Assembly: GCA_903927615.1 (NCBI GenBank)
Contig: CAIYNU010000022.1
Coordinates: 62,001 to 126,000, forward strand
DNA length: 64,000 bases
Direction of reading: 5' to 3'
Source: an uncultured Rhodospirillales bacterium
GTDB lineage: Bacteria; Pseudomonadota; Alphaproteobacteria; Azospirillales; Azospirillaceae
Shown here: one piece after another, positions 1 to 64,000 of the stretch
Position numbering within the stretch: position 1 is the first letter of the stretch
Layout of the letters: every line of letters starts with the position of its first letter
Position numbers and translations under genes: made by a program
The notes under the pieces: model-generated
The model's input: the letters and a program-made list of their open reading frames with translations, nothing else
Databases searched by the model: none
What the model was told of the DNA's origin: nothing

Positions 1-410
1 TGCGCCATTTCTGCCACCCCCTGGCCGCGGAACTGGAGGAGTTCCGCCGCGACGGCGCCGACCCGGCGCTGGCGGCCCTGGCCGCACCGCTCGCCAAGGC
101 CTTCGGACGGCTCCAACACGCCACCGTCACCATCGCGTTCCGAGGCCTGGTCGATCCCGACCAGGCCGCCGCCGCGGCAACCGACTATCTGCGCCTGTTC
201 GGCCTGGTGGCCCTGGGCGCCCTATGGTTGCGGATGGCACGGGTGGCCCAAGAAAAGCTCCTGGCTGGCTCCGAAGACCCGCTTTATCGCGGCAAGCTGG
301 ATACCGCCCGCTTCTTCATGGCAAAATTGCTGCCCCAGACCGGGGCGCTGTTCGCCGCGATTCAAGCCGGCGGCGACGTGGTGATGGCGCCAGACGATGC
401 GGCGTTTTGA
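1..410 (+). CDS. Acyl-CoA dehydrogenase, C-terminal fragment
   Basis: The reading frame is open from base 3 and ends at a TGA, giving about 135 residues; the start lies outside the window. The sequence has the alanine-rich helical pattern of the extra C-terminal domain found in long acyl-CoA dehydrogenases of the DmdC/FadE-like type, including the terminal block ARFFMAKLLPQTGALFAAI and a short acidic tail. These flavoenzymes oxidise acyl-CoA thioesters in the cytoplasm and pass electrons to electron-transfer flavoprotein. The catalytic and FAD-binding domains are not in view, so the substrate cannot be inferred. The 415 bases downstream separate it from purB, so it is probably the last gene of its transcript. 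Confidence 0.75.
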   Translation, partial: RHFCHPLAAELEEFRRDGADPALAALAAPLAKAFGRLQHATVTIAFRGLVDPDQAAAAATDYLRLFGLVALGALWLRMARVAQEKLLAGSEDPLYRGKLDTARFFMAKLLPQTGALFAAIQAGGDVVMAPDDAAF

Positions 411-825
411 ACACCGACATTGTTACGGACCCACAGTTTCGCCCTGGGATTTGAACTCAGAGCCGACCGGCTCGAAATGATAACGGTCTGAACTTGTTAG
501 AGAATCGAATAACCAGACCGATCACTGCTTTCCCTTTGCATAATCGCTTGACAACGGACCGACTGCGGGGCATCTCCTAGCCGCCTCGCCTTGTTCCAAG
601 GGACACCGGCCATGACCGTGGTCAACCGGAACGGCTTGGCTGCCTTACGATAACACCAGGGAATGGGAGCCGGTTCGGGTTTGGCCGGCTCATTTGGTTT
701 GGGGATCAGGGAATCGTGGCGCAGGAGCGGCCTTTGGCGACCAAGGGCTTTACCCCTGCCCCCTCCGGGGCCGACGGCCCCGGATCCCGTGATGGGCAGC
801 CCCGTGAAGTCACTGAGGAGACCTT
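411..825. other. Intergenic region upstream of purB
   Basis: No convincing gene is seen. It holds a tRNA T-arm-like remnant on the minus strand (444-473), a TTGACA hexamer at 549-554 without a good -10 partner, and a strong GC hairpin close to purB, listed separately. The reading frames here lack initiation signals and mostly run into purB in another frame. Confidence 0.5.
765..783 (+). promoter_or_regulatory. GC hairpin in the purB leader
   Basis: An 8-bp perfect stem (CCGGGGCC / GGCCCCGG) with a 3-base loop sits 42 bases before the purB start codon. There is no T-run, so it is not a classical intrinsic terminator. It may affect leader stability or translation; a function is inferred only from its position. 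Confidence 0.35.
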
Positions 826-2130
826 ATGATCCCCCGCTACAGCCGTCCCGAGATGGCCCGCATCTGGGAACCGGAGAACCGGTTCCGTATCTGGTTCGAG
901 ATCGAGGCCCATGCCTGCGATGCCCAAGCCGCGTTGGGGGTGATCCCCCAGGAGGCCGCCGCCGCGGTCTGGGCGCGGGGCCGGTTCGAGGTGGCCCGGA
1001 TCGACGAGATCGAGCGGGAGACCCGGCACGACGTCATCGCCTTCCTCACCAATCTGGCCGAACATGTGGGTCCCGAGGCCCGCTTCGTCCACCAGGGCAT
1101 GACCAGTTCGGACGTCCTCGATACCTGTCTCGCCGTGCAATTGACCCAGGCCACCGACCTGCTGCTGGCGGATCTTGACGGACTGCTGGCCGCGCTCCGG
1201 CGGCGGGCGGTGGAGCACCGGCATTCGGTCTGCATCGGCCGCAGCCACGGTATCCATGCCGAACCGACCACCTTCGGGCTCAAGCTCGCCGGCCATTATG
1301 CCGCCTTCCAGCGCAACCGCCAGCGGTTGACCACCGCACGTCAGGATATCGCCACCTGCGCCATTTCCGGCGCGGTGGGCACCTTCGCCACCATCGATCC
1401 CCGAGTCGAGGCCCATGTCGCCGCCAAGCTCGGACTTGCGATCGAACCGGTGTCGACCCAAGTCATCCCGCGCGACCGTCATGCTGCCTTCTTCGCCACT
1501 CTGGGCGTGATTGCCTCGTCGCTGGAGAATCTGGCCACCGAGATTCGCCATCTTCAACGTTCGGAGGTGCGAGAAGCCGAGGAGTTTTTCCACACCGGCC
1601 AGAAGGGCTCGTCCGCGATGCCCCACAAGCGCAACCCGGTGCTCTCGGAGAACCTGACCGGTCTCGCCCGGCTGGTGCGCGGCATGGTCATGCCCGCCCT
1701 GGAAAACGTGGCGCTGTGGCACGAGCGGGATATTTCCCATTCGTCGGTGGAACGGGTGATCGGACCGGATGCCACCATCGCCCTGGACTTCGCGCTGACC
1801 CGCGCCATCGGCCTGATCGATCGCCTGCTGGTCTATCCCGAGCAGATGCAACGCAACCTCAACAGTCAGGGCGGGCTGGTGTTTTCCCAGCGCATCCTGT
1901 TGGCGCTGACCCAGGCCGGCATGAGCCGCGAGGAGGCCTACGCCGCGGTCCAACGGAACGCCATGGCGGTATGGCAGGAGGGGGGCCAATTCCTGGACCG
2001 CCTGACCGCCGACTCCGCCGTCACCCGCCATCTCAGCCCCGCTGCCTTGGCCGAGTTGTTCGACAGCGGCTTTCACACCCGGCATGTCGACACCATTTTT
2101 ACCCGTGTTTTCGGTGCCGAGGCCCTATAA
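826..2130 (+). CDS. purB: Adenylosuccinate lyase
   Basis: The protein has 434 residues, normal for bacterial PurB. It catalyses two beta-eliminations releasing fumarate in cytoplasmic purine synthesis: SAICAR to AICAR, and adenylosuccinate to AMP. The fumarase/aspartase superfamily signature SSAMPHKRNP lies at about residues 262-271 and carries the flexible catalytic loop serine. TSSDVLDT near residue 93 and the GRSHG motif near residue 140 are further conserved active-site blocks. A GAGGAG ribosome-binding site lies just before the ATG. The gene stands apart from other pur genes, and an MBL-fold hydrolase follows after 55 bases. A long open frame on the opposite strand is a codon-bias shadow. 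Confidence 0.95.
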   Translation: MIPRYSRPEMARIWEPENRFRIWFEIEAHACDAQAALGVIPQEAAAAVWARGRFEVARIDEIERETRHDVIAFLTNLAEHVGPEARFVHQGMTSSDVLDTCLAVQLTQATDLLLADLDGLLAALRRRAVEHRHSVCIGRSHGIHAEPTTFGLKLAGHYAAFQRNRQRLTTARQDIATCAISGAVGTFATIDPRVEAHVAAKLGLAIEPVSTQVIPRDRHAAFFATLGVIASSLENLATEIRHLQRSEVREAEEFFHTGQKGSSAMPHKRNPVLSENLTGLARLVRGMVMPALENVALWHERDISHSSVERVIGPDATIALDFALTRAIGLIDRLLVYPEQMQRNLNSQGGLVFSQRILLALTQAGMSREEAYAAVQRNAMAVWQEGGQFLDRLTADSAVTRHLSPAALAELFDSGFHTRHVDTIFTRVFGAEAL

Positions 2131-2185
2131 AGTCCCGGCTTCCAAAAGCCGCCGACTTCGTTCCTGACCAGCCCCAAGGACGTCC

Positions 2186-3142
2186 ATGCCCTCGCCCCTT
2201 TCCCTGCTCGACTATCGCAACGGCATCTATGCCTTCGACGCCGCTTATGTCCGCCCCTTGATGGCGGCAATCCATCTGGTGGTCGACAATGGTCGGGTGG
2301 CGGTCGTCGACAGCGGCTCGAATGCCGCGCTGGCGCCGACCCTTGAGGCGCTGACGGCCTTGGGTCTGACTCCGGGCCATGTGGATTACGTGGTGCTGAC
2401 CCACGTTCATCTTGACCATGCCGGCGGTGCCGGAGCGATGATGGCGGCGTTTCCGCACGCCCGGTTGGTGGTGCATCCGCGCGGAGCCCGGCACATGATC
2501 GATCCGGGCAAACTTTTCGCAGCGGTCGAGGCGGTCTACGGGGCTGAAGAAGCCCGCCGCCTCTACGGCACTTTGGTGCAGGTCCCGGCGGAGCGCGTTC
2601 TGGCGGTCGAAGACCGGCACCGACTGCGTTTGGGGCAACGGGAATTGGAAATCCTTCACACCCCGGGGCACGCGCGCCACCATCTCTGCCTGTTCGATCA
2701 CGCCAGTCGTGGCGTCTTCACCGGTGATGTTCTCGGTCTTTCATACAGGGAATTGGACGTGGATGGCCGGCCATTCCTGTTTCCCACCACCTCGCCGTCT
2801 CAGTTCGACCCCGACGAGATGCGTCAGTCCATTGATCGGGTGCTGGCTCTCAACCCTGAGGCGCTGTACCTGACCCATTACAGCCGCGTTGTGCCGACCG
2901 ACGCCGTGATCGCTCAGTTCCGCCGGTTGCTCGATGGGCATGTCGCGATCGCCAGCGCCGAAGCCACCGCCCCGAACCGGGAACGTCGGATTCGCGAAGG
3001 CATCACCCGCCTGATCCTGGACGAACTGCGCACCACCGGTTGTGTACTAGCCGAAGCGGATGTGCTGGCGGTCATCCAGATCGATCTCGACCTGAACGCC
3101 CAGGGCTTGGTGTTCTGGGCGGACTCCTGCATCGACCCATGA
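2186..3142 (+). CDS. MBL-fold metallohydrolase
   Basis: The protein has 318 residues and a metallo-beta-lactamase fold. The zinc-binding motif HVHLDH is at residues 73-78, followed by HTPGH near 155, FTGD near 177 and LTHYS near 230, which together supply the ligands of a binuclear metal centre. Glyoxalase II-like and RNase-like members share these motifs, and the substrate cannot be told from sequence. There is no signal peptide, so it is probably cytoplasmic. AAGGA precedes the ATG at a usable distance. The last 70 residues form a helical extension beyond the core fold. It probably shares a transcript with purB, but no functional link is evident. Confidence 0.85.
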   Translation: MPSPLSLLDYRNGIYAFDAAYVRPLMAAIHLVVDNGRVAVVDSGSNAALAPTLEALTALGLTPGHVDYVVLTHVHLDHAGGAGAMMAAFPHARLVVHPRGARHMIDPGKLFAAVEAVYGAEEARRLYGTLVQVPAERVLAVEDRHRLRLGQRELEILHTPGHARHHLCLFDHASRGVFTGDVLGLSYRELDVDGRPFLFPTTSPSQFDPDEMRQSIDRVLALNPEALYLTHYSRVVPTDAVIAQFRRLLDGHVAIASAEATAPNRERRIREGITRLILDELRTTGCVLAEADVLAVIQIDLDLNAQGLVFWADSCIDP

Positions 3143-3259
3143 CGGCGTGCGGACTTTCCCCGCCGCAACATTCGCCATCGCCAACAGTCCCGGACGATAT
3201 GTTTCTATCGTACCGGTTTGCGTCCGAGCATGATGCCTATAGCCCGACGGGGTTGACCA

Positions 3260-5431
3260 ATGCGATTTGGAAATGTTTCGATCAGTGCGCGAATACTATC
3301 CATCATTGCCGTAAACTGCGGTATTCTCACTATAATAACATTATTTGCCATAACTTCTCTTCAACAGATCGCAGAATCGGTACGCCAGCTCGACATCGCC
3401 AGCCAACATGCCTTGACCTCCAGCCGTATGAATTCCAGCGTCGTTTCGGTCGCACTGGAACAATATCGGATCCTGGCGCAACCCACACCCGCAACCATTA
3501 AGGATGCTCTGGCAAAATTAAAGCGGTCCCTTACCTTGCTCGACGATCGACTGCAAGAACTCAAGCATCTGCATTACCCGGATCCGAATGGAGAATTGGC
3601 CCGGTTCGAAGGCCTGTTTCACCGCTACGCCGATGAAATGGAGCAAGTGCGCGGCCTCGCGGATGCCCATGCCCAGCGTGGCAGTGCTGAAACGCTTCAA
3701 CCCCTGACCGAGGCCATTGCCCGGATTCAAGGCACGGCGGACGATGTCCGCGAACAAATCCGGGCGGTCAACGGCAAGTCCGCCGAGAATAGCAAAACCA
3801 CCGCCGACGCCGTACTGAGCCAGGCCCGGACGTCCGTCTGGATTTTGATGATCACCGGCGTCAGCGGCGTCACCATCGCGATCATCGGCGCTCTGCTGCT
3901 GGCGCGACGCGGCATCATTTCGCCGCTGCGCCGGGTCACCGACTCCCTGAGCCGCCTCACCACGGGCGACATCGGGGTGGACGATATGGCCGCCGAGGTC
4001 GCAGGCCAAGAGCGCCGCGACGAAATTGGCGCACTGGCCCGCGCCGTGGGTGCCTTCAAAGCCGCCGTTCAAGAACGAGCACGCCTGACCGACGCGCAAT
4101 TGCAGAATCAGGCTGAGCATTTGCGACGTCAGGAAGCGATCCACATTTTGACTCAAGCCTTTTCCGAGTCCGTAACCCGGTTGTTCGGAACCGTGTCGGG
4201 CGCGGTCAAACAAGTGGCGCAGGCAACCGACAGTTTGGCCCAAGGAGTCCAACTCACGTCTTCGGAAAGCCAGTCGGCGGCAAAAACGGCCGAGCAGACC
4301 AGTCACAATGTCCAGACCATGGCCGCCGCGGCCGATGAATTGGCGGCCACCACCCAGGCCATCGGCCACCAGATCGATGACGCCGCCGCCATTGCCACCA
4401 AGGCGGTGAGCGAGGCGGGCCTGACCACCGAGCGTATTCGGCGCCTCTCCGATACCGTCGGCAGTATTGGCCAGGTCCTCAAGTTAATCTCAGGCATCGC
4501 ATCGCAAACCAACCTGCTTGCCCTCAACGCCACCATCGAAGCTGCGCGGGCGGGCCAAGCGGGCAAGGGTTTTGCCGTGGTCGCCAACGAAGTCAAGAAC
4601 CTGGCTAATCAAACAGGCTCGGCGACCGATACCATCGCCAGTCAAATCAATCAAGTCCAGGCAGAAACCACCGCAGCAGTGGCCGCGATCGCAGAAATTT
4701 GCCGTACCATCGGCACTATTCACGATATTGCAGCGTCCATTTCCGTCGCCATGGTCCAACAATGTTCGGCTGTTGCCGACATTGCCTCCAGCGCCAGCAG
4801 CGCCGCCACCGGCACCCATGATGTCTCACGCCGCTTTGTCGCCGTGGCCAACACCACCCATGACTCCCTGCGCGCCGTCGCCACGGTTTCGTCCGCTGCC
4901 GACTGCGTTTATGGCGAAGCCGAAAAAATGCGGGACGACGTCCAAAGCTTTCTGTTTAAAGTCAATTGCCTGGTTGATGACCGCGAACAGGCCATCAGCG
5001 ACCTGCCGTCGCTGGAGTGGAACGACCGCTTTTCGGTTAACGATCGGGCTATTGATACCGATCACCGGCGCCTGTTCACGCTTTTTAATGAAGTGGCACA
5101 GGCCATGCGCGAAGGCCAAGGCAAATCCGTTCTGCAACAGACCTTTGGTACCCTGGTGGATTATGCCGACCACCACTTTAAACGAGAAGAGCAGGTCATG
5201 GCCTCCGTTGACTATCCGAACCTGGCGGCGCATCGCCGGGAACACCAGGACTTCGTGGCCAAGGTACAGGCATTGCGGAATCAACTTGCTGCGTATTCCA
5301 GCAACACACTTGCAATCGAGACCTTTGAGTTCATTAAGTCATGGCTGATCAATCACATCCAAAAGTCCGATCGGGCCTATGCGCCCTATATCCGTCCTGC
5401 CCGCGTTGACATCGGGACCAGGAACCCATGA
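3260..5431 (+). CDS. Methyl-accepting chemotaxis protein with C-terminal hemerythrin domain
   Basis: This is a 723-residue inner-membrane chemoreceptor. In order: first membrane helix (about 11-32), a helical periplasmic sensor (35-185), second helix (about 192-212), HAMP linker, the long signalling coiled coil (about 300-560) with the hairpin-tip motif [19 protein letters not shown], then a hemerythrin domain (about 595-715). The hemerythrin part keeps diiron ligands in [21 protein letters not shown] and HIQKSD. It should relay oxygen or redox state, through the diiron site, to CheA/CheW and the flagellar motor. DcrH-type receptors in anaerobes have the same layout. No che genes are nearby, so it is an orphan receptor. 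Confidence 0.9.
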
Positions 5432-5574
5432 CCCATCGACGGCAGCCGCGGCCATCGCGCGGACCCCGTGGTGGCAGGAGTTCAAGTAGACTGTATGCGT
5501 GATCGCCCCTTCTCTGAAACCTCCGGTTCGGTTAGGCTGGGCCATCTAGAGACTTCCTGTATGATCGGCTCATC

Positions 5575-5589
5575 AAGGAGCAGGCAGTG
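5575..5589 (+). promoter_or_regulatory. Ribosome-binding site deciding a GTG start
   Basis: AAGGAG lies six bases before GTG at 5587. No ATG with comparable spacing exists upstream in frame, so GTG is taken as the start of the following gene. A TATGAT hexamer at 5560-5565 could be a -10 element, but no good -35 partner is seen. Confidence 0.5.
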
Positions 5590-6576
5590 ACGCAACCTTC
5601 TACGACCGAACCGAAGAAGCTTTCTGCGACCCAAGCAATGAACCAGTACGAGTCCGTACTCGCGGCGTTGCCGGAGGTTTTGTCGTTGCATGTTGGCTTC
5701 GATGACAATCGGCCAGTCATCATTGTGACAGCCGACAAGGTCACCGAGGAGCTGGAGCGAAAAATCGGCGAAATCGCGCCAAGGGCACCGATCACGATTA
5801 TTCCCGTGGGCGTTAAGAAGGCAGGTAGCGCCGCAGAATCGGCCAACACCGCCAGCAAGTCGGCTCCGGCGGGGCCAAAGAAAGCGATCAGCGCCCGTGA
5901 CGCGAAAAACCGATACAATGATGCGATCCGCAACATTAAAACCGTCACATCGGTCGACGTCGGCAGGAAATTCGGCAAAGATGTGTTGGTTGTACGGGCC
6001 TTTCCCCTAACCGAAAGCACCAAAGCGGCCGTTCGTGCGATTGCTCCCAACGCGCCGCTGGAGTTTAAGGAATCGCCCTATAGCAAAGTCAGCACGCCGT
6101 CCATTTTAAAGTTTATTTTCGACAAACTCAAATTTCTGTTAATTATATTAGCAGTCGGCGAAATCTTATTCGTCATTCTGTCGCCTCTGTACTACGCAAC
6201 TGACGATATAAAATTTGCCATTACGGCGTCATCGGCCGATGGCATGGTGGTTACGGCAGAACGGCCGATTGCCAGTCCCAGCAATCACGACGACATTTCC
6301 CAAGACGTCACGGTTAAATTTCAGGCAAGAATTGGCACTGTCTTGTTCACCCAACAGGCGGCACTGTTTAAGACACTGAGTATGGATAATATGAACGCCG
6401 AGCCCTATCACAAAGGACAGCCGGTGGCGGTTGCCTTCATGAGTGGCGACCCACAGGGCACTGCCCGGATATTTGATCGTAATCGTTTTTGGGCGACCAT
6501 TTTTCTATACACGGCGGCCATCCTCCTCATATTCCAAATTGCCTTTCGGGCCTGGAGACATTGGCAGGAATGGTAA
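5587..6576 (+). CDS. Membrane protein with tandem duplicated N-terminal domain and DUF3592-like C-terminus
   Basis: The protein has 329 residues. Residues 13-75 and 102-160 are copies of one domain: both begin S-A-x-x-A-x-N-x-Y, share V-x-S-x-x-VG in the middle, and end in IAPxAP. An Ala/Pro/Lys-rich linker (76-100) joins them. A membrane helix follows (about 182-202), then a roughly 95-residue non-cytoplasmic domain and a second helix (301-320). The stretch with YHKGQPVAVAF and RNRFW before the last helix resembles DUF3592 proteins. The duplicated domain would be cytoplasmic. I do not recognise it, and no function is assigned. Neighbours are signalling genes, with no operon partner on this strand. 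Confidence 0.7.
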   Translation: MTQPSTTEPKKLSATQAMNQYESVLAALPEVLSLHVGFDDNRPVIIVTADKVTEELERKIGEIAPRAPITIIPVGVKKAGSAAESANTASKSAPAGPKKAISARDAKNRYNDAIRNIKTVTSVDVGRKFGKDVLVVRAFPLTESTKAAVRAIAPNAPLEFKESPYSKVSTPSILKFIFDKLKFLLIILAVGEILFVILSPLYYATDDIKFAITASSADGMVVTAERPIASPSNHDDISQDVTVKFQARIGTVLFTQQAALFKTLSMDNMNAEPYHKGQPVAVAFMSGDPQGTARIFDRNRFWATIFLYTAAILLIFQIAFRAWRHWQEW

Positions 6577-6615
6577 TCCCGAAATGCGCCTGGGGGCGTC
6601 GATGGCGGCGGACCG

Positions 6616-7242
6616 TTACGGATGCCAGGCGGCCCCGGTAAAGAAAAAGCGCCCAAGACCAATCGTGAAGATCAGACAGCCATAAAGACTGTGCTCCACC
6701 CACACCAGCATCAATGAGCGATGGCGAAGGAAGTTGGTCGCGAACAACAGCCCCCCCGCTGTGCTGAGGACGATGGCAATCGGATTGACGAAGATCAGGT
6801 GGGCGTATCCGAAGGCCAGTCCAGAAGCCGCGACAAACCCCCAGCAGGGGCCGAACAGCGGTGCATATCGAAGCTGAACGAAGCGGCGATAGAGCATTTC
6901 CTGGGGCCAGACCGACAGCAAGGGATACCCCACCATCACCGCCAGCCATAACCAGGGCCGCTCCAACGGAAACGTCAGAAACCCCTCGGGCATCATCAGC
7001 CAGGTACCGAACCCCAGCACCAACGCCACTGCCATGAAGCGCCGAAGGATGCTCCTCATCTCCGTTCGAACAGCGTCGGCGGTCAGCGGCGGCTGGCGGT
7101 GATGGTGGGTCCGATGCCAGACAAATACCGCCCCGACCCAGAGCAACAGGAGAAACACGAGCCGCTGCTTAACCACCACGACCAGCAAAGGACCCGCCCC
7201 AAAGAGCGCCAGAAACTCAAACCAAAGGGCCAATCGGGTCAT
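6616..7242 (-). CDS. CPBP-family intramembrane metalloprotease
   Basis: The protein has 208 residues and about six membrane helices. Three CPBP (Abi/CAAX-protease) motifs are visible: PQEMLYRRF (glutamate and arginine, with Q replacing the first glutamate), FGYAHLIF (histidine), and WVEHSLYG (histidine). Members cleave prenylated or other membrane peptides, or act in peptide export and immunity; the target is unknown here. The start ATG overlaps the stop codon of the upstream GGDEF/EAL gene (ATGA), so translation is probably coupled. This PQE-type subgroup occurs widely in Proteobacteria. Confidence 0.75.
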   Translation of the reverse strand: MTRLALWFEFLALFGAGPLLVVVVKQRLVFLLLLWVGAVFVWHRTHHHRQPPLTADAVRTEMRSILRRFMAVALVLGFGTWLMMPEGFLTFPLERPWLWLAVMVGYPLLSVWPQEMLYRRFVQLRYAPLFGPCWGFVAASGLAFGYAHLIFVNPIAIVLSTAGGLLFATNFLRHRSLMLVWVEHSLYGCLIFTIGLGRFFFTGAAWHP

Positions 7243-10200
7243 GATCCGGACTCAACCCAAGATGTTTCGGTCAGCGCGCTTGCGATGGTTTTCTCCAAAA
7301 AACTCTCAAATGCCATGATTGGCAACGGCCTGCTAAACAAATAACCCTGATAGGCAGAACAGCCGGACCCAGCCAGAAATTTCTTCTGCTCCTCGGTTTC
7401 CACCCCTTCTGCAATAACCGAGAGTCCCAAGCTTTGGGCGAGGGCAATAATGGTGCGGGCAATGGCGGCGTCATTGGCATCGGTAAAGACATCGCGCACA
7501 AACGACTGATCGATTTTCAATTGATCAAGGGGTAAGCGTTTGAGATAAGACAGCGAAGAATAGCCTGTGCCAAAATCATCCAGTGAGAATGTCAAGCCTC
7601 GGGATTTCAACACACCCATTTTTAAGATGGTGTCTTCGACGTTATGGAGGAACAGGCTTTCCGTAAGCTCGAGCTTAAGTTTTTCTGGGTTGGCCCCGCT
7701 GTGCTCGATGGCGGTCAATACGTGACTGACGAAATCGGGATGGTGAAACTGGTAGGCACTGACATTGACCGCCAGCGATAAATGAGCGCGATCCGGTGAC
7801 ATTGCCCAAGCCGCCAACTGGGCGCACGCGGCGTCCAGCACCCAACGCCCCAGGACCAGAATCAACCCGGTTTCTTCGGCAAGGGGAATGAACTCGGCCG
7901 GCGAAACCAGATTGCGTTTGGGATGCTGCCAGCGGACCAGGGCTTCGGCGCCGGTCAGTTGGCCAAACTCGTTAACCTGTGGCTGATAATGAAGCAGAAA
8001 TTGCTCTCCCAAAACCGCTTCGCGCAGGTCCGCTTCCAGCGCGGCGCGTTTAGTGACGGCGGCCTGCATCTCGGGATCGTAGAAACGGATGGTATTTCGG
8101 CCGGCCGACTTGGCCTGATACATGGCAATATCAGCTTTTTTTAATAAATCATCAATATTATCCCGATGCGCAATAAATAGTGTAACGCCAATACTGGGAG
8201 TAATCCGGTAATCATGATGCTCTATACGGTAAATTGGATTAAGCGCCGACAATATTTTATTGGCCACAAGTTCCGCCTGGCTGGCCGCTTCTTCAGCCGA
8301 CAGGTTCAGGGCCTCCAGCATGATCACGAACTCGTCACCCCCCAGACGCGCCACGGTGTCGCTTTCCCGAACACAGGACACCAGCCTTTGAGCGACCTGT
8401 TGTAGTAAGATGTCCCCCATGTGATGGCCTAAAGTGTCGTTCAAGGCTTTAAAATTATCCATGTCGACAAAAAGCAACGCACCATGGTTTTGGTTCCGGG
8501 TGCTGGTGGCAAGTGCCTGGCGCAAGCGGTCGACTAACAGACGCCGATTTGGCAGATTGGTCAGGGGGTCGTAGAATGCCAGATATTTTATCTCTTCTTC
8601 AGAAGCTTTACGGGCCGTGACATCGGTATGGGTTGCAACATAATGGGTAACCACACCGTCAGTGGTTTTAACCGCGGTAATGGTCAGCCATTTAGGATAT
8701 ACCTCGCCATTTTTACGCCGATCCCAAATTTCCCCTTCCCACGCGCCATCCTCCCTGAGTTGCTGCCACATGCTGCTGTAAAAGGCCGCATCGTGGCGAC
8801 CGGATTTCAGGATACTGGGCGTCTTACCGATAACCTCTTCAGCGTCGTATCCGGTAATGGCCATAAAAGCCTTGTTTACCCGTAAAATAACGCCGCTTGC
8901 GTCGGTGATACAGATGCCCTCCCGGCACTCAAAGGCAGTCGCTGCAATCAATAGCTGTTGCTCTGCCCGGCGGCGCCGCTCTAATTCGTCGGACATGCGG
9001 ACAAAAGACTCTTCGACGGTATCAGCCATGCGGTTGAACGACGACGCCAGCAGGCCCACCTCGTCCCGTGATTTGACCGTCAACCGGCGTGCCAGGTCGC
9101 CATCCTGAAAGGCACGGATGCCCTCAATCATGGAAGTAATCCGCCGGGTCAGCACACCGGCGATCCAGATCGCGATCAAAATCACCAACACGACCAGCAC
9201 ACCGGTGGAAACCAGCAGACCAACACCGGTGCGCGACAGATTATCGCGAATTGCGGCAATCAAGGCCATGCGCTGCTCGCTGAATTCATGGTCCTTTTGT
9301 GCGATGGTCTCGGCGATATGTCGACCGGATTGTGTTGCCGCGTCGTGGAACGCCGCAATATTGGCGCCGATGGTGACAAAGCCAAAACCCCGTGGGTCAG
9401 CCTGATATTGCCCAGTGTGGTAGGGAATGGCCGCGGCGGTCGTCAGCTTCCACAAGCCGTTAAAGAAGATAACGAACGACCCCGAACCACCATTTCGGGT
9501 CAACTGATCGAAGCCCTGACATTGCGGCGCAAAATTGAGGTAACGACAGTCCAGGGCGACGGTGCCGGCCCTGACCTGCGCCTGCGCCGGCTTTTTGTTC
9601 AGCGACGGATCGAGAAATGGTGGTGTTCGGGCCAGGAAGTCCGCTGAAGACAGCCCGGAAGCCTGCCATGCGCCATACAGCGATTCATCCATCCAAGGCG
9701 CTTCCGGCAAACCGGTCTCGGCATTGTAGCCGAAGATAAAATAGTCGCGGGGATGGGAAATCGCCCGCCCCCGGTGGTCCCACAAAAAGGCATAATTGCC
9801 CTGGCTGGCGTCGCTGATGGCGGTATAGCGCGAGTCGGTGGGGATGATCCGGTCGGTAAACTGCCGCAAATGGTCGTGATCCAGGGCCAAGGTAACGTAG
9901 CCCACCACCTTGCCACCCGACTGAACCGGCGTCGCCCAGCGAATGATACCATGGAATCGCTGGCCGACCGGATTCTCGGCGCCGGCATAGGCCGATTGCT
10001 CTGGGGCAAAGGGAATGCCCGCCTTCGCCGCTGCATCCGGTGTGTAGGGGCCGATAATGCGGCTGCCGACATAGCTGCCGACCACATCGGAGACAAAGAT
10101 ATCACCCGGCTGGAGCTTTTGCAGTTGCTCCCAATATTGTTCGGCGTGGGCAAAAGTCTGCCGGCGATCGCGAACATCGGACAAGCCCGAGGTCGCGACG

Positions 10201-10817
10201 CCGCCGGTGGCGACCTTCACTTGCTCGTGGCCATCAAGGCCAACGAAGGTCATTTCAAGATAAAGGGGGCGTAATTGGCCATGGCCCAAATATTCCGGGG
10301 GCCGGGCGTGAAAATCTCTGGCATTATCCGGCAGAATCGCCTTGGCATCGACGGCCACTGCCGCGCTCCCCCGTTCCGGCGTCGCCGGTTCCCAGTGCTG
10401 ACGATCATCGGCAAGTTTCCAAGGGCCATGGCCAAACACATCCCGGTCACGGCCAACCAGAAAGGCCCGATACGCCGCCTCGGTCGGCTTGACCTGGGCG
10501 GCCTGCACGATGTCCCGGTCACGATCATAGAGGAAGCCGGCAATGGCGTGCGCGGTATCAACGGTCAGCCGCTCGATCGCCTCGCGCGAACGATCGTCCA
10601 ATGCCCGACTGGCATCTTGGATCACCGTATCGCCCACCGACCGGATGGTCCCCAGCATCTTGTCGGTCATCCCGGTGACCCGTTCGGCAACATGGGCCGC
10701 GAGGTGCTCCGCCGCCTGCCACGCGAACAACGCCAGCAGCAGCAACGGAACGACTTTGATCAATACGAAAATAACGATTAGCTTTGCGCGAATACTTGTA
10801 AACTTGTTTAAAATCAC
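7239..10817 (-). CDS. Cache-HAMP-PAS-GGDEF-EAL cyclic-di-GMP signalling protein
   Basis: This is a very large (1192-residue) inner-membrane protein starting at GTG. A membrane helix (about 12-33) precedes a roughly 500-residue periplasmic sensor of Cache type, then a second helix (about 545-570), HAMP, PAS (about 640-750), GGDEF (about 770-925) and EAL (about 940-1180). The cyclase motif GGDEF is intact within LGGDEFVIML. The phosphodiesterase motif AEALVRWQHP keeps E-A-L, and DDFGTGYSSL supplies the acidic metal ligands. It could therefore make and/or degrade cyclic di-GMP. The sensor is unusually long. It is co-translated with the CPBP protease. The ligand is unknown. Confidence 0.9.
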   Translation of the reverse strand: MILNKFTSIRAKLIVIFVLIKVVPLLLLALFAWQAAEHLAAHVAERVTGMTDKMLGTIRSVGDTVIQDASRALDDRSREAIERLTVDTAHAIAGFLYDRDRDIVQAAQVKPTEAAYRAFLVGRDRDVFGHGPWKLADDRQHWEPATPERGSAAVAVDAKAILPDNARDFHARPPEYLGHGQLRPLYLEMTFVGLDGHEQVKVATGGVATSGLSDVRDRRQTFAHAEQYWEQLQKLQPGDIFVSDVVGSYVGSRIIGPYTPDAAAKAGIPFAPEQSAYAGAENPVGQRFHGIIRWATPVQSGGKVVGYVTLALDHDHLRQFTDRIIPTDSRYTAISDASQGNYAFLWDHRGRAISHPRDYFIFGYNAETGLPEAPWMDESLYGAWQASGLSSADFLARTPPFLDPSLNKKPAQAQVRAGTVALDCRYLNFAPQCQGFDQLTRNGGSGSFVIFFNGLWKLTTAAAIPYHTGQYQADPRGFGFVTIGANIAAFHDAATQSGRHIAETIAQKDHEFSEQRMALIAAIRDNLSRTGVGLLVSTGVLVVLVILIAIWIAGVLTRRITSMIEGIRAFQDGDLARRLTVKSRDEVGLLASSFNRMADTVEESFVRMSDELERRRRAEQQLLIAATAFECREGICITDASGVILRVNKAFMAITGYDAEEVIGKTPSILKSGRHDAAFYSSMWQQLREDGAWEGEIWDRRKNGEVYPKWLTITAVKTTDGVVTHYVATHTDVTARKASEEEIKYLAFYDPLTNLPNRRLLVDRLRQALATSTRNQNHGALLFVDMDNFKALNDTLGHHMGDILLQQVAQRLVSCVRESDTVARLGGDEFVIMLEALNLSAEEAASQAELVANKILSALNPIYRIEHHDYRITPSIGVTLFIAHRDNIDDLLKKADIAMYQAKSAGRNTIRFYDPEMQAAVTKRAALEADLREAVLGEQFLLHYQPQVNEFGQLTGAEALVRWQHPKRNLVSPAEFIPLAEETGLILVLGRWVLDAACAQLAAWAMSPDRAHLSLAVNVSAYQFHHPDFVSHVLTAIEHSGANPEKLKLELTESLFLHNVEDTILKMGVLKSRGLTFSLDDFGTGYSSLSYLKRLPLDQLKIDQSFVRDVFTDANDAAIARTIIALAQSLGLSVIAEGVETEEQKKFLAGSGCSAYQGYLFSRPLPIMAFESFLEKTIASALTETSWVESGS

Positions 10818-10892
10818 ATGGAATGCCTTGGTTGTCCATCCGAATACATTCGGAGATTCTTCTGCCGGCAGCGAATCGCAAACTCGCCTGAT

Positions 10893-10922
10893 AGTAAACT
10901 ATGTATTCTTCGGAAAAGTCAA
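10893..10922 (-). promoter_or_regulatory. Candidate promoter for the GGDEF/EAL gene
   Basis: On the minus strand TTGACT (10917-10922) is followed after 18 bases by TTTACT (10893-10898), about 75 bases before the GTG start. A small inverted repeat ATAGT-AA-ACTAT (10891-10902) overlaps the -10. The hexamer matches are moderate, so this is tentative. Confidence 0.35.
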
Positions 10923-11058
10923 CATCCAACCACAGGGGCCCCCGGAAAAACAGGTGCCAACAAACTGCTGTTCGAGCGGAAACCGTTACTGCCCTACCCG
11001 CACGGCTACTTTTTGGGGCTTCGAGCCCACACCTTAGCCAGCTTTTCCAGGGACGGTT

Positions 11059-11132
11059 TGGAGCGGGTGAAGGGAATCGAACCCTCGTCGTAAGCTTGGG
11101 AAGCTTCTGCTCTACCATTGAGCTACACCCGC
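11059..11132 (-). tRNA. tRNA-Gly (anticodon CCC)
   Basis: A complete cloverleaf reads on the minus strand. The acceptor stem is GCGGGTG / CACCCGC, the D-arm starts GCTC, the anticodon loop is TTCCCAA (anticodon CCC), the T-arm contains GGTTCGATTCC, and CCA is encoded at the 3' end. The anticodon stem closes with four good pairs (AAGC/GCTT). Length is 74 bases including CCA. It decodes GGG glycine codons. Confidence 0.95.
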
Positions 11133-11229
11133 GATGTCCCAACAGGGTATCCAACAGCCTGGAGAAATGCAAGAGCCACGAACCGGAGAATCGACCGCGG
11201 CCCACGCCTTGGCCATTGACCGCCTCGCT

Positions 11230-12237
11230 TTACGGTCCGGTGGTGGCCGAATGCTGGTGTTGACGCCAGTGCGCCACATTGTGGTTGTGGTCTGCCAGTG
11301 TCCGGGCAAAGGCGTGACCGCCGTTGCCGTCGGCGACAAAATAGAGGTAATCGTGATGTTCGGGCGCCAGCACCGCCAGAAGCGAGGCACGACCGGGATT
11401 GCCGATGGGGTTTGGCGGCAGGCCGCCCACCTGATAGGTATTGAACGGCGAGTCCACATGCAAATCAGCCTGGGTCAGTGGTCGCCCGAGCGCGGCCTTG
11501 CCCCCGGTCAGAGCATAAATCACGGTGGGATCCGATTGCAGGCGCATGCCGACCGCCAAACGGTTGTAGAACACGCCGGCGATGCGCGGCCGTTCCGCAG
11601 CCTGGCCAGTCTCCTTTTCGACGATGGAGGCCAGCGCCACCGCCTGAGCAGGCGTTTCCAGGGGCAGTCCCGACGCCCGCCCCGACCATAGCTCGGCAAG
11701 CGCCCCGGTCATTGCCCCGCGCATGCGTTGAATAAGACCGGCGCGACTATCGCCTAACGAAAAATGGTAGGTATCAGGAAGCAAACTGCCCTCTTCCGGA
11801 CAGTCAGCCACCTCACCCGACAACGCAGGTTCGGCCCGAACCATCGCCACCACCTGGGCCACGGTCAATCCTTCGGCAACCGTCAGGCGATGGACCACGG
11901 TGCGGCCGCGCCGGAGCTGATCCACCACATCCTGCACGCTGGCGTTTGCCGGAAAAGCATATTCGCCGGATCGGACGTCACCGCCGCCCGAAACCCGGAC
12001 CACCCATCCGGCCGCTGCCAACAACGGCCACCAGCGAATCACCCCGGCCTCTTCCAACTGGTGGGCAACCCGAACCAAGCCGACCCCGTGAGCAACAACC
12101 AGCGTCCGCCCATCGCCTAAAGGACCTGGCCGATGCACTTCGTGCCCCAGCCAAGCCCCGGCGGCGATCATCAACCCCACCCCGACGACGGCCAGACTCC
12201 GCAGTCGCCGCCAACCTGCCGATACGATCAGCCGCAC
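11230..12237 (-). CDS. mltG: Endolytic murein transglycosylase MltG
   Basis: The protein has 335 residues and starts at GTG. An N-terminal membrane anchor (about 12-32) is followed by a LysM-like region and the YceG/MltG catalytic domain. The catalytic glutamate sits in ASIVEKET (about 203-210), with the conserved blocks [18 protein letters not shown] and [11 protein letters not shown] downstream. The enzyme cleaves nascent glycan strands at the inner membrane and is thought to set strand length by releasing new peptidoglycan from its undecaprenyl anchor. It is last in the fab cluster, directly behind fabF, an arrangement common in alphaproteobacteria. Confidence 0.93.
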
Positions 12238-12287
12238 CGCCCCGTCCCCGTGCCGTCACAAACGCCAATCGCAACTGCGGTCTGCCG

Positions 12288-13568
12288 TCACGAGAATGCC
12301 CGGAACACCAGCGACGCGTTGGTGCCGCCAAAGCCGAACGAGTTTGACAGGGCTGCCCGAACCTTACGCTCTCGGGCGACTTTCGGTACCAAGTCCACCC
12401 CCAGACAAGCCTCGGAGGGATTGTCCAGGTTCAGCGTCGGGGGCACCACCCCATTGTTGATCGCTTTGATGGAGTAAACCGCCTCCACAGCCCCCGCGGC
12501 TCCCAACAGGTGACCGATGGCCGATTTGGTTGACGACATGGAAACGGTGTCAATCGCCGAACCGAAGAGACGTTTCACCGCCCCCAACTCAATTTCGTCA
12601 CCCAACGGCGTCGAGGTCCCGTGAGCATTGATGTAATCAATGTCCTCGGGCGCCAGTCCGGCCCGTTTGAGCGCGTTGCGCATCGACCGGAAACCACCAT
12701 TGCCGTCCGCGGGCGGCGAGGTGATGTGATACGCGTCTCCGGACATGCCATAGCCGATCACTTCGGCATAGATGCGAGCACCCCGCTTCTTGGCATGTTC
12801 CAATTCTTCCAGCACCACCACGCCGGCGCCCTCGCCCATGACGAATCCGTCACGATCTTTATCGTAAGGTCGCGAAGCGCGTTCGGGGGTGTCGTTAAAG
12901 CCGGTGGACAAGGCCCGCGCCGCCGCAAAACCGGCAATGCCCAGACGACTGACCGCGGCTTCGGCACCGCCCGCAATCATCACGTCGGCATCTTCCCATT
13001 GGATGAGTCGGGCGGCATCACCGATGGCATGAGCGCCCGTCGAACAGGCCGTCACGACGGCATGGTTCGGTCCCTTGAAGCCGTATTGGATCGAAACGTG
13101 GCCCGAGGCCAGATTGATCAAGGCAGCAGGGATGAAGAAGGGCGACATCCGCCGCGGCCCCTTCTCCTTTAGCAGGATCGCCCCCTCAGCGATGCCGGGC
13201 AAACCACCGATCCCTGAACCGATCATGACGCCGGTGCGCTCCAGGGACTCCTCGTCCTTAGGCTCCCAACCGGCGTCCCTGACCGCCTCATGGGCCGCAC
13301 CCAGTGCAAAGATGATAAAATCATCCATCTTGCGCTGGTCTTTGTGCGGCACATAATCGTCAGGATTAAACAGGCCTGAGGCCCTATCACCTCTCGGCAC
13401 CTGACCGGCGATCTTGGACGGCAGGTCGGAGACATCGAACGATTTGATGGCGCTGATGCCCGACTCGGCATTGATCAGCCGCGACCAGTTGAACTCGTGC
13501 CCGACTCCGAGAGGCGTGACCAGACCGAGACCGGTTACCACGACGCGTCTCATGGTGTATCCCGACAT
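12288..13568 (-). CDS. fabF: 3-oxoacyl-ACP synthase II
   Basis: The protein has up to 426 residues, and the more usual start is probably the internal ATG at 13553 (MRRVVVTGLG). It condenses malonyl-ACP with acyl-ACP in type II fatty-acid elongation. The thiolase-fold catalytic triad is visible: the nucleophilic Cys in TACSTGAH (about 173), His in NAHGTSTPLGD (about 316) and His in KSAIGHLLGAAG (about 350). The C-terminal NSFGFGGTN block is standard. It follows acpP by 75 bases on the same strand. Confidence 0.96.
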   Translation of the reverse strand: MSGYTMRRVVVTGLGLVTPLGVGHEFNWSRLINAESGISAIKSFDVSDLPSKIAGQVPRGDRASGLFNPDDYVPHKDQRKMDDFIIFALGAAHEAVRDAGWEPKDEESLERTGVMIGSGIGGLPGIAEGAILLKEKGPRRMSPFFIPAALINLASGHVSIQYGFKGPNHAVVTACSTGAHAIGDAARLIQWEDADVMIAGGAEAAVSRLGIAGFAAARALSTGFNDTPERASRPYDKDRDGFVMGEGAGVVVLEELEHAKKRGARIYAEVIGYGMSGDAYHITSPPADGNGGFRSMRNALKRAGLAPEDIDYINAHGTSTPLGDEIELGAVKRLFGSAIDTVSMSSTKSAIGHLLGAAGAVEAVYSIKAINNGVVPPTLNLDNPSEACLGVDLVPKVARERKVRAALSNSFGFGGTNASLVFRAFS

Positions 13569-13643
13569 TCTTTCCGTGAATCCCCGCTGCGGCCGGGCCT
13601 GGCATTGCCATGGCCCGCCAGCCGCATCTCCTGAAAGCGCCGA

Positions 13644-13883
13644 TCAGGCCGGCGCGTGCGCCTTGATGAAGTCGATGGCGTCCTTGACCGTCAAAATCTT
13701 CTCGGCAGCATCATCCGGGATTTCGCAGCCAAATTCTTCTTCGAACGCCATCACCAGTTCGACCGTATCCAGGCTATCGGCGCCCAGGTCGTCGATGAAG
13801 CTGGCATTCTCGACCACCTTGGCTTCTTCAACCCCGAGGTGCTCCACGACGATCTTCTTCACGCGATCGGCAATGTCACTCAT
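13644..13883 (-). CDS. acpP: Acyl carrier protein
   Basis: The protein has 79 residues and is acidic, as typical. Ser37 in GADSLDTVE is the 4'-phosphopantetheine attachment site. It carries growing acyl chains as thioesters between FabD, FabG and FabF, whose genes flank it in the usual fabG-acpP-fabF order. An AAAAGAAG-type Shine-Dalgarno stretch lies just before the ATG. Confidence 0.97.
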
Positions 13884-14065
13884 CTTCTTTTACCTTTTCC
13901 TGTTCCATCGATTAAGTGCTGGTTTTTCGGCTCCGCAGCGACGCGGCCTTCGCCACGACGATCTCGTTTTCGACGCCCCCGGATCGTCCGAAAAGTCACG
14001 TCAGATACCATATAACGCCGGAGATGAACAGTCCTCCCACGAAAACCGGATCGCGGCAACGCCTT

Positions 14066-14815
14066 CTAGATCATGGCCATCCCGCCATTCACATGGAGAG
14101 TCTGGCCGGTGATATAGGCAGCCTCGGCGCTGGCCAGAAAGACCACGCTGGCCGCAATATCGTCCGGATCACCGATCCGCCCGACCGGGATCGCGCCCAC
14201 GAGTCGGTCTTTCTGGTCTTGGGCCAGGGCGTCGGTCATGGCGGTAACGATAAAGCCGGGAGCGACGCAATTGACGGTAATGCCCCGCGACCCCACCTCG
14301 GCCGCCAGCGCCTTGGACATGCCGATCATGCCGGCCTTGGACGCGGCATAATTGGCCTGACCCGGGTTGCCGGTCACACCGACCACCGACGTGATGCCGA
14401 TAATGCGGCCCCAACGCCGCTTCATCATACCCCGAAGCGCGGCGCGCGCCAACCGGAAGCCGGCGGTCAGATTCACGTCCAGCACCAGCAGCCAGTCTTC
14501 ATCCTTCATCCGCATGGCCAACCCGTCCCGGGTCAACCCGGCGTTGTTGACCAGAATGTCGACCTTGCCGCCCAGCGCAGCCTCGGCCGCCTTGAACAGG
14601 GATTCGGTGGCCGCGGCATCGGCCAGATTGCCCGGCACCACCTGAACCCGGTCGCCGCCCAGTTCAGCGGCCAGCGACTCCAGCACGGCCACCCGGGTGC
14701 CCGAAAGCGCCACCGTCGCCCCCTGGGCATGGAGCGCCCGGGCAATCGCGGCGCCAAGGCCACCGGAAGCGCCGGTTACCAGTGCGGTCTTGCCGCCAAG
14801 GTCAAACATGGCCAC
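14066..14815 (-). CDS. fabG: 3-oxoacyl-ACP reductase
   Basis: A short-chain dehydrogenase that reduces 3-oxoacyl-ACP with NADPH. The cofactor loop TGASGGLGAAIA lies near the N-terminus, NNAG follows near residue 90, and the catalytic Ser and YAASK motif lie near 140-160. GTG at 14815 is the outermost start, but ATG at 14809 is better spaced from GGAAG, giving 247 residues. It lies between fabD and acpP in a standard cluster. Confidence 0.95.
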   Translation of the reverse strand: MAMFDLGGKTALVTGASGGLGAAIARALHAQGATVALSGTRVAVLESLAAELGGDRVQVVPGNLADAAATESLFKAAEAALGGKVDILVNNAGLTRDGLAMRMKDEDWLLVLDVNLTAGFRLARAALRGMMKRRWGRIIGITSVVGVTGNPGQANYAASKAGMIGMSKALAAEVGSRGITVNCVAPGFIVTAMTDALAQDQKDRLVGAIPVGRIGDPDDIAASVVFLASAEAAYITGQTLHVNGGMAMI

Positions 14816-14857
14816 GCTCTTCCATCCCCACCAGAGTGATACAGATGAACCGGAAAC

Positions 14858-15814
14858 TCACAGAGTTTTGAGCAACACATCGATGTCCGTCGGAGTCTGC
14901 ACCGAGATCCCGATCAGTTCCTTGTCGATGCGCTTGGCCAGACCTGACAGCACCTTGCCGCTGCCCAACTCGACCACGGTATCGACGCCCTGAGTCTTCA
15001 AATAAAGCATGCTCTCGCGCCAACGCACAAGGCCGGTAACCTGCTCCACCAGCAAGCGACGAATTTCAGCGGGATCGTTCACGGCGCGCGCGGTGACGTT
15101 GGCCACCAGCGGCACCAGCGGCGCGTTCAGGGAGACCGCCGCCAGCGCCTCGGCCATGGCCTCGGCCGCGGGCGCCATCAGCGGACAATGGAAGGGGGCG
15201 CTCACCGGCAGTTTGATCGCGCGTTTGAGGCCGCGTTTGGCGGCAATCGCAATGGCCAGATCGACGGCCACGGCATCACCGCTCACCACCACCTGGCCGG
15301 GGGCGTTGTCGTTGGCGATGGCGCAGACCCGCCCCGACTCCGCGGCCGCGGCTTCGGCGATGGCCAGGGCGACCTCCAGGTCCGCCCCCAACAGCGCCGC
15401 CATCGCGCCCTGCCCCACCGGCACCGCCTTCTGCATCGAGCGACCGCGCAGCTTCAGGAGGCGCGCGGTATCGGCCAAAGAAAAGGTCCCGGCGGCATAC
15501 AACGCCGAATATTCGCCAAGCGAATGACCGGCGACATGACTCGCGGCCTTCGCCAGATCCATCCCCCCCTGCCGCCGCAACACAGCCACAATGGCGGCGC
15601 TCACCGCCATCAGCGCGGGTTGGGCATTCTCGGTCAGCGTCAGCTCGTCCTCGGGGCCTTCGAACATCAACGCCGACAGCTTCTGACTTAAGGCGTCGTC
15701 GACTTCGGCGAAGACGTCGCGAGCCTCGGCGAACGCCGCCGCCAACTCGCGCCCCATCCCGACCGCTTGACTGCCCTGTCCTGGAAAGACGAACGCCCTT
15801 GCCATTGCCGCCAC
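14858..15814 (-). CDS. fabD: Malonyl-CoA:ACP transacylase
   Basis: The protein has about 315 residues from the likely ATG at 15805 (the outer GTG is at 15814). It transfers malonyl from CoA to ACP to start fatty-acid synthesis. PGQGSQ lies near the N-terminus, the active-site Ser is in GHSLGEYS (about 95), and the catalytic His is in APFHCPLM (about 205). It is the first gene of the fabD-fabG-acpP-fabF-mltG run, and the 152 bases upstream before pncC could hold the promoter. Confidence 0.95.
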   Translation of the reverse strand: MAAMARAFVFPGQGSQAVGMGRELAAAFAEARDVFAEVDDALSQKLSALMFEGPEDELTLTENAQPALMAVSAAIVAVLRRQGGMDLAKAASHVAGHSLGEYSALYAAGTFSLADTARLLKLRGRSMQKAVPVGQGAMAALLGADLEVALAIAEAAAAESGRVCAIANDNAPGQVVVSGDAVAVDLAIAIAAKRGLKRAIKLPVSAPFHCPLMAPAAEAMAEALAAVSLNAPLVPLVANVTARAVNDPAEIRRLLVEQVTGLVRWRESMLYLKTQGVDTVVELGSGKVLSGLAKRIDKELIGISVQTPTDIDVLLKTL

Positions 15815-15966
15815 ACGCTCCCTGTCCCTCGATGGCGGCAGTCATAGCGTGTTACCGGCGCAAGTCAAGGCCAGTCGCCCGTCGTCATCACCACATCGCG
15901 TCTGATCTCCGGGTGGCCCGCCGGCAGGGGATCAGACCATACAGCCGGTCGGTCGTGGCCGGTTTG

Positions 15967-16443
15967 TCAGCCCAGCAAGATCTCCAACGCCCGCCGGACC
16001 GTCGCACGACGGACGGCGGTGCGATCCCCCGCAAAGCGATGGCATTCGACCTGCGGCGCACCCGCGCCGCGACAAGCCATGGCCAGATAGACCAACCCAA
16101 CCGGCTTTTCCGATGAACCGCCCCCTGGACCGGCGATGCCGGTCACGGCCAGTGCCCGTTCGGCGGGTGAACGGTTCAGCGCGCCGAGCGCCATCGCCGC
16201 CGCGGTTTCGGCGCTGACCGCGCCGTGAACGGCCAAAATGCCCGGAGCCACCCCCAGGTCCTGTTCCTTGGCCTGGTTGGAATAGGTGACGTAGCCACGC
16301 TCCACCACCGCCGAGGCGCCCGCAACCGCGGTGAGGCAGGCGGCAATCAAACCGCCGGTGCAGGACTCGGCGGTGACGATCCGACGGCCGGCCAGGCTTT
16401 CGAGCGCCACCACCTTTCCGGCCAAGGCGATCAGGTCGTCCAT
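15967..16443 (-). CDS. pncC: Nicotinamide-nucleotide amidohydrolase (CinA C-terminal domain)
   Basis: The protein has 158 residues, the size of stand-alone PncC. It deamidates nicotinamide mononucleotide to nicotinic acid mononucleotide in NAD recycling. The family signature is present: AESCTGGLIA with its active-site serine near the N-terminus, then YSNQAK and TGIAGPGGGS. The N-terminal CinA (MoCF-like) domain is absent, as is normal for Proteobacteria. It starts 13 bases after ispDF on the same strand, and this pairing is common in alphaproteobacteria. Confidence 0.92.
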   Translation of the reverse strand: MDDLIALAGKVVALESLAGRRIVTAESCTGGLIAACLTAVAGASAVVERGYVTYSNQAKEQDLGVAPGILAVHGAVSAETAAAMALGALNRSPAERALAVTGIAGPGGGSSEKPVGLVYLAMACRGAGAPQVECHRFAGDRTAVRRATVRRALEILLG

Positions 16444-16456
16444 GGCGCCCCCCGTG

Positions 16457-17629
16457 TCATCGGGCCGATCCCGGCAACACCACGGTGGCGGCGGCCTGGG
16501 CGGCGATGCCTTCCTCGCGACCGGTGAAACCCAACCGCTCGGTGGTGGTCGCCTTGACCGACACCCGGTCTTCGGCGATGCCCAGGACCTCGGCCAACCG
16601 CGCCACCATTGCAGCCCGGTGCGGACCGATTTTCGGACGCTCGCAAATCAGAGTCACATCCACATGACCGATGACGCCGCCCCGGGTCCGCACCAGTTCG
16701 ACGGCATGGCGCAGGAAGACCGTGCTGTCCGCGCCCCGCCAGCAGGGCTCGCTGGGAGGAAAATGGCTGCCGATATCGCCGGCGCCGATCGCGCCGAGAA
16801 TCGCGTCGGTCAGCGCATGAAGCGCCACATCGGCGTCCGAGTGGCCCTCGAGTCGGTGACGGTGCGGAACCGAAACGCCGCACAACATGACGCTGTCGCC
16901 CTCGGCAAAACGGTGTACGTCGAAACCCAGACCGACGCGAACATCGGTCAGCGAAACGCCCAGCAGACGGTGGGCGCGTTCAAGATCGTCGGGAGTGGTC
17001 ACTTTGATGTTGTCCGGGCTGCCGGGCACCAACGCCACCGACAGGCCGGCCTGCTCGGCCACCGCGGCGTCGTCGGTGAGGCCGGCCCCGGCCAGGCGGC
17101 GATGCGCCTCGAGGATGGTCTGGAAATGGAAGCCTTGAGGGGTTTGGGCCTGCCACAGACCGGCCCGATCAACGGTCCCGGCGGTCAGTCCGTCTTCCCC
17201 GCGTTTAAGGGTATCGAATACCGGAACCGCCGCAATGGCGGCGGGGACTCGTTCGAGAGCGGCCAACACCCGGGTAATGGTTCCGGGATCCACCAACGGC
17301 CGGGCGCCATCGTGAATCAGGACCGTCTCCGGCGCCCCTCCGGGCCAGCAGGCCAGCCGTTCCAACCCCAACCGTCCCGAGTCCTGGCGAGTGGCACCTC
17401 CCGGAACCGGCTCGGGCAAGCCAAGACCGGCCGTGGCCTCGTCGTAATAGGCGCGATGCGCCGGTTGGTAAACGACCTGTACCGCCGTGACCGCGGGGTG
17501 GGCAAGGAACGCCGCCACGGTATGACGCAGCAGCGGTCGCCCGGCCAAAGTGAGGTATTGCTTGGGTTTTTCGCCACCAAACCGTTCACCGGAACCGGCT
17601 GCAACAATCAAAGCAATACATGACGACAT
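16457..17629 (-). CDS. ispDF: Bifunctional IspD/IspF of the MEP isoprenoid pathway
   Basis: A 390-residue fusion of two non-consecutive MEP enzymes. Residues 1-230 are MEP cytidylyltransferase (IspD), with the nucleotide loop [16 protein letters not shown], and [11 protein letters not shown]. Residues 231-390 are MECDP synthase (IspF), with the zinc ligands in GFDVHRF and [16 protein letters not shown], and GDIGSHFPP. The two activities make CDP-ME and cyclise CDP-MEP to MECDP for isopentenyl diphosphate. The fusion is a known alphaproteobacterial and epsilonproteobacterial trait. Downstream pncC is probably co-transcribed. Confidence 0.95.
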
Positions 17630-17947
17630 GGAATAATCCGAGTTAGAAGGACCAACCTATCGGAACATCGTTAGGCAGCGGCAGGGCAAGGGCCCCCGCG
17701 CCTGGAGCAGCTTACCCCGAGTGAGCCTCACAGGCCAAGCCCCCCTCGGCACCGCAACGCCGCGGCGGCGAAAACAGGTCGATCCCCTATCGGTTTAAAA
17801 CTTTATTTACCAAATAATGTTGCTAAATCATCACTCTCCGGGATCAAAATTTAGCCGAATGATGGACTCGTGCAGGCGATCAAGGGTAACTCTTTTGGAT
17901 AGCGTTGCGATTTGAATGCCTCGCTTTAGCCTTTAGGAGGTTCTCCC
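17630..17947. other. Divergent intergenic region between ispDF and ompW
   Basis: No gene is seen in 318 bases. The middle (about 17790-17850) is clearly AT-richer than its surroundings and probably holds promoters for the divergent genes. I could not fix convincing -35/-10 pairs or an FNR-type TTGAT-N4-ATCAA site. Confidence 0.4.
17934..17947 (+). promoter_or_regulatory. Strong ribosome-binding site of ompW
   Basis: TAGGAGG lies immediately upstream, with a TTCTCCC spacer before the ATG. This near-perfect Shine-Dalgarno match fits an abundant outer-membrane protein. Confidence 0.6.
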
Positions 17948-18604
17948 ATGAAACGTCTCAGCCTTGCTCTCGGGGTCGCCAGCTTGATGACGGCGGCACT
18001 GGCGGGTCCGGCTCTGGCCGATGACAGCGACGGCTTCAAGACCAAGGCCGCCGGCCAGGTCCTGTTGCGCGTCCGCGCGCTCGGCGTGCTGCCGGAAGAT
18101 GGCAGCTCGATCAAGACCGCTGGCGGCGCCAATACCGGTCTCAGCACTCGGGTTGATAATAATTTCGTTCCCGAAGTTGACCTCTCGTATTTCATCACCG
18201 ACAACATCGCGGTCGAGGCGATTGCTGCGGTCACCCAGCATCACGTTACCGCCCAACCCGGCAAAATCAATCTCGGCGATGTCTGGTTGTTGCCGCCGAC
18301 CATTACCGCTCAGTATCACTTCTTCACCAAAGAACGGATCAGCCCCTACCTCGGCGCCGGCATCAACTACACCTTCCTCTTTGGCGAGAGCGGTGGCGTG
18401 GGCCAACCCATGAAGTACTCCAACTCGTTTGGTCCGGCGGTTCAGGCCGGTATTGACATCGCGCTGACCGGCAACTGGTCATTGAACCTTGATGTGAAGA
18501 AAATCTTCATCTCGACCGACGTCAAGGCCTTCAACAGTGCTGTAAAAACCACTGTCGATCTCGACCCCTGGGTGGTCGGCATCGGTGTTGGGTATCGCTT
18601 CTAA
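17948..18604 (+). CDS. ompW: OmpW-family outer-membrane protein
   Basis: The protein has 218 residues with a clear signal peptide ending ALA near residue 24. The mature part alternates polar and aromatic residues as in an eight-stranded beta barrel. It contains the family blocks PPTITAQYHF and SPYLGAGINYTFLF, and ends VGIGVGYRF with a C-terminal phenylalanine for BAM recognition. OmpW proteins form narrow hydrophobic channels in the outer membrane and are often tied to low-oxygen or stress responses. It has a strong Shine-Dalgarno and its own terminator, so it is a single-gene transcript. Confidence 0.92.
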   Translation: MKRLSLALGVASLMTAALAGPALADDSDGFKTKAAGQVLLRVRALGVLPEDGSSIKTAGGANTGLSTRVDNNFVPEVDLSYFITDNIAVEAIAAVTQHHVTAQPGKINLGDVWLLPPTITAQYHFFTKERISPYLGAGINYTFLFGESGGVGQPMKYSNSFGPAVQAGIDIALTGNWSLNLDVKKIFISTDVKAFNSAVKTTVDLDPWVVGIGVGYRF

Positions 18605-18685
18605 AGTACTCCGGCTACTGGGCTGGCGGCCTCGTCGGATGGGACCATCCCGACGGGGCCGCCGCCAGAGCGACTGCCAGCGACT

Positions 18686-18718
18686 CCGGCAACCCACCTG
18701 GGGGCGCCGGTTTTTTTT
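18686..18718 (+). terminator. Intrinsic terminator after ompW
   Basis: Stem CCGGC / GCCGG with an inner CCC/GGG pairing is followed directly by eight T residues at 18711-18718. A larger imperfect inverted repeat (about 18620-18665) lies just before it. Confidence 0.8.
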
Positions 18719-18856
18719 CGTGCCGGTCCCCAAAGGGGACTTCGGTGCGCTGATCCTTTGGCGGCTCAGGGGTTAACGGCTGTTAGGGGATGACGGCGCT
18801 GGTTCGGCAAGGCATGATCGCCCGGCACACGTCACCTGCGGACCAGGCTCAGAAGC

Positions 18857-19678
18857 ATGGAGACCCAACACATTCCCGGTATCGTGGCCCTGATGACCAT
18901 GCTGCCCCTGACCGTGGTTGGCTTCCGCCCGATTGTCCCCGGACAGGATCGGCGCGACCGGTGGTTCTGGCTGGCCCTGGCCCTGGCGGTGCTTGGCCCC
19001 GCGGTCTGGGTAACACTTCAGGTCGCCAACAGTTGGCTGACCGGCCTCGCCACCGCGCTCTCGGTGACGGTGGCGGCCTGCCTGCTGCTGTTCGCCGGCC
19101 TGTGCCGGATCACGCCGTCCGCCTGGCGCATGACCCGGTTGCTTCTCCCCTATCTGTTGGTCCTGACGCTCCTCGCCGTGTTGGCTCCGGTCAACCCCGA
19201 AGGACACCTCGCAGCCAGCGCGCCCGGCTTCTGGATTGACCTTCACATCGTGGTTTCCGTCACCACGTACGCCCTGGTTACCCTGGCCGCGGTGGCGGCC
19301 CTCGCCGGTGTGCTCCAGGAGCGCGCCCTCAAGACCAAGCGAGCCAGTCCGCTGTCCAGGACCCTGCCGCCGGTCGCCGAGAGCGAATGGCTGCAAATAA
19401 GACTCCTGACGCTCGCTGAAGCGGTTCTCGGGACCGGCCTGCTCTCCGGCATGGCGGTTCTCTACTACGAGCAGGGTGTGGTCCTGCGGTTTGATCACAA
19501 AACCCTGTTCTCGGCCGCCGGCTTCCTGGTGATTGGGGGGTTGTTGATTGCCCAGGCCCAAGCCGGGGTCCGGGGACGCGCCGCCGCGCGGCTGGCGCTC
19601 TCTGCCTATCTATTGCTCACCATTGCCTATATCGGCGTCAAATTCGTTCGGGAGATACTCCTCACTGGCCACACTTGA
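18857..19678 (+). CDS. CcsA-like cytochrome c assembly membrane protein
   Basis: The protein has 273 residues and about eight membrane helices. It resembles the CcsA/YpjD branch of haem-handling proteins: a conserved histidine in IDLHIVVSVTTYAL, an acidic residue in LTLAEAVLGTGLLSG, and a second histidine in FDHKTLFSAAGF. Family members take part in haem transfer for cytochrome c maturation, but the YpjD-type homologue next to ffh or dusB in many Proteobacteria has no firm role. It lies 100 bases before dusB on the same strand. Confidence 0.7.
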   Translation: METQHIPGIVALMTMLPLTVVGFRPIVPGQDRRDRWFWLALALAVLGPAVWVTLQVANSWLTGLATALSVTVAACLLLFAGLCRITPSAWRMTRLLLPYLLVLTLLAVLAPVNPEGHLAASAPGFWIDLHIVVSVTTYALVTLAAVAALAGVLQERALKTKRASPLSRTLPPVAESEWLQIRLLTLAEAVLGTGLLSGMAVLYYEQGVVLRFDHKTLFSAAGFLVIGGLLIAQAQAGVRGRAAARLALSAYLLLTIAYIGVKFVREILLTGHT

Positions 19679-19778
19679 GCTTTCCGAAGGGCTGAGTTCA
19701 GGTCCGTACCTTGCAATTCCAACACCTTCCGTGATAGGCTTGCATAATTAGCAGGCATCAGAAGGTTACGCCTACAAA

Positions 19779-20765
19779 ATGGGCATTATTATTGGGTCAG
19801 TGGCGCTGACCAATCCAGTCATCCTGGCACCAATGGCCGGTGTCTCTGATCTGCCGTTTCGCAGGTTGGTCAAACGTCATGGCGCCAGCATGGTGTTTTC
19901 AGAAATGATCGCCAGCCAGGCGATGGTTCGCGCGACCCGCCAAACTTTGCGCATGGCTGCGTCTGAACCTGAAGAACACCCCATGGCGGTACAGATTGCC
20001 GGTTGTGAACCCGAGGTGATGGCCGAAGCCGCCCGTTTAAATCAAGATCAGGGCGTCGCGGTTATTGACATTAATTTCGGGTGCCCCGTCAAAAAGGTGG
20101 TTAAAGGTCATGCCGGTTCGTCGCTGATGCGCGACGAAGCCCTGGCAGCACGCATCCTGAACAGTGTGGTCAAGGCCGTAACGATCCCCGTGACGCTGAA
20201 GATGCGGACCGGCTGGGATCACGAGACCCGCAACGCCCCTCAACTGGCCAGAATCGCCGAGGACTGCGGCATCCGGATGATCACCGTCCATGGCCGTACC
20301 CGTTGCCAATTTTACCATGGCCGCGCCGACTGGCCGTTTATCGGCGAGGTCAAACGGGCTGTAACCATTCCGGTGGTGGCCAACGGCGACATCGACTCGC
20401 CGGCGGCGGCGGCCCAATGCCTGGCCGAGTCCGGCGCCGACGGCGTGATGATCGGACGGGGCGCCTATGGCCGACCCTGGCTGCTGGCCCAGGTCGCCGA
20501 GTTCCTGCACTCGGGTTGCACCCCCGCCGACCCGCCGCTGGCCCGCCAGTTGGACATCGTGCTTGAGCATTTCGAAATGATGCTTGGACATTACGGCACC
20601 GAGCATGGCCTGCGCATCGCCCGCAAACATCTGGCCTGGTACAGCAAGGGCCTGTCCGGTTCGGCCGGGTTTCGGGCCGAGGTCAATCGCCTGACCACCC
20701 CCGAAGCGGTCCGGACCTGCGTTCAGGACTTCTTTCTGCCCATGATCGACAGGAAGGCCGCCTGA
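19779..20765 (+). CDS. dusB: tRNA-dihydrouridine synthase B
   Basis: The protein has 328 residues in an FMN-binding TIM barrel. It reduces a uridine of the tRNA D-loop with NADPH. The catalytic cysteine is Cys102 in NFGCPVKK, with LAPMAGVSDLPFRRL near the N-terminus and MRTGWD, VHGRTR, NGDI and IGRGAYG further on as FMN and tRNA contacts. It precedes ntrB with a 1-base stop/start overlap (TGATG). The dusB(nifR3)-ntrB-ntrC order is a classic alphaproteobacterial operon. Confidence 0.95.
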   Translation: MGIIIGSVALTNPVILAPMAGVSDLPFRRLVKRHGASMVFSEMIASQAMVRATRQTLRMAASEPEEHPMAVQIAGCEPEVMAEAARLNQDQGVAVIDINFGCPVKKVVKGHAGSSLMRDEALAARILNSVVKAVTIPVTLKMRTGWDHETRNAPQLARIAEDCGIRMITVHGRTRCQFYHGRADWPFIGEVKRAVTIPVVANGDIDSPAAAAQCLAESGADGVMIGRGAYGRPWLLAQVAEFLHSGCTPADPPLARQLDIVLEHFEMMLGHYGTEHGLRIARKHLAWYSKGLSGSAGFRAEVNRLTTPEAVRTCVQDFFLPMIDRKAA

Positions 20766-21928
20766 TGGTGCGTCCGGCCTCGCCAGCGCGGCGCCCACCG
20801 GCATCATCCCGGCCGCGGCGGTTAACCGTCGCGCCGGATCCCCTGGCGATCCTGAATGCTCTGCCCGAACCGGTGCTCGCCACCGACCGGGCTTCGGTCA
20901 TCCGTTATGTCAACCAACAGGCCGAGGCCTTCTTCGACTCGAGTGCGGCACTGCTCCTGGGTATGAACCTGCATGAGATTTTGCCCCCCGACTGCCCGCT
21001 GTTCGGACTGACCGAACAGGTGTTGACGGAACAAAGCAGCGTCGCCCAGGACGGCATTCTGATCGATACGCCGCGCACCGGCCGCCAGTTGGTCTCGGCC
21101 CAGGTCACGACGCTCGGCTACCAGGGCGACCTCGCGGTGATTTTGCTGCACCAGCGTTCGATCACCCACAAGATCGACAATCAACTGACCCACCGCCACG
21201 CCGCCCGTTCGGTCACGGCCATGGCCGCCATGCTGGCCCACGAGGTCAAAAACCCCCTTTCCGGCATCCGTGGCGCCGCCCAGCTCCTGGAGGAAAACGC
21301 CAACGAGGACGACCGGGTGCTGACCCGGCTGATTTGCGACGAGGCCGACCGCATTGTCGCCCTGGTCAATCGCATGGAGGTGTTTTCGGACAAGCGCCCG
21401 TTGGAGCGCGGACCGGTCAATATTCATGCGGTGCTCGAACACGTCCGGAAGCTCGCCCAAAACGGGTTTGCCCGCCATATCCGCTTTGTCGAGCGTTATG
21501 ATCCATCACTGCCTGCGGTCCTTGGCAACCGTGACCAGTTGATTCAGGCGTTTCTGAATCTGGTTAAAAATGCGGCAGAGGCTGCACCGGAAATGGGCGG
21601 TGAAATCGTGGTGGCCACCGCCTACCAACACGGCGCCCGGCTGGCGCTGCCCGGTTCCGACCGTCGGGTCCATCTGCCCCTGGTCGTCAGCATTCAGGAC
21701 AATGGCTCCGGTATTCCCAACGACCTCCGTCCGCACCTGTTCGATCCCTTTGTCACCACCAAAATCAATGGCACTGGCCTGGGTCTTGCATTGGTTGCGA
21801 AGATCGTTGGCGATCACGGTGGGGTGATCGACTTCGACAGCCTCCCGCGCCGCACTGTGTTCAAGGTGTCGCTGCCCATGCATGCCGATTGCGATTCGAC
21901 TGCCGACCTGAACCGGGAGCAGCCCTGA
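20765..21928 (+). CDS. ntrB: Nitrogen regulation sensor kinase NtrB
   Basis: A 387-residue cytoplasmic histidine kinase without membrane helices. A PAS domain (about 25-130) is followed by the H-box [18 protein letters not shown] with the phosphorylated histidine near 159. The ATPase boxes are LVKNAAEA (N), DNGSGI (G1) and GTGLGLAL (G2). It phosphorylates or dephosphorylates NtrC according to PII (GlnB) state, reporting glutamine/2-oxoglutarate balance. It overlaps dusB upstream and ntrC downstream by one base each, so the three are translationally coupled. Confidence 0.95.
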
Positions 21929-23373
21929 TGCCGGCCTCGACCATCCTGGTCGCCGACGACGACCGCGCCATCCGTACCGTGCTCAACCAGGCTCTGGTCC
22001 GGCTCGGTCACGACGTCCGGACCACCGGCAACGCCTCGACCCTGTGGCGTTGGGTCGCCGACGGTCAGGGGGATTTGGTCATCACCGACGTGGTGATGCC
22101 CGATGAAAACGGCCTCGACCTGATTCCGCGAATCAAGAAGATCCGCCCGGATCTGCGGGTCATCGTGATGAGTGCCCAGAATACGCTGATGACCGCGGTC
22201 AAGGCGGCCGAACGCGGCGCCTTCGAATACCTGCCCAAGCCGTTCGACCTGAAAGAGCTGATCAGCGTTGTCGACCGGGCGCTGACGGCGCCGTTGCCCG
22301 CGCCCGGACCCCAGTCCGCCAACGGCGACACCGACGACCAGCTCCCCCTGATTGGCCGCTCGCCCGCGATGCAGGAAATTTACCGGGTGCTGGCTCGGCT
22401 GATGGGCACCGACCTGACGGTCATGATCACCGGCGAATCAGGCACCGGCAAGGAGTTGGTGGCGCGTGCGCTGCACGACTACGGCAAGCGCCGGAATGGA
22501 CCGTTCGTCGCGATCAACATGGCGGCGATCCCGCGCGAGTTGATCGAATCCGAGCTGTTCGGGCATGAAAAAGGGGCCTTTACCGGTGCCACCGCACGGT
22601 CCACCGGCCGCTTCGAACAGGCCCAAAGCGGCACCCTGTTCCTCGATGAAATCGGCGACATGCCCTTGGAAGCCCAAACCCGGCTGTTACGGGTGCTTCA
22701 GGAAGGCGAATACACCACCGTCGGCGGCCGGATCCCGATCAAGACCGACGTGCGAATCGTGGCGGCGACCCACCGCGACCTCCGAACCTTGATCCGTCAG
22801 GCCCAGTTTCGCGAAGATTTGTTCTATCGCCTGAACGTCGTCCCGATCCGGCTGCCCCCGTTGCGGGAGCGGACCGAGGACATTCCCGATCTTATCCGCC
22901 ATTTCCTGGCCCAGACCATGGCCCAGGGATTGCCGCCCAAGACCATGGACCCGGCGGCGATGGAACGGCTGAAATGGTACCGCTGGCCAGGCAATGTCCG
23001 GGAGTTGGAGAATCTGGTGCGTCGGCTGGCGGCGCTCTATTCCCAACAGGTGATCGGCGTCGACGTCATCGAGTCGGAAATCGCCGACGCGTTGCCGGCC
23101 ATGCCGGCCGTCGAAGAGCACCGCAGCGATGGCCTGAGCGTGGCGGTCGAACGCCATCTCAAGGACTATTTCGCGGCCCACAAGGACGGTTTGCCGTCCG
23201 CCGGCCTTTACGACCGGGTCTTGCGCGAAGTCGAGCGACCCTTGATCGCCCTCAGCCTGTCCGTGACTCGAGGCAATCAGATCAAGGCCGCGGAACTGCT
23301 GGGTCTGAACCGCAACACCCTGCGAAAAAAGATTCGGGAACTCGACATCCAGGTGATCCGCGGCTTGAAGTGA
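21928..23373 (+). CDS. ntrC: Nitrogen regulation response regulator NtrC
   Basis: The protein has 481 residues from the ATG that overlaps the ntrB stop (an earlier in-frame ATG at 21889 lies inside ntrB and is less likely). The receiver domain has the phosphoacceptor Asp54 in VITDVVMP. The AAA+ domain shows Walker A GESGTGKE, an intact sigma54-contact loop GAFTGA, and Walker [10 protein letters not shown]. The C-terminal Fis-type helix-turn-helix is [16 protein letters not shown]. It activates sigma54 promoters for nitrogen assimilation when phosphorylated by NtrB. Confidence 0.96.
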
Positions 23374-23567
23374 AGCCGCCTCCAATTTCGCCCCGGCGGT
23401 CGGGATCTCGGCTCCGCACCAAAATTTCCCTTTTTTCTGCCATCTGACTAAGTGTATCTTGTCGGCAACAGGATGTGGCAGCAATCCCATGCTTGCGGCA
23501 CCGGGGCAACCAGGACTGTTCCGGGTGACCGTCGCGACCGCTGCGACGACACCGTCATGAGTCCTCC

Positions 23568-25854
23568 ATGATCCTTAGCCCAAGCTCGGATGCCGTTTCC
23601 CTGTGGCCCCGGATTCTGCGGTGGGCCAGTCGGGTTGGGCTGGCCAAAAAATTGGCGGTGACCCTGGCCGTCGCCGCCATCCTGGCGGGGGTGGCCACCT
23701 ATGCCGCCCTGACCGAAAACTCCCCCTTCGGTCAGAGCAACCCGCGTACCGTCACATTATTGCTGACGCTTGATCTGACGTTATTGCTGTTGTTGGGCGT
23801 GCTGATCGCACGGCGCATCGTCCAGATCGGCATCGGCCGCCGCCGGGGTCTGGCGGGTTCGCAACTGCACGTCCGGATGGTTGCGGGATTCAGCGTCCTG
23901 GCCGTCACGCCGGCGATTCTGATGGCGGCCTTCTCGGCGATTTTTTTCTACGCCGGTATGCAGGAATGGTTCAGCGACCGGGTCAAAACGGCGGTTCACG
24001 AATCGTTGGAAGTGGCGCAGGCCTATCTCCACGAACACCAACAGAATATTCGCGCCGACGCCTTGGCTATGGCCAACGACCTCAACCACGAGGCGGAACG
24101 ACTGATCGCGAGTCCCAGCCTGTTCAATCAAGTCGTGTCCACCCAGGCGGTGTTGCGCGCGTTAAACGAAGCGATCGTGTTTGATGGTGCCACCGGCCAG
24201 ATTCTGGCCCAATCGAGTTTCACCTACAGCCTGGAATTTGAACCGGTGGCGCGCTCGGTCCTGGAGCAAGCGCGCAGCGGCGACGTGGTGTTGCTGGTCA
24301 ACGAAGCCGACGACCGGGTCCGCGCCCTGGTCCGACTCGACCGCTTCTCGGACACCTACCTGTTTGTCGGCCGGGTGGTCGAGGCCCGCGTGCTGGCACA
24401 TCTGGCCGCCACCCAGGATGCGGTCAAACAATATGCCGAACTCGAAGGCAGTCGCTCCAGTCTCCAGATCACCTTCACCCTGATCTTCGTGGTGGTGGCA
24501 CTGCTGCTGTTGCTGGCGGCCGTCTGGATGGGGCTTAACTTCGCGACCCAACTCATCCATCCGATCTCGGCGCTGATCGGCGCGGCCGAGCGCGTCCGGG
24601 CCGGCGACCTTTCGGTGCGGGTGAGCGAACCCGCCGCCGACGACGAGCTTGGAACGCTGTCTCGCGCGTTCAACCGGATGACCAGCCAGATCGAAAGCCA
24701 GCGCGGCGAATTGGTCGACGCCTACCAGCAGTTGGACCTTCGCCGCCGGTTTACCGAGGCGGTGCTGGCCGGGGTTTCGGCCGGGGTGATCGGGCTCGAC
24801 CAGAACGGCGCCGTCACCTTGCTCAACCAACCCGCGGTGGGACTGCTGGGCGTTGCCGAGCCCGAAGGGATGGTCGGCCGACCGCTGGTCGACACCGTCC
24901 CCGAAATGTCCGACCTGATGGACACATTGGCCCGTCGATCCGGACGTTTGGTTGAATCACAGGTGCAATTACGCCACCCCGGCGTGCCGACCAGAACGCT
25001 GTTGGTGCGGATCGCCGTTGAGATCACCGAAGGGGAGACCCGCGGTTATGTGGTGACGTTTGATGATATCACCGAATTGTTGTCGGCCCAACGGGCCGCG
25101 GCATGGGCCGATGTCGCCCGCCGCATCGCCCATGAAATCAAGAACCCTCTGACTCCGATACAGCTATCGGCAGAGCGGTTGCGTCGTAAATACCTCAAAG
25201 AGATCAGTAGCGACCGCGATACATTTCAGATTTGCGTCGATACCATCATTCGTCAAGTGGGCGACATCGGCCGCATGGTCGATGAATTCTCGGCTTTTGC
25301 CCGAATGCCGACGCCGGTCATGAAGCCTTTGAATATTAACGATATTTGCCGGCAGGCGGTGTTTTTGCAATCCAGTGCCCATGCCGGCGTCCGGTTCGAG
25401 TGCCAGTTGCCGCCGGAAAAGCGGACGGTCCCGTGTGACGGGCGGCAGATGTCCCAGGCCCTGACCAACCTGCTCCAGAACGCCGTCGACGCGATTGACG
25501 GCCGAGCCGCCGAACCCGGGGTCTCGCTGCCTCCCGGCCACATCGTGGTGCGGGTTGAAAGCGTCAATGCTCGGATCGCCATCGTGGTCGAAGACAACGG
25601 CAAGGGGCTGCCGGCGGATATCGAGCCCGATCGCCTGACCGAACCATACGTCACCACCCGGACCAAGGGGACCGGGCTGGGTCTCGCTATCGTGCGCAAG
25701 ATCATGGAAGATCACGGTGGCGAGTTGCTCTTGGAAAACCGGGCGGAGGGTGGCGCCCGGGTCAGCCTGAACATTCCGTGCACCCAGGAAATTCCATCGC
25801 CGGCCGCTGACCCCCAGGGACCGGCCGGACCGCAGCAGCTAAAGCAGATGGCCC

Positions 25855-25865
<11 letters not shown>
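23568..25865 (+). CDS. ntrY: Nitrogen regulation sensor kinase NtrY
   Basis: A 765-residue membrane histidine kinase. Membrane helices lie at about 28-50, 65-82, 100-125 and 300-325, flanking a large extracytoplasmic sensor. HAMP, PAS (about 390-500), H-box [20 protein letters not shown] (His near 524) and an ATPase domain with [15 protein letters not shown] and GTGLGLAI follow. It pairs with NtrX, whose start codon lies inside the last codons of ntrY (11-base overlap). NtrYX systems respond to nitrogen and often oxygen or redox state. The 194-base gap after ntrC may hold a separate promoter. Confidence 0.94.
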
Positions 25866-27258
<1,393 letters not shown>

Positions 27259-27400
27259 CGCCTGTTCCTGGCTCTGTTTTCACCGCAAGCGCGGACGTCC
27301 CGCCCACCAGCGGCAGTAGGCGCCATAAGCCGGGTGTGCCACGTCATCGGCGTCTGCCCTCTTCTCAGTGGTGGTAACTTTTAGCCGAAAGTCTGGTAAA

Positions 27401-28105
27401 ATGACCAACCACCCTTTAGCCACCGACCGCATCCTGACCGGTCTCATGGCCTTCGGACTGCTGCTGGGTCTGACCCTGACCGGTGCCGGCAGCGCTGCGG
27501 CACGGGACCCCGCCCAACCGGGTCATTTCGACTATTATCTGCTGAGCCTGTCCTGGTCTCCGGAATTCTGCGCCTCTCCCAGCGGCAACAACGCCCCGGA
27601 CCAATGCGCCCCGTCTCGGCGCTATGGGTTCGTGTTGCACGGGTTGTGGCCCCAATACGCCAGCGGCGGGTATCCCGAGGCCTGCACCAGTTCCAACTTT
27701 AAGGGCGTTTCTGAAGCTCTGATCAACCGGATGTTGCCGATCATGCCGGCGCGGGGTCTGATCCGCCATGAATGGGACAAGCACGGAACCTGCACCGGCC
27801 TGACCGCAGACGCCTATTTCGATCAGGCGGCCAAAGCCTACCGGTCCATCCGCATCCCCGAGGCTTACCAACAACCCGCCGTCGATCTGCCGGTGGCGTT
27901 GACTCAGGTCAGGGCTGGGTTTCAAGCGGCCAATCCCGGCCTGGACGGCAACGCGTTGTCGGTGATCTGCAAGAAGCAGTACCTGACCGAGGTTCGCATC
28001 TGCCTGTCGCCCGCTCTTGTTCCGACTCCCTGCGGTCCCGATATCCGGAATCAGTGCCGGGGCGACAAGGTGGTGCTGCGCGCCGTGCGCTCGGGACACC
28101 CGTAA
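27401..28105 (+). CDS. Secreted RNase T2-family ribonuclease
   Basis: The protein has 234 residues from ATG 27401 (an earlier in-frame start at 27368 adds an unlikely basic stretch). A signal peptide runs to SAAARD near residue 38. Both catalytic blocks are present: CAS I HGLWPQ (about 80) and CAS II HEWDKHGTC (about 122), each supplying a catalytic histidine, plus paired cysteines. The enzyme should cleave RNA in the periplasm or outside the cell via 2',3'-cyclic phosphates, like E. coli RNase I. It follows ntrX but is probably separately transcribed. Confidence 0.9.
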   Translation: MTNHPLATDRILTGLMAFGLLLGLTLTGAGSAAARDPAQPGHFDYYLLSLSWSPEFCASPSGNNAPDQCAPSRRYGFVLHGLWPQYASGGYPEACTSSNFKGVSEALINRMLPIMPARGLIRHEWDKHGTCTGLTADAYFDQAAKAYRSIRIPEAYQQPAVDLPVALTQVRAGFQAANPGLDGNALSVICKKQYLTEVRICLSPALVPTPCGPDIRNQCRGDKVVLRAVRSGHP

Positions 28106-28154
28106 TCCGAGGGCGCCCCGACCGGCAGAACGTGACTTTGCAACGGTGTCCTCC

Positions 28155-28376
28155 ATGGCGTTAAGCGACTCGGAGTTCGCTAAAGTGCTCAATCACCTTG
28201 ATATGATGAGCCGCGCAACCCGATTCGATGACGAGAAGCTCGCCGAAGCGTTGATCCGGGCCGCGGTGCTGCTGCTCGCGGTCCGGGAGGCTGCCGGCAG
28301 CGACCCCGAAGACATCGCCGAAGACATGCTGCACCGGGCTTTGGAATGGTGCCAACGCATGACCCCCAACCGTTAA
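28155..28376 (+). CDS. Small conserved-looking cytoplasmic protein
   Basis: A 73-residue protein starting at ATG 28155 (MALSDSEFAKVL). It is mostly predicted alpha helix, with DDEKLAEALIRAAVLLLAVREAAG in the centre and an acidic segment DPEDIAEDML. No signal peptide, cysteine pair or known motif is seen. It follows the RNase T2 gene by 49 bases. Codon use matches its neighbours, which favours a real gene. Function unknown. Confidence 0.55.
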   Translation: MALSDSEFAKVLNHLDMMSRATRFDDEKLAEALIRAAVLLLAVREAAGSDPEDIAEDMLHRALEWCQRMTPNR

Positions 28377-28579
28377 GCCGGCAACCATTCATAAAAAGGC
28401 TGATGATCCAGAATCCGGTCAATCCGTGGCAAATCATGAGCCCAAGGCTTGGCTGACAGTCCGCCGTGCCGTTTGATCCGCCGTGAAGCCTTCCTATCTG
28501 TTATGGAGAGTCCCCCTGAATCCTGACCCGATCAGGAAACGGTGGGTCAGGCTGGCGCAGTCCCGGCCAGGAGGCCTTG

Positions 28580-28846
28580 ATGAGCACCGCTTCTGGGAAG
28601 GTGCTGAGTGCTTGCGTGATCGGCATCACACTCGCGGGGTGTGCCATTGACCCGGAGAGTGCCGGCTACCGCGCCTATGCCACACCCTATTATGCGACCC
28701 TCGCCCCTTACCAGGATGGCGGATACGGGGGGATCCTGTGGCGGCGTGGCGAGCGAAACTACGGGGGCAACCATACTCACCACAGCATGAACGGCCCGGG
28801 TCGGGGCGCCTGTGGTGACGCCGGCCATGGACACGGCCGGCACTGA
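28580..28846 (+). CDS. Small His/Gly-rich lipoprotein
   Basis: An 88-residue protein from ATG 28580, with a GGAGG Shine-Dalgarno at 28569-28573. A signal peptide ends in the lipobox LAGC near residue 21. The mature part is rich in Tyr and Gly, and ends in a His/Gly-rich tail (NHTHHSMN and GHGHGRH) that could bind metal. No family is recognised. It converges on a second tiny lipoprotein across a 13-bp hairpin. Confidence 0.6.
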   Translation: MSTASGKVLSACVIGITLAGCAIDPESAGYRAYATPYYATLAPYQDGGYGGILWRRGERNYGGNHTHHSMNGPGRGACGDAGHGHGRH

Positions 28847-28887
28847 GGCCGGCCAAGAGAGAGGTCCATCGAGGGAGGTCCACGAGC

Positions 28888-28920
28888 GGATGGCCGCCGG
28901 TTATGCCCCGGCGGCCATCC
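28888..28920. terminator. Bidirectional hairpin between convergent small lipoprotein genes
   Basis: A perfect 13-bp stem (28888-28900 with 28908-28920) closes a 7-base loop. No T-run flanks it on either strand, so termination may be weak or it may act as a 3'-end stabiliser. Its place between converging genes supports a role at both 3' ends. Confidence 0.6.
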
Positions 28921-28950
28921 GAGGTTCAGTGGTCCTTAGTCGGCAACCGA

Positions 28951-29070
28951 TCAGGGCGCACAGCTCGTGTGGTACGGCACGGAGCCGCAGGCCAGTGTAT
29001 GGTTTTCGGCACAGGCCGAAACCGACGCGACGGTGGCCAGCAGAAACAGTATCGCGAGAACCTTTGACAT
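28951..29070 (-). CDS. 39-residue lipoprotein-like peptide
   Basis: A very short gene. GGGGAG precedes ATG 29070 by about seven bases, and a signal segment MSKVLAILFLLATVASVSAC leads to a lipobox-like cysteine at residue 20. The mature peptide has about 20 residues and two more cysteines besides the lipidated one (LACGS and TSCAP), which could form a disulfide. It resembles small entericidin- or YnbE-sized lipoproteins in build only. Function unknown. Confidence 0.5.
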   Translation of the reverse strand: MSKVLAILFLLATVASVSACAENHTLACGSVPYHTSCAP

Positions 29071-29356
29071 CTCATTCTCCCCGTTTGGCGATCAGCTCGC
29101 CGGCGGCCGTTTCTGTTGAAGGGCCGGGCAAGCCGTGCGGGATGCTGACACACATTGACGATGGTGGACAAGCGGCTTTGAAACCAAGGCCTCGGGAGAG
29201 AAACGCAACCCGCCGCTTCATGCCGTCCCGCCTCAGGGCGAAAGCCGAACTGGTCACCACCCCAGCCGCGCGCACGATGCCCGCCCGCCCAAGGTGCTTC
29301 TCCTGAAGTCCGGTCCAGGAAAGGCGTCTGAAAACCGCCGGCGGGGTCCGACCGGC

Positions 29357-30536
<1,180 letters not shown>

Positions 30537-30554
30537 CGGAGTTATGGTTCCAGC

Positions 30555-31211
30555 TCAGCCCCTTATAGCCATCTCCTCACGTACTGGTGCAAAAGTGGCA
30601 CGGTGATGACAGGTCGGTCCCCAGCGCCGCAGCGCCGCCAGATGGTCGGCGGTGGGGTAGCCGGCGTTGTGGGACCAGCCAAATTGAGGGAATTCCTCAG
30701 AAATCCGCTGCATCTCCTTGTCCCGGGCGACTTTTGCGACGATGGAGGCGGCGGCGATGGACAGACTTGACTGGTCGCCGCGAATGATCGCCGTGGCCGG
30801 ACAGGGCAGACCCGGCGGCAGGTACCGGCCATCGACCAAAATCCGGTCGGGCTCCAGACCAAGCGCCGCCACGGCCCGGGCCATGGCCAGCAGCGCCGCC
30901 TGCAAGATGTTAAGCGCCTCGATCTCGCGGACCGAGGCGGACCCTACCGCCACCGCCAGCGCCACCTCGCAGATTCGGGGCGAAAGCCGCTCCCGGGTGA
31001 GTCGGCTAAGCTTCTTGCTATCGTCGATGGCCCGGGCCAGATCGGCCGGAAACGTCGTCACCGGCAGAATCACGGCCGCGGCCATCACCGGCCCGGCCAG
31101 CGGTCCGCGCCCGACTTCGTCGACGCCGCAGATTCGCCGGCCGGCGGCGGCACCGACCAGCAGTTCGTGACGGAAATCGGGACGGGGACGATCCGGGGGC
31201 TTCGTTTTCAT
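30555..31211 (-). CDS. rnhB: Ribonuclease HII
   Basis: The protein has 218 residues. It nicks RNA of RNA-DNA hybrids and single ribonucleotides left in DNA. The acidic catalytic set is visible in [15 protein letters not shown] (Asp and Glu, about 28-42), followed by [11 protein letters not shown] and a later aspartate in ILVDGRYLP. The [15 protein letters not shown] block is diagnostic. It sits between imuB and ccrM on the minus strand; rnhB-ccrM adjacency is common in alphaproteobacteria. Confidence 0.95.
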
Positions 31212-31265
31212 GGCGCGCGACCATAACCGCGCGCCGCCGGTAATGCAAAACGCAGCCGAAGCAAC

Positions 31266-32786
31266 TCAGCCGAAAAAGCCATGCAGGAACCACGGTGCGA
31301 CCCGGTCGGGCTGGTAGCGGCCAGACCGGAACAGCCAGAATCGACGGCCGTCGGCATCCTCCACTCTATAGTAGTCCCGCAATTCGGCCGGACCGCGCCA
31401 CCATTCGGGCTCCAGGCGCTCGGGCCCTTCGGCTTTGGCCACCCGGTGAACGGTGCCGCGCCAGCGAAACAACAAGGGCGGATCGTCGGGCACGGGCGCC
31501 GTCACCTCGATGGGCTCGGGCCGCTCCAGCAGGCGCAAGGGCCGGGGCCGGTCCGCCGGCCAGGACACGCCCGTCACCGACTCTCCGACGGGCTCCAGGG
31601 CCGGAACCCAAGCCACCGCGTGTTCCGGCCACCAACTGGCGTGGGGCAACGGCCGCCGCACCGGTCCCAGGCGCAAGCCTAACCGATCAACCAGCCCGCC
31701 CAGGTCGTCGTCCCCGGCATCGCCGTCTCCCAGGCCACCGCCCAGACCGGGCTGTACCGCCGCCAGCGGCTCCACCACCGAAGCCGCCAACACCAGCACC
31801 TCCAGACCCGCGCCGGGAGCGATGGTTTCCAGACGCTCGGCCAGCAAGGTCAACAGGGCAGCCGGCTTTCGCACCGGACGGCTGGTGCCGATGGCAATCT
31901 CCTGGGGCGGCTGATCACAGCCGGCATCGATGGAAAAGCACGACAACTCGAGCCGCCGGGCGCCCTGCCCGGCTTTTTCCAGCCCGGCGCACAGCGACGT
32001 CAGCAGGCGGCGCACCGCCCCGGCAATGGCCTCGGCGGTGGCGATGGGTTCGGCAAAAGCCAGACGCACCGCGTGGACGGTGCCCGGCCGACGGGGTGAG
32101 ATCGGTTCATCCTCGGCGCCCAGCGCCCGATCAAGCCGCCGCCCGACCTCGATCCCGAATCGGGCGGCCAGCGAGCGCCGGGGCACTGGATAAAGCTCTC
32201 CGATTCGCCGCAGACCGACCCGCGCCAGCCCCGCCGCCACGGTCGCGGGCAGTCCTAACGCCGCCACCGGCAGGTCCGCCAGGAACGCCCGCTGGGTTCC
32301 CGAAGGAATGATCGCCGGCCGCCAGCGCGCCCCGGCCCATGCCGCCCCCGGCGTGTCAGCCACGGCAACGCGAGCGGTAAAGCCCGCCCGCTTCAGGCGC
32401 CGGGTCAGGTCCTCGACCAACCTGTCCTCGCCGCCAAACAGATGAGCGCAGCCGGTGATGTCCAGCACCAAGCCATCGGGCGCCGCCACCGCCAGCCACG
32501 GCGTATAGCGGCCGCACCCGTCGGCCAGCCGTTCGAGGGTTGCGGCCTGCGGCCCCGATTGGGCCGTCACCGCCACCAGCCCGGGCACCACCGCCCGGGC
32601 ATCGGCCAGTGTCATCCCCGGCCCCAACCCCGCCGCGGCCGCCGCCCGGTTCACCGCCGCAACCACCACCCCACGCCCGATCGGGTCCACCACCACCAGC
32701 GCCTGCCCCGCCGCCATGCCCCGCCGCCGCTCAACCACCTCGGTGGCCAGGCGCGGCAGCCACAGCGACAGGATACGGCGAGACAT
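31266..32786 (-). CDS. imuB: ImuB-like inactive Y-family polymerase
   Basis: The protein has 506 residues from ATG 32786 (MSRRILSLWLP); upstream in-frame ATGs lack support. It has the Y-family polymerase fold and the ImuB hallmark DITGCAHLFGGE, but the catalytic acidic residues expected at the N-terminus are replaced (LWLPRLATE). ImuB normally has no polymerase activity; it links the beta clamp to DnaE2 and ImuA in SOS mutagenesis. Here neither imuA nor dnaE2 is adjacent, and no GTTC-N7-GTTC LexA box was found upstream. It runs with caspase upstream and rnhB downstream. Confidence 0.88.
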   Translation of the reverse strand: MSRRILSLWLPRLATEVVERRRGMAAGQALVVVDPIGRGVVVAAVNRAAAAAGLGPGMTLADARAVVPGLVAVTAQSGPQAATLERLADGCGRYTPWLAVAAPDGLVLDITGCAHLFGGEDRLVEDLTRRLKRAGFTARVAVADTPGAAWAGARWRPAIIPSGTQRAFLADLPVAALGLPATVAAGLARVGLRRIGELYPVPRRSLAARFGIEVGRRLDRALGAEDEPISPRRPGTVHAVRLAFAEPIATAEAIAGAVRRLLTSLCAGLEKAGQGARRLELSCFSIDAGCDQPPQEIAIGTSRPVRKPAALLTLLAERLETIAPGAGLEVLVLAASVVEPLAAVQPGLGGGLGDGDAGDDDLGGLVDRLGLRLGPVRRPLPHASWWPEHAVAWVPALEPVGESVTGVSWPADRPRPLRLLERPEPIEVTAPVPDDPPLLFRWRGTVHRVAKAEGPERLEPEWWRGPAELRDYYRVEDADGRRFWLFRSGRYQPDRVAPWFLHGFFG

Positions 32787-32818
32787 GGCGCTTCCGAACA
32801 TGGCTCTTTCGGACAGGG

Positions 32819-32834
32819 ATATTCCGGGGAATAT
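32819..32834. promoter_or_regulatory. Inverted repeat upstream of imuB
   Basis: A 7-bp perfect inverted repeat (ATATTCC / GGAATAT) with a 2-base spacer lies about 33 bases before the imuB start. Its size and place suit a regulator-binding site, but no regulator is identified. Confidence 0.3.
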
Positions 32835-32918
32835 GGCGTACTGATAACAGACATAGCATGAACTGACCGCCTGCGCCACGCCCCCGGGGGTCCCAGCTCG
32901 TTGTCCTGCTGGCCCCAG

Positions 32919-34670
32919 TCACCGGGTCCCTAGGGCGCCCTCTCCATTCAGCTTCGCCAGTCGCTCCACGGCGCGGGGATTCCCTTTGGTCGCCGCCAGC
33001 CGGTACCACTTCACCGCCTCGGCCCGGTCGCGAGGGAGCCCGTGACCGGTCTCGCAGGCGCGACCAAGGGCGAGATAGGCTTCGGGCAGCCCCTGGTCGG
33101 CGGCGGCCCGGAACCATGTGACGGCCTCGGCGAAGTCCTGTTTGACATCGATTCCGGCCTCCAGAACCAGCCCGAGGGCAAACTGAGCGTGAGGATTGTG
33201 CTGGTTGGCGGCCAGGCGGAACAACCGCACCGCTTCGGTCGGATCGGCAGCCACCACACCGCCGGTACCTCTGATCAGCATCGAGGCCAGAGCCGTCGTT
33301 CCGGCGGGGTTGTTCATCGCCGCGGCCTTGCGGAACAGCGCCAGCGCCTGGGAATCGTCCTTGGGCACCCCGCGACCGGCGCGCAACAAATGACCCAAGG
33401 CCACCATGGCCAAGGGCTCGCCCTGGTCGGCGGCGCGACGGTACCAGCGGGCGGCTTCGGCGACGTCTTGGGGAACCTGACGACCGGCCTCGTACAGGTG
33501 GCCCAGCAGGAGCTGCGCGTGAGGATAACCGGCTTCGGCGCGGGCGCGCAGACGATCTGGCAGCGCGCCGGGCCCTTCCGGCCAGGTCATAGCCACCTTC
33601 GCCGGTTCGTGGCCCGCAGGGGGCGGCGACACGACGCCCGGATTTGGTCCTTGATTCGGCTGCTGAACGGGCCGCTGGGCGGTTTCGGAAACCGGGGCCG
33701 GACTGCGGGTGTCGTCGGGATGCGGGGCGGCGCGCATCAACTCACTGATCCGAATGGCAGCCAGTTCGGCGAAGGTGCCTTTCGGGTATTGGTCGAGATA
33801 GGCTTTGAAAGGTGCCGGATCGTGACTGCCCTTGACGCTTTCCCAGAACAGCGCCTCCTTATCGACCCCGGGCGGCGGCGTTACCGCAGCGGCACCGGCC
33901 GGTTCGGGCTTGGCGCCCGCCTTGAAGTAGAAATCACCGGTCAGGGACGAAGCCTCCCACGGAGTCTGTGCGCCCGACGAACGCTGCATGACCGCGCTGC
34001 GGACATGCTTGAAAACCTCCTCGATGGGCAACCCCGGTTGGTCGATGGCCTTCAACAGTTCTTCGGTATAAAGCCCGTTCTGGCCCTCGCCGTCGGACGC
34101 AACCTTGCCCGGCGCGGTGGCATAGGCAATCATAGTGCCTTCCGGCGCGTTTATTTGGGCCAGACCACCCGAGAGACCGCGGAATTTGTGCTCGAACGGG
34201 TTATTCCGGCAGGCGTCAAGGATCACCAGATTGACCCGGCTGTGCGCCGCCGCCATTTGATCCAGCACCACATCGACATCGACGGTCTGAAGCCGGACCT
34301 GAGGCTCGGTGCTGATCCTGGCGTCCACCGGGATCAGAAAATTCCGACCATCCACCTGCATGCCGTGACCGGAATAAAAGACCATGGCCACCGCACCGTC
34401 CTTAAGGCGCTCTCCGAAGCTGCCGATCGCGTCTTCCATTTCCTGTTTGGTGCTGTTCTCCCGGAGGATCACGTCAAAGCCGATGGCCCGGAGCTTGCTC
34501 GCAATGTCCCGGGCATCGTTGACCGGGTTGCGGAGCGGCGCATCCTTGTAGTCGGCATTGCCGATCACCAGGGCGATCCGGGTTTCCGCCGCCGCCGGCC
34601 GTACCATGGCCAATGCCAACATCAGCACCGCCACCACCAGCCGCCATCGGCTCTTGCCGTCCTTAATCAC
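32919..34670 (-). CDS. Caspase-family (C14) protein with Sel1 repeats
   Basis: The protein has 583 residues, starting at GTG 34670, which is placed well behind GGAAGGAGGA. A signal peptide (about 8-28, ending AAAE) exports it. The caspase domain (about 30-255) keeps the catalytic His in YSGHGMQVDG and Cys in ILDACRNNPF. A Pro-rich linker (about 270-360) follows, then about five Sel1 (TPR-like) repeats, recognisable as A-x-x-WYRRAA/LFRLAA units. Bacterial orthocaspases of this form cleave after basic residues or act in signalling; the target is unknown. It is first in the caspase-imuB-rnhB-ccrM run. Confidence 0.88.
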   Translation of the reverse strand: MIKDGKSRWRLVVAVLMLALAMVRPAAAETRIALVIGNADYKDAPLRNPVNDARDIASKLRAIGFDVILRENSTKQEMEDAIGSFGERLKDGAVAMVFYSGHGMQVDGRNFLIPVDARISTEPQVRLQTVDVDVVLDQMAAAHSRVNLVILDACRNNPFEHKFRGLSGGLAQINAPEGTMIAYATAPGKVASDGEGQNGLYTEELLKAIDQPGLPIEEVFKHVRSAVMQRSSGAQTPWEASSLTGDFYFKAGAKPEPAGAAAVTPPPGVDKEALFWESVKGSHDPAPFKAYLDQYPKGTFAELAAIRISELMRAAPHPDDTRSPAPVSETAQRPVQQPNQGPNPGVVSPPPAGHEPAKVAMTWPEGPGALPDRLRARAEAGYPHAQLLLGHLYEAGRQVPQDVAEAARWYRRAADQGEPLAMVALGHLLRAGRGVPKDDSQALALFRKAAAMNNPAGTTALASMLIRGTGGVVAADPTEAVRLFRLAANQHNPHAQFALGLVLEAGIDVKQDFAEAVTWFRAAADQGLPEAYLALGRACETGHGLPRDRAEAVKWYRLAATKGNPRAVERLAKLNGEGALGTR

Positions 34671-34945
34671 GACCTGTCCTCCTTCCCGGCATCGCGCCAC
34701 CGCTCGGCGGAAACCATACCACCGGTCGCCGCCCTCCAGCGGTGACGGCCATCACCAACGCTCCAATCCTGTATCGTGTTCAGGTATGATGTGGTACGCG
34801 CACTGCTGCCGGGCGAGCCGCGAACTTCCGGTCACCATCGGGGCCGGGAATGCCCCATGGCGGGCTTCGGGCAGTCCGGGATTAAAGGCAGCGCACTTCG
34901 AGACACAAGCAGCTCGACACACGAATGAGGAATAGGGAGGACGAT

Positions 34946-35317
34946 ATGATTGGCTACGTCACGCTTGGGACCAACGATCTTGCCCGGGGGGCCAAGTTCT
35001 ACGACGCCATCGCGGCCGAGCTGGGCACCAGCCGGATGATGGAGGGGGACCGGTTCATCGCTTGGGGCACGCCGGGCGGCGGAGCCGGACTGGGACTGAC
35101 CAGGCCTTTCAATGGGCAGCTTGCGACGATCGGCAACGGCGTGATGGTGGCCCTCGCGGCAAAGGACCGGGAGCAGGTCGACAGGCTCCACGCGTTGGCG
35201 CTCAGTCTTGGCGGTACCGATGAAGGCGCCCCGGGTGTGCGCGGCGGCGGCAGTTTTTACGCGGCCTATTTCCGCGACCTCGACGGCAACAAGTTGAACG
35301 TCTTCTTTATGGGATAA
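34946..35317 (+). CDS. VOC-superfamily (glyoxalase/bleomycin-resistance fold) protein
   Basis: The protein has 123 residues from ATG 34946, behind a good GGGAGG. The fold begins MIGYVTLGTNDLARGAKFYD and ends FRDLDGNKLNVFFM, the standard beta-alpha-beta-beta-beta module pair with a C-terminal metal-ligand region. Members bind divalent metals and act on small lactones, thiols or aromatics, or sequester drugs; the substrate is not predictable. It is monocistronic, with 80 bases before the acyl-CoA synthetase gene. Confidence 0.8.
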   Translation: MIGYVTLGTNDLARGAKFYDAIAAELGTSRMMEGDRFIAWGTPGGGAGLGLTRPFNGQLATIGNGVMVALAAKDREQVDRLHALALSLGGTDEGAPGVRGGGSFYAAYFRDLDGNKLNVFFMG

Positions 35318-35397
35318 GATCGGGGGGACCCGCGCCGCATCCTGCCCTGCGTCCGTCGGCGCAGACTCCCTGACCGTTTCTCTTGCCCGTCCGTGCC

Positions 35398-36918
35398 ATG
35401 ACCGATCAGCGCCCTCCCGATCGCTTGAATATCGCCCGTCAGTGCCTGACCGAACAGGCCCGGCTCCGCCCCGACAAGACCGCGCTGATCATCGTCGGCA
35501 ACCACGGCCACGAGCGGCGCTGGAGCTATGCCCAGCTTGATCTGCTGGTGCGACGGCTGGCGGGAGGGTTGCTGGCCGCGGGAGCCCGGCCAGGCGACCG
35601 CTTGATGATCCGGATGGACAACGACCTGCCCTATTTGCTGACGTTCTTCGCCGGATTCGCGGCCGGGCTGGTGTCGTTTCCATCCTCGGCCGCCCTCACC
35701 GCCGAGGAAGCCGAATTCCTGCTGGCGGATTCCGGAGCAACGCTGCTGGCGGTTTCCGACGATTTGGCCTTTTCCCACCCGTTGCCGGCCTCGGTGCGCG
35801 TGCTGAGCGATGGTGAAATCCAGCGGCTGGCCGAAACCGGGCCGGCGCTGGAACCCTGTGACACCGCGGCCGACGACCCGGCGTTCCTGATCTACACCTC
35901 GGGCACCACCGGCCGCCCCAAGGGCGTCCTGCACGGGCATCGGGTGCTTTGGGGCCGGCGCCCGATGATCAAGGGCTGGTACGGCCTGTCGTCCGACGAC
36001 GTCGTGCTTCATGCCGGCGCCTTCAACTGGACCTACACGCTGGGAGTCGGCTTGCTCGATCCCTGGGCCAACGGCGCCACCGCCGTTCTGTATAACGGCA
36101 CTCCCGACCCGGCGGTGTGGCCGGAGCTGATTTCCCGGCTGGGCGTTACCCTGTTCGCCACAGTTCCCAGCCTGTACCGTCGCATCCTGAAATACGGCAC
36201 GTTATCGCCCGAAGCCCTGACCACCCTGCGCCATGGCCTAAGCGCCGGGGAAGCCCTGGCGCCAGCTTTGCTGGAGACCTGGCGCGCCCGCACCGGCACC
36301 GAGCTTTACGAAGCGCTGGGCATGAGCGAGATCTCCACCTACATTTCGACCGGCCCGGGCATGGCCATCAAACCGGGCAGCCCCGGCAGGCCCCAGCCTG
36401 GACGGCGGGTGGCTATCCTGGACCCCGACGCGCCCGCCGCCGAGCCGCGGCTGTTACCCGCCGGTCAGGCCGGTTTGCTGGCGATCCACCGATCCGACCC
36501 CGGACTGATGCTCGGCTATTGGAAGCGGCCAGAGGAGGAAGCACTGGTCATGCGGGGCGAGTGGTTCACCGGCGGTGATCTCGCTCACCTGGATGAAGAC
36601 GGTTACGTCTGGTTTCATGGCCGCAACGACGATGTGCTCAACACCCATGGCTACCGCCTGTCACCCCTGGAAATCGAGCAGGTCCTGGCCCATCATCCCG
36701 ACATCGCCGACGTGGCGGTGGGCGAAGTAACGGTGGCGGCCGACCTGACCGTGCTGACGGCCTTTGTGGTGGCCCATGACGCCACCACCGAGGCGACGAT
36801 TCTGGATTGGGCCAGGGATCATCTGGCCGCCTACAAACGGCCGCGCCAGGTGGTCTTTCTGGACCGGTTGCCGCGCACCGCCAACGGCAAGCTGCTCCGC
36901 CGGGCCTTGCCGGGTTGA
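35398..36918 (+). CDS. AMP-dependent acyl-CoA synthetase
   Basis: The protein has 506 residues from ATG 35398. It is an ANL-superfamily adenylating enzyme. The P-loop-like motif YTSGTTGRPKG lies near 175, the adenine-binding ALGMSEIS near 310, GEWFTGGDLAHLDEDGYVWF near 390, and the catalytic lysine in RTANGKLLRRAL at the C-terminus. It forms acyl-AMP and then acyl-CoA. The closest style is benzoate/2-aminobenzoate- or medium-chain-type ligases, but the acid substrate is not determined. There are no pathway neighbours. Confidence 0.85.
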   Translation: MTDQRPPDRLNIARQCLTEQARLRPDKTALIIVGNHGHERRWSYAQLDLLVRRLAGGLLAAGARPGDRLMIRMDNDLPYLLTFFAGFAAGLVSFPSSAALTAEEAEFLLADSGATLLAVSDDLAFSHPLPASVRVLSDGEIQRLAETGPALEPCDTAADDPAFLIYTSGTTGRPKGVLHGHRVLWGRRPMIKGWYGLSSDDVVLHAGAFNWTYTLGVGLLDPWANGATAVLYNGTPDPAVWPELISRLGVTLFATVPSLYRRILKYGTLSPEALTTLRHGLSAGEALAPALLETWRARTGTELYEALGMSEISTYISTGPGMAIKPGSPGRPQPGRRVAILDPDAPAAEPRLLPAGQAGLLAIHRSDPGLMLGYWKRPEEEALVMRGEWFTGGDLAHLDEDGYVWFHGRNDDVLNTHGYRLSPLEIEQVLAHHPDIADVAVGEVTVAADLTVLTAFVVAHDATTEATILDWARDHLAAYKRPRQVVFLDRLPRTANGKLLRRALPG

Positions 36919-36935
36919 CGACGGCTCGTCATGGA

Positions 36936-37616
36936 TCACAACAGTTCAAGAATCGCCGGCACCAAGTCCTCGCCGGTTCGGGCGATCCGGTGAGCCCCGG
37001 CCGCCCGCAGTTCGTCCTCCTCGTGGTAGCCCCAGGTCACCCCGACGGCCCCGACACCGGCCCGACGCGCCATCTCGATATCGAACACCGTATCGCCGAT
37101 CATGACGGTATTGGCGGCATCCGCGCCGCTCTCGGCCAAGGCCCGCCGGATCATGGCGGGATCGGGTTTGCCCGGTCCGACGTCGGCCGTCTGCAAAGTG
37201 ACGAAGAACGAGGCCAGATCGTGGTGAGCCAGGGTCGCCGTCAGCCCGCGCAGGGACTTGCCCGTGGCAATGCCCATCAGCACCCCTTGACGCTCCAACG
37301 CTTCCAGCGCCTGGCGCAAACCCGGGAACAACGGCTCGCGATGAATTCCGGCCAGCCGTTCGCGATGAAAGGCCACCTTATAGCGTTCCGCCAGCCGGCC
37401 GTGTTGGACGGGGTCGCCGTCGGGCAGCAAGCACGCCACCGCCTCCACCAGCGACAGGCCAACCACGCGCCGCACCCGAACCGGTTCGGGCTTTTCCAGT
37501 CCTTCGCTGATCCAGGCGGCGGTCATCGCCGAGACAATCGCGTGCTGGCTGTCGATCAGCGTACCGTCACAGTCGAATAAGGCCAGTTTCAAGGGAGTGC
37601 CAAACATTCGGTCCAT
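36936..37616 (-). CDS. HAD-superfamily phosphatase (phosphoglycolate phosphatase-like)
   Basis: The protein has 226 residues from ATG 37616, with GGAGG upstream. An in-frame extension to 37910 is open but unlike protein. The HAD motifs are in order: FDCDGTLID (nucleophile Asp and acid Asp), ATGKS (motif II), GKPDP with the lysine (motif III), and MIGDTVFDIEMA (motif IV). The helical cap between motifs I and II marks subfamily IA, close to Gph and pyrophosphatase-like enzymes. It is cytoplasmic. It converges with the acyl-CoA synthetase. Confidence 0.88.
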   Translation of the reverse strand: MDRMFGTPLKLALFDCDGTLIDSQHAIVSAMTAAWISEGLEKPEPVRVRRVVGLSLVEAVACLLPDGDPVQHGRLAERYKVAFHRERLAGIHREPLFPGLRQALEALERQGVLMGIATGKSLRGLTATLAHHDLASFFVTLQTADVGPGKPDPAMIRRALAESGADAANTVMIGDTVFDIEMARRAGVGAVGVTWGYHEEDELRAAGAHRIARTGEDLVPAILELL

Positions 37617-37937
37617 CGCTTCCGCCTCCCCCAACGGATGGGGTGTCCCGGGGTGCATGGCACATCCGCGCCCCGAAGGGAACAGGGAAGGCCCAGGCAT
37701 TGGGGTTTGTTGGTCTGGGCTTGCTGGCGCGAATGCCGGTGCCGACACCCCCTTTGCCCGGTCGGAAGTCCCTGTCGGGTTTCCGACAGAAGGCCCCTCG
37801 ATGAGGCGATAACGGCGGGCGGAACGTATGAAAAAACCGGGCCGGTTGATGGCATCGGTTTTGCTGCACCCAAAGGGACGATCGGACCCGGCGCCGATGA
37901 CCGGCGCCACGGCGGCATCCAGAATTGAGAGGTTTCA

Positions 37938-38435
37938 GTGCAGGGCGATGATCTTGAAGACGCCGACTTCCTGAACTGGCACGACGGGTTGCCGGAAGCG
38001 GCCCGTGCAGCCCTGGCCGCGGCGGCTGGGGCTTGGAACGACGATGCCGCCGCCGATGCCCACATTCGGTTGGCGCTGCAAGTGGCCCCCGAGCATCTCG
38101 CGGCCCGGACCGGGGCTTATAAGTTCTACTTTTACAAGAATCGTCTGTCCGACGCCGCACCCCATGCGCTCTGGTGCATCGAATGGTCCGCCGCGCGGCT
38201 CGGATTGCCGGTGAATTGGCGGCAGGTCAACACCGCACCGGCCAACAACGGTCTGGAACCGCTGTGGCGATTCTTCCTGTTTTCGCTCAAGGCCTATGGC
38301 TACGTGATGGCGCGTCAGGGCGCCATTGCCGAAGGACGGGCCGCGGTGGCCAAAGTCTCGGAACTCGACCCGGGCGACCTCGTCGGGGCCGGGCGTTTGC
38401 TGACCGTGATCGATCAGGGCGGCATAGTGGATTGA
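37938..38435 (+). CDS. TPR-like helical protein of unknown function
   Basis: A 165-residue protein starting at GTG 37938 (GAGAGG upstream). It is helical throughout, with alternating small and large residues like TPR units: HIRLALQVAPEHLAARTGAY, then GYVMARQGAIAEGRAAVAKV. The middle is aromatic-rich (YKFYFYKNRL, ALWCIEW). There is no signal peptide. The gene stands alone and I do not recognise a family. Confidence 0.6.
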   Translation: MQGDDLEDADFLNWHDGLPEAARAALAAAAGAWNDDAAADAHIRLALQVAPEHLAARTGAYKFYFYKNRLSDAAPHALWCIEWSAARLGLPVNWRQVNTAPANNGLEPLWRFFLFSLKAYGYVMARQGAIAEGRAAVAKVSELDPGDLVGAGRLLTVIDQGGIVD

Positions 38436-38622
38436 CCCCCGGACGGGGTGAGCGCGAACGGCGTTTCCGGAACCTGCGTCCAATAATGCGCATTCCATCT
38501 CCGCTCGTTGCCAGCCGCGCTACGGGTGCTCACTTTATATACAAATCATGTCGATTATGCCGTATCGTCCTGCCCCCCGCCAAGGGTCGCGGCTGCTTGG
38601 CCGCCGAACTTGAAGAACCGAC

Positions 38623-38653
38623 GGCCTCGAATCCGCGAACCGGATTCGAGGCC
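38623..38653. repeat. 13-bp perfect inverted repeat
   Basis: GGCCTCGAATCCG and its exact complement flank a 5-base loop (CGAAC). No T-run follows on either strand. It may be a repetitive extragenic palindrome or remnant of a mobile-element end. Confidence 0.6.
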
Positions 38654-39180
38654 CGGCCACGCCGATCATCGGCGAATTCGACCACATGACCCTGGCCAGC
38701 CTGGACAATTCGGTCATGGGCCCCTTGCCGTCCACGCCAATCGCATTATATGCGCGGCCAGACGGTCAGTAGCGTCAATCGGGGGTATTGTGTCCAGGAC
38801 CTCATATCAATATAAGATAAATGTATGGCGATGATCGGTCCGGCGCATGGTCCCTCGTCGCGGCTGATCCGCCCATCCTGACGTTTAAGGAGGCCATTGA
38901 TGAGGCCCCCTGATAGGCCGTTGGCCCGAGCCCGCGATACTTTCGTATAATTGACCCATGCTCAACTGATAATGGCGTCACTCGCCGCATCAGTCAGGAA
39001 CGCGCCATTGAATTTCGCTATTGACTTGAAATGGTATTCCAGGCACCGTCCCCAAGCGGCCGAACGGAGTGTTATCGCACCCTGCCCGACCCGACTACGA
39101 ACGACTGGGAAACGGTCGTCGCTCATGGCTAGCGTAAAATATGCCGTGCTCGCGTCAACTTACCCATGTTCGATCGAATG

Positions 39181-39208
39181 CCAAGAGGACGATCCCAAGA
39201 GGACGATC
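39181..39208. repeat. Tandem duplication of a 14-mer
   Basis: CCAAGAGGACGATC occurs twice in direct succession with no mismatch. It lies in non-coding sequence and looks like a recent slippage event. Confidence 0.7.
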
Positions 39209-39306
39209 AAGGAACCCGTTTTGCCTCGCGAACCGTCAGGTGCGAGCCCGTTAAGGTCGAACCTTTTTGTTGTGGCCGGTGAGGCGCGGGAATGAGGAGC
39301 CCATTA

Positions 39307-39603
39307 ATGTCCGCTGAACTCGAATATGCCCTCGCAAGCCTCGACGAAGACGCACTGAAACCGCAAATCCGTCACATCGTCAACCCACACACCGGTGACC
39401 TTTGTGCCGTCGAAATGCCCGCCGATTTATGGCGGGGGTTCGACGACCTTGCCGAAGAATGCCAGACAACCAGCAACGCCCTGTGCCGTTTTGCCCTGCT
39501 CGAGGCCCCGGAGATAGACCTTGCCGACGCCCTATGGCTGTTTCTGCAATCGGTCTATGTCCGACCGCCCCAAGGGGATGTGAGATTATCCAGCATCCAT
39601 TAG
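39307..39603 (+). CDS. Small protein with possible ribbon-helix-helix-like C-terminus
   Basis: A 98-residue protein from ATG 39307, with AGGAG eight bases upstream. An acidic N-terminus is followed by VEMPADLWRGFDDLAEE and FALLEAPEIDLADALWLFLQ. The pattern of a W-containing helix, then a serine/threonine-initiated helix, then a hydrophobic tail loosely resembles RHH_4-type DNA-binding proteins, but this is weak. Its stop codon overlaps the stop of the convergent methyltransferase gene. Function unknown. Confidence 0.55.
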   Translation: MSAELEYALASLDEDALKPQIRHIVNPHTGDLCAVEMPADLWRGFDDLAEECQTTSNALCRFALLEAPEIDLADALWLFLQSVYVRPPQGDVRLSSIH

Positions 39604-40358
39604 CCCACGGCGGTTGTCGGCGGCCGTAACCATTTTGCAGCCGCGCGGGCAATCAAATCGGGATAGTCGGGGCATTCGGCAGGGCCGATCAGCGGCAGCG
39701 CCAGATCGGTAACGATCCGAGCCACGGTTTCACGGGTCAGGGGCATGCCGTCCCGGCGGGCACGATCGGCAATGACCATCTCCTGGCCCCAGAAATAGAC
39801 CCGCGATCCGCCGGTGTTGGCATGCATGCGCCGAACCTGTTGATCCCGGGCGGCATCGAACAGCGGCAACCAAATATCGGCCATCAGGGTGTCGGCCGGC
39901 GTCTCGGGCACGAAGGTGTTGGCGTCACCCTGCAAAATCGTGATCTTGGCGGCGACTTCGGGCGGCAATTGGTCGATGACACCCGAAAACCGCACCGCTT
40001 CAATGACCTCTGGGTCGAATTCAACCACCGTCACCCGGGTGACGGCGGGGTTCAGGGCGGCATTGGCGGCAGCCCAGCCCATACCCAGCCCCATCACCAC
40101 CACCGCCCCGACGGCATACCGACAGCCAAGTTCCTGACTCTCGATTTCCATGGGGGTCATGGACATCCAGGTTCGGGTTTCGCCATTTTCCGTGCGCAAC
40201 AGCGCCGCCATATTATGCACCAGTTGGAGCGGCGTCCAATAGCCGGGGCACAACACCATGCCCGCGATTTGAAGACGCCAGCGCGTGCTTTCAAAGCAAC
40301 GATAGGTCGGGCGGAACAGGTCGGTGTCATAAACCGGGACCGGTAGGGAATCGATCAT
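39600..40358 (-). CDS. Spermidine-synthase-like SAM-binding protein
   Basis: The protein has 252 residues. A Rossmann-type SAM fold is visible: VVVMGLGMGWAAANAAL (glycine loop), VTVVEFDPEVIEAV (acidic residue at the end of beta 2) and ILQGDANTF. The layout resembles spermidine synthase-like methyltransferases rather than a true aminopropyltransferase, since the decarboxylated-SAM and polyamine signature is not evident. No signal peptide. It lies 15 bases downstream of parE on the same strand and is probably co-transcribed. Confidence 0.7.
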   Translation of the reverse strand: MIDSLPVPVYDTDLFRPTYRCFESTRWRLQIAGMVLCPGYWTPLQLVHNMAALLRTENGETRTWMSMTPMEIESQELGCRYAVGAVVVMGLGMGWAAANAALNPAVTRVTVVEFDPEVIEAVRFSGVIDQLPPEVAAKITILQGDANTFVPETPADTLMADIWLPLFDAARDQQVRRMHANTGGSRVYFWGQEMVIADRARRDGMPLTRETVARIVTDLALPLIGPAECPDYPDLIARAAAKWLRPPTTAVG

Positions 40359-40373
40359 GATGGCACGGCTGCC

Positions 40374-42359
40374 TTAAACGTCAATGTCCTGGACAAATTT
40401 AGCATTATCCTGAATGAATCGGAACCGCAACTCTGGTTTGCGCCCCATCAGCTTTTCAACCAGAGTCCGGGTCGCCTCGGCATCTTCACCCGCCTCAGGG
40501 TCGCGGGGATCGGGCACCACCACCCGCAACATCTGGCGCTTGGCCGGGTCCATGGTGGTGTCCTTGAGCTGGGCAGGTTGCATCTCACCCAACCCTTTGA
40601 AACGGCTGATCTCGACTTTGCCCTTGCCGGCAAACATCTTGCGCATCAACTCGTCCTTGTGGGCATCGTCCCGGGCATACACGCTCTTGCCGCCGGCCGA
40701 AAGGCGGTAGAGCGGCGGCATGGCCAGGAACAGGTGGCCATGCTGGATCAGGGCCGGCATTTCCCGATAGAAAAAGGTCATGAGCAACGAGGCGATATGG
40801 GCGCCGTCGACATCGGCGTCGGTCATGATCACCACCTTTTCGTAGCGCAGCCGATCGCTGGAGAAGTCGCGGCCGGTCCCGCAGCCCAGCGCCTGGATCA
40901 GGTCGTTGATTTCCTGGTTGTTCCGCAGTTTGTCCAGGCTGGCCGAGGCGACATTGAGAATCTTGCCCCGGAGCGGCAAAATGGCTTGGGTTTCGCGGTT
41001 ACGCGCCTGCTTGGCCGATCCGCCCGCCGAGTCGCCCTCCACCAGGAACAATTCGGTGCCGTCGCTGGCGGTGCGGGCGCAATCGGCCAGCTTGCCGGGC
41101 AGACGCAGCTTGCGGGTGGCGGTCTTGCGCGCCTGGTCCTTGGACTGGCGTCGACGGGCACGCTCTTCCGCCTTTTCGATCAGCCGATCCAGCAGAGCGG
41201 TGCTGGCGGTACGGTCCCCCGACAACCAGTGATCGCAGCGGTCCTTGACCGCCTGTTCGACCAGCCGGGTCGCCTCGGGCGAGGCCAGCTTTTCCTTGGT
41301 CTGGCCCTGGAACTGAGGCTCGCGGATGAACACCGACAACAACACCGCGGCTTCCCCGACCACATCGTCCGCAGTGATCTGGCCGGCGCGGCGGTTGCCG
41401 ATCCGCTCGCCATGATCCTTAAGCGCGCGGGTTAGCGCCGAGCGCAACCCCTGCTCGTGACTCCCCCCCTGGGGCGTGGGGATCGTGTTGCAATACGAGT
41501 GCGTGAAGCCGTCGTCGTCCTGGGGCCACGCCACCGCCCACTCGACCCGCCCCGCTTCGGCCGCGAATTGTGCTTCTCCGGCGAATGCGGCGGGCGTGAC
41601 GGTGGCTCGGGTCGCAAGGGTGGCGGTGAGGTAGTCCAACAAGCCGCCCGGAAAGTGCAGGCTGGCGGTCGCCGGCACGTCATCGCCCTCCAACAATCCC
41701 GGGTCGCAACGCCAGCGGATTTCCACGCCACGGAACAGATAGGCTTTGGAGCGCGCCAGCCGGTACAGCCGGGACGGCAAGAACCGGGCCTCGGCGCCGA
41801 AAATCTCGGGATCGGGATGGAAGCGGATGGTGGTGCCCCGGCGGTTGGGCGCGCCGCCCCGGTGCGTAAGCGGCCCCAGCGGCCGGCCCCGGCTGTAATC
41901 CTGGCCCCAAAGCTGCCGGTCGCGCGCCACTTCGACCGACAGCGCGTCCGACAGCGCGTTGACCACGGACAGGCCCACCCCGTGCAGACCGCCCGAGGTC
42001 GCGTAAACCTTGCCGCCAAACTTGCCGCCCGAATGCAGGGTGGTCAGAATCACTTCGAGGGCCGAAGTTCCGGGATATTTGGGGTGTTCGTCCACCGGGA
42101 TGCCGCGGCCATTGTCGCGAACGGTCACGATACCGTCGGCCCCCAATTCCAGGTCGATCCGGTTGGCATGTCCGGCCACCGCTTCGTCCATGGCGTTATC
42201 GAGGACTTCGGCCACCAGATGGTGAAGGGCGCGCTCGTCGGTGCCGCCGATATACATGCCAGGGCGTCGACGCACAGGCTCCAGCCCTTCCAACACCTCG
42301 ATGTCGTGGGCCGAATAGCGTTCCGGATGGGGCGGCGGGTCATTAAACAGGTCGGTCAT
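40374..42359 (-). CDS. parE: DNA topoisomerase IV subunit B
   Basis: The protein has 661 residues from ATG 42359. It is the ATPase subunit of the chromosome decatenase. GHKL motifs: EVLDNAMDEA, DNGRGIPVDEHPK and GGLHGVGLSVVNALS. The TOPRIM region has EGDSAGGSAKQARNRETQAI and TDADVDGAHI with metal-binding aspartates. The size and PVDEHPK variant mark ParE rather than GyrB. Its partner parC is 10 kb away on the other strand. Confidence 0.95.
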   Translation of the reverse strand: MTDLFNDPPPHPERYSAHDIEVLEGLEPVRRRPGMYIGGTDERALHHLVAEVLDNAMDEAVAGHANRIDLELGADGIVTVRDNGRGIPVDEHPKYPGTSALEVILTTLHSGGKFGGKVYATSGGLHGVGLSVVNALSDALSVEVARDRQLWGQDYSRGRPLGPLTHRGGAPNRRGTTIRFHPDPEIFGAEARFLPSRLYRLARSKAYLFRGVEIRWRCDPGLLEGDDVPATASLHFPGGLLDYLTATLATRATVTPAAFAGEAQFAAEAGRVEWAVAWPQDDDGFTHSYCNTIPTPQGGSHEQGLRSALTRALKDHGERIGNRRAGQITADDVVGEAAVLLSVFIREPQFQGQTKEKLASPEATRLVEQAVKDRCDHWLSGDRTASTALLDRLIEKAEERARRRQSKDQARKTATRKLRLPGKLADCARTASDGTELFLVEGDSAGGSAKQARNRETQAILPLRGKILNVASASLDKLRNNQEINDLIQALGCGTGRDFSSDRLRYEKVVIMTDADVDGAHIASLLMTFFYREMPALIQHGHLFLAMPPLYRLSAGGKSVYARDDAHKDELMRKMFAGKGKVEISRFKGLGEMQPAQLKDTTMDPAKRQMLRVVVPDPRDPEAGEDAEATRTLVEKLMGRKPELRFRFIQDNAKFVQDIDV

Positions 42360-42645
42360 GGCCGGCATTATGGCAACGGGACGCGGGCATGGCAAGCCAT
42401 GGTATCAAGGGCGCCGGTGACCCCCCATCTCTGGCTTGAAGGCCTGGTCACTGCGGACCGATGGTGGCGGACCCGCGGCAAAGTCATGGCTGGGCACGCC
42501 GTGTCCGCCCCATGTGTCAGATAATGCGACCGCACGTCACGTCGCAGGGGCCAACGCAGACCCAAAATCTGAAAAAAGCTCATGAGCCGGTCCTGTCGGG
42601 TGGTTTTGACAGCCCGGCCAGGAGAGCCGACGTGGGAGGACCCTG

Positions 42646-42933
42646 ATGATAACCTTGCGGGACTGTGTCGACCTCTCTGGCATCGAGCCCGATGAAATCG
42701 AGGCCGTGGCGGAACACGAAAAACTTCCCTTCATCGTCGCCATGGAGAAGGGCTCGTGGATGCTGGAGCAGAGTTGGGGGCCGTCAGCGATTCGCCAGAT
42801 CATCCAGGATGATGTGGCCGTGGCGGAGGCGCATGGGGCTTGGCGCCACGTCCGTGAACTGAGGATGACCTATCAGGTCGCCGACCATCGACTGCCGGAG
42901 GGTCTTGATCGACGCCGGGATCACCGTCATTAA
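42646..42933 (+). CDS. Small acidic conserved-looking protein
   Basis: A 95-residue protein behind a strong GGGAGG. The N-terminal half is acidic (GIEPDEIEAVAEHEKLPFIV), followed by MEKGSWMLEQSWGP and a helix with DDVAVAEAHGAWRHV; the tail is basic (DRRRDHRH). No signal peptide or known motif. Function unknown. Confidence 0.6.
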   Translation: MITLRDCVDLSGIEPDEIEAVAEHEKLPFIVAMEKGSWMLEQSWGPSAIRQIIQDDVAVAEAHGAWRHVRELRMTYQVADHRLPEGLDRRRDHRH

Positions 42934-42998
42934 GGCGGCGCCCGGACCGCCGCCCCCAACCCCCGGCCCGTTGCAAACCCCGATCCGAAAACGCCCAT

Positions 42999-43020
42999 GT
43001 CCCGGCCTGCACGCCGGGAC
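42999..43020 (+). repeat. 8-bp hairpin before the G-rich tract
   Basis: GTCCCGGC / GCCGGGAC with a CTGCAC loop. It ends where the G-rich tract begins and could act as a terminator-like structure for the small gene upstream, though no T-run follows. Confidence 0.4.
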
Positions 43021-43022
43021 GT

Positions 43023-43065
43023 GGGGCGTGGGAGTTGGGGGGCGTGGGAGTTGGGGGGGGGTGGG
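43023..43065 (+). repeat. G-rich imperfect tandem repeat with G-quadruplex potential
   Basis: Two imperfect copies of a GGGGCGTGGGAGTT unit and a final nine-G run with TGGG give at least six runs of three or more G on the plus strand, separated by short loops. It lies about 160 bases upstream of the L,D-transpeptidase start, in the leader or promoter region. Confidence 0.7.
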
Positions 43066-43223
43066 AGACGGTGTGACGACCTTCCCGATTTTCAGGGGAC
43101 ACGGTCGGCGAAAAAGACCGGCCCAAACCGGCCTTCCGGGTTCGCCCCGCGACCATTGCCCGCTATAACGAGGCCGCACCGCGTCCGGTCAGGCGCACAC
43201 CACGGTGAAGGGGCGAGGAATTG

Positions 43224-44171
43224 ATGATGGATAACGACGGGACTCGATCCGGCGCGGCGCGGCGCTGGAAAGGGTGGATGGCGGCGATGATGGGCGGGTT
43301 CGCGGTGGCGGCCGGAGGCCTGCCGGTTGCCGATGCCCGCGCCGACAGTGCGATTGTCGGCACGGTCAGCACCTACGTCATCGAACACGATGACACCCTG
43401 CTGGACGTCGCCCGGAGATTCGATATCGGTTTTGTCGCCTTGGTGGCCGCAAACCCCGGCGTGGATCCCTGGCTGCCCGGAGAGGGCCTGACAGTCCTGC
43501 TTCCCACCGCGCATATCCTGCCCGATGCCCCGCACCGGGGTCTGGTCATCAACCTGACCGAGATGCGGCTTTATTATTACCGCCAGCCCGGAGCCGAACC
43601 CGAAACCCATCCGGTCGGAATCGGCAGCGAGGGCAAGGATACGCCGTTGGGCAGCACCACCATCGTGCGCAAGCAGGCCAATCCGACTTGGTATGTGCCG
43701 GCTTCGATCCGGGCCGAAAAGCCCGAATTGCCGGCGGTGATGCCGCCCGGACCGGACAATCCCATGGGGCTTTATGCGCTCTACCTCGGTTTTACCGGCG
43801 GCAGCTTCCGCATTCACGGCACCAACCAGCCGTTTGCGGTCGGTCGCCGCGTCACCCATGGCTGCATGAGGCTTTATCCCGAGGATATCGAGGACCTGTT
43901 CCGAAAAGTGGACCCGGGAACCCCCGTGACTTTCGTCGATCAACCGGTCAAAGTCGCCTGGCAGGACGGCGAGTTGTATATGGAGGTTCATCCCTCCAAG
44001 GCTCAAGCCGATCAACTGGAAGAAGAACACCAGATGATGGACGAACCGGCGGTCGGGGCCGTTGATTTGGCGATCAAGGCCGCGGGCGAAGCCCGGGATC
44101 GCCTGGATCTTCCGACCATCGAGCGGATCAGTCTGGAACGACGGGGATACCCGATCCGCATCACCCAGTGA
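43224..44171 (+). CDS. LysM-containing L,D-transpeptidase
   Basis: The protein has 315 residues from ATG 43224, with GAGGAA just upstream. A signal peptide (about 15-42) exports it to the periplasm. A LysM-type domain (about 50-95) should bind peptidoglycan, followed by the YkuD catalytic domain (about 110-240) with HGTNQPFAVGRRVTHGCMRL, carrying the catalytic Cys and His. It forms 3-3 cross-links or attaches proteins to meso-diaminopimelate. An acidic, helical C-terminal tail (245-315) is extra. It converges on an Lpp-like lipoprotein gene 30 bases away. Confidence 0.92.
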   Translation: MMDNDGTRSGAARRWKGWMAAMMGGFAVAAGGLPVADARADSAIVGTVSTYVIEHDDTLLDVARRFDIGFVALVAANPGVDPWLPGEGLTVLLPTAHILPDAPHRGLVINLTEMRLYYYRQPGAEPETHPVGIGSEGKDTPLGSTTIVRKQANPTWYVPASIRAEKPELPAVMPPGPDNPMGLYALYLGFTGGSFRIHGTNQPFAVGRRVTHGCMRLYPEDIEDLFRKVDPGTPVTFVDQPVKVAWQDGELYMEVHPSKAQADQLEEEHQMMDEPAVGAVDLAIKAAGEARDRLDLPTIERISLERRGYPIRITQ

Positions 44172-44201
44172 TGGGAAGGGGCATCCCCGGCCGGTACCGT
44201 C

Positions 44202-44432
44202 TTATTTATGCATGGAATGGTTGAACATCCGCTCGACCTTCTCGGCCGCAGCCTGAGCCGCCTGAGCAGCCGCTGCCGCCTGGGCCGCTGCCGCTTGGGC
44301 CGACTGGGCCGCCTGCAACGCCGCTGCCGCCTGCTGGCGGGCCTGCTCGTCAGTGGTGTTGCAGGCGCTGGCGCCCAAGGTCACCAGGGCGAGAACGGCG
44401 ACGGTGGCGAAAGACTTTGCAAACTTCGTCAT
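44202..44432 (-). CDS. Alanine-zipper outer-membrane lipoprotein (Lpp-like), C-terminal Lys
   Basis: A 76-residue protein with GGAGG before the ATG. The signal peptide ends in lipobox GASAC (cysteine near 24). Residues 30-64 form an alanine heptad coiled coil (A-x-x-A-x-x-A pattern), typical of Lpp/OprI-like zipper lipoproteins that trimerise. The last residue is lysine (NHSMHK), the residue by which Braun lipoprotein is joined to peptidoglycan in E. coli. Its gene converges with an L,D-transpeptidase, the enzyme class that makes this bond. Confidence 0.75.
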   Translation of the reverse strand: MTKFAKSFATVAVLALVTLGASACNTTDEQARQQAAAALQAAQSAQAAAAQAAAAAQAAQAAAEKVERMFNHSMHK

Positions 44433-45101
44433 CTTAGTGATGCCTCCAAATAGCAACGGACACTGCTGGTCACGGTGCGACTCTGTTCCGTTGCGGGTCA
44501 AACAACCGGTTTGTTGAAACAACCGATAATCACACAACACCAAGTCCGGAAAGCTGCCGACAAGCCCAAGGGCTGAACCTGTGTCACCAGCCCCCACACC
44601 TGACTTCCCGGCTCGCGCGTTCAATAAATGAAACCGCAAGGGACCGGGAAGCCCGTTGTGCGTTGCGGGGAGTATACAAGCCCGAAGGTCGAGTGGCGAG
44701 ACCCCATTCGTCAAAGAACCGCCGAATGGGCAATGAAGAGCGACCTGTGTTCTGGCGGTCGCGGGTGATCTCGCGGGGCTTCGTTGAAACCCGGATTAAC
44801 AGCGGGTTATCAACAGCGTGAGTCATCGGACACCATCGCTCGGGCGGCGTCGGCCCCGACGGCGGCGCGGGTCCCGGGCGCCGGCACTGACAACGGCCAC
44901 CATACCGTTAACCCGCCAAAGCAGAGACTCCCGGTGTTCAATTTCGCCCCATGATGGCAAAACATGGCCAATCCGGGGTGCCTGTCGCCTCGAGTCCTCT
45001 GCCCCGCCCGAAACGGCATCAGGCATGCGTCGCCGGAACTGGTGATTATGATAAGCATGCTTATAATAGGCGTCGCTTGTTATTGAGAGGCTGATTTCCC
45101 G
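44433..45101. other. 669-base intergenic region between the Lpp-like and marR genes
   Basis: No convincing gene. It holds the lipoprotein promoter region, direct AAACAACCG repeats near 44505 and 44519 around an AACCGGTT core, an 8-bp inverted repeat CTTCCCGG/CCGGGAAG (44604-44611, 44644-44651), a single DnaA-box-like TTATCAACA (44808-44816), and the marR operator at its end. An 80-codon minus frame (44584-44826) is basic and unsupported. Confidence 0.5.
45039..45068 (+). promoter_or_regulatory. marR operator overlapping a TATAAT -10 element
   Basis: A perfect palindrome ATAAGCATGCTTAT lies at 45051-45064, extendable to 22 bases (45047-45068) with one mismatched pair. The perfect -10 TATAAT (45062-45067) overlaps its right arm; a weak -35 (CTGGTG, 45039-45044) lies 17 bases upstream. 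This is the expected layout for autorepression by the MarR protein encoded next. Confidence 0.65.
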
Positions 45102-45590
45102 ATGTCCCCTGCCCCCGCCCCTCCCGAGGACCTGGATCGCACCCTCGGGTTCGTTCTCCACGACGTGGCCCGTTTGTTGCGCAAACGCTTCGACCAGCGG
45201 GCCCGTGGTTTGGGCCTGACCCGTTCGCAATGGTCCGTACTGGCCCATCTGGCCCGGCACGAGGGGATCAACCAGACCGCGCTGGCGGAGATTCTCGAGG
45301 TGGAGCCGATTACCCTGGCCCGGATGGTGGATCGGCTGGAAACCGCGGGGTGGATCCAGCGCCGCAACGACCCCCGGGACCGGCGGGCGCGGCTGCTGTT
45401 CCTGACCGAAAAGGCCCATCCGATGCTGGCTGAAATGTGGGTCCTGGGCCGCCAGAACCGGGAAGAAGCCATGGCGGGACTCAGCCAGGACTGTCGCAAC
45501 CGCCTGATCGAAACCCTGCTGTTGATCAAGGCCAACCTGTCGGATCGCGGTACCGATACCGGCAACACTGGTTCGGAGGACCGGCCATGA
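45102..45590 (+). CDS. MarR-family transcriptional regulator
   Basis: A 162-residue winged-helix regulator. The recognition region is INQTALAEILEVEPITLARMVDRLE, here read as NQTALAEILEVEPI followed by TLARMVDRLETAGW, and the wing contains DPRDRRARLLFLT with the conserved basic tip. Flanking helices provide the dimer interface. It probably represses its own promoter through the palindrome just upstream and responds to lipophilic or phenolic drugs. Its stop overlaps the emrA start (ATGA), making a marR-emrA-emrB operon. Confidence 0.92.
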   Translation: MSPAPAPPEDLDRTLGFVLHDVARLLRKRFDQRARGLGLTRSQWSVLAHLARHEGINQTALAEILEVEPITLARMVDRLETAGWIQRRNDPRDRRARLLFLTEKAHPMLAEMWVLGRQNREEAMAGLSQDCRNRLIETLLLIKANLSDRGTDTGNTGSEDRP

Positions 45591-46660
45591 GCGTGAAACG
45601 GACTGGCCAGTGGCGGCGCTGGGTGTTGCTGGTTCTGGGACCGCTGGCGGTCGCCGGCGCCGCGGGCGCGTTCTGGTTGATCGGTGGCCGGTATATCTCT
45701 ACCGACGACGCCTATGTCGAAGCCGACAAGATCACCATCAGCAGCGACGTGCCGGGCATCGTCGCGGCGGTGCTGGTCCGCGAGAACGAACGGGTGGCCG
45801 CCGGTCAACCGCTGTTCCGGCTCGACGATGAGCCGTTCCGGATTGCCCTGGCCGGGGCCGAGGCCCGTTTGGGCGTGGTCGCCAATGATCTGGCGGTGCT
45901 CCGGGCCAATGAGGACATGACCCTGGAGCAACTGAAGGCGGCAGAGGACGATTTGCGATTCTATGATCGTGAGTACCGCCGGCAAGCGGATTTGGTCCAG
46001 CGCAAGGTGGTCGCGGAATCCCAATTCGATGTGGCGGGGCACAATCTTGATTCGGCCCGGCAGAAGCTCGCGGTTCTGAAACAGCAGGTGGTGGCGGTGC
46101 GGGCGCAACTGGGCGGCGATCCGGACCGGCCGGTGGAACAGCACGCCCAGTATCGCCAGGCCCGCGCCGACCTGGACAAGGCCCGACGCGATCTGGCCCA
46201 TACCCAGGTTTCGGCGCCGGTGGACGGCATCGTCACCCATGTGGACAGCCTGCAACCCGGGCAATATCTGCTGGCGGCGGCCCCGGCCTTGAGTCTGGTG
46301 GCCACCGGACGGGTCTGGATCGAAGCCAATCCCAAGGAAACCGACCTGACTTATGTGGTTCCCGGTCAGCCGGCCGAAATCCAGATCGACAGCTATCCTG
46401 GCCGCCACTGGCACGCGGTGGTGGCCAGCGTCAGCCCGGCCACCGGTTCCGAGTTTGCCCTGCTGCCCGCCCAGAACGTCAGCGGCAACTGGATTAAGGT
46501 GGTCCAGCGTATCCCGGTCCGTCTGCGGCTGGAGGCCGCCACCGACGGCCCGCCGTTGCGGGCAGGGATGAGCGCCACGGTGATCATCGATACCGGCCGG
46601 CAGCGGTCGCTGGCCGGCCTGTTTCAAGCGACCTTTGTCCGGGCCGGAGACACCGAGTGA
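45587..46660 (+). CDS. emrA: EmrA-like periplasmic adaptor of a drug efflux pump
   Basis: The protein has 357 residues starting at the ATG inside the marR stop overlap. A single N-terminal membrane helix (about 14-34) is followed by the lipoyl half VSAPVDGIVTHVDSLQPGQ, an alpha-helical hairpin (about 100-205) and a beta barrel with GQPAEIQIDSYPG. This is the HlyD/membrane-fusion layout of EmrA. It joins the inner-membrane pump EmrB to an outer-membrane channel; no TolC gene is nearby. It overlaps emrB by four bases. Confidence 0.9.
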   Translation: MSVKRTGQWRRWVLLVLGPLAVAGAAGAFWLIGGRYISTDDAYVEADKITISSDVPGIVAAVLVRENERVAAGQPLFRLDDEPFRIALAGAEARLGVVANDLAVLRANEDMTLEQLKAAEDDLRFYDREYRRQADLVQRKVVAESQFDVAGHNLDSARQKLAVLKQQVVAVRAQLGGDPDRPVEQHAQYRQARADLDKARRDLAHTQVSAPVDGIVTHVDSLQPGQYLLAAAPALSLVATGRVWIEANPKETDLTYVVPGQPAEIQIDSYPGRHWHAVVASVSPATGSEFALLPAQNVSGNWIKVVQRIPVRLRLEAATDGPPLRAGMSATVIIDTGRQRSLAGLFQATFVRAGDTE

Positions 46661-48222
46661 GCGACACAACACGCGCCATGGAGTCCCAGGCCGGTGAGAC
46701 CGACACCAAAGGCGGTCACGCGTTTCAACGGGCAGCCCTGACCGTCTGCGTGATGCTGGCCACCATCATGCAGGCGCTGGATACCACCATCGCCAATGTG
46801 GCGTTGCCGTATATGCAGGGCAGCCTGTCCGCCACCCTCGATCAGATCAACTGGGTGTTGACCTCGTACATGATCGCGGCGGCCATCACCACACCGCCCA
46901 CCGGCTGGCTGACCAACCGCTTTGGCCGCAAGCGGCTGTTCATGATCTCGGTGGCCGGTTTTACCGTGGTTTCGGTCCTGTGCGGTCTGGCCCAGAACAT
47001 CGAGCAGATGGTGGTGTTCCGGCTACTGCAAGGAGTGTTCGGAGCGCCGCTGGTGCCGTTGTCCCAAGTGGTGCTGTTGGACGCCTACCCGCGCGAGCGC
47101 CACGGCTCGGCCATGGCCATTTGGGGCATCGGCGTGATGGTGGGACCCATTCTAGGACCATTGCTGGGCGGTTACCTGACCGAATACTATGATTGGCGTT
47201 GGGTGTTCTATGTCAATTTGCCGGTCGGGCTGCTGGCCCTGCTGGGACTCGGCACCTTTCTGGCCGAGACCCACCGTGACCAGGCGTTGCGCTTTGACTG
47301 GTTCGGCTTCACCATGCTGAGTATCGCGATCGGCGCGTTGCAGATGATGCTGGATCGTGGCGAGCAGCTCGACTGGTTCAACTCTAACGAGATCATCATT
47401 GAAGGGGTGCTGTCCGGCCTTGCCGCCTATATGTTTGCCGTCCATACCGCCACTGCCGAGCACCCATTCATCGATCCCCGGTTGTTTCTCGACCGTAACC
47501 TGAGTGCCGGATTGGTGCTGATCACCTCAGTCGGGGTGATTCTGTTTGCGACCCTGGCATTACTGACGCCCTTCCTCGAAAATGTCCTCAACTATCCGGT
47601 GATGACGACCGGCACCGTGCTGGCGCCGCGCGGCATCGGCACCATGTTCGCCATGATCGTGGTGGGCCGAATCATCAACCGAACCGATTCCCGCCTGATC
47701 ATCTTCGTCGGGCTGTGCCTGAATGCCCTGTCGCTCTACCAGATGACCGGCTTCAGCAGCGATGTTTCCGAGAATACCCTGATCGTGACCGGGATTCTCC
47801 AGGGGTTGGGCCTGGGCTTCGTGTTTGTGCCGTTATCGGCCATCACCTTCGCCACACTGGCGCCCATATTCCGGCCCCAGGCGACCGGATTGTTCAGTCT
47901 GATGCGCAACATCGGCAGCAGTATCGGCATTTCTTATGTGATCTTCCTGTTATCCCACAACACCCGACTGCTCCACGCGCAGATTGGCGAGACCGTCACC
48001 CCCTTCGGTCTGTTGTTTCGCCTGCCGGCACCACCGGAATTATCCGAGATGTGGAATCCCAGTCTGACGGCGGGGCGGGCGGCACTTGATGCCGAAATCA
48101 CCCGACAGGCCGCCGTCATCGCCTATCTTGACGACTTCAAACTGCTGATGATCATCGCCTTGCTCAGCATGCCGCTGGTGCTGATGTTGCAGCGGCCACA
48201 CCCGGCCCCGGCAAAGGCCTGA
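46657..48222 (+). CDS. emrB: EmrB/QacA-type 14-helix drug:proton antiporter
   Basis: The protein has 521 residues from a GTG start overlapping the emrA stop. About 14 membrane helices place it in the DHA2 family of MFS. The early block VMLATIMQALDTTIANVALP and the NRFGRKRLF loop are MFS motifs, and GPILGPLLGGYLTEYYDWRW contains motif C of antiporters. It should export hydrophobic drugs or uncouplers across both membranes with EmrA. Confidence 0.92.
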   Translation: MSDTTRAMESQAGETDTKGGHAFQRAALTVCVMLATIMQALDTTIANVALPYMQGSLSATLDQINWVLTSYMIAAAITTPPTGWLTNRFGRKRLFMISVAGFTVVSVLCGLAQNIEQMVVFRLLQGVFGAPLVPLSQVVLLDAYPRERHGSAMAIWGIGVMVGPILGPLLGGYLTEYYDWRWVFYVNLPVGLLALLGLGTFLAETHRDQALRFDWFGFTMLSIAIGALQMMLDRGEQLDWFNSNEIIIEGVLSGLAAYMFAVHTATAEHPFIDPRLFLDRNLSAGLVLITSVGVILFATLALLTPFLENVLNYPVMTTGTVLAPRGIGTMFAMIVVGRIINRTDSRLIIFVGLCLNALSLYQMTGFSSDVSENTLIVTGILQGLGLGFVFVPLSAITFATLAPIFRPQATGLFSLMRNIGSSIGISYVIFLLSHNTRLLHAQIGETVTPFGLLFRLPAPPELSEMWNPSLTAGRAALDAEITRQAAVIAYLDDFKLLMIIALLSMPLVLMLQRPHPAPAKA

Positions 48223-48379
48223 TTTTGTCCACCGAACGGTTTGCAGCGGGGGCGGCGGCGGTGTATCTTCGGACGGCATTGTATTTGCGCCATGCCTCGG
48301 GATACCGGTGATCGCAATCGGACCCGATTCGGTCCGGGGGCATGCCGAGGCCACCGACATGAGCTGGAAGATCACTTGA
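48223..48379. other. Short intergenic region after emrB
   Basis: The 157 bases after the efflux operon hold no gene and no clear terminator or promoter. Confidence 0.4.
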
Positions 48380-49327
48380 ATGACCAATCCCCAGGCCGAT
48401 CAATTGAAGCCGCTGTTGCAACGGTTACTGACCATGGCGGAAAGCCATGACGAGCGTCTGGCCCGCCTCGAGGCGGCGCATTCCCGGCTGGGGACTCAGA
48501 TTGCCCGGGTTGGGGACCAACTGAGCCGACAGGCTGATCAGTTGAGTCGGCTGGAGGATGCGCCGGTCCCCGCCCCGGCTGCGGCACCCGCACCGGCGCC
48601 GCTGGCGACCCGGACGTCGGGAGCGGCCGAGAGTGGCGTCAACAATCGCTTTGGCGAGCAGTTCGGGCGTTTGAACGAACAGATCACCCGGGTCCGCGAG
48701 CAATTCGGGCGAATGACCGAGCAGTTGAGCCGGATCGAACGGGCGCAAACCGAGTTGCGCGACGATGCCACCCAACATGGCAGCGAGCAACAGCGGTTGC
48801 TGGAGCGGTTGGAAGTCACGCTGATCCGGCGCCAGGACGAGCTTGCGGCCGAATTGCCGGAGCGGATTCAGGACCGGATGGAACAGGTGCTGGGTTTTGT
48901 GATCGAGGGCGGCGAAGAAGAACCGGTCCCGCAACCGGCGACCGAACCACCGGCGACCCATGCGGCGCCTCCAGCCCCAGCTCCAGCTCCAGCCCCGACC
49001 CCAGTTCCAGCGCCGACGCATCTGGTCACGGTTCAGGAAGAGGTTCGGCAACTGGGCAACCGCATCGTTGAATTGATGGCGCATATCGGCAAGCTCGGGG
49101 AGGTCCAACCGGCTCCGGCGGCGGTTGCGGCTCCGGCTCCGGTGCCCCCCCCGGCTCCGGTTGCGGCCGTCGCGCCGACTCCCCAGGCTCCCACCCCGAC
49201 GACTCCCCCGACCCCGACCCTCCCCATACCGGCGCCGGTGGCAACGGCAACGCCGGGGACCAAGCCGGTTGTGGCTCGACCGGTGGTGGTCCGGGTGGTG
49301 CCGGGAAACCGACAGGCGTCACGCTAG
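48380..49327 (+). CDS. Coiled-coil protein with long Pro/Ala-rich segments
   Basis: A 315-residue protein with no signal peptide. Heptad-rich helices (about 8-60 and 85-165) contain repeated GEQFGRLNEQ / REQFGRMTEQ units, suggesting an internal duplication. Two low-complexity Pro/Ala/Thr-rich stretches (about 195-215 and 240-300) flank a short helix (VQEEVRQLGNRIVELMAHIG). The C-terminus is basic (VVVRVVPGNRQASR). It may be a cytoplasmic scaffold or a membrane-associated adaptor. No family recognised. It lies six bases before the MFS gene. Confidence 0.65.
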   Translation: MTNPQADQLKPLLQRLLTMAESHDERLARLEAAHSRLGTQIARVGDQLSRQADQLSRLEDAPVPAPAAAPAPAPLATRTSGAAESGVNNRFGEQFGRLNEQITRVREQFGRMTEQLSRIERAQTELRDDATQHGSEQQRLLERLEVTLIRRQDELAAELPERIQDRMEQVLGFVIEGGEEEPVPQPATEPPATHAAPPAPAPAPAPTPVPAPTHLVTVQEEVRQLGNRIVELMAHIGKLGEVQPAPAAVAAPAPVPPPAPVAAVAPTPQAPTPTTPPTPTLPIPAPVATATPGTKPVVARPVVVRVVPGNRQASR

Positions 49328-49333
49328 CCGATA

Positions 49334-50548
49334 TTGGCCGAGTCCCGAACAAGACACGGCGGAGGGGTGGCGGGCGCTGAGGACGCCGAGTCTGAGCGTG
49401 TGCGGCGTTGGGGATTGGTGGCGGTGATGGCCAGCGCCGTCGCCACCGGCCTGACCGTCGGAATGACCATTCCCTTGGTCGCCTTGACCATGACGGCGGC
49501 CGGGGCCGGGCCGGCGCTGGTGGGCCTTAATGCCACCATGCCGGCGCTGGGGGTGCTGGTGACGGCGCCGCTGGCGCCGTGGTTGATTGCCGGCCTGGGT
49601 CTGGTGCCAACCCTGGTGTTGGGGTGCTTGGCCTCTGCGGTGTCGCTGATCTTCTTTCCGGTTTTCGACTCCATGGTGGTTTGGTTCGGACTGCGCTTTG
49701 GCGTGGGCTTCGGGCTGGCCCTGTTGTGGGTGATGAGCGAGACTTGGCTCAGCAGGCTGGTCTCGGACCAAAGCCGGGGTCGGGTGGTCGGTCTTTATTC
49801 CACCCTCTGGTGTGCCGGAATGGCCACCGGGCCGCTGCTGTTGCAGGTGACCGGCCTTGCCGGGTTGCTGCCCTTTGCCGTCAGTGCGGGGTTGGTCTTG
49901 CTGGCGGCGATTCCACCGGTGCTGGCGCGCGCAGCGGCCCCCGGGCGGCGGGTGGACGCCGGATGCCCGCCCTGGTCCTGGTCGCTGTTGGGACAGGCGC
50001 GCGGCGTGATTCTGGCCGGCCTTACCGCCGGGTTCGTGGAAACCTCGCTTTTCACCCTATTGCCGCTCTACGGCGTGATCGCGGGTCTGAACAGCGGCGA
50101 CGCGGTGTTGATGCTGTCGGTGTTCGCGGCCGGCGGCCTGGTCTCCCCGATGCCATTGGGTCTGCTGGCCGACCGGTTTGGACCGGCCTTGGCGCTGACC
50201 GGCGCGGCGCTGGTGGGCCTGACCGCGGCGGTCAGTCTGGCCTCGGCGGTGGCGGCGGGGTGGCTGCTGTGGCCGTTGTTGTTCGTTTGGGGCGGGGCGG
50301 TGTCGGGATTTTACACCCTGGGGCTGACCCAGCTTGGCCAGCGGTTCGGTTTGTCCGGCCTGACCCAGGCCAATGTCTTGTTTATCATGGCGTACACCAT
50401 CGGCACGATCCTCGGCCCGCCCCTGACCGGGACCGCCCAGGAGCAGTGGTCGCTGCTGGGCCTGCCGCTGGTCATCGGGGTGGTCTATGGCCTTTTCCTG
50501 CTGGCCCTGGTTCCCCTGGAGGCCCGGCGACGTCATGGAATGGACTGA
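49334..50548 (+). CDS. MFS transporter (YcaD/NreB-like)
   Basis: A protein of about 404 residues with roughly 12 membrane helices. The outermost start is a TTG at 49334; a later GTG is possible. MFS features include MTIPLVALTMTAAGAGPALVG, the gated loop LADRFGPALALTG between helices 8 and 9, and ETWLSRLVSDQSRGRVVGLY between helices 4 and 5. The closest style is the YcaD-type branch. The substrate is unknown. Its stop overlaps the recO start region by 14 bases. Confidence 0.82.
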   Translation: MAESRTRHGGGVAGAEDAESERVRRWGLVAVMASAVATGLTVGMTIPLVALTMTAAGAGPALVGLNATMPALGVLVTAPLAPWLIAGLGLVPTLVLGCLASAVSLIFFPVFDSMVVWFGLRFGVGFGLALLWVMSETWLSRLVSDQSRGRVVGLYSTLWCAGMATGPLLLQVTGLAGLLPFAVSAGLVLLAAIPPVLARAAAPGRRVDAGCPPWSWSLLGQARGVILAGLTAGFVETSLFTLLPLYGVIAGLNSGDAVLMLSVFAAGGLVSPMPLGLLADRFGPALALTGAALVGLTAAVSLASAVAAGWLLWPLLFVWGGAVSGFYTLGLTQLGQRFGLSGLTQANVLFIMAYTIGTILGPPLTGTAQEQWSLLGLPLVIGVVYGLFLLALVPLEARRRHGMD

Positions 50549-51230
50549 CGAAGCGGTGGTCCTTTCGGCCCGGGCCCAGGGCGAAACGTCGGCCCGAGCG
50601 GTGCTGCTGACCCGGGAGCGGGGCCGTCACGCCGGCCTGGTTCGCGGCGGGCGCGGGCCACGGCAACGCGGCACTCTGGAACCCGGCACCCTGGTCAGAG
50701 CCCGCTGGCGCGCCCGCCTGCCCGAACAACTGGGCACCCTGACCCTGGAGCCGATCCGCAGCCTGGGGGCCGCGCTGTTCGAGCGGCCGGATCGGCTGGC
50801 GACGCTGGTCTCGGCCTGTTCACTGCTCGAGGCGGGCCTCGCCGAGCATGAACCCCATCCGGCGCTGTATCAGGGCGTGCTGGCGTTGTTCCTGGCCCTG
50901 GACCAACCGGTGTGGGCCGAAGCCTATGTCCAATGGGAAGTCGGATTGCTGGCCGAGTTGGGCTTTGGTCTGGACCTGGGCGCCTGCGCCCTGACCGGGG
51001 ACACCGACGATCTCAGCCATGTCAGCCCACGCACCGGTCGGGCGGTCTCCCGAGCCGCCGCCGCCCCCTGGGGCGATCGCTTGCTGGCTTTGCCCGGGTT
51101 TCTGCACGGGCAAGGCGGCGGCCCGGCGGCGGTCGCGGCAGGATTGGCCTTGACCGGCCATTTCCTTGAACGCTCCCTGCCCGGCGGGTTGCCGGCGGCC
51201 CGGCGGCGATTGGCGAAGGTGATCGGATAG
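50535..51230 (+). CDS. recO: DNA repair protein RecO
   Basis: The protein has 231 residues from ATG 50535 (MEWTDEAVVL), the usual RecO opening. An N-terminal OB fold (about 1-80) has GRHAGLVRGGRG and GTLVRARWRARL, followed by helical repeats and the FGLDLGACALTGDTDDL region. The four-cysteine zinc site of some RecO proteins is reduced to a single cysteine, common in alphaproteobacteria. RecO loads RecA onto SSB-coated gaps with RecR. It overlaps the MFS gene, and parC lies downstream beyond two minus-strand genes. Confidence 0.92.
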   Translation: MEWTDEAVVLSARAQGETSARAVLLTRERGRHAGLVRGGRGPRQRGTLEPGTLVRARWRARLPEQLGTLTLEPIRSLGAALFERPDRLATLVSACSLLEAGLAEHEPHPALYQGVLALFLALDQPVWAEAYVQWEVGLLAELGFGLDLGACALTGDTDDLSHVSPRTGRAVSRAAAAPWGDRLLALPGFLHGQGGGPAAVAAGLALTGHFLERSLPGGLPAARRRLAKVIG

Positions 51231-51237
51231 AAAGAGT

Positions 51238-51254
51238 CAACCCATCCCGGGTTG
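51238..51254. terminator. Weak hairpin between convergent recO and hypothetical gene
   Basis: A 6-bp stem CAACCC / GGGTTG with a 5-base loop lies in the 33-base gap between the two stop codons. There is no T-run, so support is mostly positional. Confidence 0.4.
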
Positions 51255-51263
51255 CCCGTTTGG

Positions 51264-51866
51264 CTAAGCTGGGGGCACCGTTGCGGCGCTACCGTCGGCA
51301 TTGCACGCCCCACCTTTGGTCAACGTCATCCCGGACACAAAGTTGCCGGTGAAGACATTGCCGGTCCACTCGGGCTGGTTGGACAAGATCGAGGAGTAAT
51401 AAATGTGCCCCGTGGTCGCGGTCCAAATATGGTCCCTTACGCTGCCCGCATCCGCCGTCACACAGACGGACAGTGGTGGTGCCGCTCCGCCGGGATTGGA
51501 AATCAGCGCAGCATGAACGGTGTACCTCCAGGAGGTTCCGGGAGTCAGACTCCAAGCCATAGACGTGAGCGCCCCGGAAATCCCCCGGTTGAGGGCGTTC
51601 GGTGTGGTTTCCGGTGGTTCCTCGATCTTGCCGTCCACCAGGGCGACCACCTGTGCCGGCGTCAGGCCGATGGCGACCAAAGCGACCGTCGACACCGCAA
51701 TGGATGCGGCGGCTTCGATCGGATTATCACTTGGCGCCTGGCGTGTCAGGTTATTATAGATGGGTATGCCCAGGAAGTAAATGAGCGCTATGATCACTAT
51801 CGCAGCGATGGCATCATAAATGGGAAACTTGCGATTTGTTTGTCGCATTTTCAGATGGTTTATCAT
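51264..51866 (-). CDS. Unrecognised single-helix exported protein
   Basis: A protein of up to 200 residues (a second start is at 51848). A basic N-terminus precedes one membrane helix (about 19-35), then a roughly 160-residue non-cytoplasmic domain with VAIGLTPAQVVALVDGKIEE and many Thr/Ser/Gly residues. Two cysteines (about 140 and 189) could pair. The build recalls pseudopilins or PilS-like minor pilins, but there is no prepilin cleavage motif with Glu5. The N-terminal coding sequence is visibly lower in GC than neighbours. Shine-Dalgarno support is weak. Function unknown. Confidence 0.5.
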   Translation of the reverse strand: MINHLKMRQTNRKFPIYDAIAAIVIIALIYFLGIPIYNNLTRQAPSDNPIEAAASIAVSTVALVAIGLTPAQVVALVDGKIEEPPETTPNALNRGISGALTSMAWSLTPGTSWRYTVHAALISNPGGAAPPLSVCVTADAGSVRDHIWTATTGHIYYSSILSNQPEWTGNVFTGNFVSGMTLTKGGACNADGSAATVPPA

Positions 51867-51890
51867 GCAGGTACCAGCTATTAAGTTAGT

Positions 51891-52238
51891 TTAGCCGAAC
51901 GCACCGTCCCGAAACGGCGCCAGATGCATTATCGAGATCATATCAAAATATCGTTTCTCGTCCATGACGATCTTATTTACAAACAATAACAATGGGTTTC
52001 CCGTCGATTTTCGCCCTTTGTATTGCCTGGTCGCGTCAATGAGTGGTGGTGAACGGCCTTCCTTGCATGCAAAAAAACGGAGGTTTTCCAATGCGGCGGT
52101 GCCGGCTATGATGACCGCAGGGAACCGCGCATCGCCAAGGTCGACGAAGGTGTTGGAACCATCAAGGATCATCGTGGCGGTTTGGAGCCGGCGCGGGTCC
52201 CCATCGACGAACCGGGCCCTGCGCGCAGACGCAGACAA
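51891..52238 (-). CDS. Possible small hypothetical protein
   Basis: A frame of up to 115 codons (a likelier start is ATG 52172, 93 residues). It has protein-like stretches (NTFVDLGDARFPAVIIAGTA and LLLFVNKIVMDEKRYFDMIS) but no known motif. It lies just upstream of the exported protein on the same strand and could be a partner. The opposite-strand frame here is rich in Arg/Ser and less likely. Without ribosome-binding support it remains doubtful. Confidence 0.35.
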   Translation of the reverse strand: MSASARRARFVDGDPRRLQTATMILDGSNTFVDLGDARFPAVIIAGTAALENLRFFACKEGRSPPLIDATRQYKGRKSTGNPLLLFVNKIVMDEKRYFDMISIMHLAPFRDGAFG

Positions 52239-52261
52239 CCACTTGAATTGAAACGATTATC

Positions 52262-54496
52262 GTGAAAGCATCGACTCCCGATTTTGAAGTTCAGGACAAG
52301 CCGCTGGCCGAGGCCCTGAGCGAGCGTTATCTGGCTTATGCCCTGTCGACCATCATGGCCCGATCGCTGCCCGACGTGCGCGACGGACTGAAGCCGGTGC
52401 ATCGGCGGCTGCTCTTTGCCATGAGCCAGCTCAAGCTGGAACCCGACCTGCCGCCCAAGAAATCGGCCCGGGTGGTGGGCGACGTGATCGGCAAGTTTCA
52501 TCCCCACGGCGATGTCGCGGTGTATGACGCGCTGGTCCGGTTGGCCCAGGATTTCGCGGTCCGTTACCGGCTGATCGACGGCCAGGGCAATTTCGGTAAC
52601 ATCGACGGCGATAACGCGGCGGCGATGCGGTACACCGAAGCCCGCCTGACCGAGGTGGCACGGGCACTGCTGGAAGGCATCGACCAGGACGCGGTGGATT
52701 TTCGCGCCACCTACGACGGCGACGGCGAAGAACCGGTGGTGCTGCCGGCCAATTTCCCCAATCTGTTGGCCAATGGCGCGACCGGAATCGCGGTGGGTAT
52801 GGCCACCTCGATTCCGCCCCACAATGTCGGTGAACTGTGCGACGCCCTGCGCCACCTGATCAAGCAGCCCGACGCCTCCATCGAAACCCTGGTGGGACTG
52901 GTTCCGGGGCCGGATTTTCCCACCGGCGGCGTGCTGGTGGAACCCCGGGCGTCGGTGATCGAGAGCTACCGCACCGGTCGCGGTTCCTTCCGCCTGCGCG
53001 CCCGCTGGCAGGTGGAAAAACTGACCCAGGGCACCTGGCAGATCATCGTCACCGAAATTCCCTATCAGGTTCAAAAGTCCCGGCTGATCGAGAAAATCGC
53101 GGATTTATTGAGTAACCGCAAATTAGTGTTACTGGAGGATGTTCGCGACGAATCCGCCGAAGACATCCGGCTGGTGCTGGTTCCCAAGAGCCGCAACGTG
53201 GATCCCGAAGTGTTGATGGCCTCGCTGTTTCAGGCCACCGACCTGGAGGTGCGGTTCAGTCTCAACATGAACGTGATCGATGCGGACAATGTGCCGCGGG
53301 TGATGGATCTGCGCGGCGTGCTGCGCGCTTTTCTCACGCATCGCCACGAGGTGTTGCAGCGTCGTTCGCGGTTCCGGCTGGCGAAGATCGAGCACCGGTT
53401 GGAGGTGCTCGACGGGTTGCTGGTGGCCTTCCTCAATCTCGACGAGGTGATCCGGATCATCCGGTTCGAAGACCATCCCAAGGCCGAACTGATGCGGCGC
53501 TTCGCCCTGACCGAGATCCAGACCGAAGCCATCCTCAATATGCGGCTGCGCACGCTGCACAAGCTCGAGGAAATCGAGATTCGGCGCGAGCACGGCGGCC
53601 TCGCCGAGGAGCGCGCCGGCCTTCAAAAGCTGCTGGCCGAAGAACCGTTGCGCTGGCAGGCGATCGCCGCCGAGATTACCGAGATCAAGAAAAAATTCGG
53701 CAAAGCCACCGTACTCGGCAAACGGCGCACCGACATTTCCGATGCGCCCAAGGATATCGAAGTCCCGCTGGAAGCCACCGTCGAGCGGGAACAGGTCACG
53801 GTGCTCTGTTCCGACAAGGGCTGGATTCGGGCGGTCAAAGGGCATCTGCCCGAAGCCGAGACCACCGAACTCAAATACAAGGAAGGCGACAGCCAACGGT
53901 TCATTCTTCATGCCGAAACCACCGACAAGCTGATTTTGTTCGGCACCAATGGCCGCTTCCATACGCTCGGCGTGGACAAACTGCCGCGCGGTCGCGGCTT
54001 CGGCGAACCGGTGCGGTTGATGGTGGACCTGGGCAACGAAACCGAGATCGTCGCGCTGTTCAAGCACCAGCCCGGACGCCGTCTGGTGGTGATGGCCGAA
54101 GACGGCCGCGGCTTCCAGGTTGACGAAGCCGAGGTGGTGGCCCAGACCCGCACCGGCAAGCAAGTGCTGAACCTGGAAGACGGCGGCTCGGCGCGCATCT
54201 GCCTGCCGGTGGAACCCGGTTGCGACGCGCTGGCGGTGATCGGCAACAATCGCCGGATGCTGGTGGTCATGCTGGAGGAATTGCCGGTGATGGCCCGGGG
54301 CCGCGGGGTGATCATTCAGAAATACAAGGATGCCAGCCTGGCCGATCTGAAGCTGATCACCTTCGCGGCCGGCCTGTCCTGGCCCAGCGGCGATCGGGTG
54401 CGGGTCGAGGCCGATCTTCGCCCGTGGCTGGGGCCGCGCGGCTCGGTCGGGCGTCTGCCGCCCAACGGCTTCCCTAAAGACAACAAGTTCCGGTAA
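52262..54496 (+). CDS. parC: DNA topoisomerase IV subunit A
   Basis: The protein has 744 residues from a GTG start. It breaks and rejoins DNA during decatenation with ParE. The breakage-reunion domain includes [38 protein letters not shown], and the active-site tyrosine in [10 protein letters not shown]. The shortened C-terminal beta-propeller (about 500-740) distinguishes ParC from GyrA, and the GyrA-box is absent. uvrA begins two bases after the stop, so the two genes are probably co-transcribed. Confidence 0.95.
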
Positions 54497-54497
54497 C

Positions 54498-57356
54498 ATG
54501 AACAAAGTCATCAGCGTGCGCGGGGCGCGCGAGCACAATCTCAAGAACATCGACGTTGATCTGCCCCGCGACCGGCTGATCGTGATTACCGGACTCAGCG
54601 GCTCGGGCAAGTCGTCGCTGGCCTTCGACACCATCTATGCTGAAGGCCAGCGTCGCTACGTGGAAAGTTTGTCGGCCTACGCACGCCAGTTCCTGGAATT
54701 GATGCAAAAGCCCGACATGGACAGTATCGAGGGTCTGTCGCCGGCGATTTCCATCGAGCAAAAGACCACGTCGCGGAACCCCCGATCGACGGTCGGCACC
54801 GTCACCGAAATTTACGATTACATGCGGTTGCTCTATGCCCGGGTCGGCATTCCCTATTCGCCGGCCACCGGCCTGCCCATCGAGAGCCAGACCGTCAGCC
54901 AGATGGCCGACCGCATCGCGGAACTGCCCGAAGGCACCCGGCTTTATCTGCTGGCGCCGGTGGTGCGCGGGCGCAAGGGCGAATACCGCAAGGAACTCCA
55001 GGAGCTGCGCAAGGGCGGGTTTCAGCGGGTCAAGGTCGACGGCAAGCTCCATGAAATCGACGAAGTGCCGACGCTCAACAAGAAGCTGAAGCACGATATC
55101 GAGGTGGTGGTGGACCGGCTGGTGGTGCGGCCGGAGTTGGGCAACCGGCTGGCCGATTCCCTGGAAACCGCGGTTCGGTTGGGCGACGGCCTGGTGTTCG
55201 CGGAATTCGTGGATGGCGGCGAACGACTGACCTTCTCGACCAAATTCGCCTGTCCGGTCAGCGGCTTCACCATCGCCGAGATCGAGCCCCGGCTATTTTC
55301 CTTCAACAATCCGTTCGGCGCCTGTCCAACCTGCGATGGTCTGGGCAACCGGCATTACTTCGATCCGCTGCTGGTGGTGCCCGACGAACGGTTGAGTCTT
55401 CAGAACGGCGCGGTGGCGCCTTGGACCGGGACCCAATCCCATTACTATCTGCAAACGATAGAGTCTCTCAGCCAGCACTACCAGTTTCGCACCGACGCCC
55501 CCTGGAGCGAGCTGCCGGAGGCGGCCAGGCAGGTCATTCTCTACGGCACCGGCGAGACCCCGATCACCCTGCGCTTTGAAGACGGCACCCGCCGCTTCGA
55601 GACCACCAAGCCGTTCGAGGGCGTGATCAACAACCTGGAGCGGCGCTGGCGCGATACCGAAAGCGCCTGGATGCGCGAAGAACTGGGCAAGTATCAATCG
55701 GCCCAGCCCTGCGAGGCGTGCGGCGGCCAACGGCTTAAAGTCGAGGCGCTGGCCGTGAAGATTCGCGGCCTGCATATTTCCCAGGTCACCCAGATGTCGA
55801 TCCGCGAGGCCGCCCACTGGTTCGGGGAGCTGAACGAGCATTTGCGACCCAAACAGCGCGAAATCGCTCAGCGTATTCTGAAGGAAATCAACGAACGGCT
55901 GGGGTTTCTTAACGATGTCGGCCTGGAATACCTGACTCTCGGGCGGGCTTCGGGCTCACTCTCGGGCGGCGAGAGCCAGCGGATTCGCCTCGCCTCCCAG
56001 ATCGGTTCGGGGCTGACCGGGGTCCTCTATGTTCTGGACGAGCCTTCCATCGGTTTGCACCAGCGCGACAATGACCGATTGCTGATCACGCTCAAACGGT
56101 TGCGCGACATCGGCAACACCGTGATTGTGGTCGAACATGACGAAGACGCCATCCGCAACGCCGACTGGCTGGTGGACATGGGACCGGGTGCCGGAGTCCA
56201 TGGCGGCCGGGTGGTGGCCGAGGGCACACCCGAGACGGTTCAGGCCAATCCCGACAGCGTCACCGCCGGCTACCTGAGCGGCCGGTTGGGCATTCCGCTG
56301 CCTGGGGTGCGGCGTCCCGGCCGGGCCGGTCAGTTCCTGGCGGTGGAAGGAGCACGCGGCAATAACCTCAAAGACCTGACGGTCAGGATTCCCCTCGGCA
56401 CCTTCACATGCGTCACCGGCGTGTCGGGCGGCGGCAAATCGACCCTGGTTGTCGAGACGCTTTATAAGGCTTTGGCCCGGCGCCTGATGGGCGCACGCGA
56501 GCACCCGGCCGAACATCAGGCGATCCGTGGCGTCGAATTTCTGGACAAGATCGTCGATATCGACCAATCGCCCATCGGTCGCACCCCGCGCAGCAACCCC
56601 GCCACCTACACCGGGGCGTTCACACCCATCCGTGACTGGTACGCCGGTCTGCCCGAAGCCAAGGCGCGGGGCTACGGACCGGGGCGGTTTTCGTTCAACG
56701 TCAGGGGCGGGCGCTGCGAAGCCTGCCAGGGCGACGGCCTGATCAAGATCGAAATGCACTTTCTGCCCGACGTTTATGTGACCTGCGACGCCTGCAAGGG
56801 CCGGCGCTATAACCGTGAAACCTTGGAAATCACCTTCAAGGACAAGACCATCGCCGACGTGTTGGATATGACGGTGGAAGAAGGCGTCCAGTTCTTTCAG
56901 GCGGTGCCCGCCATTCGCGACAAGCTGGAAACCCTGGACCGGGTCGGACTCGGCTACATTCACATCGGCCAGGCGGCGACCACGCTCTCGGGCGGCGAAG
57001 CCCAACGGGTCAAGCTGGCCAAAGAACTGAGCCGCCGCGCCACCGGCAAAACCCTGTACATCCTTGACGAACCGACCACTGGCCTGCACTTTGCCGATGT
57101 AAGCCAGCTTTTGCGCGTTCTTCATGCCCTGGTTGATCAAGGCAACAGTATGCTGGTGATCGAGCACAATCTTGAAGTGATCAAGACCGCCGACTGGATC
57201 ATCGACCTTGGCCCCGAAGGCGGCGACGGCGGTGGTCTGCTGGTGGCCGAAGGCACGCCAGAGGAGGTCGCCCTGGTCCCTGCCAGCTATACCGGGCGGT
57301 ATCTGGCCCCGATCCTGGAACGGGGCGGCCGGCGGCTTCGGCGACCGGGCCTTTAA
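54498..57356 (+). CDS. uvrA: Excinuclease ABC subunit A
   Basis: The protein has 952 residues, normal for UvrA. It scans DNA for bulky lesions with UvrB in nucleotide excision repair. Two ABC ATPase modules are present: Walker [10 protein letters not shown] near the N-terminus and GVSGGGKST near 640, with ABC signatures LSGGESQRI and LSGGEAQRV. Zinc-binding CxxC pairs are in [17 protein letters not shown] and CEACQGDG...CDACKGRR. No SOS box was found ahead of it. It follows parC by two bases. Confidence 0.96.
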
Positions 57357-57399
57357 CACGACCTTCGACTTTGACAGGAATGGTTAGTGCAGGAACTCG

Positions 57400-59208
57400 A
57401 TGGAAAGATGGGCTATCAAGATCAACCGGATGTTGATCCGCGATTACGGCTGGGACAACGGCCGCCGGGATCTGATCGCCGGACTGACGGTCGCCGCCAT
57501 CGCCCTGCCCCAAGGCATGGCCTACGCGCTCCTTGCCGGTGTCGATCCCCGGTTCGGGCTCTACTCGGCGATCGTGATCACCGCGGTGGCGTCGATCTTC
57601 GGTTCCTCGTCGCATTTGATCAACGGGCCGACCAGCGCGATTTCCCTGGTGGTGTTCAGCGCCCTGGCTTTTTTTGATCCGGACGCGCACCTCGAAGCGG
57701 CCGAGGCCATGTTCTTGCTGGGCGTGATGGTCGGCAGCATCCAAATTCTGATCGCGGTGTTCAAACTTGGCGACCTCACCCGCTATATTTCCGAATCCGT
57801 CCTGCTCGGCTTCATGGCCGGAGCGGCACTGCTGCTGGCGATCGGGCAAATCGCCAACCTTCTTGGGGTCAGAGATCGCGGGACCGGACATCAGACTATC
57901 CTGCACCGGGTCTGGTTGACGCTGACCGAGGGCGATCCGGTCAATATCAAGGCGGTTGTCATCAGCGTCACAACCGTTGCGCTCGCCTTGGTCCTGCGCA
58001 AGATGGTGCGCACCTATCGGTTGCCGCAGATGGATATGCTGGTGGCCTTGTTGCTGGTCACCGCGGCGGCTGTGCTCCTGGGCTGGTCGGAACCCGATAC
58101 TGCCGGGCACACCGCGATTGCCGTGGTTGGGGTGGTGCCGGCCAGCCTGCCCTTGCCGCACATCCCGGAGATCAAATTCGAATGGATCACCGAACTGTCC
58201 ACCAGCGCGATGGCCATCGCCTTCCTGGGGCTGGTCGAAGCCCTGGCGATCGCCAAATCCATCGCCGTCCACACCCGTCAGCCGATTGACTACAATCGTC
58301 AATGTCTCGCCGAAGGACTTGCCAATCTCGTCGGCGGATTCTTCCGCTGCCTGCCCGGTTCGGGTTCCCTGTCCCGTTCGGCGATCAACTTTCAGGCCGG
58401 AGCGGCGACGCGGATGTCGGGGGTCATCACCGCGGCGGCGGTCGCGATGGCGCTGCTGTTGCTGGCCCCCTTGATCCATTTCATTCCCAAGGCGGCACTG
58501 GCCGGCCTCCTGGTCATCACCGCCGCCCGGCTGATTGATCTGGAGCGCCTGGGCTATGCCTTTCGTGCGTCGAACTATGACGCGGGACTGGTGTTGATTA
58601 CCGCCTTCAGCGCGATTTTCGTCGGTGTCGAATATTCGATCCTGGTCGGCGTCGCTCTTTCGATCGTGCTGTTTGTGCCCCGGGCAGCCAGCCTGCGGGC
58701 TGCCGAACTGGTCGTCAGTCCCGAGCAGGTCGTTCGTGGGCGCCGGCCGACCGATCCGCTGTGTACGGCGACCATCCTGTTCGATCTTGAGGGTGAATTT
58801 TTCTTCGGCGCCGCGCCTGAACTGGACCGTTACCTTGACGAGGTGAAGGAGCGTGCGCTGTCCCAGAACACCCGAGTCATCGTGCTTCGGCTCAAACGGA
58901 TTCGCAACCCCGACGCCGTCTGCCTGGAGCGGATCGATCATTTTCTGCGTGATACCCAAGAACTTGGGATCACGGTGCTGCTCGCGGGCGTTCGCCCCGA
59001 TTTTCTGGTGGCGATCAACAGCTTGAATTTCCTGGACTGGTATCCTCTTGATCACATCTTTCCGGAAGAAGGCGACCACGCCGATTCCGCCACGCTCAAC
59101 GCCGTGCGCCGGGCCTACGAGTTGCTCGGGAATGCCAACACCTGCGAACACTGCAAGCCGCCCAAAGAAGCGAAAACCGCTGAGACTGAATGGTATTACA
59201 TGGTGTAG
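57400..59208 (+). CDS. SulP-family anion transporter with STAS domain
   Basis: The protein has 602 residues. The membrane domain has about 12-14 helices and the SulP signature AGLTVAAIALPQGMAYALLAG near the N-terminus, INGPTSAIS, and RCLPGSGSLSRSAIN. The C-terminal STAS domain (about 450-575) includes VIVLRLKRIRNPDAVCLERI. SulP proteins move sulfate, bicarbonate or other anions with sodium or protons; this branch has been linked to either sulfate or bicarbonate. Its position next to two sulfotransferase genes makes sulfate attractive, but that is inference. It lies 43 bases after uvrA. Confidence 0.9.
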   Translation: MERWAIKINRMLIRDYGWDNGRRDLIAGLTVAAIALPQGMAYALLAGVDPRFGLYSAIVITAVASIFGSSSHLINGPTSAISLVVFSALAFFDPDAHLEAAEAMFLLGVMVGSIQILIAVFKLGDLTRYISESVLLGFMAGAALLLAIGQIANLLGVRDRGTGHQTILHRVWLTLTEGDPVNIKAVVISVTTVALALVLRKMVRTYRLPQMDMLVALLLVTAAAVLLGWSEPDTAGHTAIAVVGVVPASLPLPHIPEIKFEWITELSTSAMAIAFLGLVEALAIAKSIAVHTRQPIDYNRQCLAEGLANLVGGFFRCLPGSGSLSRSAINFQAGAATRMSGVITAAAVAMALLLLAPLIHFIPKAALAGLLVITAARLIDLERLGYAFRASNYDAGLVLITAFSAIFVGVEYSILVGVALSIVLFVPRAASLRAAELVVSPEQVVRGRRPTDPLCTATILFDLEGEFFFGAAPELDRYLDEVKERALSQNTRVIVLRLKRIRNPDAVCLERIDHFLRDTQELGITVLLAGVRPDFLVAINSLNFLDWYPLDHIFPEEGDHADSATLNAVRRAYELLGNANTCEHCKPPKEAKTAETEWYYMV

Positions 59209-59260
59209 CACGGCTATGGCGCAACCGGGTGGCCTCAGGTCCCCGTTCGGACGTCCTGGT

Positions 59261-60124
59261 TCACGCCGACGGATAGGCGGGAGGCCGCGGCTCATACCCC
59301 AGACGGTGCATCATCGCGCCATGAGCGTCCACGATGGCCGTTGCCTGGGCGGCGGTTAACGCCAGACGCCAGTCACCGACGCACCCTTTGCGAAAGAATA
59401 GCGAGGTCCTCGACAGCCTTTCAGTGAATCCCGCCTCGCGCTCTTGGGACTGAAGCCTGGCGAAGTCCGAATGCTGAACCGCCCTTTCGATTGCCGCCGA
59501 ACCGAAGTCCAGGCCGAGAAAGTGCGCCACGCCCGTAAAGGTGTCGACCGGGGCGACGACCAGATCCTCGTAACGCACGAGATGGACCGGCATCTCCCCC
59601 TGGTCCAGCCAACTGGCAACGTGGGCGCTCCAATCCAACAGGCGCGAGTGGAAGCGCCCACTTCGCGCCCGACGCGGCGATCCGGTCAGCGCCGTGTTCA
59701 TCCCGGCAATGGCCTGGTCGATGGTAACGTCAAAGTGATGGCTCAGCGAGACCGCAACATCACGGGGATCCCGGACGATGTAAATCACGCCCCGCGCCGC
59801 CATACGCCCAAACAGCGGTTCACCGGGCGCGATTTCGGTATAGGCGTCATGGACTTTGATGAAGTGTGGTGCTGGAACCTCGGCGCCCAGGGCCTCGTAG
59901 ACCGCCGGACGCAATCGGTCGACTTCGTCATCGTCCAGCAGATTGGCCGCAAGAAGCGTCCAGGCGTTAAAAACATCTTTAGACTCAGCCATATAAACGT
60001 CGTCGAGGTCATTGATGGGCAACGGCTCCGCCGCACCGGAGGACAGATTGGCCAGCAAAACCCGCATCCAGGTGTTGCCCGATTTTGGATAGGAAGCCAG
60101 CCACACGATTCCCCCTCGGGTCAT
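59261..60124 (-). CDS. Sulfotransferase (P-loop, PAPS-dependent)
   Basis: The protein has 287 residues from ATG 60124, which overlaps the hprK-like stop (ATGA); the outer ATG 60142 is less likely. The PAPS 5'-phosphosulfate loop YPKSGNTWMRVLLA lies at the N-terminus and the 3'-phosphate motif IVRDPRDVAVSLSHHF near 130. VRYEDLVVAPVDTF near 190 and RKGCVGDW near 255 match cytosolic sulfotransferase motifs. It should move sulfate to a hydroxyl or amine of an unknown acceptor. Translational coupling to the HPr-kinase-like gene ties the two functionally. Confidence 0.85.
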   Translation of the reverse strand: MTRGGIVWLASYPKSGNTWMRVLLANLSSGAAEPLPINDLDDVYMAESKDVFNAWTLLAANLLDDDEVDRLRPAVYEALGAEVPAPHFIKVHDAYTEIAPGEPLFGRMAARGVIYIVRDPRDVAVSLSHHFDVTIDQAIAGMNTALTGSPRRARSGRFHSRLLDWSAHVASWLDQGEMPVHLVRYEDLVVAPVDTFTGVAHFLGLDFGSAAIERAVQHSDFARLQSQEREAGFTERLSRTSLFFRKGCVGDWRLALTAAQATAIVDAHGAMMHRLGYEPRPPAYPSA

Positions 60125-61086
60125 AGGTTCAGGCTCCGCCAATGGCCTTCCAACACCGGAAGGGCTTCGGACAACAGGCCGAGATCATCGGGACGCGACA
60201 AGCCGAAGATCGGCACCCGTCGCAACAGGGCCGACGAGGCCGCAAACCACTGTCGCTCGGCTCCCGTCGCCTTGATCATGCGGGGACGATAGGCGTTGCT
60301 GCGCAAGGCATTCAGTGCCTTCATGGGGCTTAAACGGTCGATCTCCCACCGCGTCTGCCGGCGATCACCCAAAAGAACATAGATGGCGCCCAACGGCACC
60401 TCGTCGGGTACACAAGTCTGCGGCGGTTGGACCCAGAGCTTGGACAGTCCCGCACGAACCGCCGCCCCTCCTTCCATATTCAGGTGTGCGATCACGTTGG
60501 ACCACAGCTTGATCATGCGGCCATCCGGCCGAAGCGTGGCCTGCCCGCCGGCAAGGACGTCGAGGACACAAATATCGTCGGACAGAAACGGATGGCCGGC
60601 GTTGGCCAGGGCGGCGGCAAGGGTCGACTTGCCCGCTTCGGAGGGCCCGCAGAACAGCATGGCCTTGCCGCTGACCTCTACCGCACTGGCATGGACAACA
60701 TAGCCACCACGCTGGTGGAACAGCACGCCAAGGGCAGTGCCGCACAGGAAAATATGAAAATCCTGGTCCGATCGTCCGTTTTCGGGAGCATAGACGACGG
60801 TCTTCCCCCCCGTTACCAAAAACCGCAGCCGTCCCGGAATCTGCACCAGGACACGGTCGCCGGCAATCTGCCAATTCGGCCCCAAGGGAACTCCGTCAGG
60901 CAACGCCGCCGGCAGCTCGCCTCGCTTTAACACGATATCGGGTGTCGCATCCGGCGTCACGGGAACGGCCCCCGGAAGCTCGATATCGGTCGCCACGTGA
61001 CAGCCGCAAATTCTGTAGCGATACTCCACAGAGGCCTCTCCAGACTGGTGGTTGGCGGCTTTGGGCCCCCAGATCATTGCTTTCAT
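60121..61086 (-). CDS. HPr-kinase-related protein
   Basis: The protein has 321 residues. An N-terminal domain (about 15-120) is followed by a HprK-type P-loop domain: CGPSEAGKSTLAAALANAG (about 147-165) and LSDDICVLDV (Walker B-like). The surrounding GYVVHASAVEVSGKAML and PIFGLSRPDDL fit HprK-related kinases that occur beside PqqD-like proteins in peptide-modification gene sets. No HPr/PTS gene is nearby, so carbon-catabolite control is unlikely. It is co-translated with the downstream sulfotransferase and diverges from the pqqD-like gene. Confidence 0.8.
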   Translation of the reverse strand: MKAMIWGPKAANHQSGEASVEYRYRICGCHVATDIELPGAVPVTPDATPDIVLKRGELPAALPDGVPLGPNWQIAGDRVLVQIPGRLRFLVTGGKTVVYAPENGRSDQDFHIFLCGTALGVLFHQRGGYVVHASAVEVSGKAMLFCGPSEAGKSTLAAALANAGHPFLSDDICVLDVLAGGQATLRPDGRMIKLWSNVIAHLNMEGGAAVRAGLSKLWVQPPQTCVPDEVPLGAIYVLLGDRRQTRWEIDRLSPMKALNALRSNAYRPRMIKATGAERQWFAASSALLRRVPIFGLSRPDDLGLLSEALPVLEGHWRSLNL

Positions 61087-61348
61087 CGTTCCGGTCGGGA
61101 AATCGGCACTGGCCGGTGGCCGGTGGCCGGTGACTATCCCGACGGGATGGATCGGTCAATGGTTGCGCACCGGACGCGGCTTGCGCTGGCCTTCAGTGGC
61201 CAGAAACACGCTGGGAACCGGGTCGCCTCTGACGGCTGGGACCAAAGAGAGCAGGGCATCGTGGGCAATTTCGCTTTATCCCTCCCGACGGGTGGGTTAG
61301 GATCGAAGTGTTCGCGTCATCTTTCAAGGAAAATTCAGGGAACAGTGT
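61087..61348. other. Divergent intergenic region of the HprK/PqqD cluster
   Basis: It separates two divergent operons and holds three tandem GGCCGGT units. No precursor-like small gene with a credible leader was found: the longest plus frame (MDRSMVAHRTRL...) overlaps the pqqD-like start and lacks a ribosome-binding site. No clear promoter hexamers are seen. Confidence 0.45.
61111..61131. repeat. Three tandem GGCCGGT units
   Basis: Three exact 7-base copies, located just upstream of the hprK-like start. It may bind a regulator or be a simple slippage product. Confidence 0.6.
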
Positions 61349-61633
61349 ATGTGCATAACGTTGTATGATGTCGTCCAGCGGGCTCCTGGAGCCCTGGCTG
61401 CTGAGATCGACCAGGAAATTATAATTCTTGATGTCAATTCGGCCAAATATCTATCCTTGAACGAGGTCGCCGCAGCGATTTGGCGCACCCTCGAAACTCC
61501 GCTTTCGGTTGATGATCTCTGCCAGAGGCTGCAATCCTCCTTTGAGGCCCAGCCCGAAACCATCACAGCCGACGTGCTGGCGTTCCTTGACCGTCTCGAC
61601 GAACGGGGCCTGTTGCTGCGCGAAACGAAATAA
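61349..61633 (+). CDS. PqqD-like peptide-recognition protein
   Basis: A 94-residue protein matching the PqqD/RRE winged-helix pattern: LAAEIDQEIIILDVNSAKYL, LNEVAAAIWRTLETPLSV, and LAFLDRLDERGLLL. PqqD proteins bind the leader of ribosomal peptides and present them to modifying enzymes. AGGGAA lies upstream of the ATG. Its stop overlaps the next ATG (TAATG), so it is coupled to the Stf0-like gene. HprK-related kinase and PqqD partners recur together in diverse Proteobacteria. Confidence 0.85.
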   Translation: MCITLYDVVQRAPGALAAEIDQEIIILDVNSAKYLSLNEVAAAIWRTLETPLSVDDLCQRLQSSFEAQPETITADVLAFLDRLDERGLLLRETK

Positions 61634-62436
61634 TGACTGTGGGTGAGGACGAACAGACCTGGGCCGGTCCGGCCTTCGACCAGCCGTCCCAACCTCTGAC
61701 CCGGTTCATCATCATTGCCAAAACGCCCCGTGTCGGCAGCCACCTGCTCGGCCGCCTGCTGTGGCGAGCTGGTCTTGGCGTGCCGCATGAATACTACAAC
61801 AGCCAGTATCTGCCGACATTCGCCCAACGCTGGGGGGTCGATCGGGCGGATCCTTCATTTCCGGCGCGCTATCTTGAGGCTGTGGTTCGCCACCGCACGG
61901 TCGGCGGCGTTTGCACGGTGAGTTGCGCGCCTCGGCGTTTCCATCTGTTGGAGGATGGCCTGGCGGCCTGCCAGGGTCTGCCCGGTCCGTCGTTCGTTCA
62001 TCTGTGGCGGCGTGACAGCCTGGCGCAGGCAATTTCATTACAGTTGGCGACCCAGAGCGGGTTCTGGGACATGACGGCCGAACCGACCAGCCCGCCGGAA
62101 CCAGACATGGACATCCTGGATCTGGACGCCCTGCGTAGGACCATCCGATGGCTGCTGATGGGGGAACTCTGGTGGCGGGCGGATTTGCGGTGCCGCACCC
62201 GTTCATTGATCCATATCGACTACGAAACGCTGATCCGCGAGCCCCAGCAAACCTTGCGGCGCATCGTTGAGGCCCTGGTTCCCGATCGCGCCGCCGTCCT
62301 CGGTCCGCCTGCGGCCGAGCCTCCGACGCCTGAGCGGCTGTGGGCGCTCCAGGTCCTTTCCGCGGACCAACGGCGGGGGCTTTACCAGGCTTATCAGGCG
62401 CGATTCGGTCCCCTCACGCCCTTGCCCGACCCCTGA
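61633..62436 (+). CDS. Stf0-type sulfotransferase
   Basis: The protein has 267 residues. The N-terminal loop AKTPRVGSHLLGRLLWRAG matches the P-loop of Stf0-like (trehalose 2-sulfotransferase) enzymes, and HEYYNSQYLP, FVHLWRRDSLAQAISLQLA and IDYETLIREPQQTLRRI are the other family blocks. It should use PAPS and a carbohydrate or other small acceptor. It differs clearly from the second sulfotransferase in the cluster. It is coupled to the PqqD-like gene, and its 3' end overlaps the OGT-like gene on the other strand by 23 bases. Confidence 0.83.
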   Translation: MTVGEDEQTWAGPAFDQPSQPLTRFIIIAKTPRVGSHLLGRLLWRAGLGVPHEYYNSQYLPTFAQRWGVDRADPSFPARYLEAVVRHRTVGGVCTVSCAPRRFHLLEDGLAACQGLPGPSFVHLWRRDSLAQAISLQLATQSGFWDMTAEPTSPPEPDMDILDLDALRRTIRWLLMGELWWRADLRCRTRSLIHIDYETLIREPQQTLRRIVEALVPDRAAVLGPPAAEPPTPERLWALQVLSADQRRGLYQAYQARFGPLTPLPDP

Positions 62437-63988
62437 CCGGATGCGGAACGACGCCGAAGCCGCGCGGCCCGCCGCCGTCGCAGTGAATGGCCCACATCAC
62501 TTCGTAGGCCGTTTCCAGGTGGGTTGTGAAACGCCCGCAATCAAACAACGGCGCCGACAGCCGGTTGGCCGACAGCCGCCGTCGGAGCGCCGCCAGTTCG
62601 TCCCGATGGTTGGCAAGATGGAGCGCCAGGGTTTCATAAGCATCAGGATCGGACGCGATCAGTTCGGGTAGCCCCAGCACCGTCAACAGGCTGGCGGCGA
62701 CGCGGCCGGCAAAGCTCCGGCCCAGGCACGTCACCACCGGCACCCCGGCCCACAGGGCATCGCTGGCGGTGGTGTGGGCACCGTAGGGCTGGGTGTCGAG
62801 ACACAGATCGGCCAGGCCAAGGCGGGCCAGATGGTCGGGCAAGGGCAGAAAGGGGGCAAAGACCAGCCGCTCCGGGGCCACGCCTTGCACGGCAGCGTCC
62901 CGGCGCAGATTGGCCGCCATCATCTCGTTGCTTTCCAGCAGCCACAACACGGCGTCCTTGACCCGTTGCAGCAGTCGCATCCACCGTTCGAACATGGCCG
63001 GAGTCAGCTTATGGGGCGGGTTGAAGCAGCAGAAGACGAAGCCGGACGGGGGCAAACCCACCTCCCGGCGCAACGGACGCGCAGCGGCAATAACCTTGGT
63101 CGAATCGTTGCACTGGTAGCTGTCCGGCAACACCACCGGCTGTTCCGAAAAATGGGCGGCCACGGCATCCGGCAGGACCACCGGGTCTCCGATCACATAA
63201 TCGATGCAGTCGGCGGCCATGGTGCCCGGAAACCCCAGATAGTTCACCTGGATCGGAGCCGGACGGCGCCAAACAATGCCGGTCCGGGCCCCCGCCGTGT
63301 ATCCATTGAGGTCGACCAGAATGTCGATGCCGTCCTGGTGGATGCGGCAGGCCGCGTCGTCGTCCGAGCACTCGCCAAGCTCGACGAAGGAATCGAAGCC
63401 GTGAACAATCCGGCGGCGGATTGCGGTTCCATCATCCCGGCCCAGGGAATAGCCAAACAGGGTCACCCGCCGGCGATCGTGACGCTCGAACAGTTCCGCC
63501 GCAAGGTGGGAGGTCGCGTGTTCCCGGAAGTCAGCCGAAAGATAGCCAATCCGGAGAACCGGTTTCAGGGCTGGCGGTTCATGCGGAAAGCATCCCGGCA
63601 TCGAAGCCCCGGCTCGGAGAAATCGCGTCAAGGCATACTGACGGGCCGCCGCGTGGTGATGAACGGGATCGTCGGTAAAATCCAGTGCGTCAAAAGGGGA
63701 AAAACGCTTTTGCCCGATCAATTCGGCGACACCCAAACCGCCGTCGCGCCAATCAGCCACCTCGCGGCTGCGAACGGCCAGACGGGCCCGCACCGCCGGA
63801 TGATCGGGAAAGCGGGTCAGGGTATGGCGCAGGAACGCCAGCAATCCCGACCGCCCTCGGGGCCAGAGCCCCATTTCCAGGTCCAACGCCATCTGTACCG
63901 CCGGAGCGTCCACAGAAGACTGACTCTGCTCTGGCTGTTTCATTGGTCGTGCTGCTCCCTTGCCCCACAGATGGCCCGGCGACCGCAT
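62414..63988 (-). CDS. O-GlcNAc transferase-like (GT41) protein
   Basis: A 524-residue or longer protein; the frame is open to the window edge, so the N-terminus is uncertain (internal ATG at 63943 has weak support). The GT41 catalytic core is clear: LRIGYLSADFREHATSHLA, LVDLNGYTAGAR, IQVNYLGFPGTMAADCIDY, FCCFNPPHKLTP and LCLDTQPYGAHTTASDALWA. The usual TPR superhelix ahead of the core is very short (about 100 residues). Such bacterial enzymes transfer GlcNAc or other sugars to proteins. It converges on the Stf0-like gene. Confidence 0.85.
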   Translation of the reverse strand: MRSPGHLWGKGAARPMKQPEQSQSSVDAPAVQMALDLEMGLWPRGRSGLLAFLRHTLTRFPDHPAVRARLAVRSREVADWRDGGLGVAELIGQKRFSPFDALDFTDDPVHHHAAARQYALTRFLRAGASMPGCFPHEPPALKPVLRIGYLSADFREHATSHLAAELFERHDRRRVTLFGYSLGRDDGTAIRRRIVHGFDSFVELGECSDDDAACRIHQDGIDILVDLNGYTAGARTGIVWRRPAPIQVNYLGFPGTMAADCIDYVIGDPVVLPDAVAAHFSEQPVVLPDSYQCNDSTKVIAAARPLRREVGLPPSGFVFCCFNPPHKLTPAMFERWMRLLQRVKDAVLWLLESNEMMAANLRRDAAVQGVAPERLVFAPFLPLPDHLARLGLADLCLDTQPYGAHTTASDALWAGVPVVTCLGRSFAGRVAASLLTVLGLPELIASDPDAYETLALHLANHRDELAALRRRLSANRLSAPLFDCGRFTTHLETAYEVMWAIHCDGGGPRGFGVVPHPVRGRARA

Positions 63989-64000
63989 CTTGACGTTTCG

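Follow-up and report, generated by a model that had tools for sequence, protein, structure and literature searches.

The window analysed here is a stretch of 64,000 nucleotides (G000:C22:62001-126000) from a source genome of 4.57 Mb in 104 contigs. An L,D-transpeptidase (LDT) gene at 43224-44171 on the forward strand faces a small lipoprotein gene at 44202-44432 on the reverse strand, and the convergent stop codons are separated by an intergenic space of 30 nt (44172-44201). The pair is present as the preliminary description had it: an exported LysM-YkuD enzyme opposite an alanine-rich lipoprotein ending in lysine, with each gene where it had been placed. Convergence was conserved in each of the four same-genus genomes examined (G001-G004). 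Scans for promoters and terminators were both uninformative, returning one promoter-like site (0.4 expected) and two terminator-like sites (1.8 expected), none of which lies between the two genes. The sole Rfam match at gathering thresholds was a tRNA at 11062-11132.

The LDT gene begins with ATG and encodes 315 amino acids of the ErfK/YbiS/YcfS/YnhG type, with a LysM-like part, a YkuD domain and a C-terminal helical part. Residues 1-40 (43224-43343) are a predicted Sec signal peptide with a basic n-region and a hydrophobic core, and cleavage by the AxA rule would fall after A-R-A and before D. The YkuD catalytic domain (Pfam PF03734; residues 106-236, 43539-43931) scored 95.7 bits against a cut-off of 23.4. 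The catalytic motif T-H-G-C-M-R, with Cys214 and Arg216, is at 43854-43871; among 39 aligned LDTs, G213 and C214 are invariant and R216 occurs in at least 90%. The catalytic Arg is the residue described as missing from DpaA in a passage of PMC8263019. The AlphaFold model of the LDT has a pLDDT of 89.1, with low confidence at residues 1-28, 30-32 and 34-39, and its residues 39-314 match the Klebsiella LDT structure 4lzh with a Z score of 31.2 (261 residues, 2.1 A). The segment at about residues 48-94 (43365-43505) folds in the model as beta-alpha-alpha-beta, with strands at 49-52 and 90-93 and helices at 59-65 and 70-76. Pfam returned no LysM match in the protein and the call rests on the fold; as modelled, this N-terminal segment is a LysM that Pfam missed.

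The best NCBIfam models for the enzyme were LdtE (201.9 bits, equivalog cut-off 480), PRK10260 (199.5, cut-off 583) and PRK10190 (186.1, cut-off 517), all far below the cut-offs and with no equivalog-level identity to a named E. coli enzyme. Judged by these profiles, the LDT is a member of the ErfK/YbiS/YcfS/YnhG lineage without a named orthologue. The closest LDT, 85% identical, comes from an uncultured Rhodospirillales bin (L086). When 82 LDTs were placed in a tree by a quick method, these two grouped together (100), next to an LDT of Azospirillaceae (L062; 85), and the window enzyme fell inside a mainly alphaproteobacterial group of 29 (86). Weak deep branches and a mixture of paralogues in this tree mean that neither vertical descent nor transfer is claimed, and the placement of the long-branched E. 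coli LdtE is unreliable. The source genome contains seven YkuD matches.

The lipoprotein, designated P0001, has 76 amino acids, and a GGAGG ribosome-binding site read from the sequence lies at 44443-44447 on the same strand. The lipobox A-S-A-C (residues 21-24, 44361-44372) contains the predicted lipidation site Cys24, which is invariant in the 20 rows of alignment A1. The mature chain of 53 residues is 42% Ala and closes with the tail EKVERMFNHSMHK (44205-44243), in which the final residue is Lys76 (codon 44207-44205) and the penultimate one is His, as against the commoner Arg. By the Lol rule, outer-membrane sorting is predicted for P0001, because its +2 residue is Asn, not Asp.

P0001 matched the Pfam alanine-zipper model PF11839 with an E value of 2.7e-4 (21.6 bits, under the cut-off of 23.1) and the NCBIfam model NF040598 (Ala_zip_lipo) with 15.9 bits, under its cut-off of 43. 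It is therefore called Lpp/OprI-like. The PF11839 alignment reaches the last column of the profile, and so the terminal Lys of P0001 falls on the terminal column. Within A1, to which P0001 belongs, 17 of the 20 sequences match the same model at E<=0.01, and relatives of P0001 were found in G001-G004. Some members may already be annotated as Ala_zip_lipo, since one alphaproteobacterial relative (L067) reaches the NF040598 cut-off with 43 of 43 bits; another (L013) scored 21.5.

A single-sequence search with P0001 gave many weak Ala-rich matches (E up to 1), which were relied on only with support from a profile, a lipobox or an LDT; phmmer of P0001 against solved structures gave nothing useful. 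Because Ala-rich chains match by composition, mature-only profiles were compared with shuffled controls. The mature A1 profile matched an OprI-type profile (A5) with a probability of 97.2% and a score of 54.8, compared with at most 11.8 in 40 column shuffles. A5 comprises 12 sequences, all from Gammaproteobacteria or from records labelled Proteobacteria only, and two of them are OprI homologues. The profile comparison indicates that the P0001 family is homologous to OprI-type lipoproteins beyond Ala composition.

Distribution of the pair and its terminal lysine

The distribution of both genes was determined in 387 alphaproteobacterial genomes, sampled evenly and including the window's own. The LDT type (E<=1e-50) occurs in 46 of these genomes, from 23 families, not counting two partial matches in G176 and G256. 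Of the 46, 43 (20 families) also carry a small lipoprotein with Lys as its last residue; 40 of these were identified by script and three (G245, G313 and G277) by inspection. In the other three LDT genomes, the contig ends beside the LDT (G041 and G415) or the lipoprotein frame is broken by a stop (G175). Conservation of the terminal Lys in orthologues had been proposed as a check on the Braun-type assignment, which these counts leave standing.

At E<1e-7, the lipoprotein profile matched 32 of the 387 genomes, all of them among the 46 with the LDT (Fisher p 4e-36), and 29 of the 32 matches lie no more than 750 nt from the LDT. The lipoprotein is on a different contig from the LDT in G049 and G118. 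The match on contig C29 of G098 (E 4.7e-9, counted in the 32) is false, lying in a 531-aa frame that gave no lipoprotein (L170); the Lys-ending lipoprotein of G098 adjoins the LDT on contig C32. With a looser threshold (E<=1e-4), 42 genomes were matched, 35 with the LDT and seven without; the match in G175 is a read-through. The system is patchy in the class, and most sampled genomes are without it. The preliminary description had considered a Braun-type pair notable in this host; that interpretation is supported by the sequence comparisons, although the pair is a recurring, if scattered, feature of the class and not peculiar to a single genome.

The ends of neighbouring lipoproteins were also compared around 135 distinct LDTs from Alphaproteobacteria, Gammaproteobacteria and other groups, E. 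coli included. Lipobox-containing ORFs of 45-170 aa were taken with no Lys or Ala criterion; a C-terminal Lys is present in 61 of the 76 that lie within 900 nt of the LDT and in 3 of the 19 that are more than 1500 nt away (Fisher p 2.9e-7). The 61 near lipoproteins ending in Lys are convergent and downstream of the LDT in 54 cases and co-directional and upstream in seven. A Lys-ending candidate was present at 61 of the 63 LDT loci that had any candidate, and 72 loci had none under the strict filter. Several of the near ORFs with other ends are antisense to the lipoprotein. As background, 24 of 843 ORFs of at least 250 aa at the retrieved loci end in Lys, a count that takes in antisense ORFs. 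According to a passage of PMC12274547, however, more than 20% of the periplasmic proteins and lipoproteins of E. coli have this ending, which makes the near/far and per-genome counts the appropriate comparison.

Within the window's own family, the LDT (E<=1e-70) occurs in 11 of 35 sampled genomes, ten of which have the Lys-ending lipoprotein; the eleventh is G027. A truncated profile without its last four columns (E<=1e-3) listed a single lipoprotein not ending in Lys, L048, from a genome of this same family (G027, outside the 387-genome sample); it ends in RTQRKIRS, with a final Ser. L048 was left out of A1, and the 20 Lys residues in the 20 rows of A1 are for this reason not an independent count, unlike the counts around the 135 LDTs and in the 46 LDT genomes.

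Tails of zipper and non-zipper lipoproteins

Among 51 distinct tails beside LDTs, which were selected on the terminal Lys itself, R occupies position -8 in 42, K or R position -11 in 45, D or E position -9 in 41 and a hydrophobic residue position -6 in 49. The tail of P0001 fits this pattern. Among other carriers of the pair, the lipoprotein of Limibaculum sediminis (L072) ends in Arg-Lys and that of Pelagibius sp. (L063) in Thr-Lys.

The LDTs of family f122 face a different kind of lipoprotein, which is short, Pro-rich and not of the zipper type; its core is PYAxERT-like, and SERVFREVQTK is an example of its tail. Four of these proteins (L204, L206, L209 and L211) have about 43-50 residues. 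No match above cut-off was obtained for f122 lipoproteins in Pfam (five scanned) or in NCBIfam (two scanned, best 19.6 of 118 bits). A five-sequence profile matched 56 of the 61 genomes of the family at E<=0.01, some in part only. The 30 best loci, found with a profile from which the last six columns had been removed, contain 32 ORFs, five of which are or equal seed sequences; 31 end in Lys, and the remaining one (L256) has an in-frame stop. An LDT lies within the fetched stretch at 21 of these 30 loci.

Comparison of the mature zipper and non-zipper profiles gave an alignment of the tail only, with a probability of 3.1%. A full-profile match of 92% was discarded, as it was due to the signal peptide only. 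When the 15-residue tails were compared alone, the probability was 57% and the score 14.2, and none of 40 shuffles scored above 12.4. These values are suggestive of a tail common to zipper and non-zipper lipoproteins. Two further lipoproteins, L078 and L079, have other odd chains.

Relation to known tethers

The preliminary description was correct that lpp adjoins an LDT gene in E. coli, and the parallel is closer than it stated, since lpp and ldtE are convergent and 63 nt apart. P0001 and its neighbour resemble Lpp/LdtE in this layout, in the lipobox, in the terminal Lys and in mature length (58 aa in Lpp); unlike Lpp, P0001 matches the alanine-zipper model PF11839 and not the LPP model PF04728. 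A neighbouring position is not enough to identify the enzyme that anchors the lipoprotein, since LdtE is described as a 3->3 cross-linker and LdtA/B/C as the enzymes that anchor Lpp (PMC12729407, in part). The better precedent is the anchoring of OprI by LdtPae2 in Pseudomonas. LdtPae2 belongs to the lineage of ErfK, YbiS, YcfS and YnhG and is reported to anchor both OprI and E. coli Lpp, lipoproteins that are 24.8% identical, while anchoring and cross-linking LDTs are said not to separate by lineage (passages of PMC10434034).

The window pair shares with the Pseudomonas system a Lys-ending alanine-zipper lipoprotein, profile homology, an LDT of the same lineage and convergent genes. OprI homologues were found convergent with an LDT at about 44 nt in Pseudomonas abyssi (L121) and at 81 nt in Halopseudomonas (L120). 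In P. aeruginosa, the gene beside oprI is presumably that of LdtPae2. The window pair differs from the Pseudomonas system in its alphaproteobacterial host, its His-Lys instead of Arg-Lys end and its shorter mature chain (53 aa versus 65 in L121 and 67 in L120). The His-Lys end is no clear obstacle, because the C-terminal Lys box of Dickeya OutB tolerates substitutions; this box is described as necessary and sufficient for LDT linkage and as portable to a reporter (passages of PMC12274547). P0001 would be like OutB in bearing a C-terminal Lys box attached by LDTs, and differs from it as a predicted outer-membrane lipoprotein from an inner-membrane protein.

Among Alphaproteobacteria, the Brucella and Agrobacterium barrels (Omp25, AopA/AopB) likewise provide an LDT-made link between outer membrane and peptidoglycan. 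Unlike the arrangement proposed here, these barrels are joined by an N-terminal Ala-Asp motif and not by the C-terminal Lys of a lipoprotein (passages of PMC10787603 and PMC11527210). The same passages mention no known homologues of Lpp in Brucella and related Rhizobiales and in Agrobacterium and related species respectively. Lpp is elsewhere stated to occur only in closely related Gammaproteobacteria (PMC8263019, in part) and to have no known homologue in Rhodothalassium (PMC11762602, in part), and a passage on Caulobacter peptidoglycan reports no evidence of bound Braun lipoprotein (PMC3585186). One paper states in one place that R. sphaeroides and other Alphaproteobacteria have no known homologues of Lpp and in another that these are 'absent in most' (passages of PMC10470522). 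A passage on Rhodospirillum rubrum curvature names Lpp by analogy only (PMC11369160). None of the matches listed from the open-licence literature deals with an alphaproteobacterial lipoprotein tether of the Lpp/OprI type.

A Lys-linked protein in an alphaproteobacterium has already been glimpsed, since a Tri-Lys-Arg muropeptide, its protein of origin given as unknown, is reported from R. sphaeroides peptidoglycan (PMC10470522, in part). The present family probably does not explain that fragment. Limibaculum (L072, Paracoccaceae) carries the pair; in its order the lipoprotein was matched in only two of 196 genomes, one being that of L072 itself.

Proposed function and alternatives

The two genes probably encode a covalent tether of the Braun/OprI type between outer membrane and peptidoglycan. 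The comparisons above show the anatomy of the genes, their pairing in the class, the conserved terminal Lys and tail motif, the kinship with OprI-type lipoproteins and a transpeptidase fold with its catalytic residues. From E. coli and Pseudomonas we infer lipidation, outer-membrane sorting, a helical oligomer, the covalent bond and the anchoring role of the LDT. P0001 would be exported, lipidated on Cys24 and delivered to the outer membrane's inner leaflet, from which it would span the periplasm as an alanine-rich helix, probably as an oligomer. The epsilon-amino group of Lys76 would then be joined by an LDT, most likely the convergent neighbour, to the meso-diaminopimelate of a peptidoglycan tripeptide stem. 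For Lpp and OprI, the LDT acyl-enzyme is described as forming on a tetrapeptide stem, and the terminal Lys as accepting the tripeptide on its epsilon-amine (PMC10434034, in part).

P0001 could instead be linked to the wall by one of the other YkuD enzymes, with the adjacent LDT acting mainly as a 3->3 cross-linker, like LdtE beside lpp in E. coli. LdtE is the best NCBIfam model for the window enzyme and, as the convergent neighbour of lpp, a cross-linker (PMC12729407, in part); the source genome offers seven YkuD matches, and lineage does not separate the two activities (PMC10434034, in part). PRK10260, however, scores nearly the same as LdtE (199.5 versus 201.9 bits), the LDT and the lipoprotein co-occur tightly (32 of 32 matches at E<1e-7), and LdtPae2, of the same lineage, anchors OprI (PMC10434034, in part); we consider this division of labour unlikely, though it deserves some weight. 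It is improbable that the lipoprotein is a non-covalent envelope stabiliser whose terminal Lys is incidental. Such a case is described for H. pylori HP0135, in which the terminal Lys is conserved and the protein was nevertheless undetected in the sacculus, but H. pylori is also said to be without Lpp-linking LDTs (passages of PMC11768039), whereas here the LDT and the lipoprotein co-occur and mostly adjoin, and the Lys-ending tail recurs on unlike spacers.

It is very improbable that the pair is vestigial and that Brucella-type beta-barrels provide the main hold on the outer membrane. Barrel tethering is the route described in Brucella and Agrobacterium (PMC10787603 and PMC11527210, in part), yet the pair is intact in the source genome and in four same-genus genomes. 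The lone PF13505 (OMP_b-brl) match in the genome is an OmpW protein (17948-18604) with a predicted mature start of D-D-S and not Ala-Asp, a weak test because it covers PF13505 only. Alanine-rich ORFs are common in GC-rich genomes, and most weak matches to P0001 look like such ORFs, which could suggest that one lies beside an LDT by chance; this idea has practically no probability, as it is refuted by the co-occurrence (Fisher p 4e-36) and by the contrast in terminal Lys (61 of 76 versus 3 of 19).

The Braun/OprI-type tether may have a wider form. Across Alphaproteobacteria, the LDT and a Lys-ending tail of about E[KR]x[DE]RxF-x5-K could constitute one tethering module with an interchangeable spacer, which is an alanine-zipper helix in most families seen and a Pro-rich chain in f122. 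Recognition by the LDT would be directed at the tail instead of the coiled coil, and the module would be a second, overlooked covalent tether beside the beta-barrels, including a flexible kind. We rate the chances of this proposal as about even. The class-wide occurrence and the non-zipper variants with a similar tail are the wider result that merits specialist attention. In a class described as mostly without Lpp, 43 of 387 genomes (20 families) have the LDT and a Lys-ending lipoprotein, and these carriers provide genes for sorting Alphaproteobacteria by whether they tether with lipoproteins, with barrels or with both. Since nature has exchanged the spacer and left the tail similar, LDT recognition could be tested directly, as could the need for a coiled coil in setting the width of the periplasm.

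Another YkuD protein of the source genome has a TKGCIA motif, and its only NCBIfam match is to DpaA/YafK (41.3 of 365 bits). By its sequence, this protein is a candidate for detaching the tether.

Lipoproteins paired with the L,D-transpeptidase

In the same-genus genome G002, a divergent second convergent L,D-transpeptidase–lipoprotein pair (contig C82, locus L056) was found in addition to the orthologous pair, and its lipoprotein has the C-terminal sequence FNTTLRK. The zipper lipoprotein of L048 (1202-1453), a locus from a relative in the window's own family, ends in RTQRKIRS, and its frame runs three residues beyond the usual RK end; either the stop codon is genuinely later here or the sequence contains an error.

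Small, proline-rich lipoproteins of a non-zipper type are encoded at loci L204, L206, L209, L211 and L231-L260 of the alphaproteobacterial family f122. These proteins contain a PYAxERT-like core and a Lys-ending tail, and most are adjoined by the same type of L,D-transpeptidase; the members scanned gave nothing over the cut-off in Pfam or NCBIfam. Two of these loci, L249 and L250, each carry an additional, shorter lipoprotein copy. Odd non-zipper chains, also ending in lysine, lie opposite the transpeptidase in L078 (6940-7107) and L079 (3025-3237).

Other YkuD proteins

The window's genome also encodes a DpaA/YafK-like YkuD protein with a TKGCIA motif (contig C81, L005, 1354-1908), which may be a tether-releasing amidase. 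The YkuD protein of locus L006 has a TEGCVA motif.

Upstream DNA and other genes in the window

A G-rich direct repeat (two copies of GTGGGAGTTGGGGGGC, 43028-43061) lies about 160-200 nt upstream of the transpeptidase start. The OmpW-family barrel at 17948-18604 (forward strand) is the only PF13505 match in the window's genome. A caspase-domain (Peptidase_C14) protein with Sel1 repeats is encoded at 32919-34700 on the reverse strand, and a sulfotransferase gene and a nearby PqqD-like gene (59261-61633) are possibly part of a peptide-modifying cluster.

Follow-up and report, generated by a model that had tools for sequence, protein, structure and literature searches.

A probable split-B lasso-peptide cluster with a kinase-sulfotransferase module in an uncultured Rhodospirillales bacterium

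Kinase-bearing lasso-peptide clusters and the present locus

Lasso-peptide kinases of the paeninodin type transfer phosphate onto a C-terminal Ser (PMC8498205; PMC9266682), and a His-Lys-Asp-Asp set of residues is essential in lasso kinases (PMC9266682). The published layouts of kinase clusters are A-B1-B2-C-K-D in proteobacteria and C-A-K-B1-B2-D in Firmicutes (PMC5067487). An HPr kinase accompanied by a sulfotransferase was mentioned for lasso clusters of anaerobes and Firmicutes in 2014 and 2016, briefly and with no function assigned (PMC4289311; Zhu 2016, cited in PMC8498205). In the bsf system of Bradymonas, the residue phosphorylated by BsfK is Ser3 of the core, and Ile occupies leader position -2 (PMC10368454), and in pseudomycoidin a nucleotidyltransferase places a hexose on the phosphate (PMC8498205). 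We found no report of a sulfated lasso peptide in the literature, and sulfation is not among the known lasso modifications in reviews of 2022 and 2026, even though many major bacterial groups have lasso clusters in which a sulfotransferase (ST1) gene immediately follows that of the kinase. This puts the target of ST1, and the reason for its link to the kinase, within reach of experiments on only a few genes.

The locus described here lies at the end of a 64,000-nucleotide stretch of DNA (the window) and continues beyond it. Like the paeninodin-type clusters (PadeK, ThcoK, SyanK), it has an HprK-like kinase (K) with the His-Lys-Asp-Asp set, split B1 and B2, an asparagine-synthetase cyclase (C) and a Ser-terminated precursor (A); unlike them, it pairs the kinase with a sulfotransferase, adds a Stf0-type enzyme and a GT41 glycosyltransferase, and contains no D (ABC) transporter gene that we could find; an isopeptidase gene was likewise not found in the cluster. 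The clusters of 2014 and 2016 have the same two types of tailoring gene, whereas here kinase and ST1 emerge as a unit that recurs, together with precursors, in many phyla. With bsf (BsfK, BsfB1), the locus shares a Gram-negative lasso kinase aided by B1 and a W/YxxP-type leader, but its precursor has Thr at -2, and Ser at core positions 8, 17 and 19 only. A locus on plasmid pTM1 of Tistrella mobilis (L127), which contains precursors, CmcI and TylF methyltransferases, PqqD, HprK and GT41, is similar in its W-x-x-P precursors with C-terminal Ser and in an HprK gene that overlaps a GT41 gene; it differs in lacking ST1, in showing no cyclase in the fetched region, and in having sugar-type methyltransferases instead of Stf0. 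Pseudomycoidin offers the precedent of a lasso peptide that is both phosphorylated and glycosylated, but in the window's cluster it is a GT41 enzyme that is proposed to add the sugar. What the locus contributes is a precursor with a defined core, and in GT41 and the second sulfotransferase it offers two candidate enzymes for decoration with sugars. The kinases are annotated as 'hypothetical protein' in both annotated plasmid records examined, as are the Tistrella precursors.

Layout of the cluster across the window edge

The five window genes probably represent one half of a lasso-peptide cluster of the split-B type that includes a tailoring module of kinase and sulfotransferase; the second half of the cluster, with the precursor gene, begins about 50 bases beyond the window end (Table 1). 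The order on the one contig is ST1-HprK / PqqD-Stf0 / GT41 / A / C / B2, with the Stf0 and GT41 genes tail-to-tail. The first-pass annotation had placed the five genes correctly, as coordinates and Pfam matches agree, and the two overlaps that it described are both real: the HprK stop codon TGA (60123-60121) overlaps an ST1 ATG (60124-60122) as ATGA, and the PqqD stop codon TAA (61631-61633) overlaps the Stf0 ATG as TAATG, which couples Stf0 translationally to B1. It had withheld a lasso call because precursor, cyclase and B2 were absent from the window. That absence is genuine but arises only because the window stops, with all three genes at 64053-66741; the search for a small precursor beyond base 64000, as it advised, yielded precursor A, which has counterparts in relatives.

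Table 1. Features of the cluster. Position x of locus L007 corresponds to window position x+59000; positions above 64000 are window-equivalent positions on the same contig.
Feature	Position	Strand	Evidence
ST1, PAPS-dependent sulfotransferase	59261..60142	-	PF00685 (Sulfotransfer_1), 88.5 bits
K, HprK-like lasso-peptide kinase (probable)	60121..61086	-	Hpr_kinase_C, E 1.3e-5
B1, PqqD-type RiPP recognition element	61349..61633	+	PqqD, 73.4 bits
Stf0-type (sugar-sulfotransferase-like) second sulfotransferase	61633..62436	+	PF09037, 70 bits
GT41 (OGT/SPINDLY-like) glycosyltransferase, short N-terminal region	62414..63988	-	PF13844, 307 bits
Window end, first part of GT41-precursor spacer	63989..64000	.	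Spacer 64 bp, divergent
Precursor A	64053-64226	+	W-x-x-P leader, C-terminal Ser
C, cyclase, asparagine-synthetase type	64267-66216	-	Asn_synthase, 108.7 bits
B2, leader protease	66274-66741	-	Transglut_core3, 75.7 bits

A chance grouping is excluded because the gene set recurs in other genomes; HprK, PqqD, C, B2 and a W-x-x-P precursor with C-terminal Ser are repeatedly found together in relatives. Among NCBIfam models, B1 scores best against NF033536, that of the lasso PqqD chaperone, with 57.9 bits under a cut-off of 80, and in B2 Cys93 and His128 are invariant in the alignment, the third residue of the triad not being evident. A SulP sulfate permease gene (57400-59208) and NicO were also considered as parts of the system and set aside: each has homologues in some same-genus genomes, with nothing found that ties them to lasso loci.

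The leader of precursor A contains the motif W23-L-R-P26-E-W, the last residue of which, Trp, falls outside the published [L/V/I/A/F/Y] set of the [Y/W]xxPx motif, and Thr37 occupies position -2. The register of the core is fixed by W(-16) in relatives; the core starts with KRGTRTD, in which Asp7 is the candidate macrolactam acceptor, within the requirement for Asp or Glu at 7-9, and ends in ESAS. The leader Trp, Thr(-2), the acceptor and the C-terminal Ser are common to A and the precursors of relatives, and homologues with the same register and Lys1 occur in two same-genus genomes. To our knowledge, it is unusual for a lasso peptide to start its core with Lys, and so is a ring of seven residues. 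One precursor search among relatives admitted only candidates with an acidic acceptor and with Ser at the C-terminus, and these two features are not independent there; a search without the Ser requirement recovered a Ser-terminated precursor-like ORF in about 32 of 41 loci. Neither the HprK-PqqD gap (61087-61348) nor the region upstream of B2 contains an ORF with leader and core features.

The kinase and its sulfotransferase partner

The HprK-like protein matches Hpr_kinase_C under the gathering score and HprK-related models only weakly, with Walker A and DD motifs present. It retains H132, a Walker A motif GPSEAGKS with K153 and S154, and D170-D171; H132, K153, D170 and D171 constitute the His-Lys-Asp-Asp set of lasso kinases. 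Membership in the HprK-rel-A system (TIGR04352/TIGR04353) was rejected on scores of 41.2 bits against a cut-off of 200 and 25.8 bits against a cut-off of 35, and membership in SynChlorMet on a score far under its cut-off. The true start of ST1 is likely the internal ATG at 60124. The protein carries a 5'-PAPS loop of the YPKSGNTW type, a K-x-H motif (K96, H98) and RDPRDVAVS (R124-DPRD), all conserved in eight aligned copies, and its nearest solved structures are the glycopeptide-antibiotic sulfotransferases TEG12 and Teg14.

Kinase and ST1 constitute a widespread lasso-cluster module, as indicated by the presence of ST1 at 45 of 78 HprK loci and by the adjacency of the two genes in loci retrieved by ST1 match from all bacteria in GTDB. 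Among these 80 ST1-retrieved loci, 72 have an HprK within 500 bp of ST1, 70 have it directly upstream on the same strand, and 65 contain at least two of HprK, PqqD, C and B2. Within the window's family, 21 of 24 ST1 matches lie no more than 2 kb from an HprK. The first-pass annotation had named HprK-like and PqqD-like genes that always occur without the sulfotransferases as a finding that would speak against its reading, and these counts contradict such a pattern. The presence of Ser, Thr or Tyr in the tail of the core shows a weak link with ST1 (39/44 against 12/20, uncorrected p 0.016). A particular sulfation site was not assigned from core composition, where the signals are weak and uncorrected.

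GT41, the Stf0-type enzyme and the proposed product

GT41 aligns to residues 109-549 of XcOGT and, in human OGT, to the catalytic lobes; because the match to the XcOGT structure starts only at residue 109, the helical front is indeed unusually short, as first described. Two paralogues in the same genome are encoded by ORFs of 752 and 891 aa, the genome contains at least 10 GT41 matches, and paralogues are abundant in the genus. In the tree, the window copy falls among ordinary family paralogues and is excluded from the clade (99/99) formed by the four GT41s of Tistrella and G032 HprK loci, which rules out a shared origin with them. A GT41 adjoining HprK recurs in Tistrella and in one other genome (G032), and Desulforapulum has a row of GT41, kinase, two sulfotransferases, C and A; such neighbourhoods recur independently of the window copy, and GT41 is an extra in this cluster. 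The Stf0-type protein meets the broader Pfam Stf0 domain and scores 37.8 bits against the trehalose 2-sulfotransferase model NF047724 (cut-off 400). We found no relative above about 35% identity, and a GTDB scan with the protein gave none; the enzyme is a singleton and, like GT41, an extra here. The first-pass annotation had taken the five genes together to suggest a system for peptide, protein or glycoconjugate modification by phosphorylation, sulfation and glycosylation. HprK and PqqD do belong to a peptide system, in which the genes point to phosphorylation and sulfation, but a single conserved set of all five is not supported, with a singleton Stf0 and a GT41 outside the cluster-associated clade.

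Elsewhere, proteins and sugars are the substrates of GT41, Stf0 and Sulfotransfer_1 enzymes, as would befit a protein or glycoconjugate modification system with no small precursor; however, precursor, cyclase and leader protease adjoin the five genes, and K, B1 and ST1 travel with these across genomes, so that such a system is largely refuted and very improbable. A linear or simply cyclised phospho- or sulfopeptide without threading, comparable to the LPPs (linear polyphosphorylated peptides) of Bacillota, would accord with the HprK kinase and YxxP leader motif common to LPP clusters (PMC13381572), and with the precursors at L096, L098-L100, L102, L106, L108 and L116 that have no cyclase in the fetched region. 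C and B2, though, are mostly missing from LPP clusters (PMC13381572) and are present here, and A has an acidic core residue 7 and Thr(-2), and we consider a product of this kind quite unlikely. It is also unlikely that the HprK-like protein serves as a non-phosphorylating scaffold for ST1, with a product that is sulfated only: Glu does replace the middle Gly of Walker A, and the His and second Asp are lost from the same-genus HprK copies at L067 and L068, but the window protein keeps all four residues that are essential in lasso kinases (PMC9266682).

A weightier alternative, which we judge a real possibility if somewhat short of an even chance, limits the lasso system to A, B1, B2, C, K and ST1 and regards Stf0 and GT41 as passengers that came to lie within the cluster, with cell-surface sugars or other proteins as their substrates. 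The same-genus lasso loci L057, L067 and L068 lack both genes, and the number of GT41 matches in the genome and the position of the window copy in the tree argue in the same direction. Against this stand the TAATG coupling of Stf0 to B1, the 64-bp spacer between the divergent GT41 and A genes, and the GT41-HprK adjacency that recurs in Tistrella, G032 and Desulforapulum, where sugar-type methyltransferases or a second sulfotransferase accompany the pair.

The fuller reading, in which the kinase-ST1 unit acts on the peptide while the Stf0-type enzyme sulfates a sugar attached by GT41, giving a phosphorylated, sulfated and glycosylated lasso, is put forward tentatively, as possible but on balance doubtful. 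Such a product would be without precedent as a sulfated lasso peptide and would represent a kinase-sulfotransferase module found across many phyla.

The lasso-cluster model itself is the reading that we consider probable. The genes with their motifs, the precursor and the recurring set of A, B1, B2, C, K and ST1 are observed, and a likely order of events can be proposed from them. By homology, B1 would bind the W-x-x-P leader of A and the kinase would phosphorylate A, most likely at the C-terminal Ser, after which the co-translated ST1 would sulfate one of the hydroxyls of A with PAPS as donor, the acceptor being presumed. B2 would then cleave after Asn(-1) and C would join Lys1 to Asp7, again by homology, to give a 19-residue lasso. 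GT41 would probably place a hexose or HexNAc on Ser or Thr, and the Stf0-type enzyme would probably sulfate that sugar; here both the acceptors and the action on the peptide are presumed. Judged from the genes, the product would most likely be a 19-residue Lys1-Asp7 lasso, phosphorylated at the C-terminal Ser and sulfated, possibly with a sulfated sugar. The calculated mass of the unmodified 19-residue lasso is 2046.01 Da.

Cluster layout and precursor

The window edge cuts through the cluster, and the remainder lies on the following 2.8 kb of the 298-kb contig, of which the window comprises bases 62001-126000. The first-pass annotation had described five genes, encoding an HprK-like kinase (HprK, or K), a PAPS sulfotransferase (ST1), PqqD (B1), a Stf0-type sulfotransferase and a GT41 glycosyltransferase, and all are present where it placed them, with the ATGA and TAATG overlaps that it reported. 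It was also right that the window lacks a precursor, a lasso cyclase and a B2 leader protease; all three occur on the next 2.8 kb.

Cluster genes beyond the window edge, in window-equivalent positions (region L007 is contig 121001-141000; L007 position x is window position x+59000)
Feature	Position	Strand
Precursor A, short ORF	64053-64226	+
Cyclase C, asparagine-synthetase-like	64267-66216	-	
B2 leader protease, Transglut_core3 protein	66274-66741 (L007:7274-7741)	-	

Aligning B2 with its relatives (alignment A3) shows that Cys and His are kept in the proteases of the window group, and that no third catalytic residue of the kind usual for B2 proteases is evident after the HAW motif.

Precursor A reads MADLTVGHLAVATRPEAQDKRPWLRPEWEEMNIETITN / KRGTRTDSRGCRAINESAS. 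The pattern of a short ORF with W/YxxPx[hydrophobic], Thr 14 residues on, an acidic core residue in position 7-9 and a C-terminal Ser matches once in the 8.1-kb cluster, at A, and nowhere in the 64-kb window or the next 12 kb; shuffled cluster sequence gave a mean of 0.003 matches. The first-pass annotation had proposed looking for a conserved small precursor nearby, and A is one, with counterparts in two same-genus genomes (RTN/KKDRTPTDGIVKNIRSISS and RTA/KKDRSPSDGSGQHALS) that share its register and Lys1 and lie near HprK, ST1 and C. When the C-terminal Ser was not required, about 32 of the first 41 loci still yielded a W/YxxP ORF with Ser as its last residue; peculiarities of A are a core cysteine, Lys1 and a predicted 7-residue ring.

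A SulP-family sulfate permease gene (window 57400-59208) is convergent with ST1, 52 bp apart. Genus relatives offer no support for a SulP-lasso link; the permease might feed PAPS synthesis.

Recurrence of the HprK-ST1 pair

The search for HprK homologues covered 145 relatives and 385 genomes of the class, and profiles grown from the window's proteins served to annotate the neighbourhoods of 78 HprK loci. ST1 is present at 45 of these loci, and PqqD, C and B2 at most of them. Within the window's family, ST1 is practically dedicated to HprK lasso clusters, because its relatives lie within 500 bp of HprK in 19 of 24 cases and within 2 kb in 21; ST1 relatives without HprK do occur outside the family. 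When bacteria and archaea were scanned with an ST1 alignment, one genome per species, 72 of the best 80 loci had HprK within 500 bp of ST1; in 70 it lay upstream of ST1 and on its strand, and 65 loci contained two or more of HprK, PqqD, C and B2. These figures measure how often ST1 occurs with HprK and not the converse, since the loci were chosen by ST1 similarity. The 80 loci come from hosts that include Alpha-, Gamma- and Zetaproteobacteria, Acidobacteriota, Chloroflexota, Bacteroidota, Verrucomicrobiota, Desulfobacterota, a cyanobacterium and others. Of the five genes whose co-occurrence the first-pass annotation proposed to check, HprK, PqqD and ST1 recur, together with C and B2, whereas GT41 appears at some loci and the Stf0-type gene at this one only.

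ST1 relatives without a nearby HprK (L154 from Legionella erythra, L193, L203, L205, L210, L215, L216) represent either non-lasso uses of the sulfotransferase or clusters truncated at the limits of the fetched region. HprK+ST1 pairs with one to three W-x-x-P/C-Ser precursors each (L116:7092-8210 and neighbours, with three in tandem; L096, L098, L099) have no cyclase in the fetched regions; either a C encoded elsewhere in the genome acts on the peptides, or they remain linear. A haloarchaeal lasso-type cluster on Halopiger xanaduensis plasmid pHALXA01 (L217) carries asnB, B2, PqqD, a nucleotidyltransferase and a stretch resembling HprK, annotated as hypothetical proteins.

The occurrence of HPr kinase and sulfotransferase genes in lasso clusters was noted in 2014 with no function assigned (PMC4289311), and PMC8498205 relates the same for Firmicutes from a 2016 report, again with no function assigned. 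Such genes are therefore already known; we have seen no account of how widely the K-ST1 pair is distributed, or of its being combined with GT41 and a second sulfotransferase. The 2022 and 2026 reviews and text searches of the openly licensed literature contain no sulfated lasso peptide, and a report outside that literature is possible.

Proposed chemistry and its variants

Lasso B1 proteins hand the leader to B2 and can aid tailoring kinases; the linear precursor is the substrate of HprK-like kinases, which usually phosphorylate its C-terminal Ser (PMC8498205, PMC9266682, PMC10368454). Because the window HprK keeps His132, Lys153, Asp170 and Asp171 and A ends in Ser, the simplest reading is that HprK would phosphorylate A on that residue. 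ST1 keeps its PAPS-binding and catalytic motifs, and since its nearest solved relatives sulfate glycopeptide antibiotics, it would be sensible for ST1 to act on a hydroxyl of a peptide natural product. The fixed K-ST1 gene order suggests that the two enzymes work sequentially on one and the same peptide. Ser/Thr/Tyr residues are slightly commoner in the tail where a cluster has ST1, a weak, uncorrected signal that does not set the sulfated residue. Two HprKs of the window's genus (L067:5289-6059 and L068:8669-9418) have the catalytic His replaced by Asp and the second Asp by Gly, and are probably inactive as kinases, though their clusters keep ST1.

The Stf0-type enzyme is a singleton addition to the cluster: searches of 82 family genomes, 398 phylum genomes and plasmids and the GTDB scan gave no close relative (best identity about 34-35%). 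GT41 adjoins HprK and PqqD, with W-x-x-P/C-Ser precursors, in three Tistrella genomes and one other (G032). In the tree these GT41s form a 99/99 clade that excludes the window copy, which lies near ordinary GT41s of its family; the window GT41, if active on the peptide, would have been recruited separately. These two enzymes are read most coherently as a pair in which GT41 puts a sugar on the peptide and the Stf0-type enzyme sulfates that sugar, in parallel with the GT41 and methyltransferase sets of other clusters, although we give it somewhat less than an even chance.

Tistrella mobilis plasmid pTM1 (L127:7610-12591) carries PqqD, an HprK gene that overlaps the GT41 gene, CmcI and TylF methyltransferases, and two precursors whose annotation is hypothetical protein. 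CmcI and TylF belong to families known for sugar O-methylation, and the locus is a candidate methylated glyco-phosphopeptide cluster. A Desulforapulum autotrophicum MAG (L152:6340-13743) has in one row GT41, HprK, ST1, a protein whose second sulfotransferase domain sits behind a region of ~280 aa with no assigned domain, C and a W-x-x-P precursor, so that the window's tool set is found again in a different phylum. As the window and this MAG both carry a kinase, two sulfotransferases and GT41, this set has been assembled at least twice.
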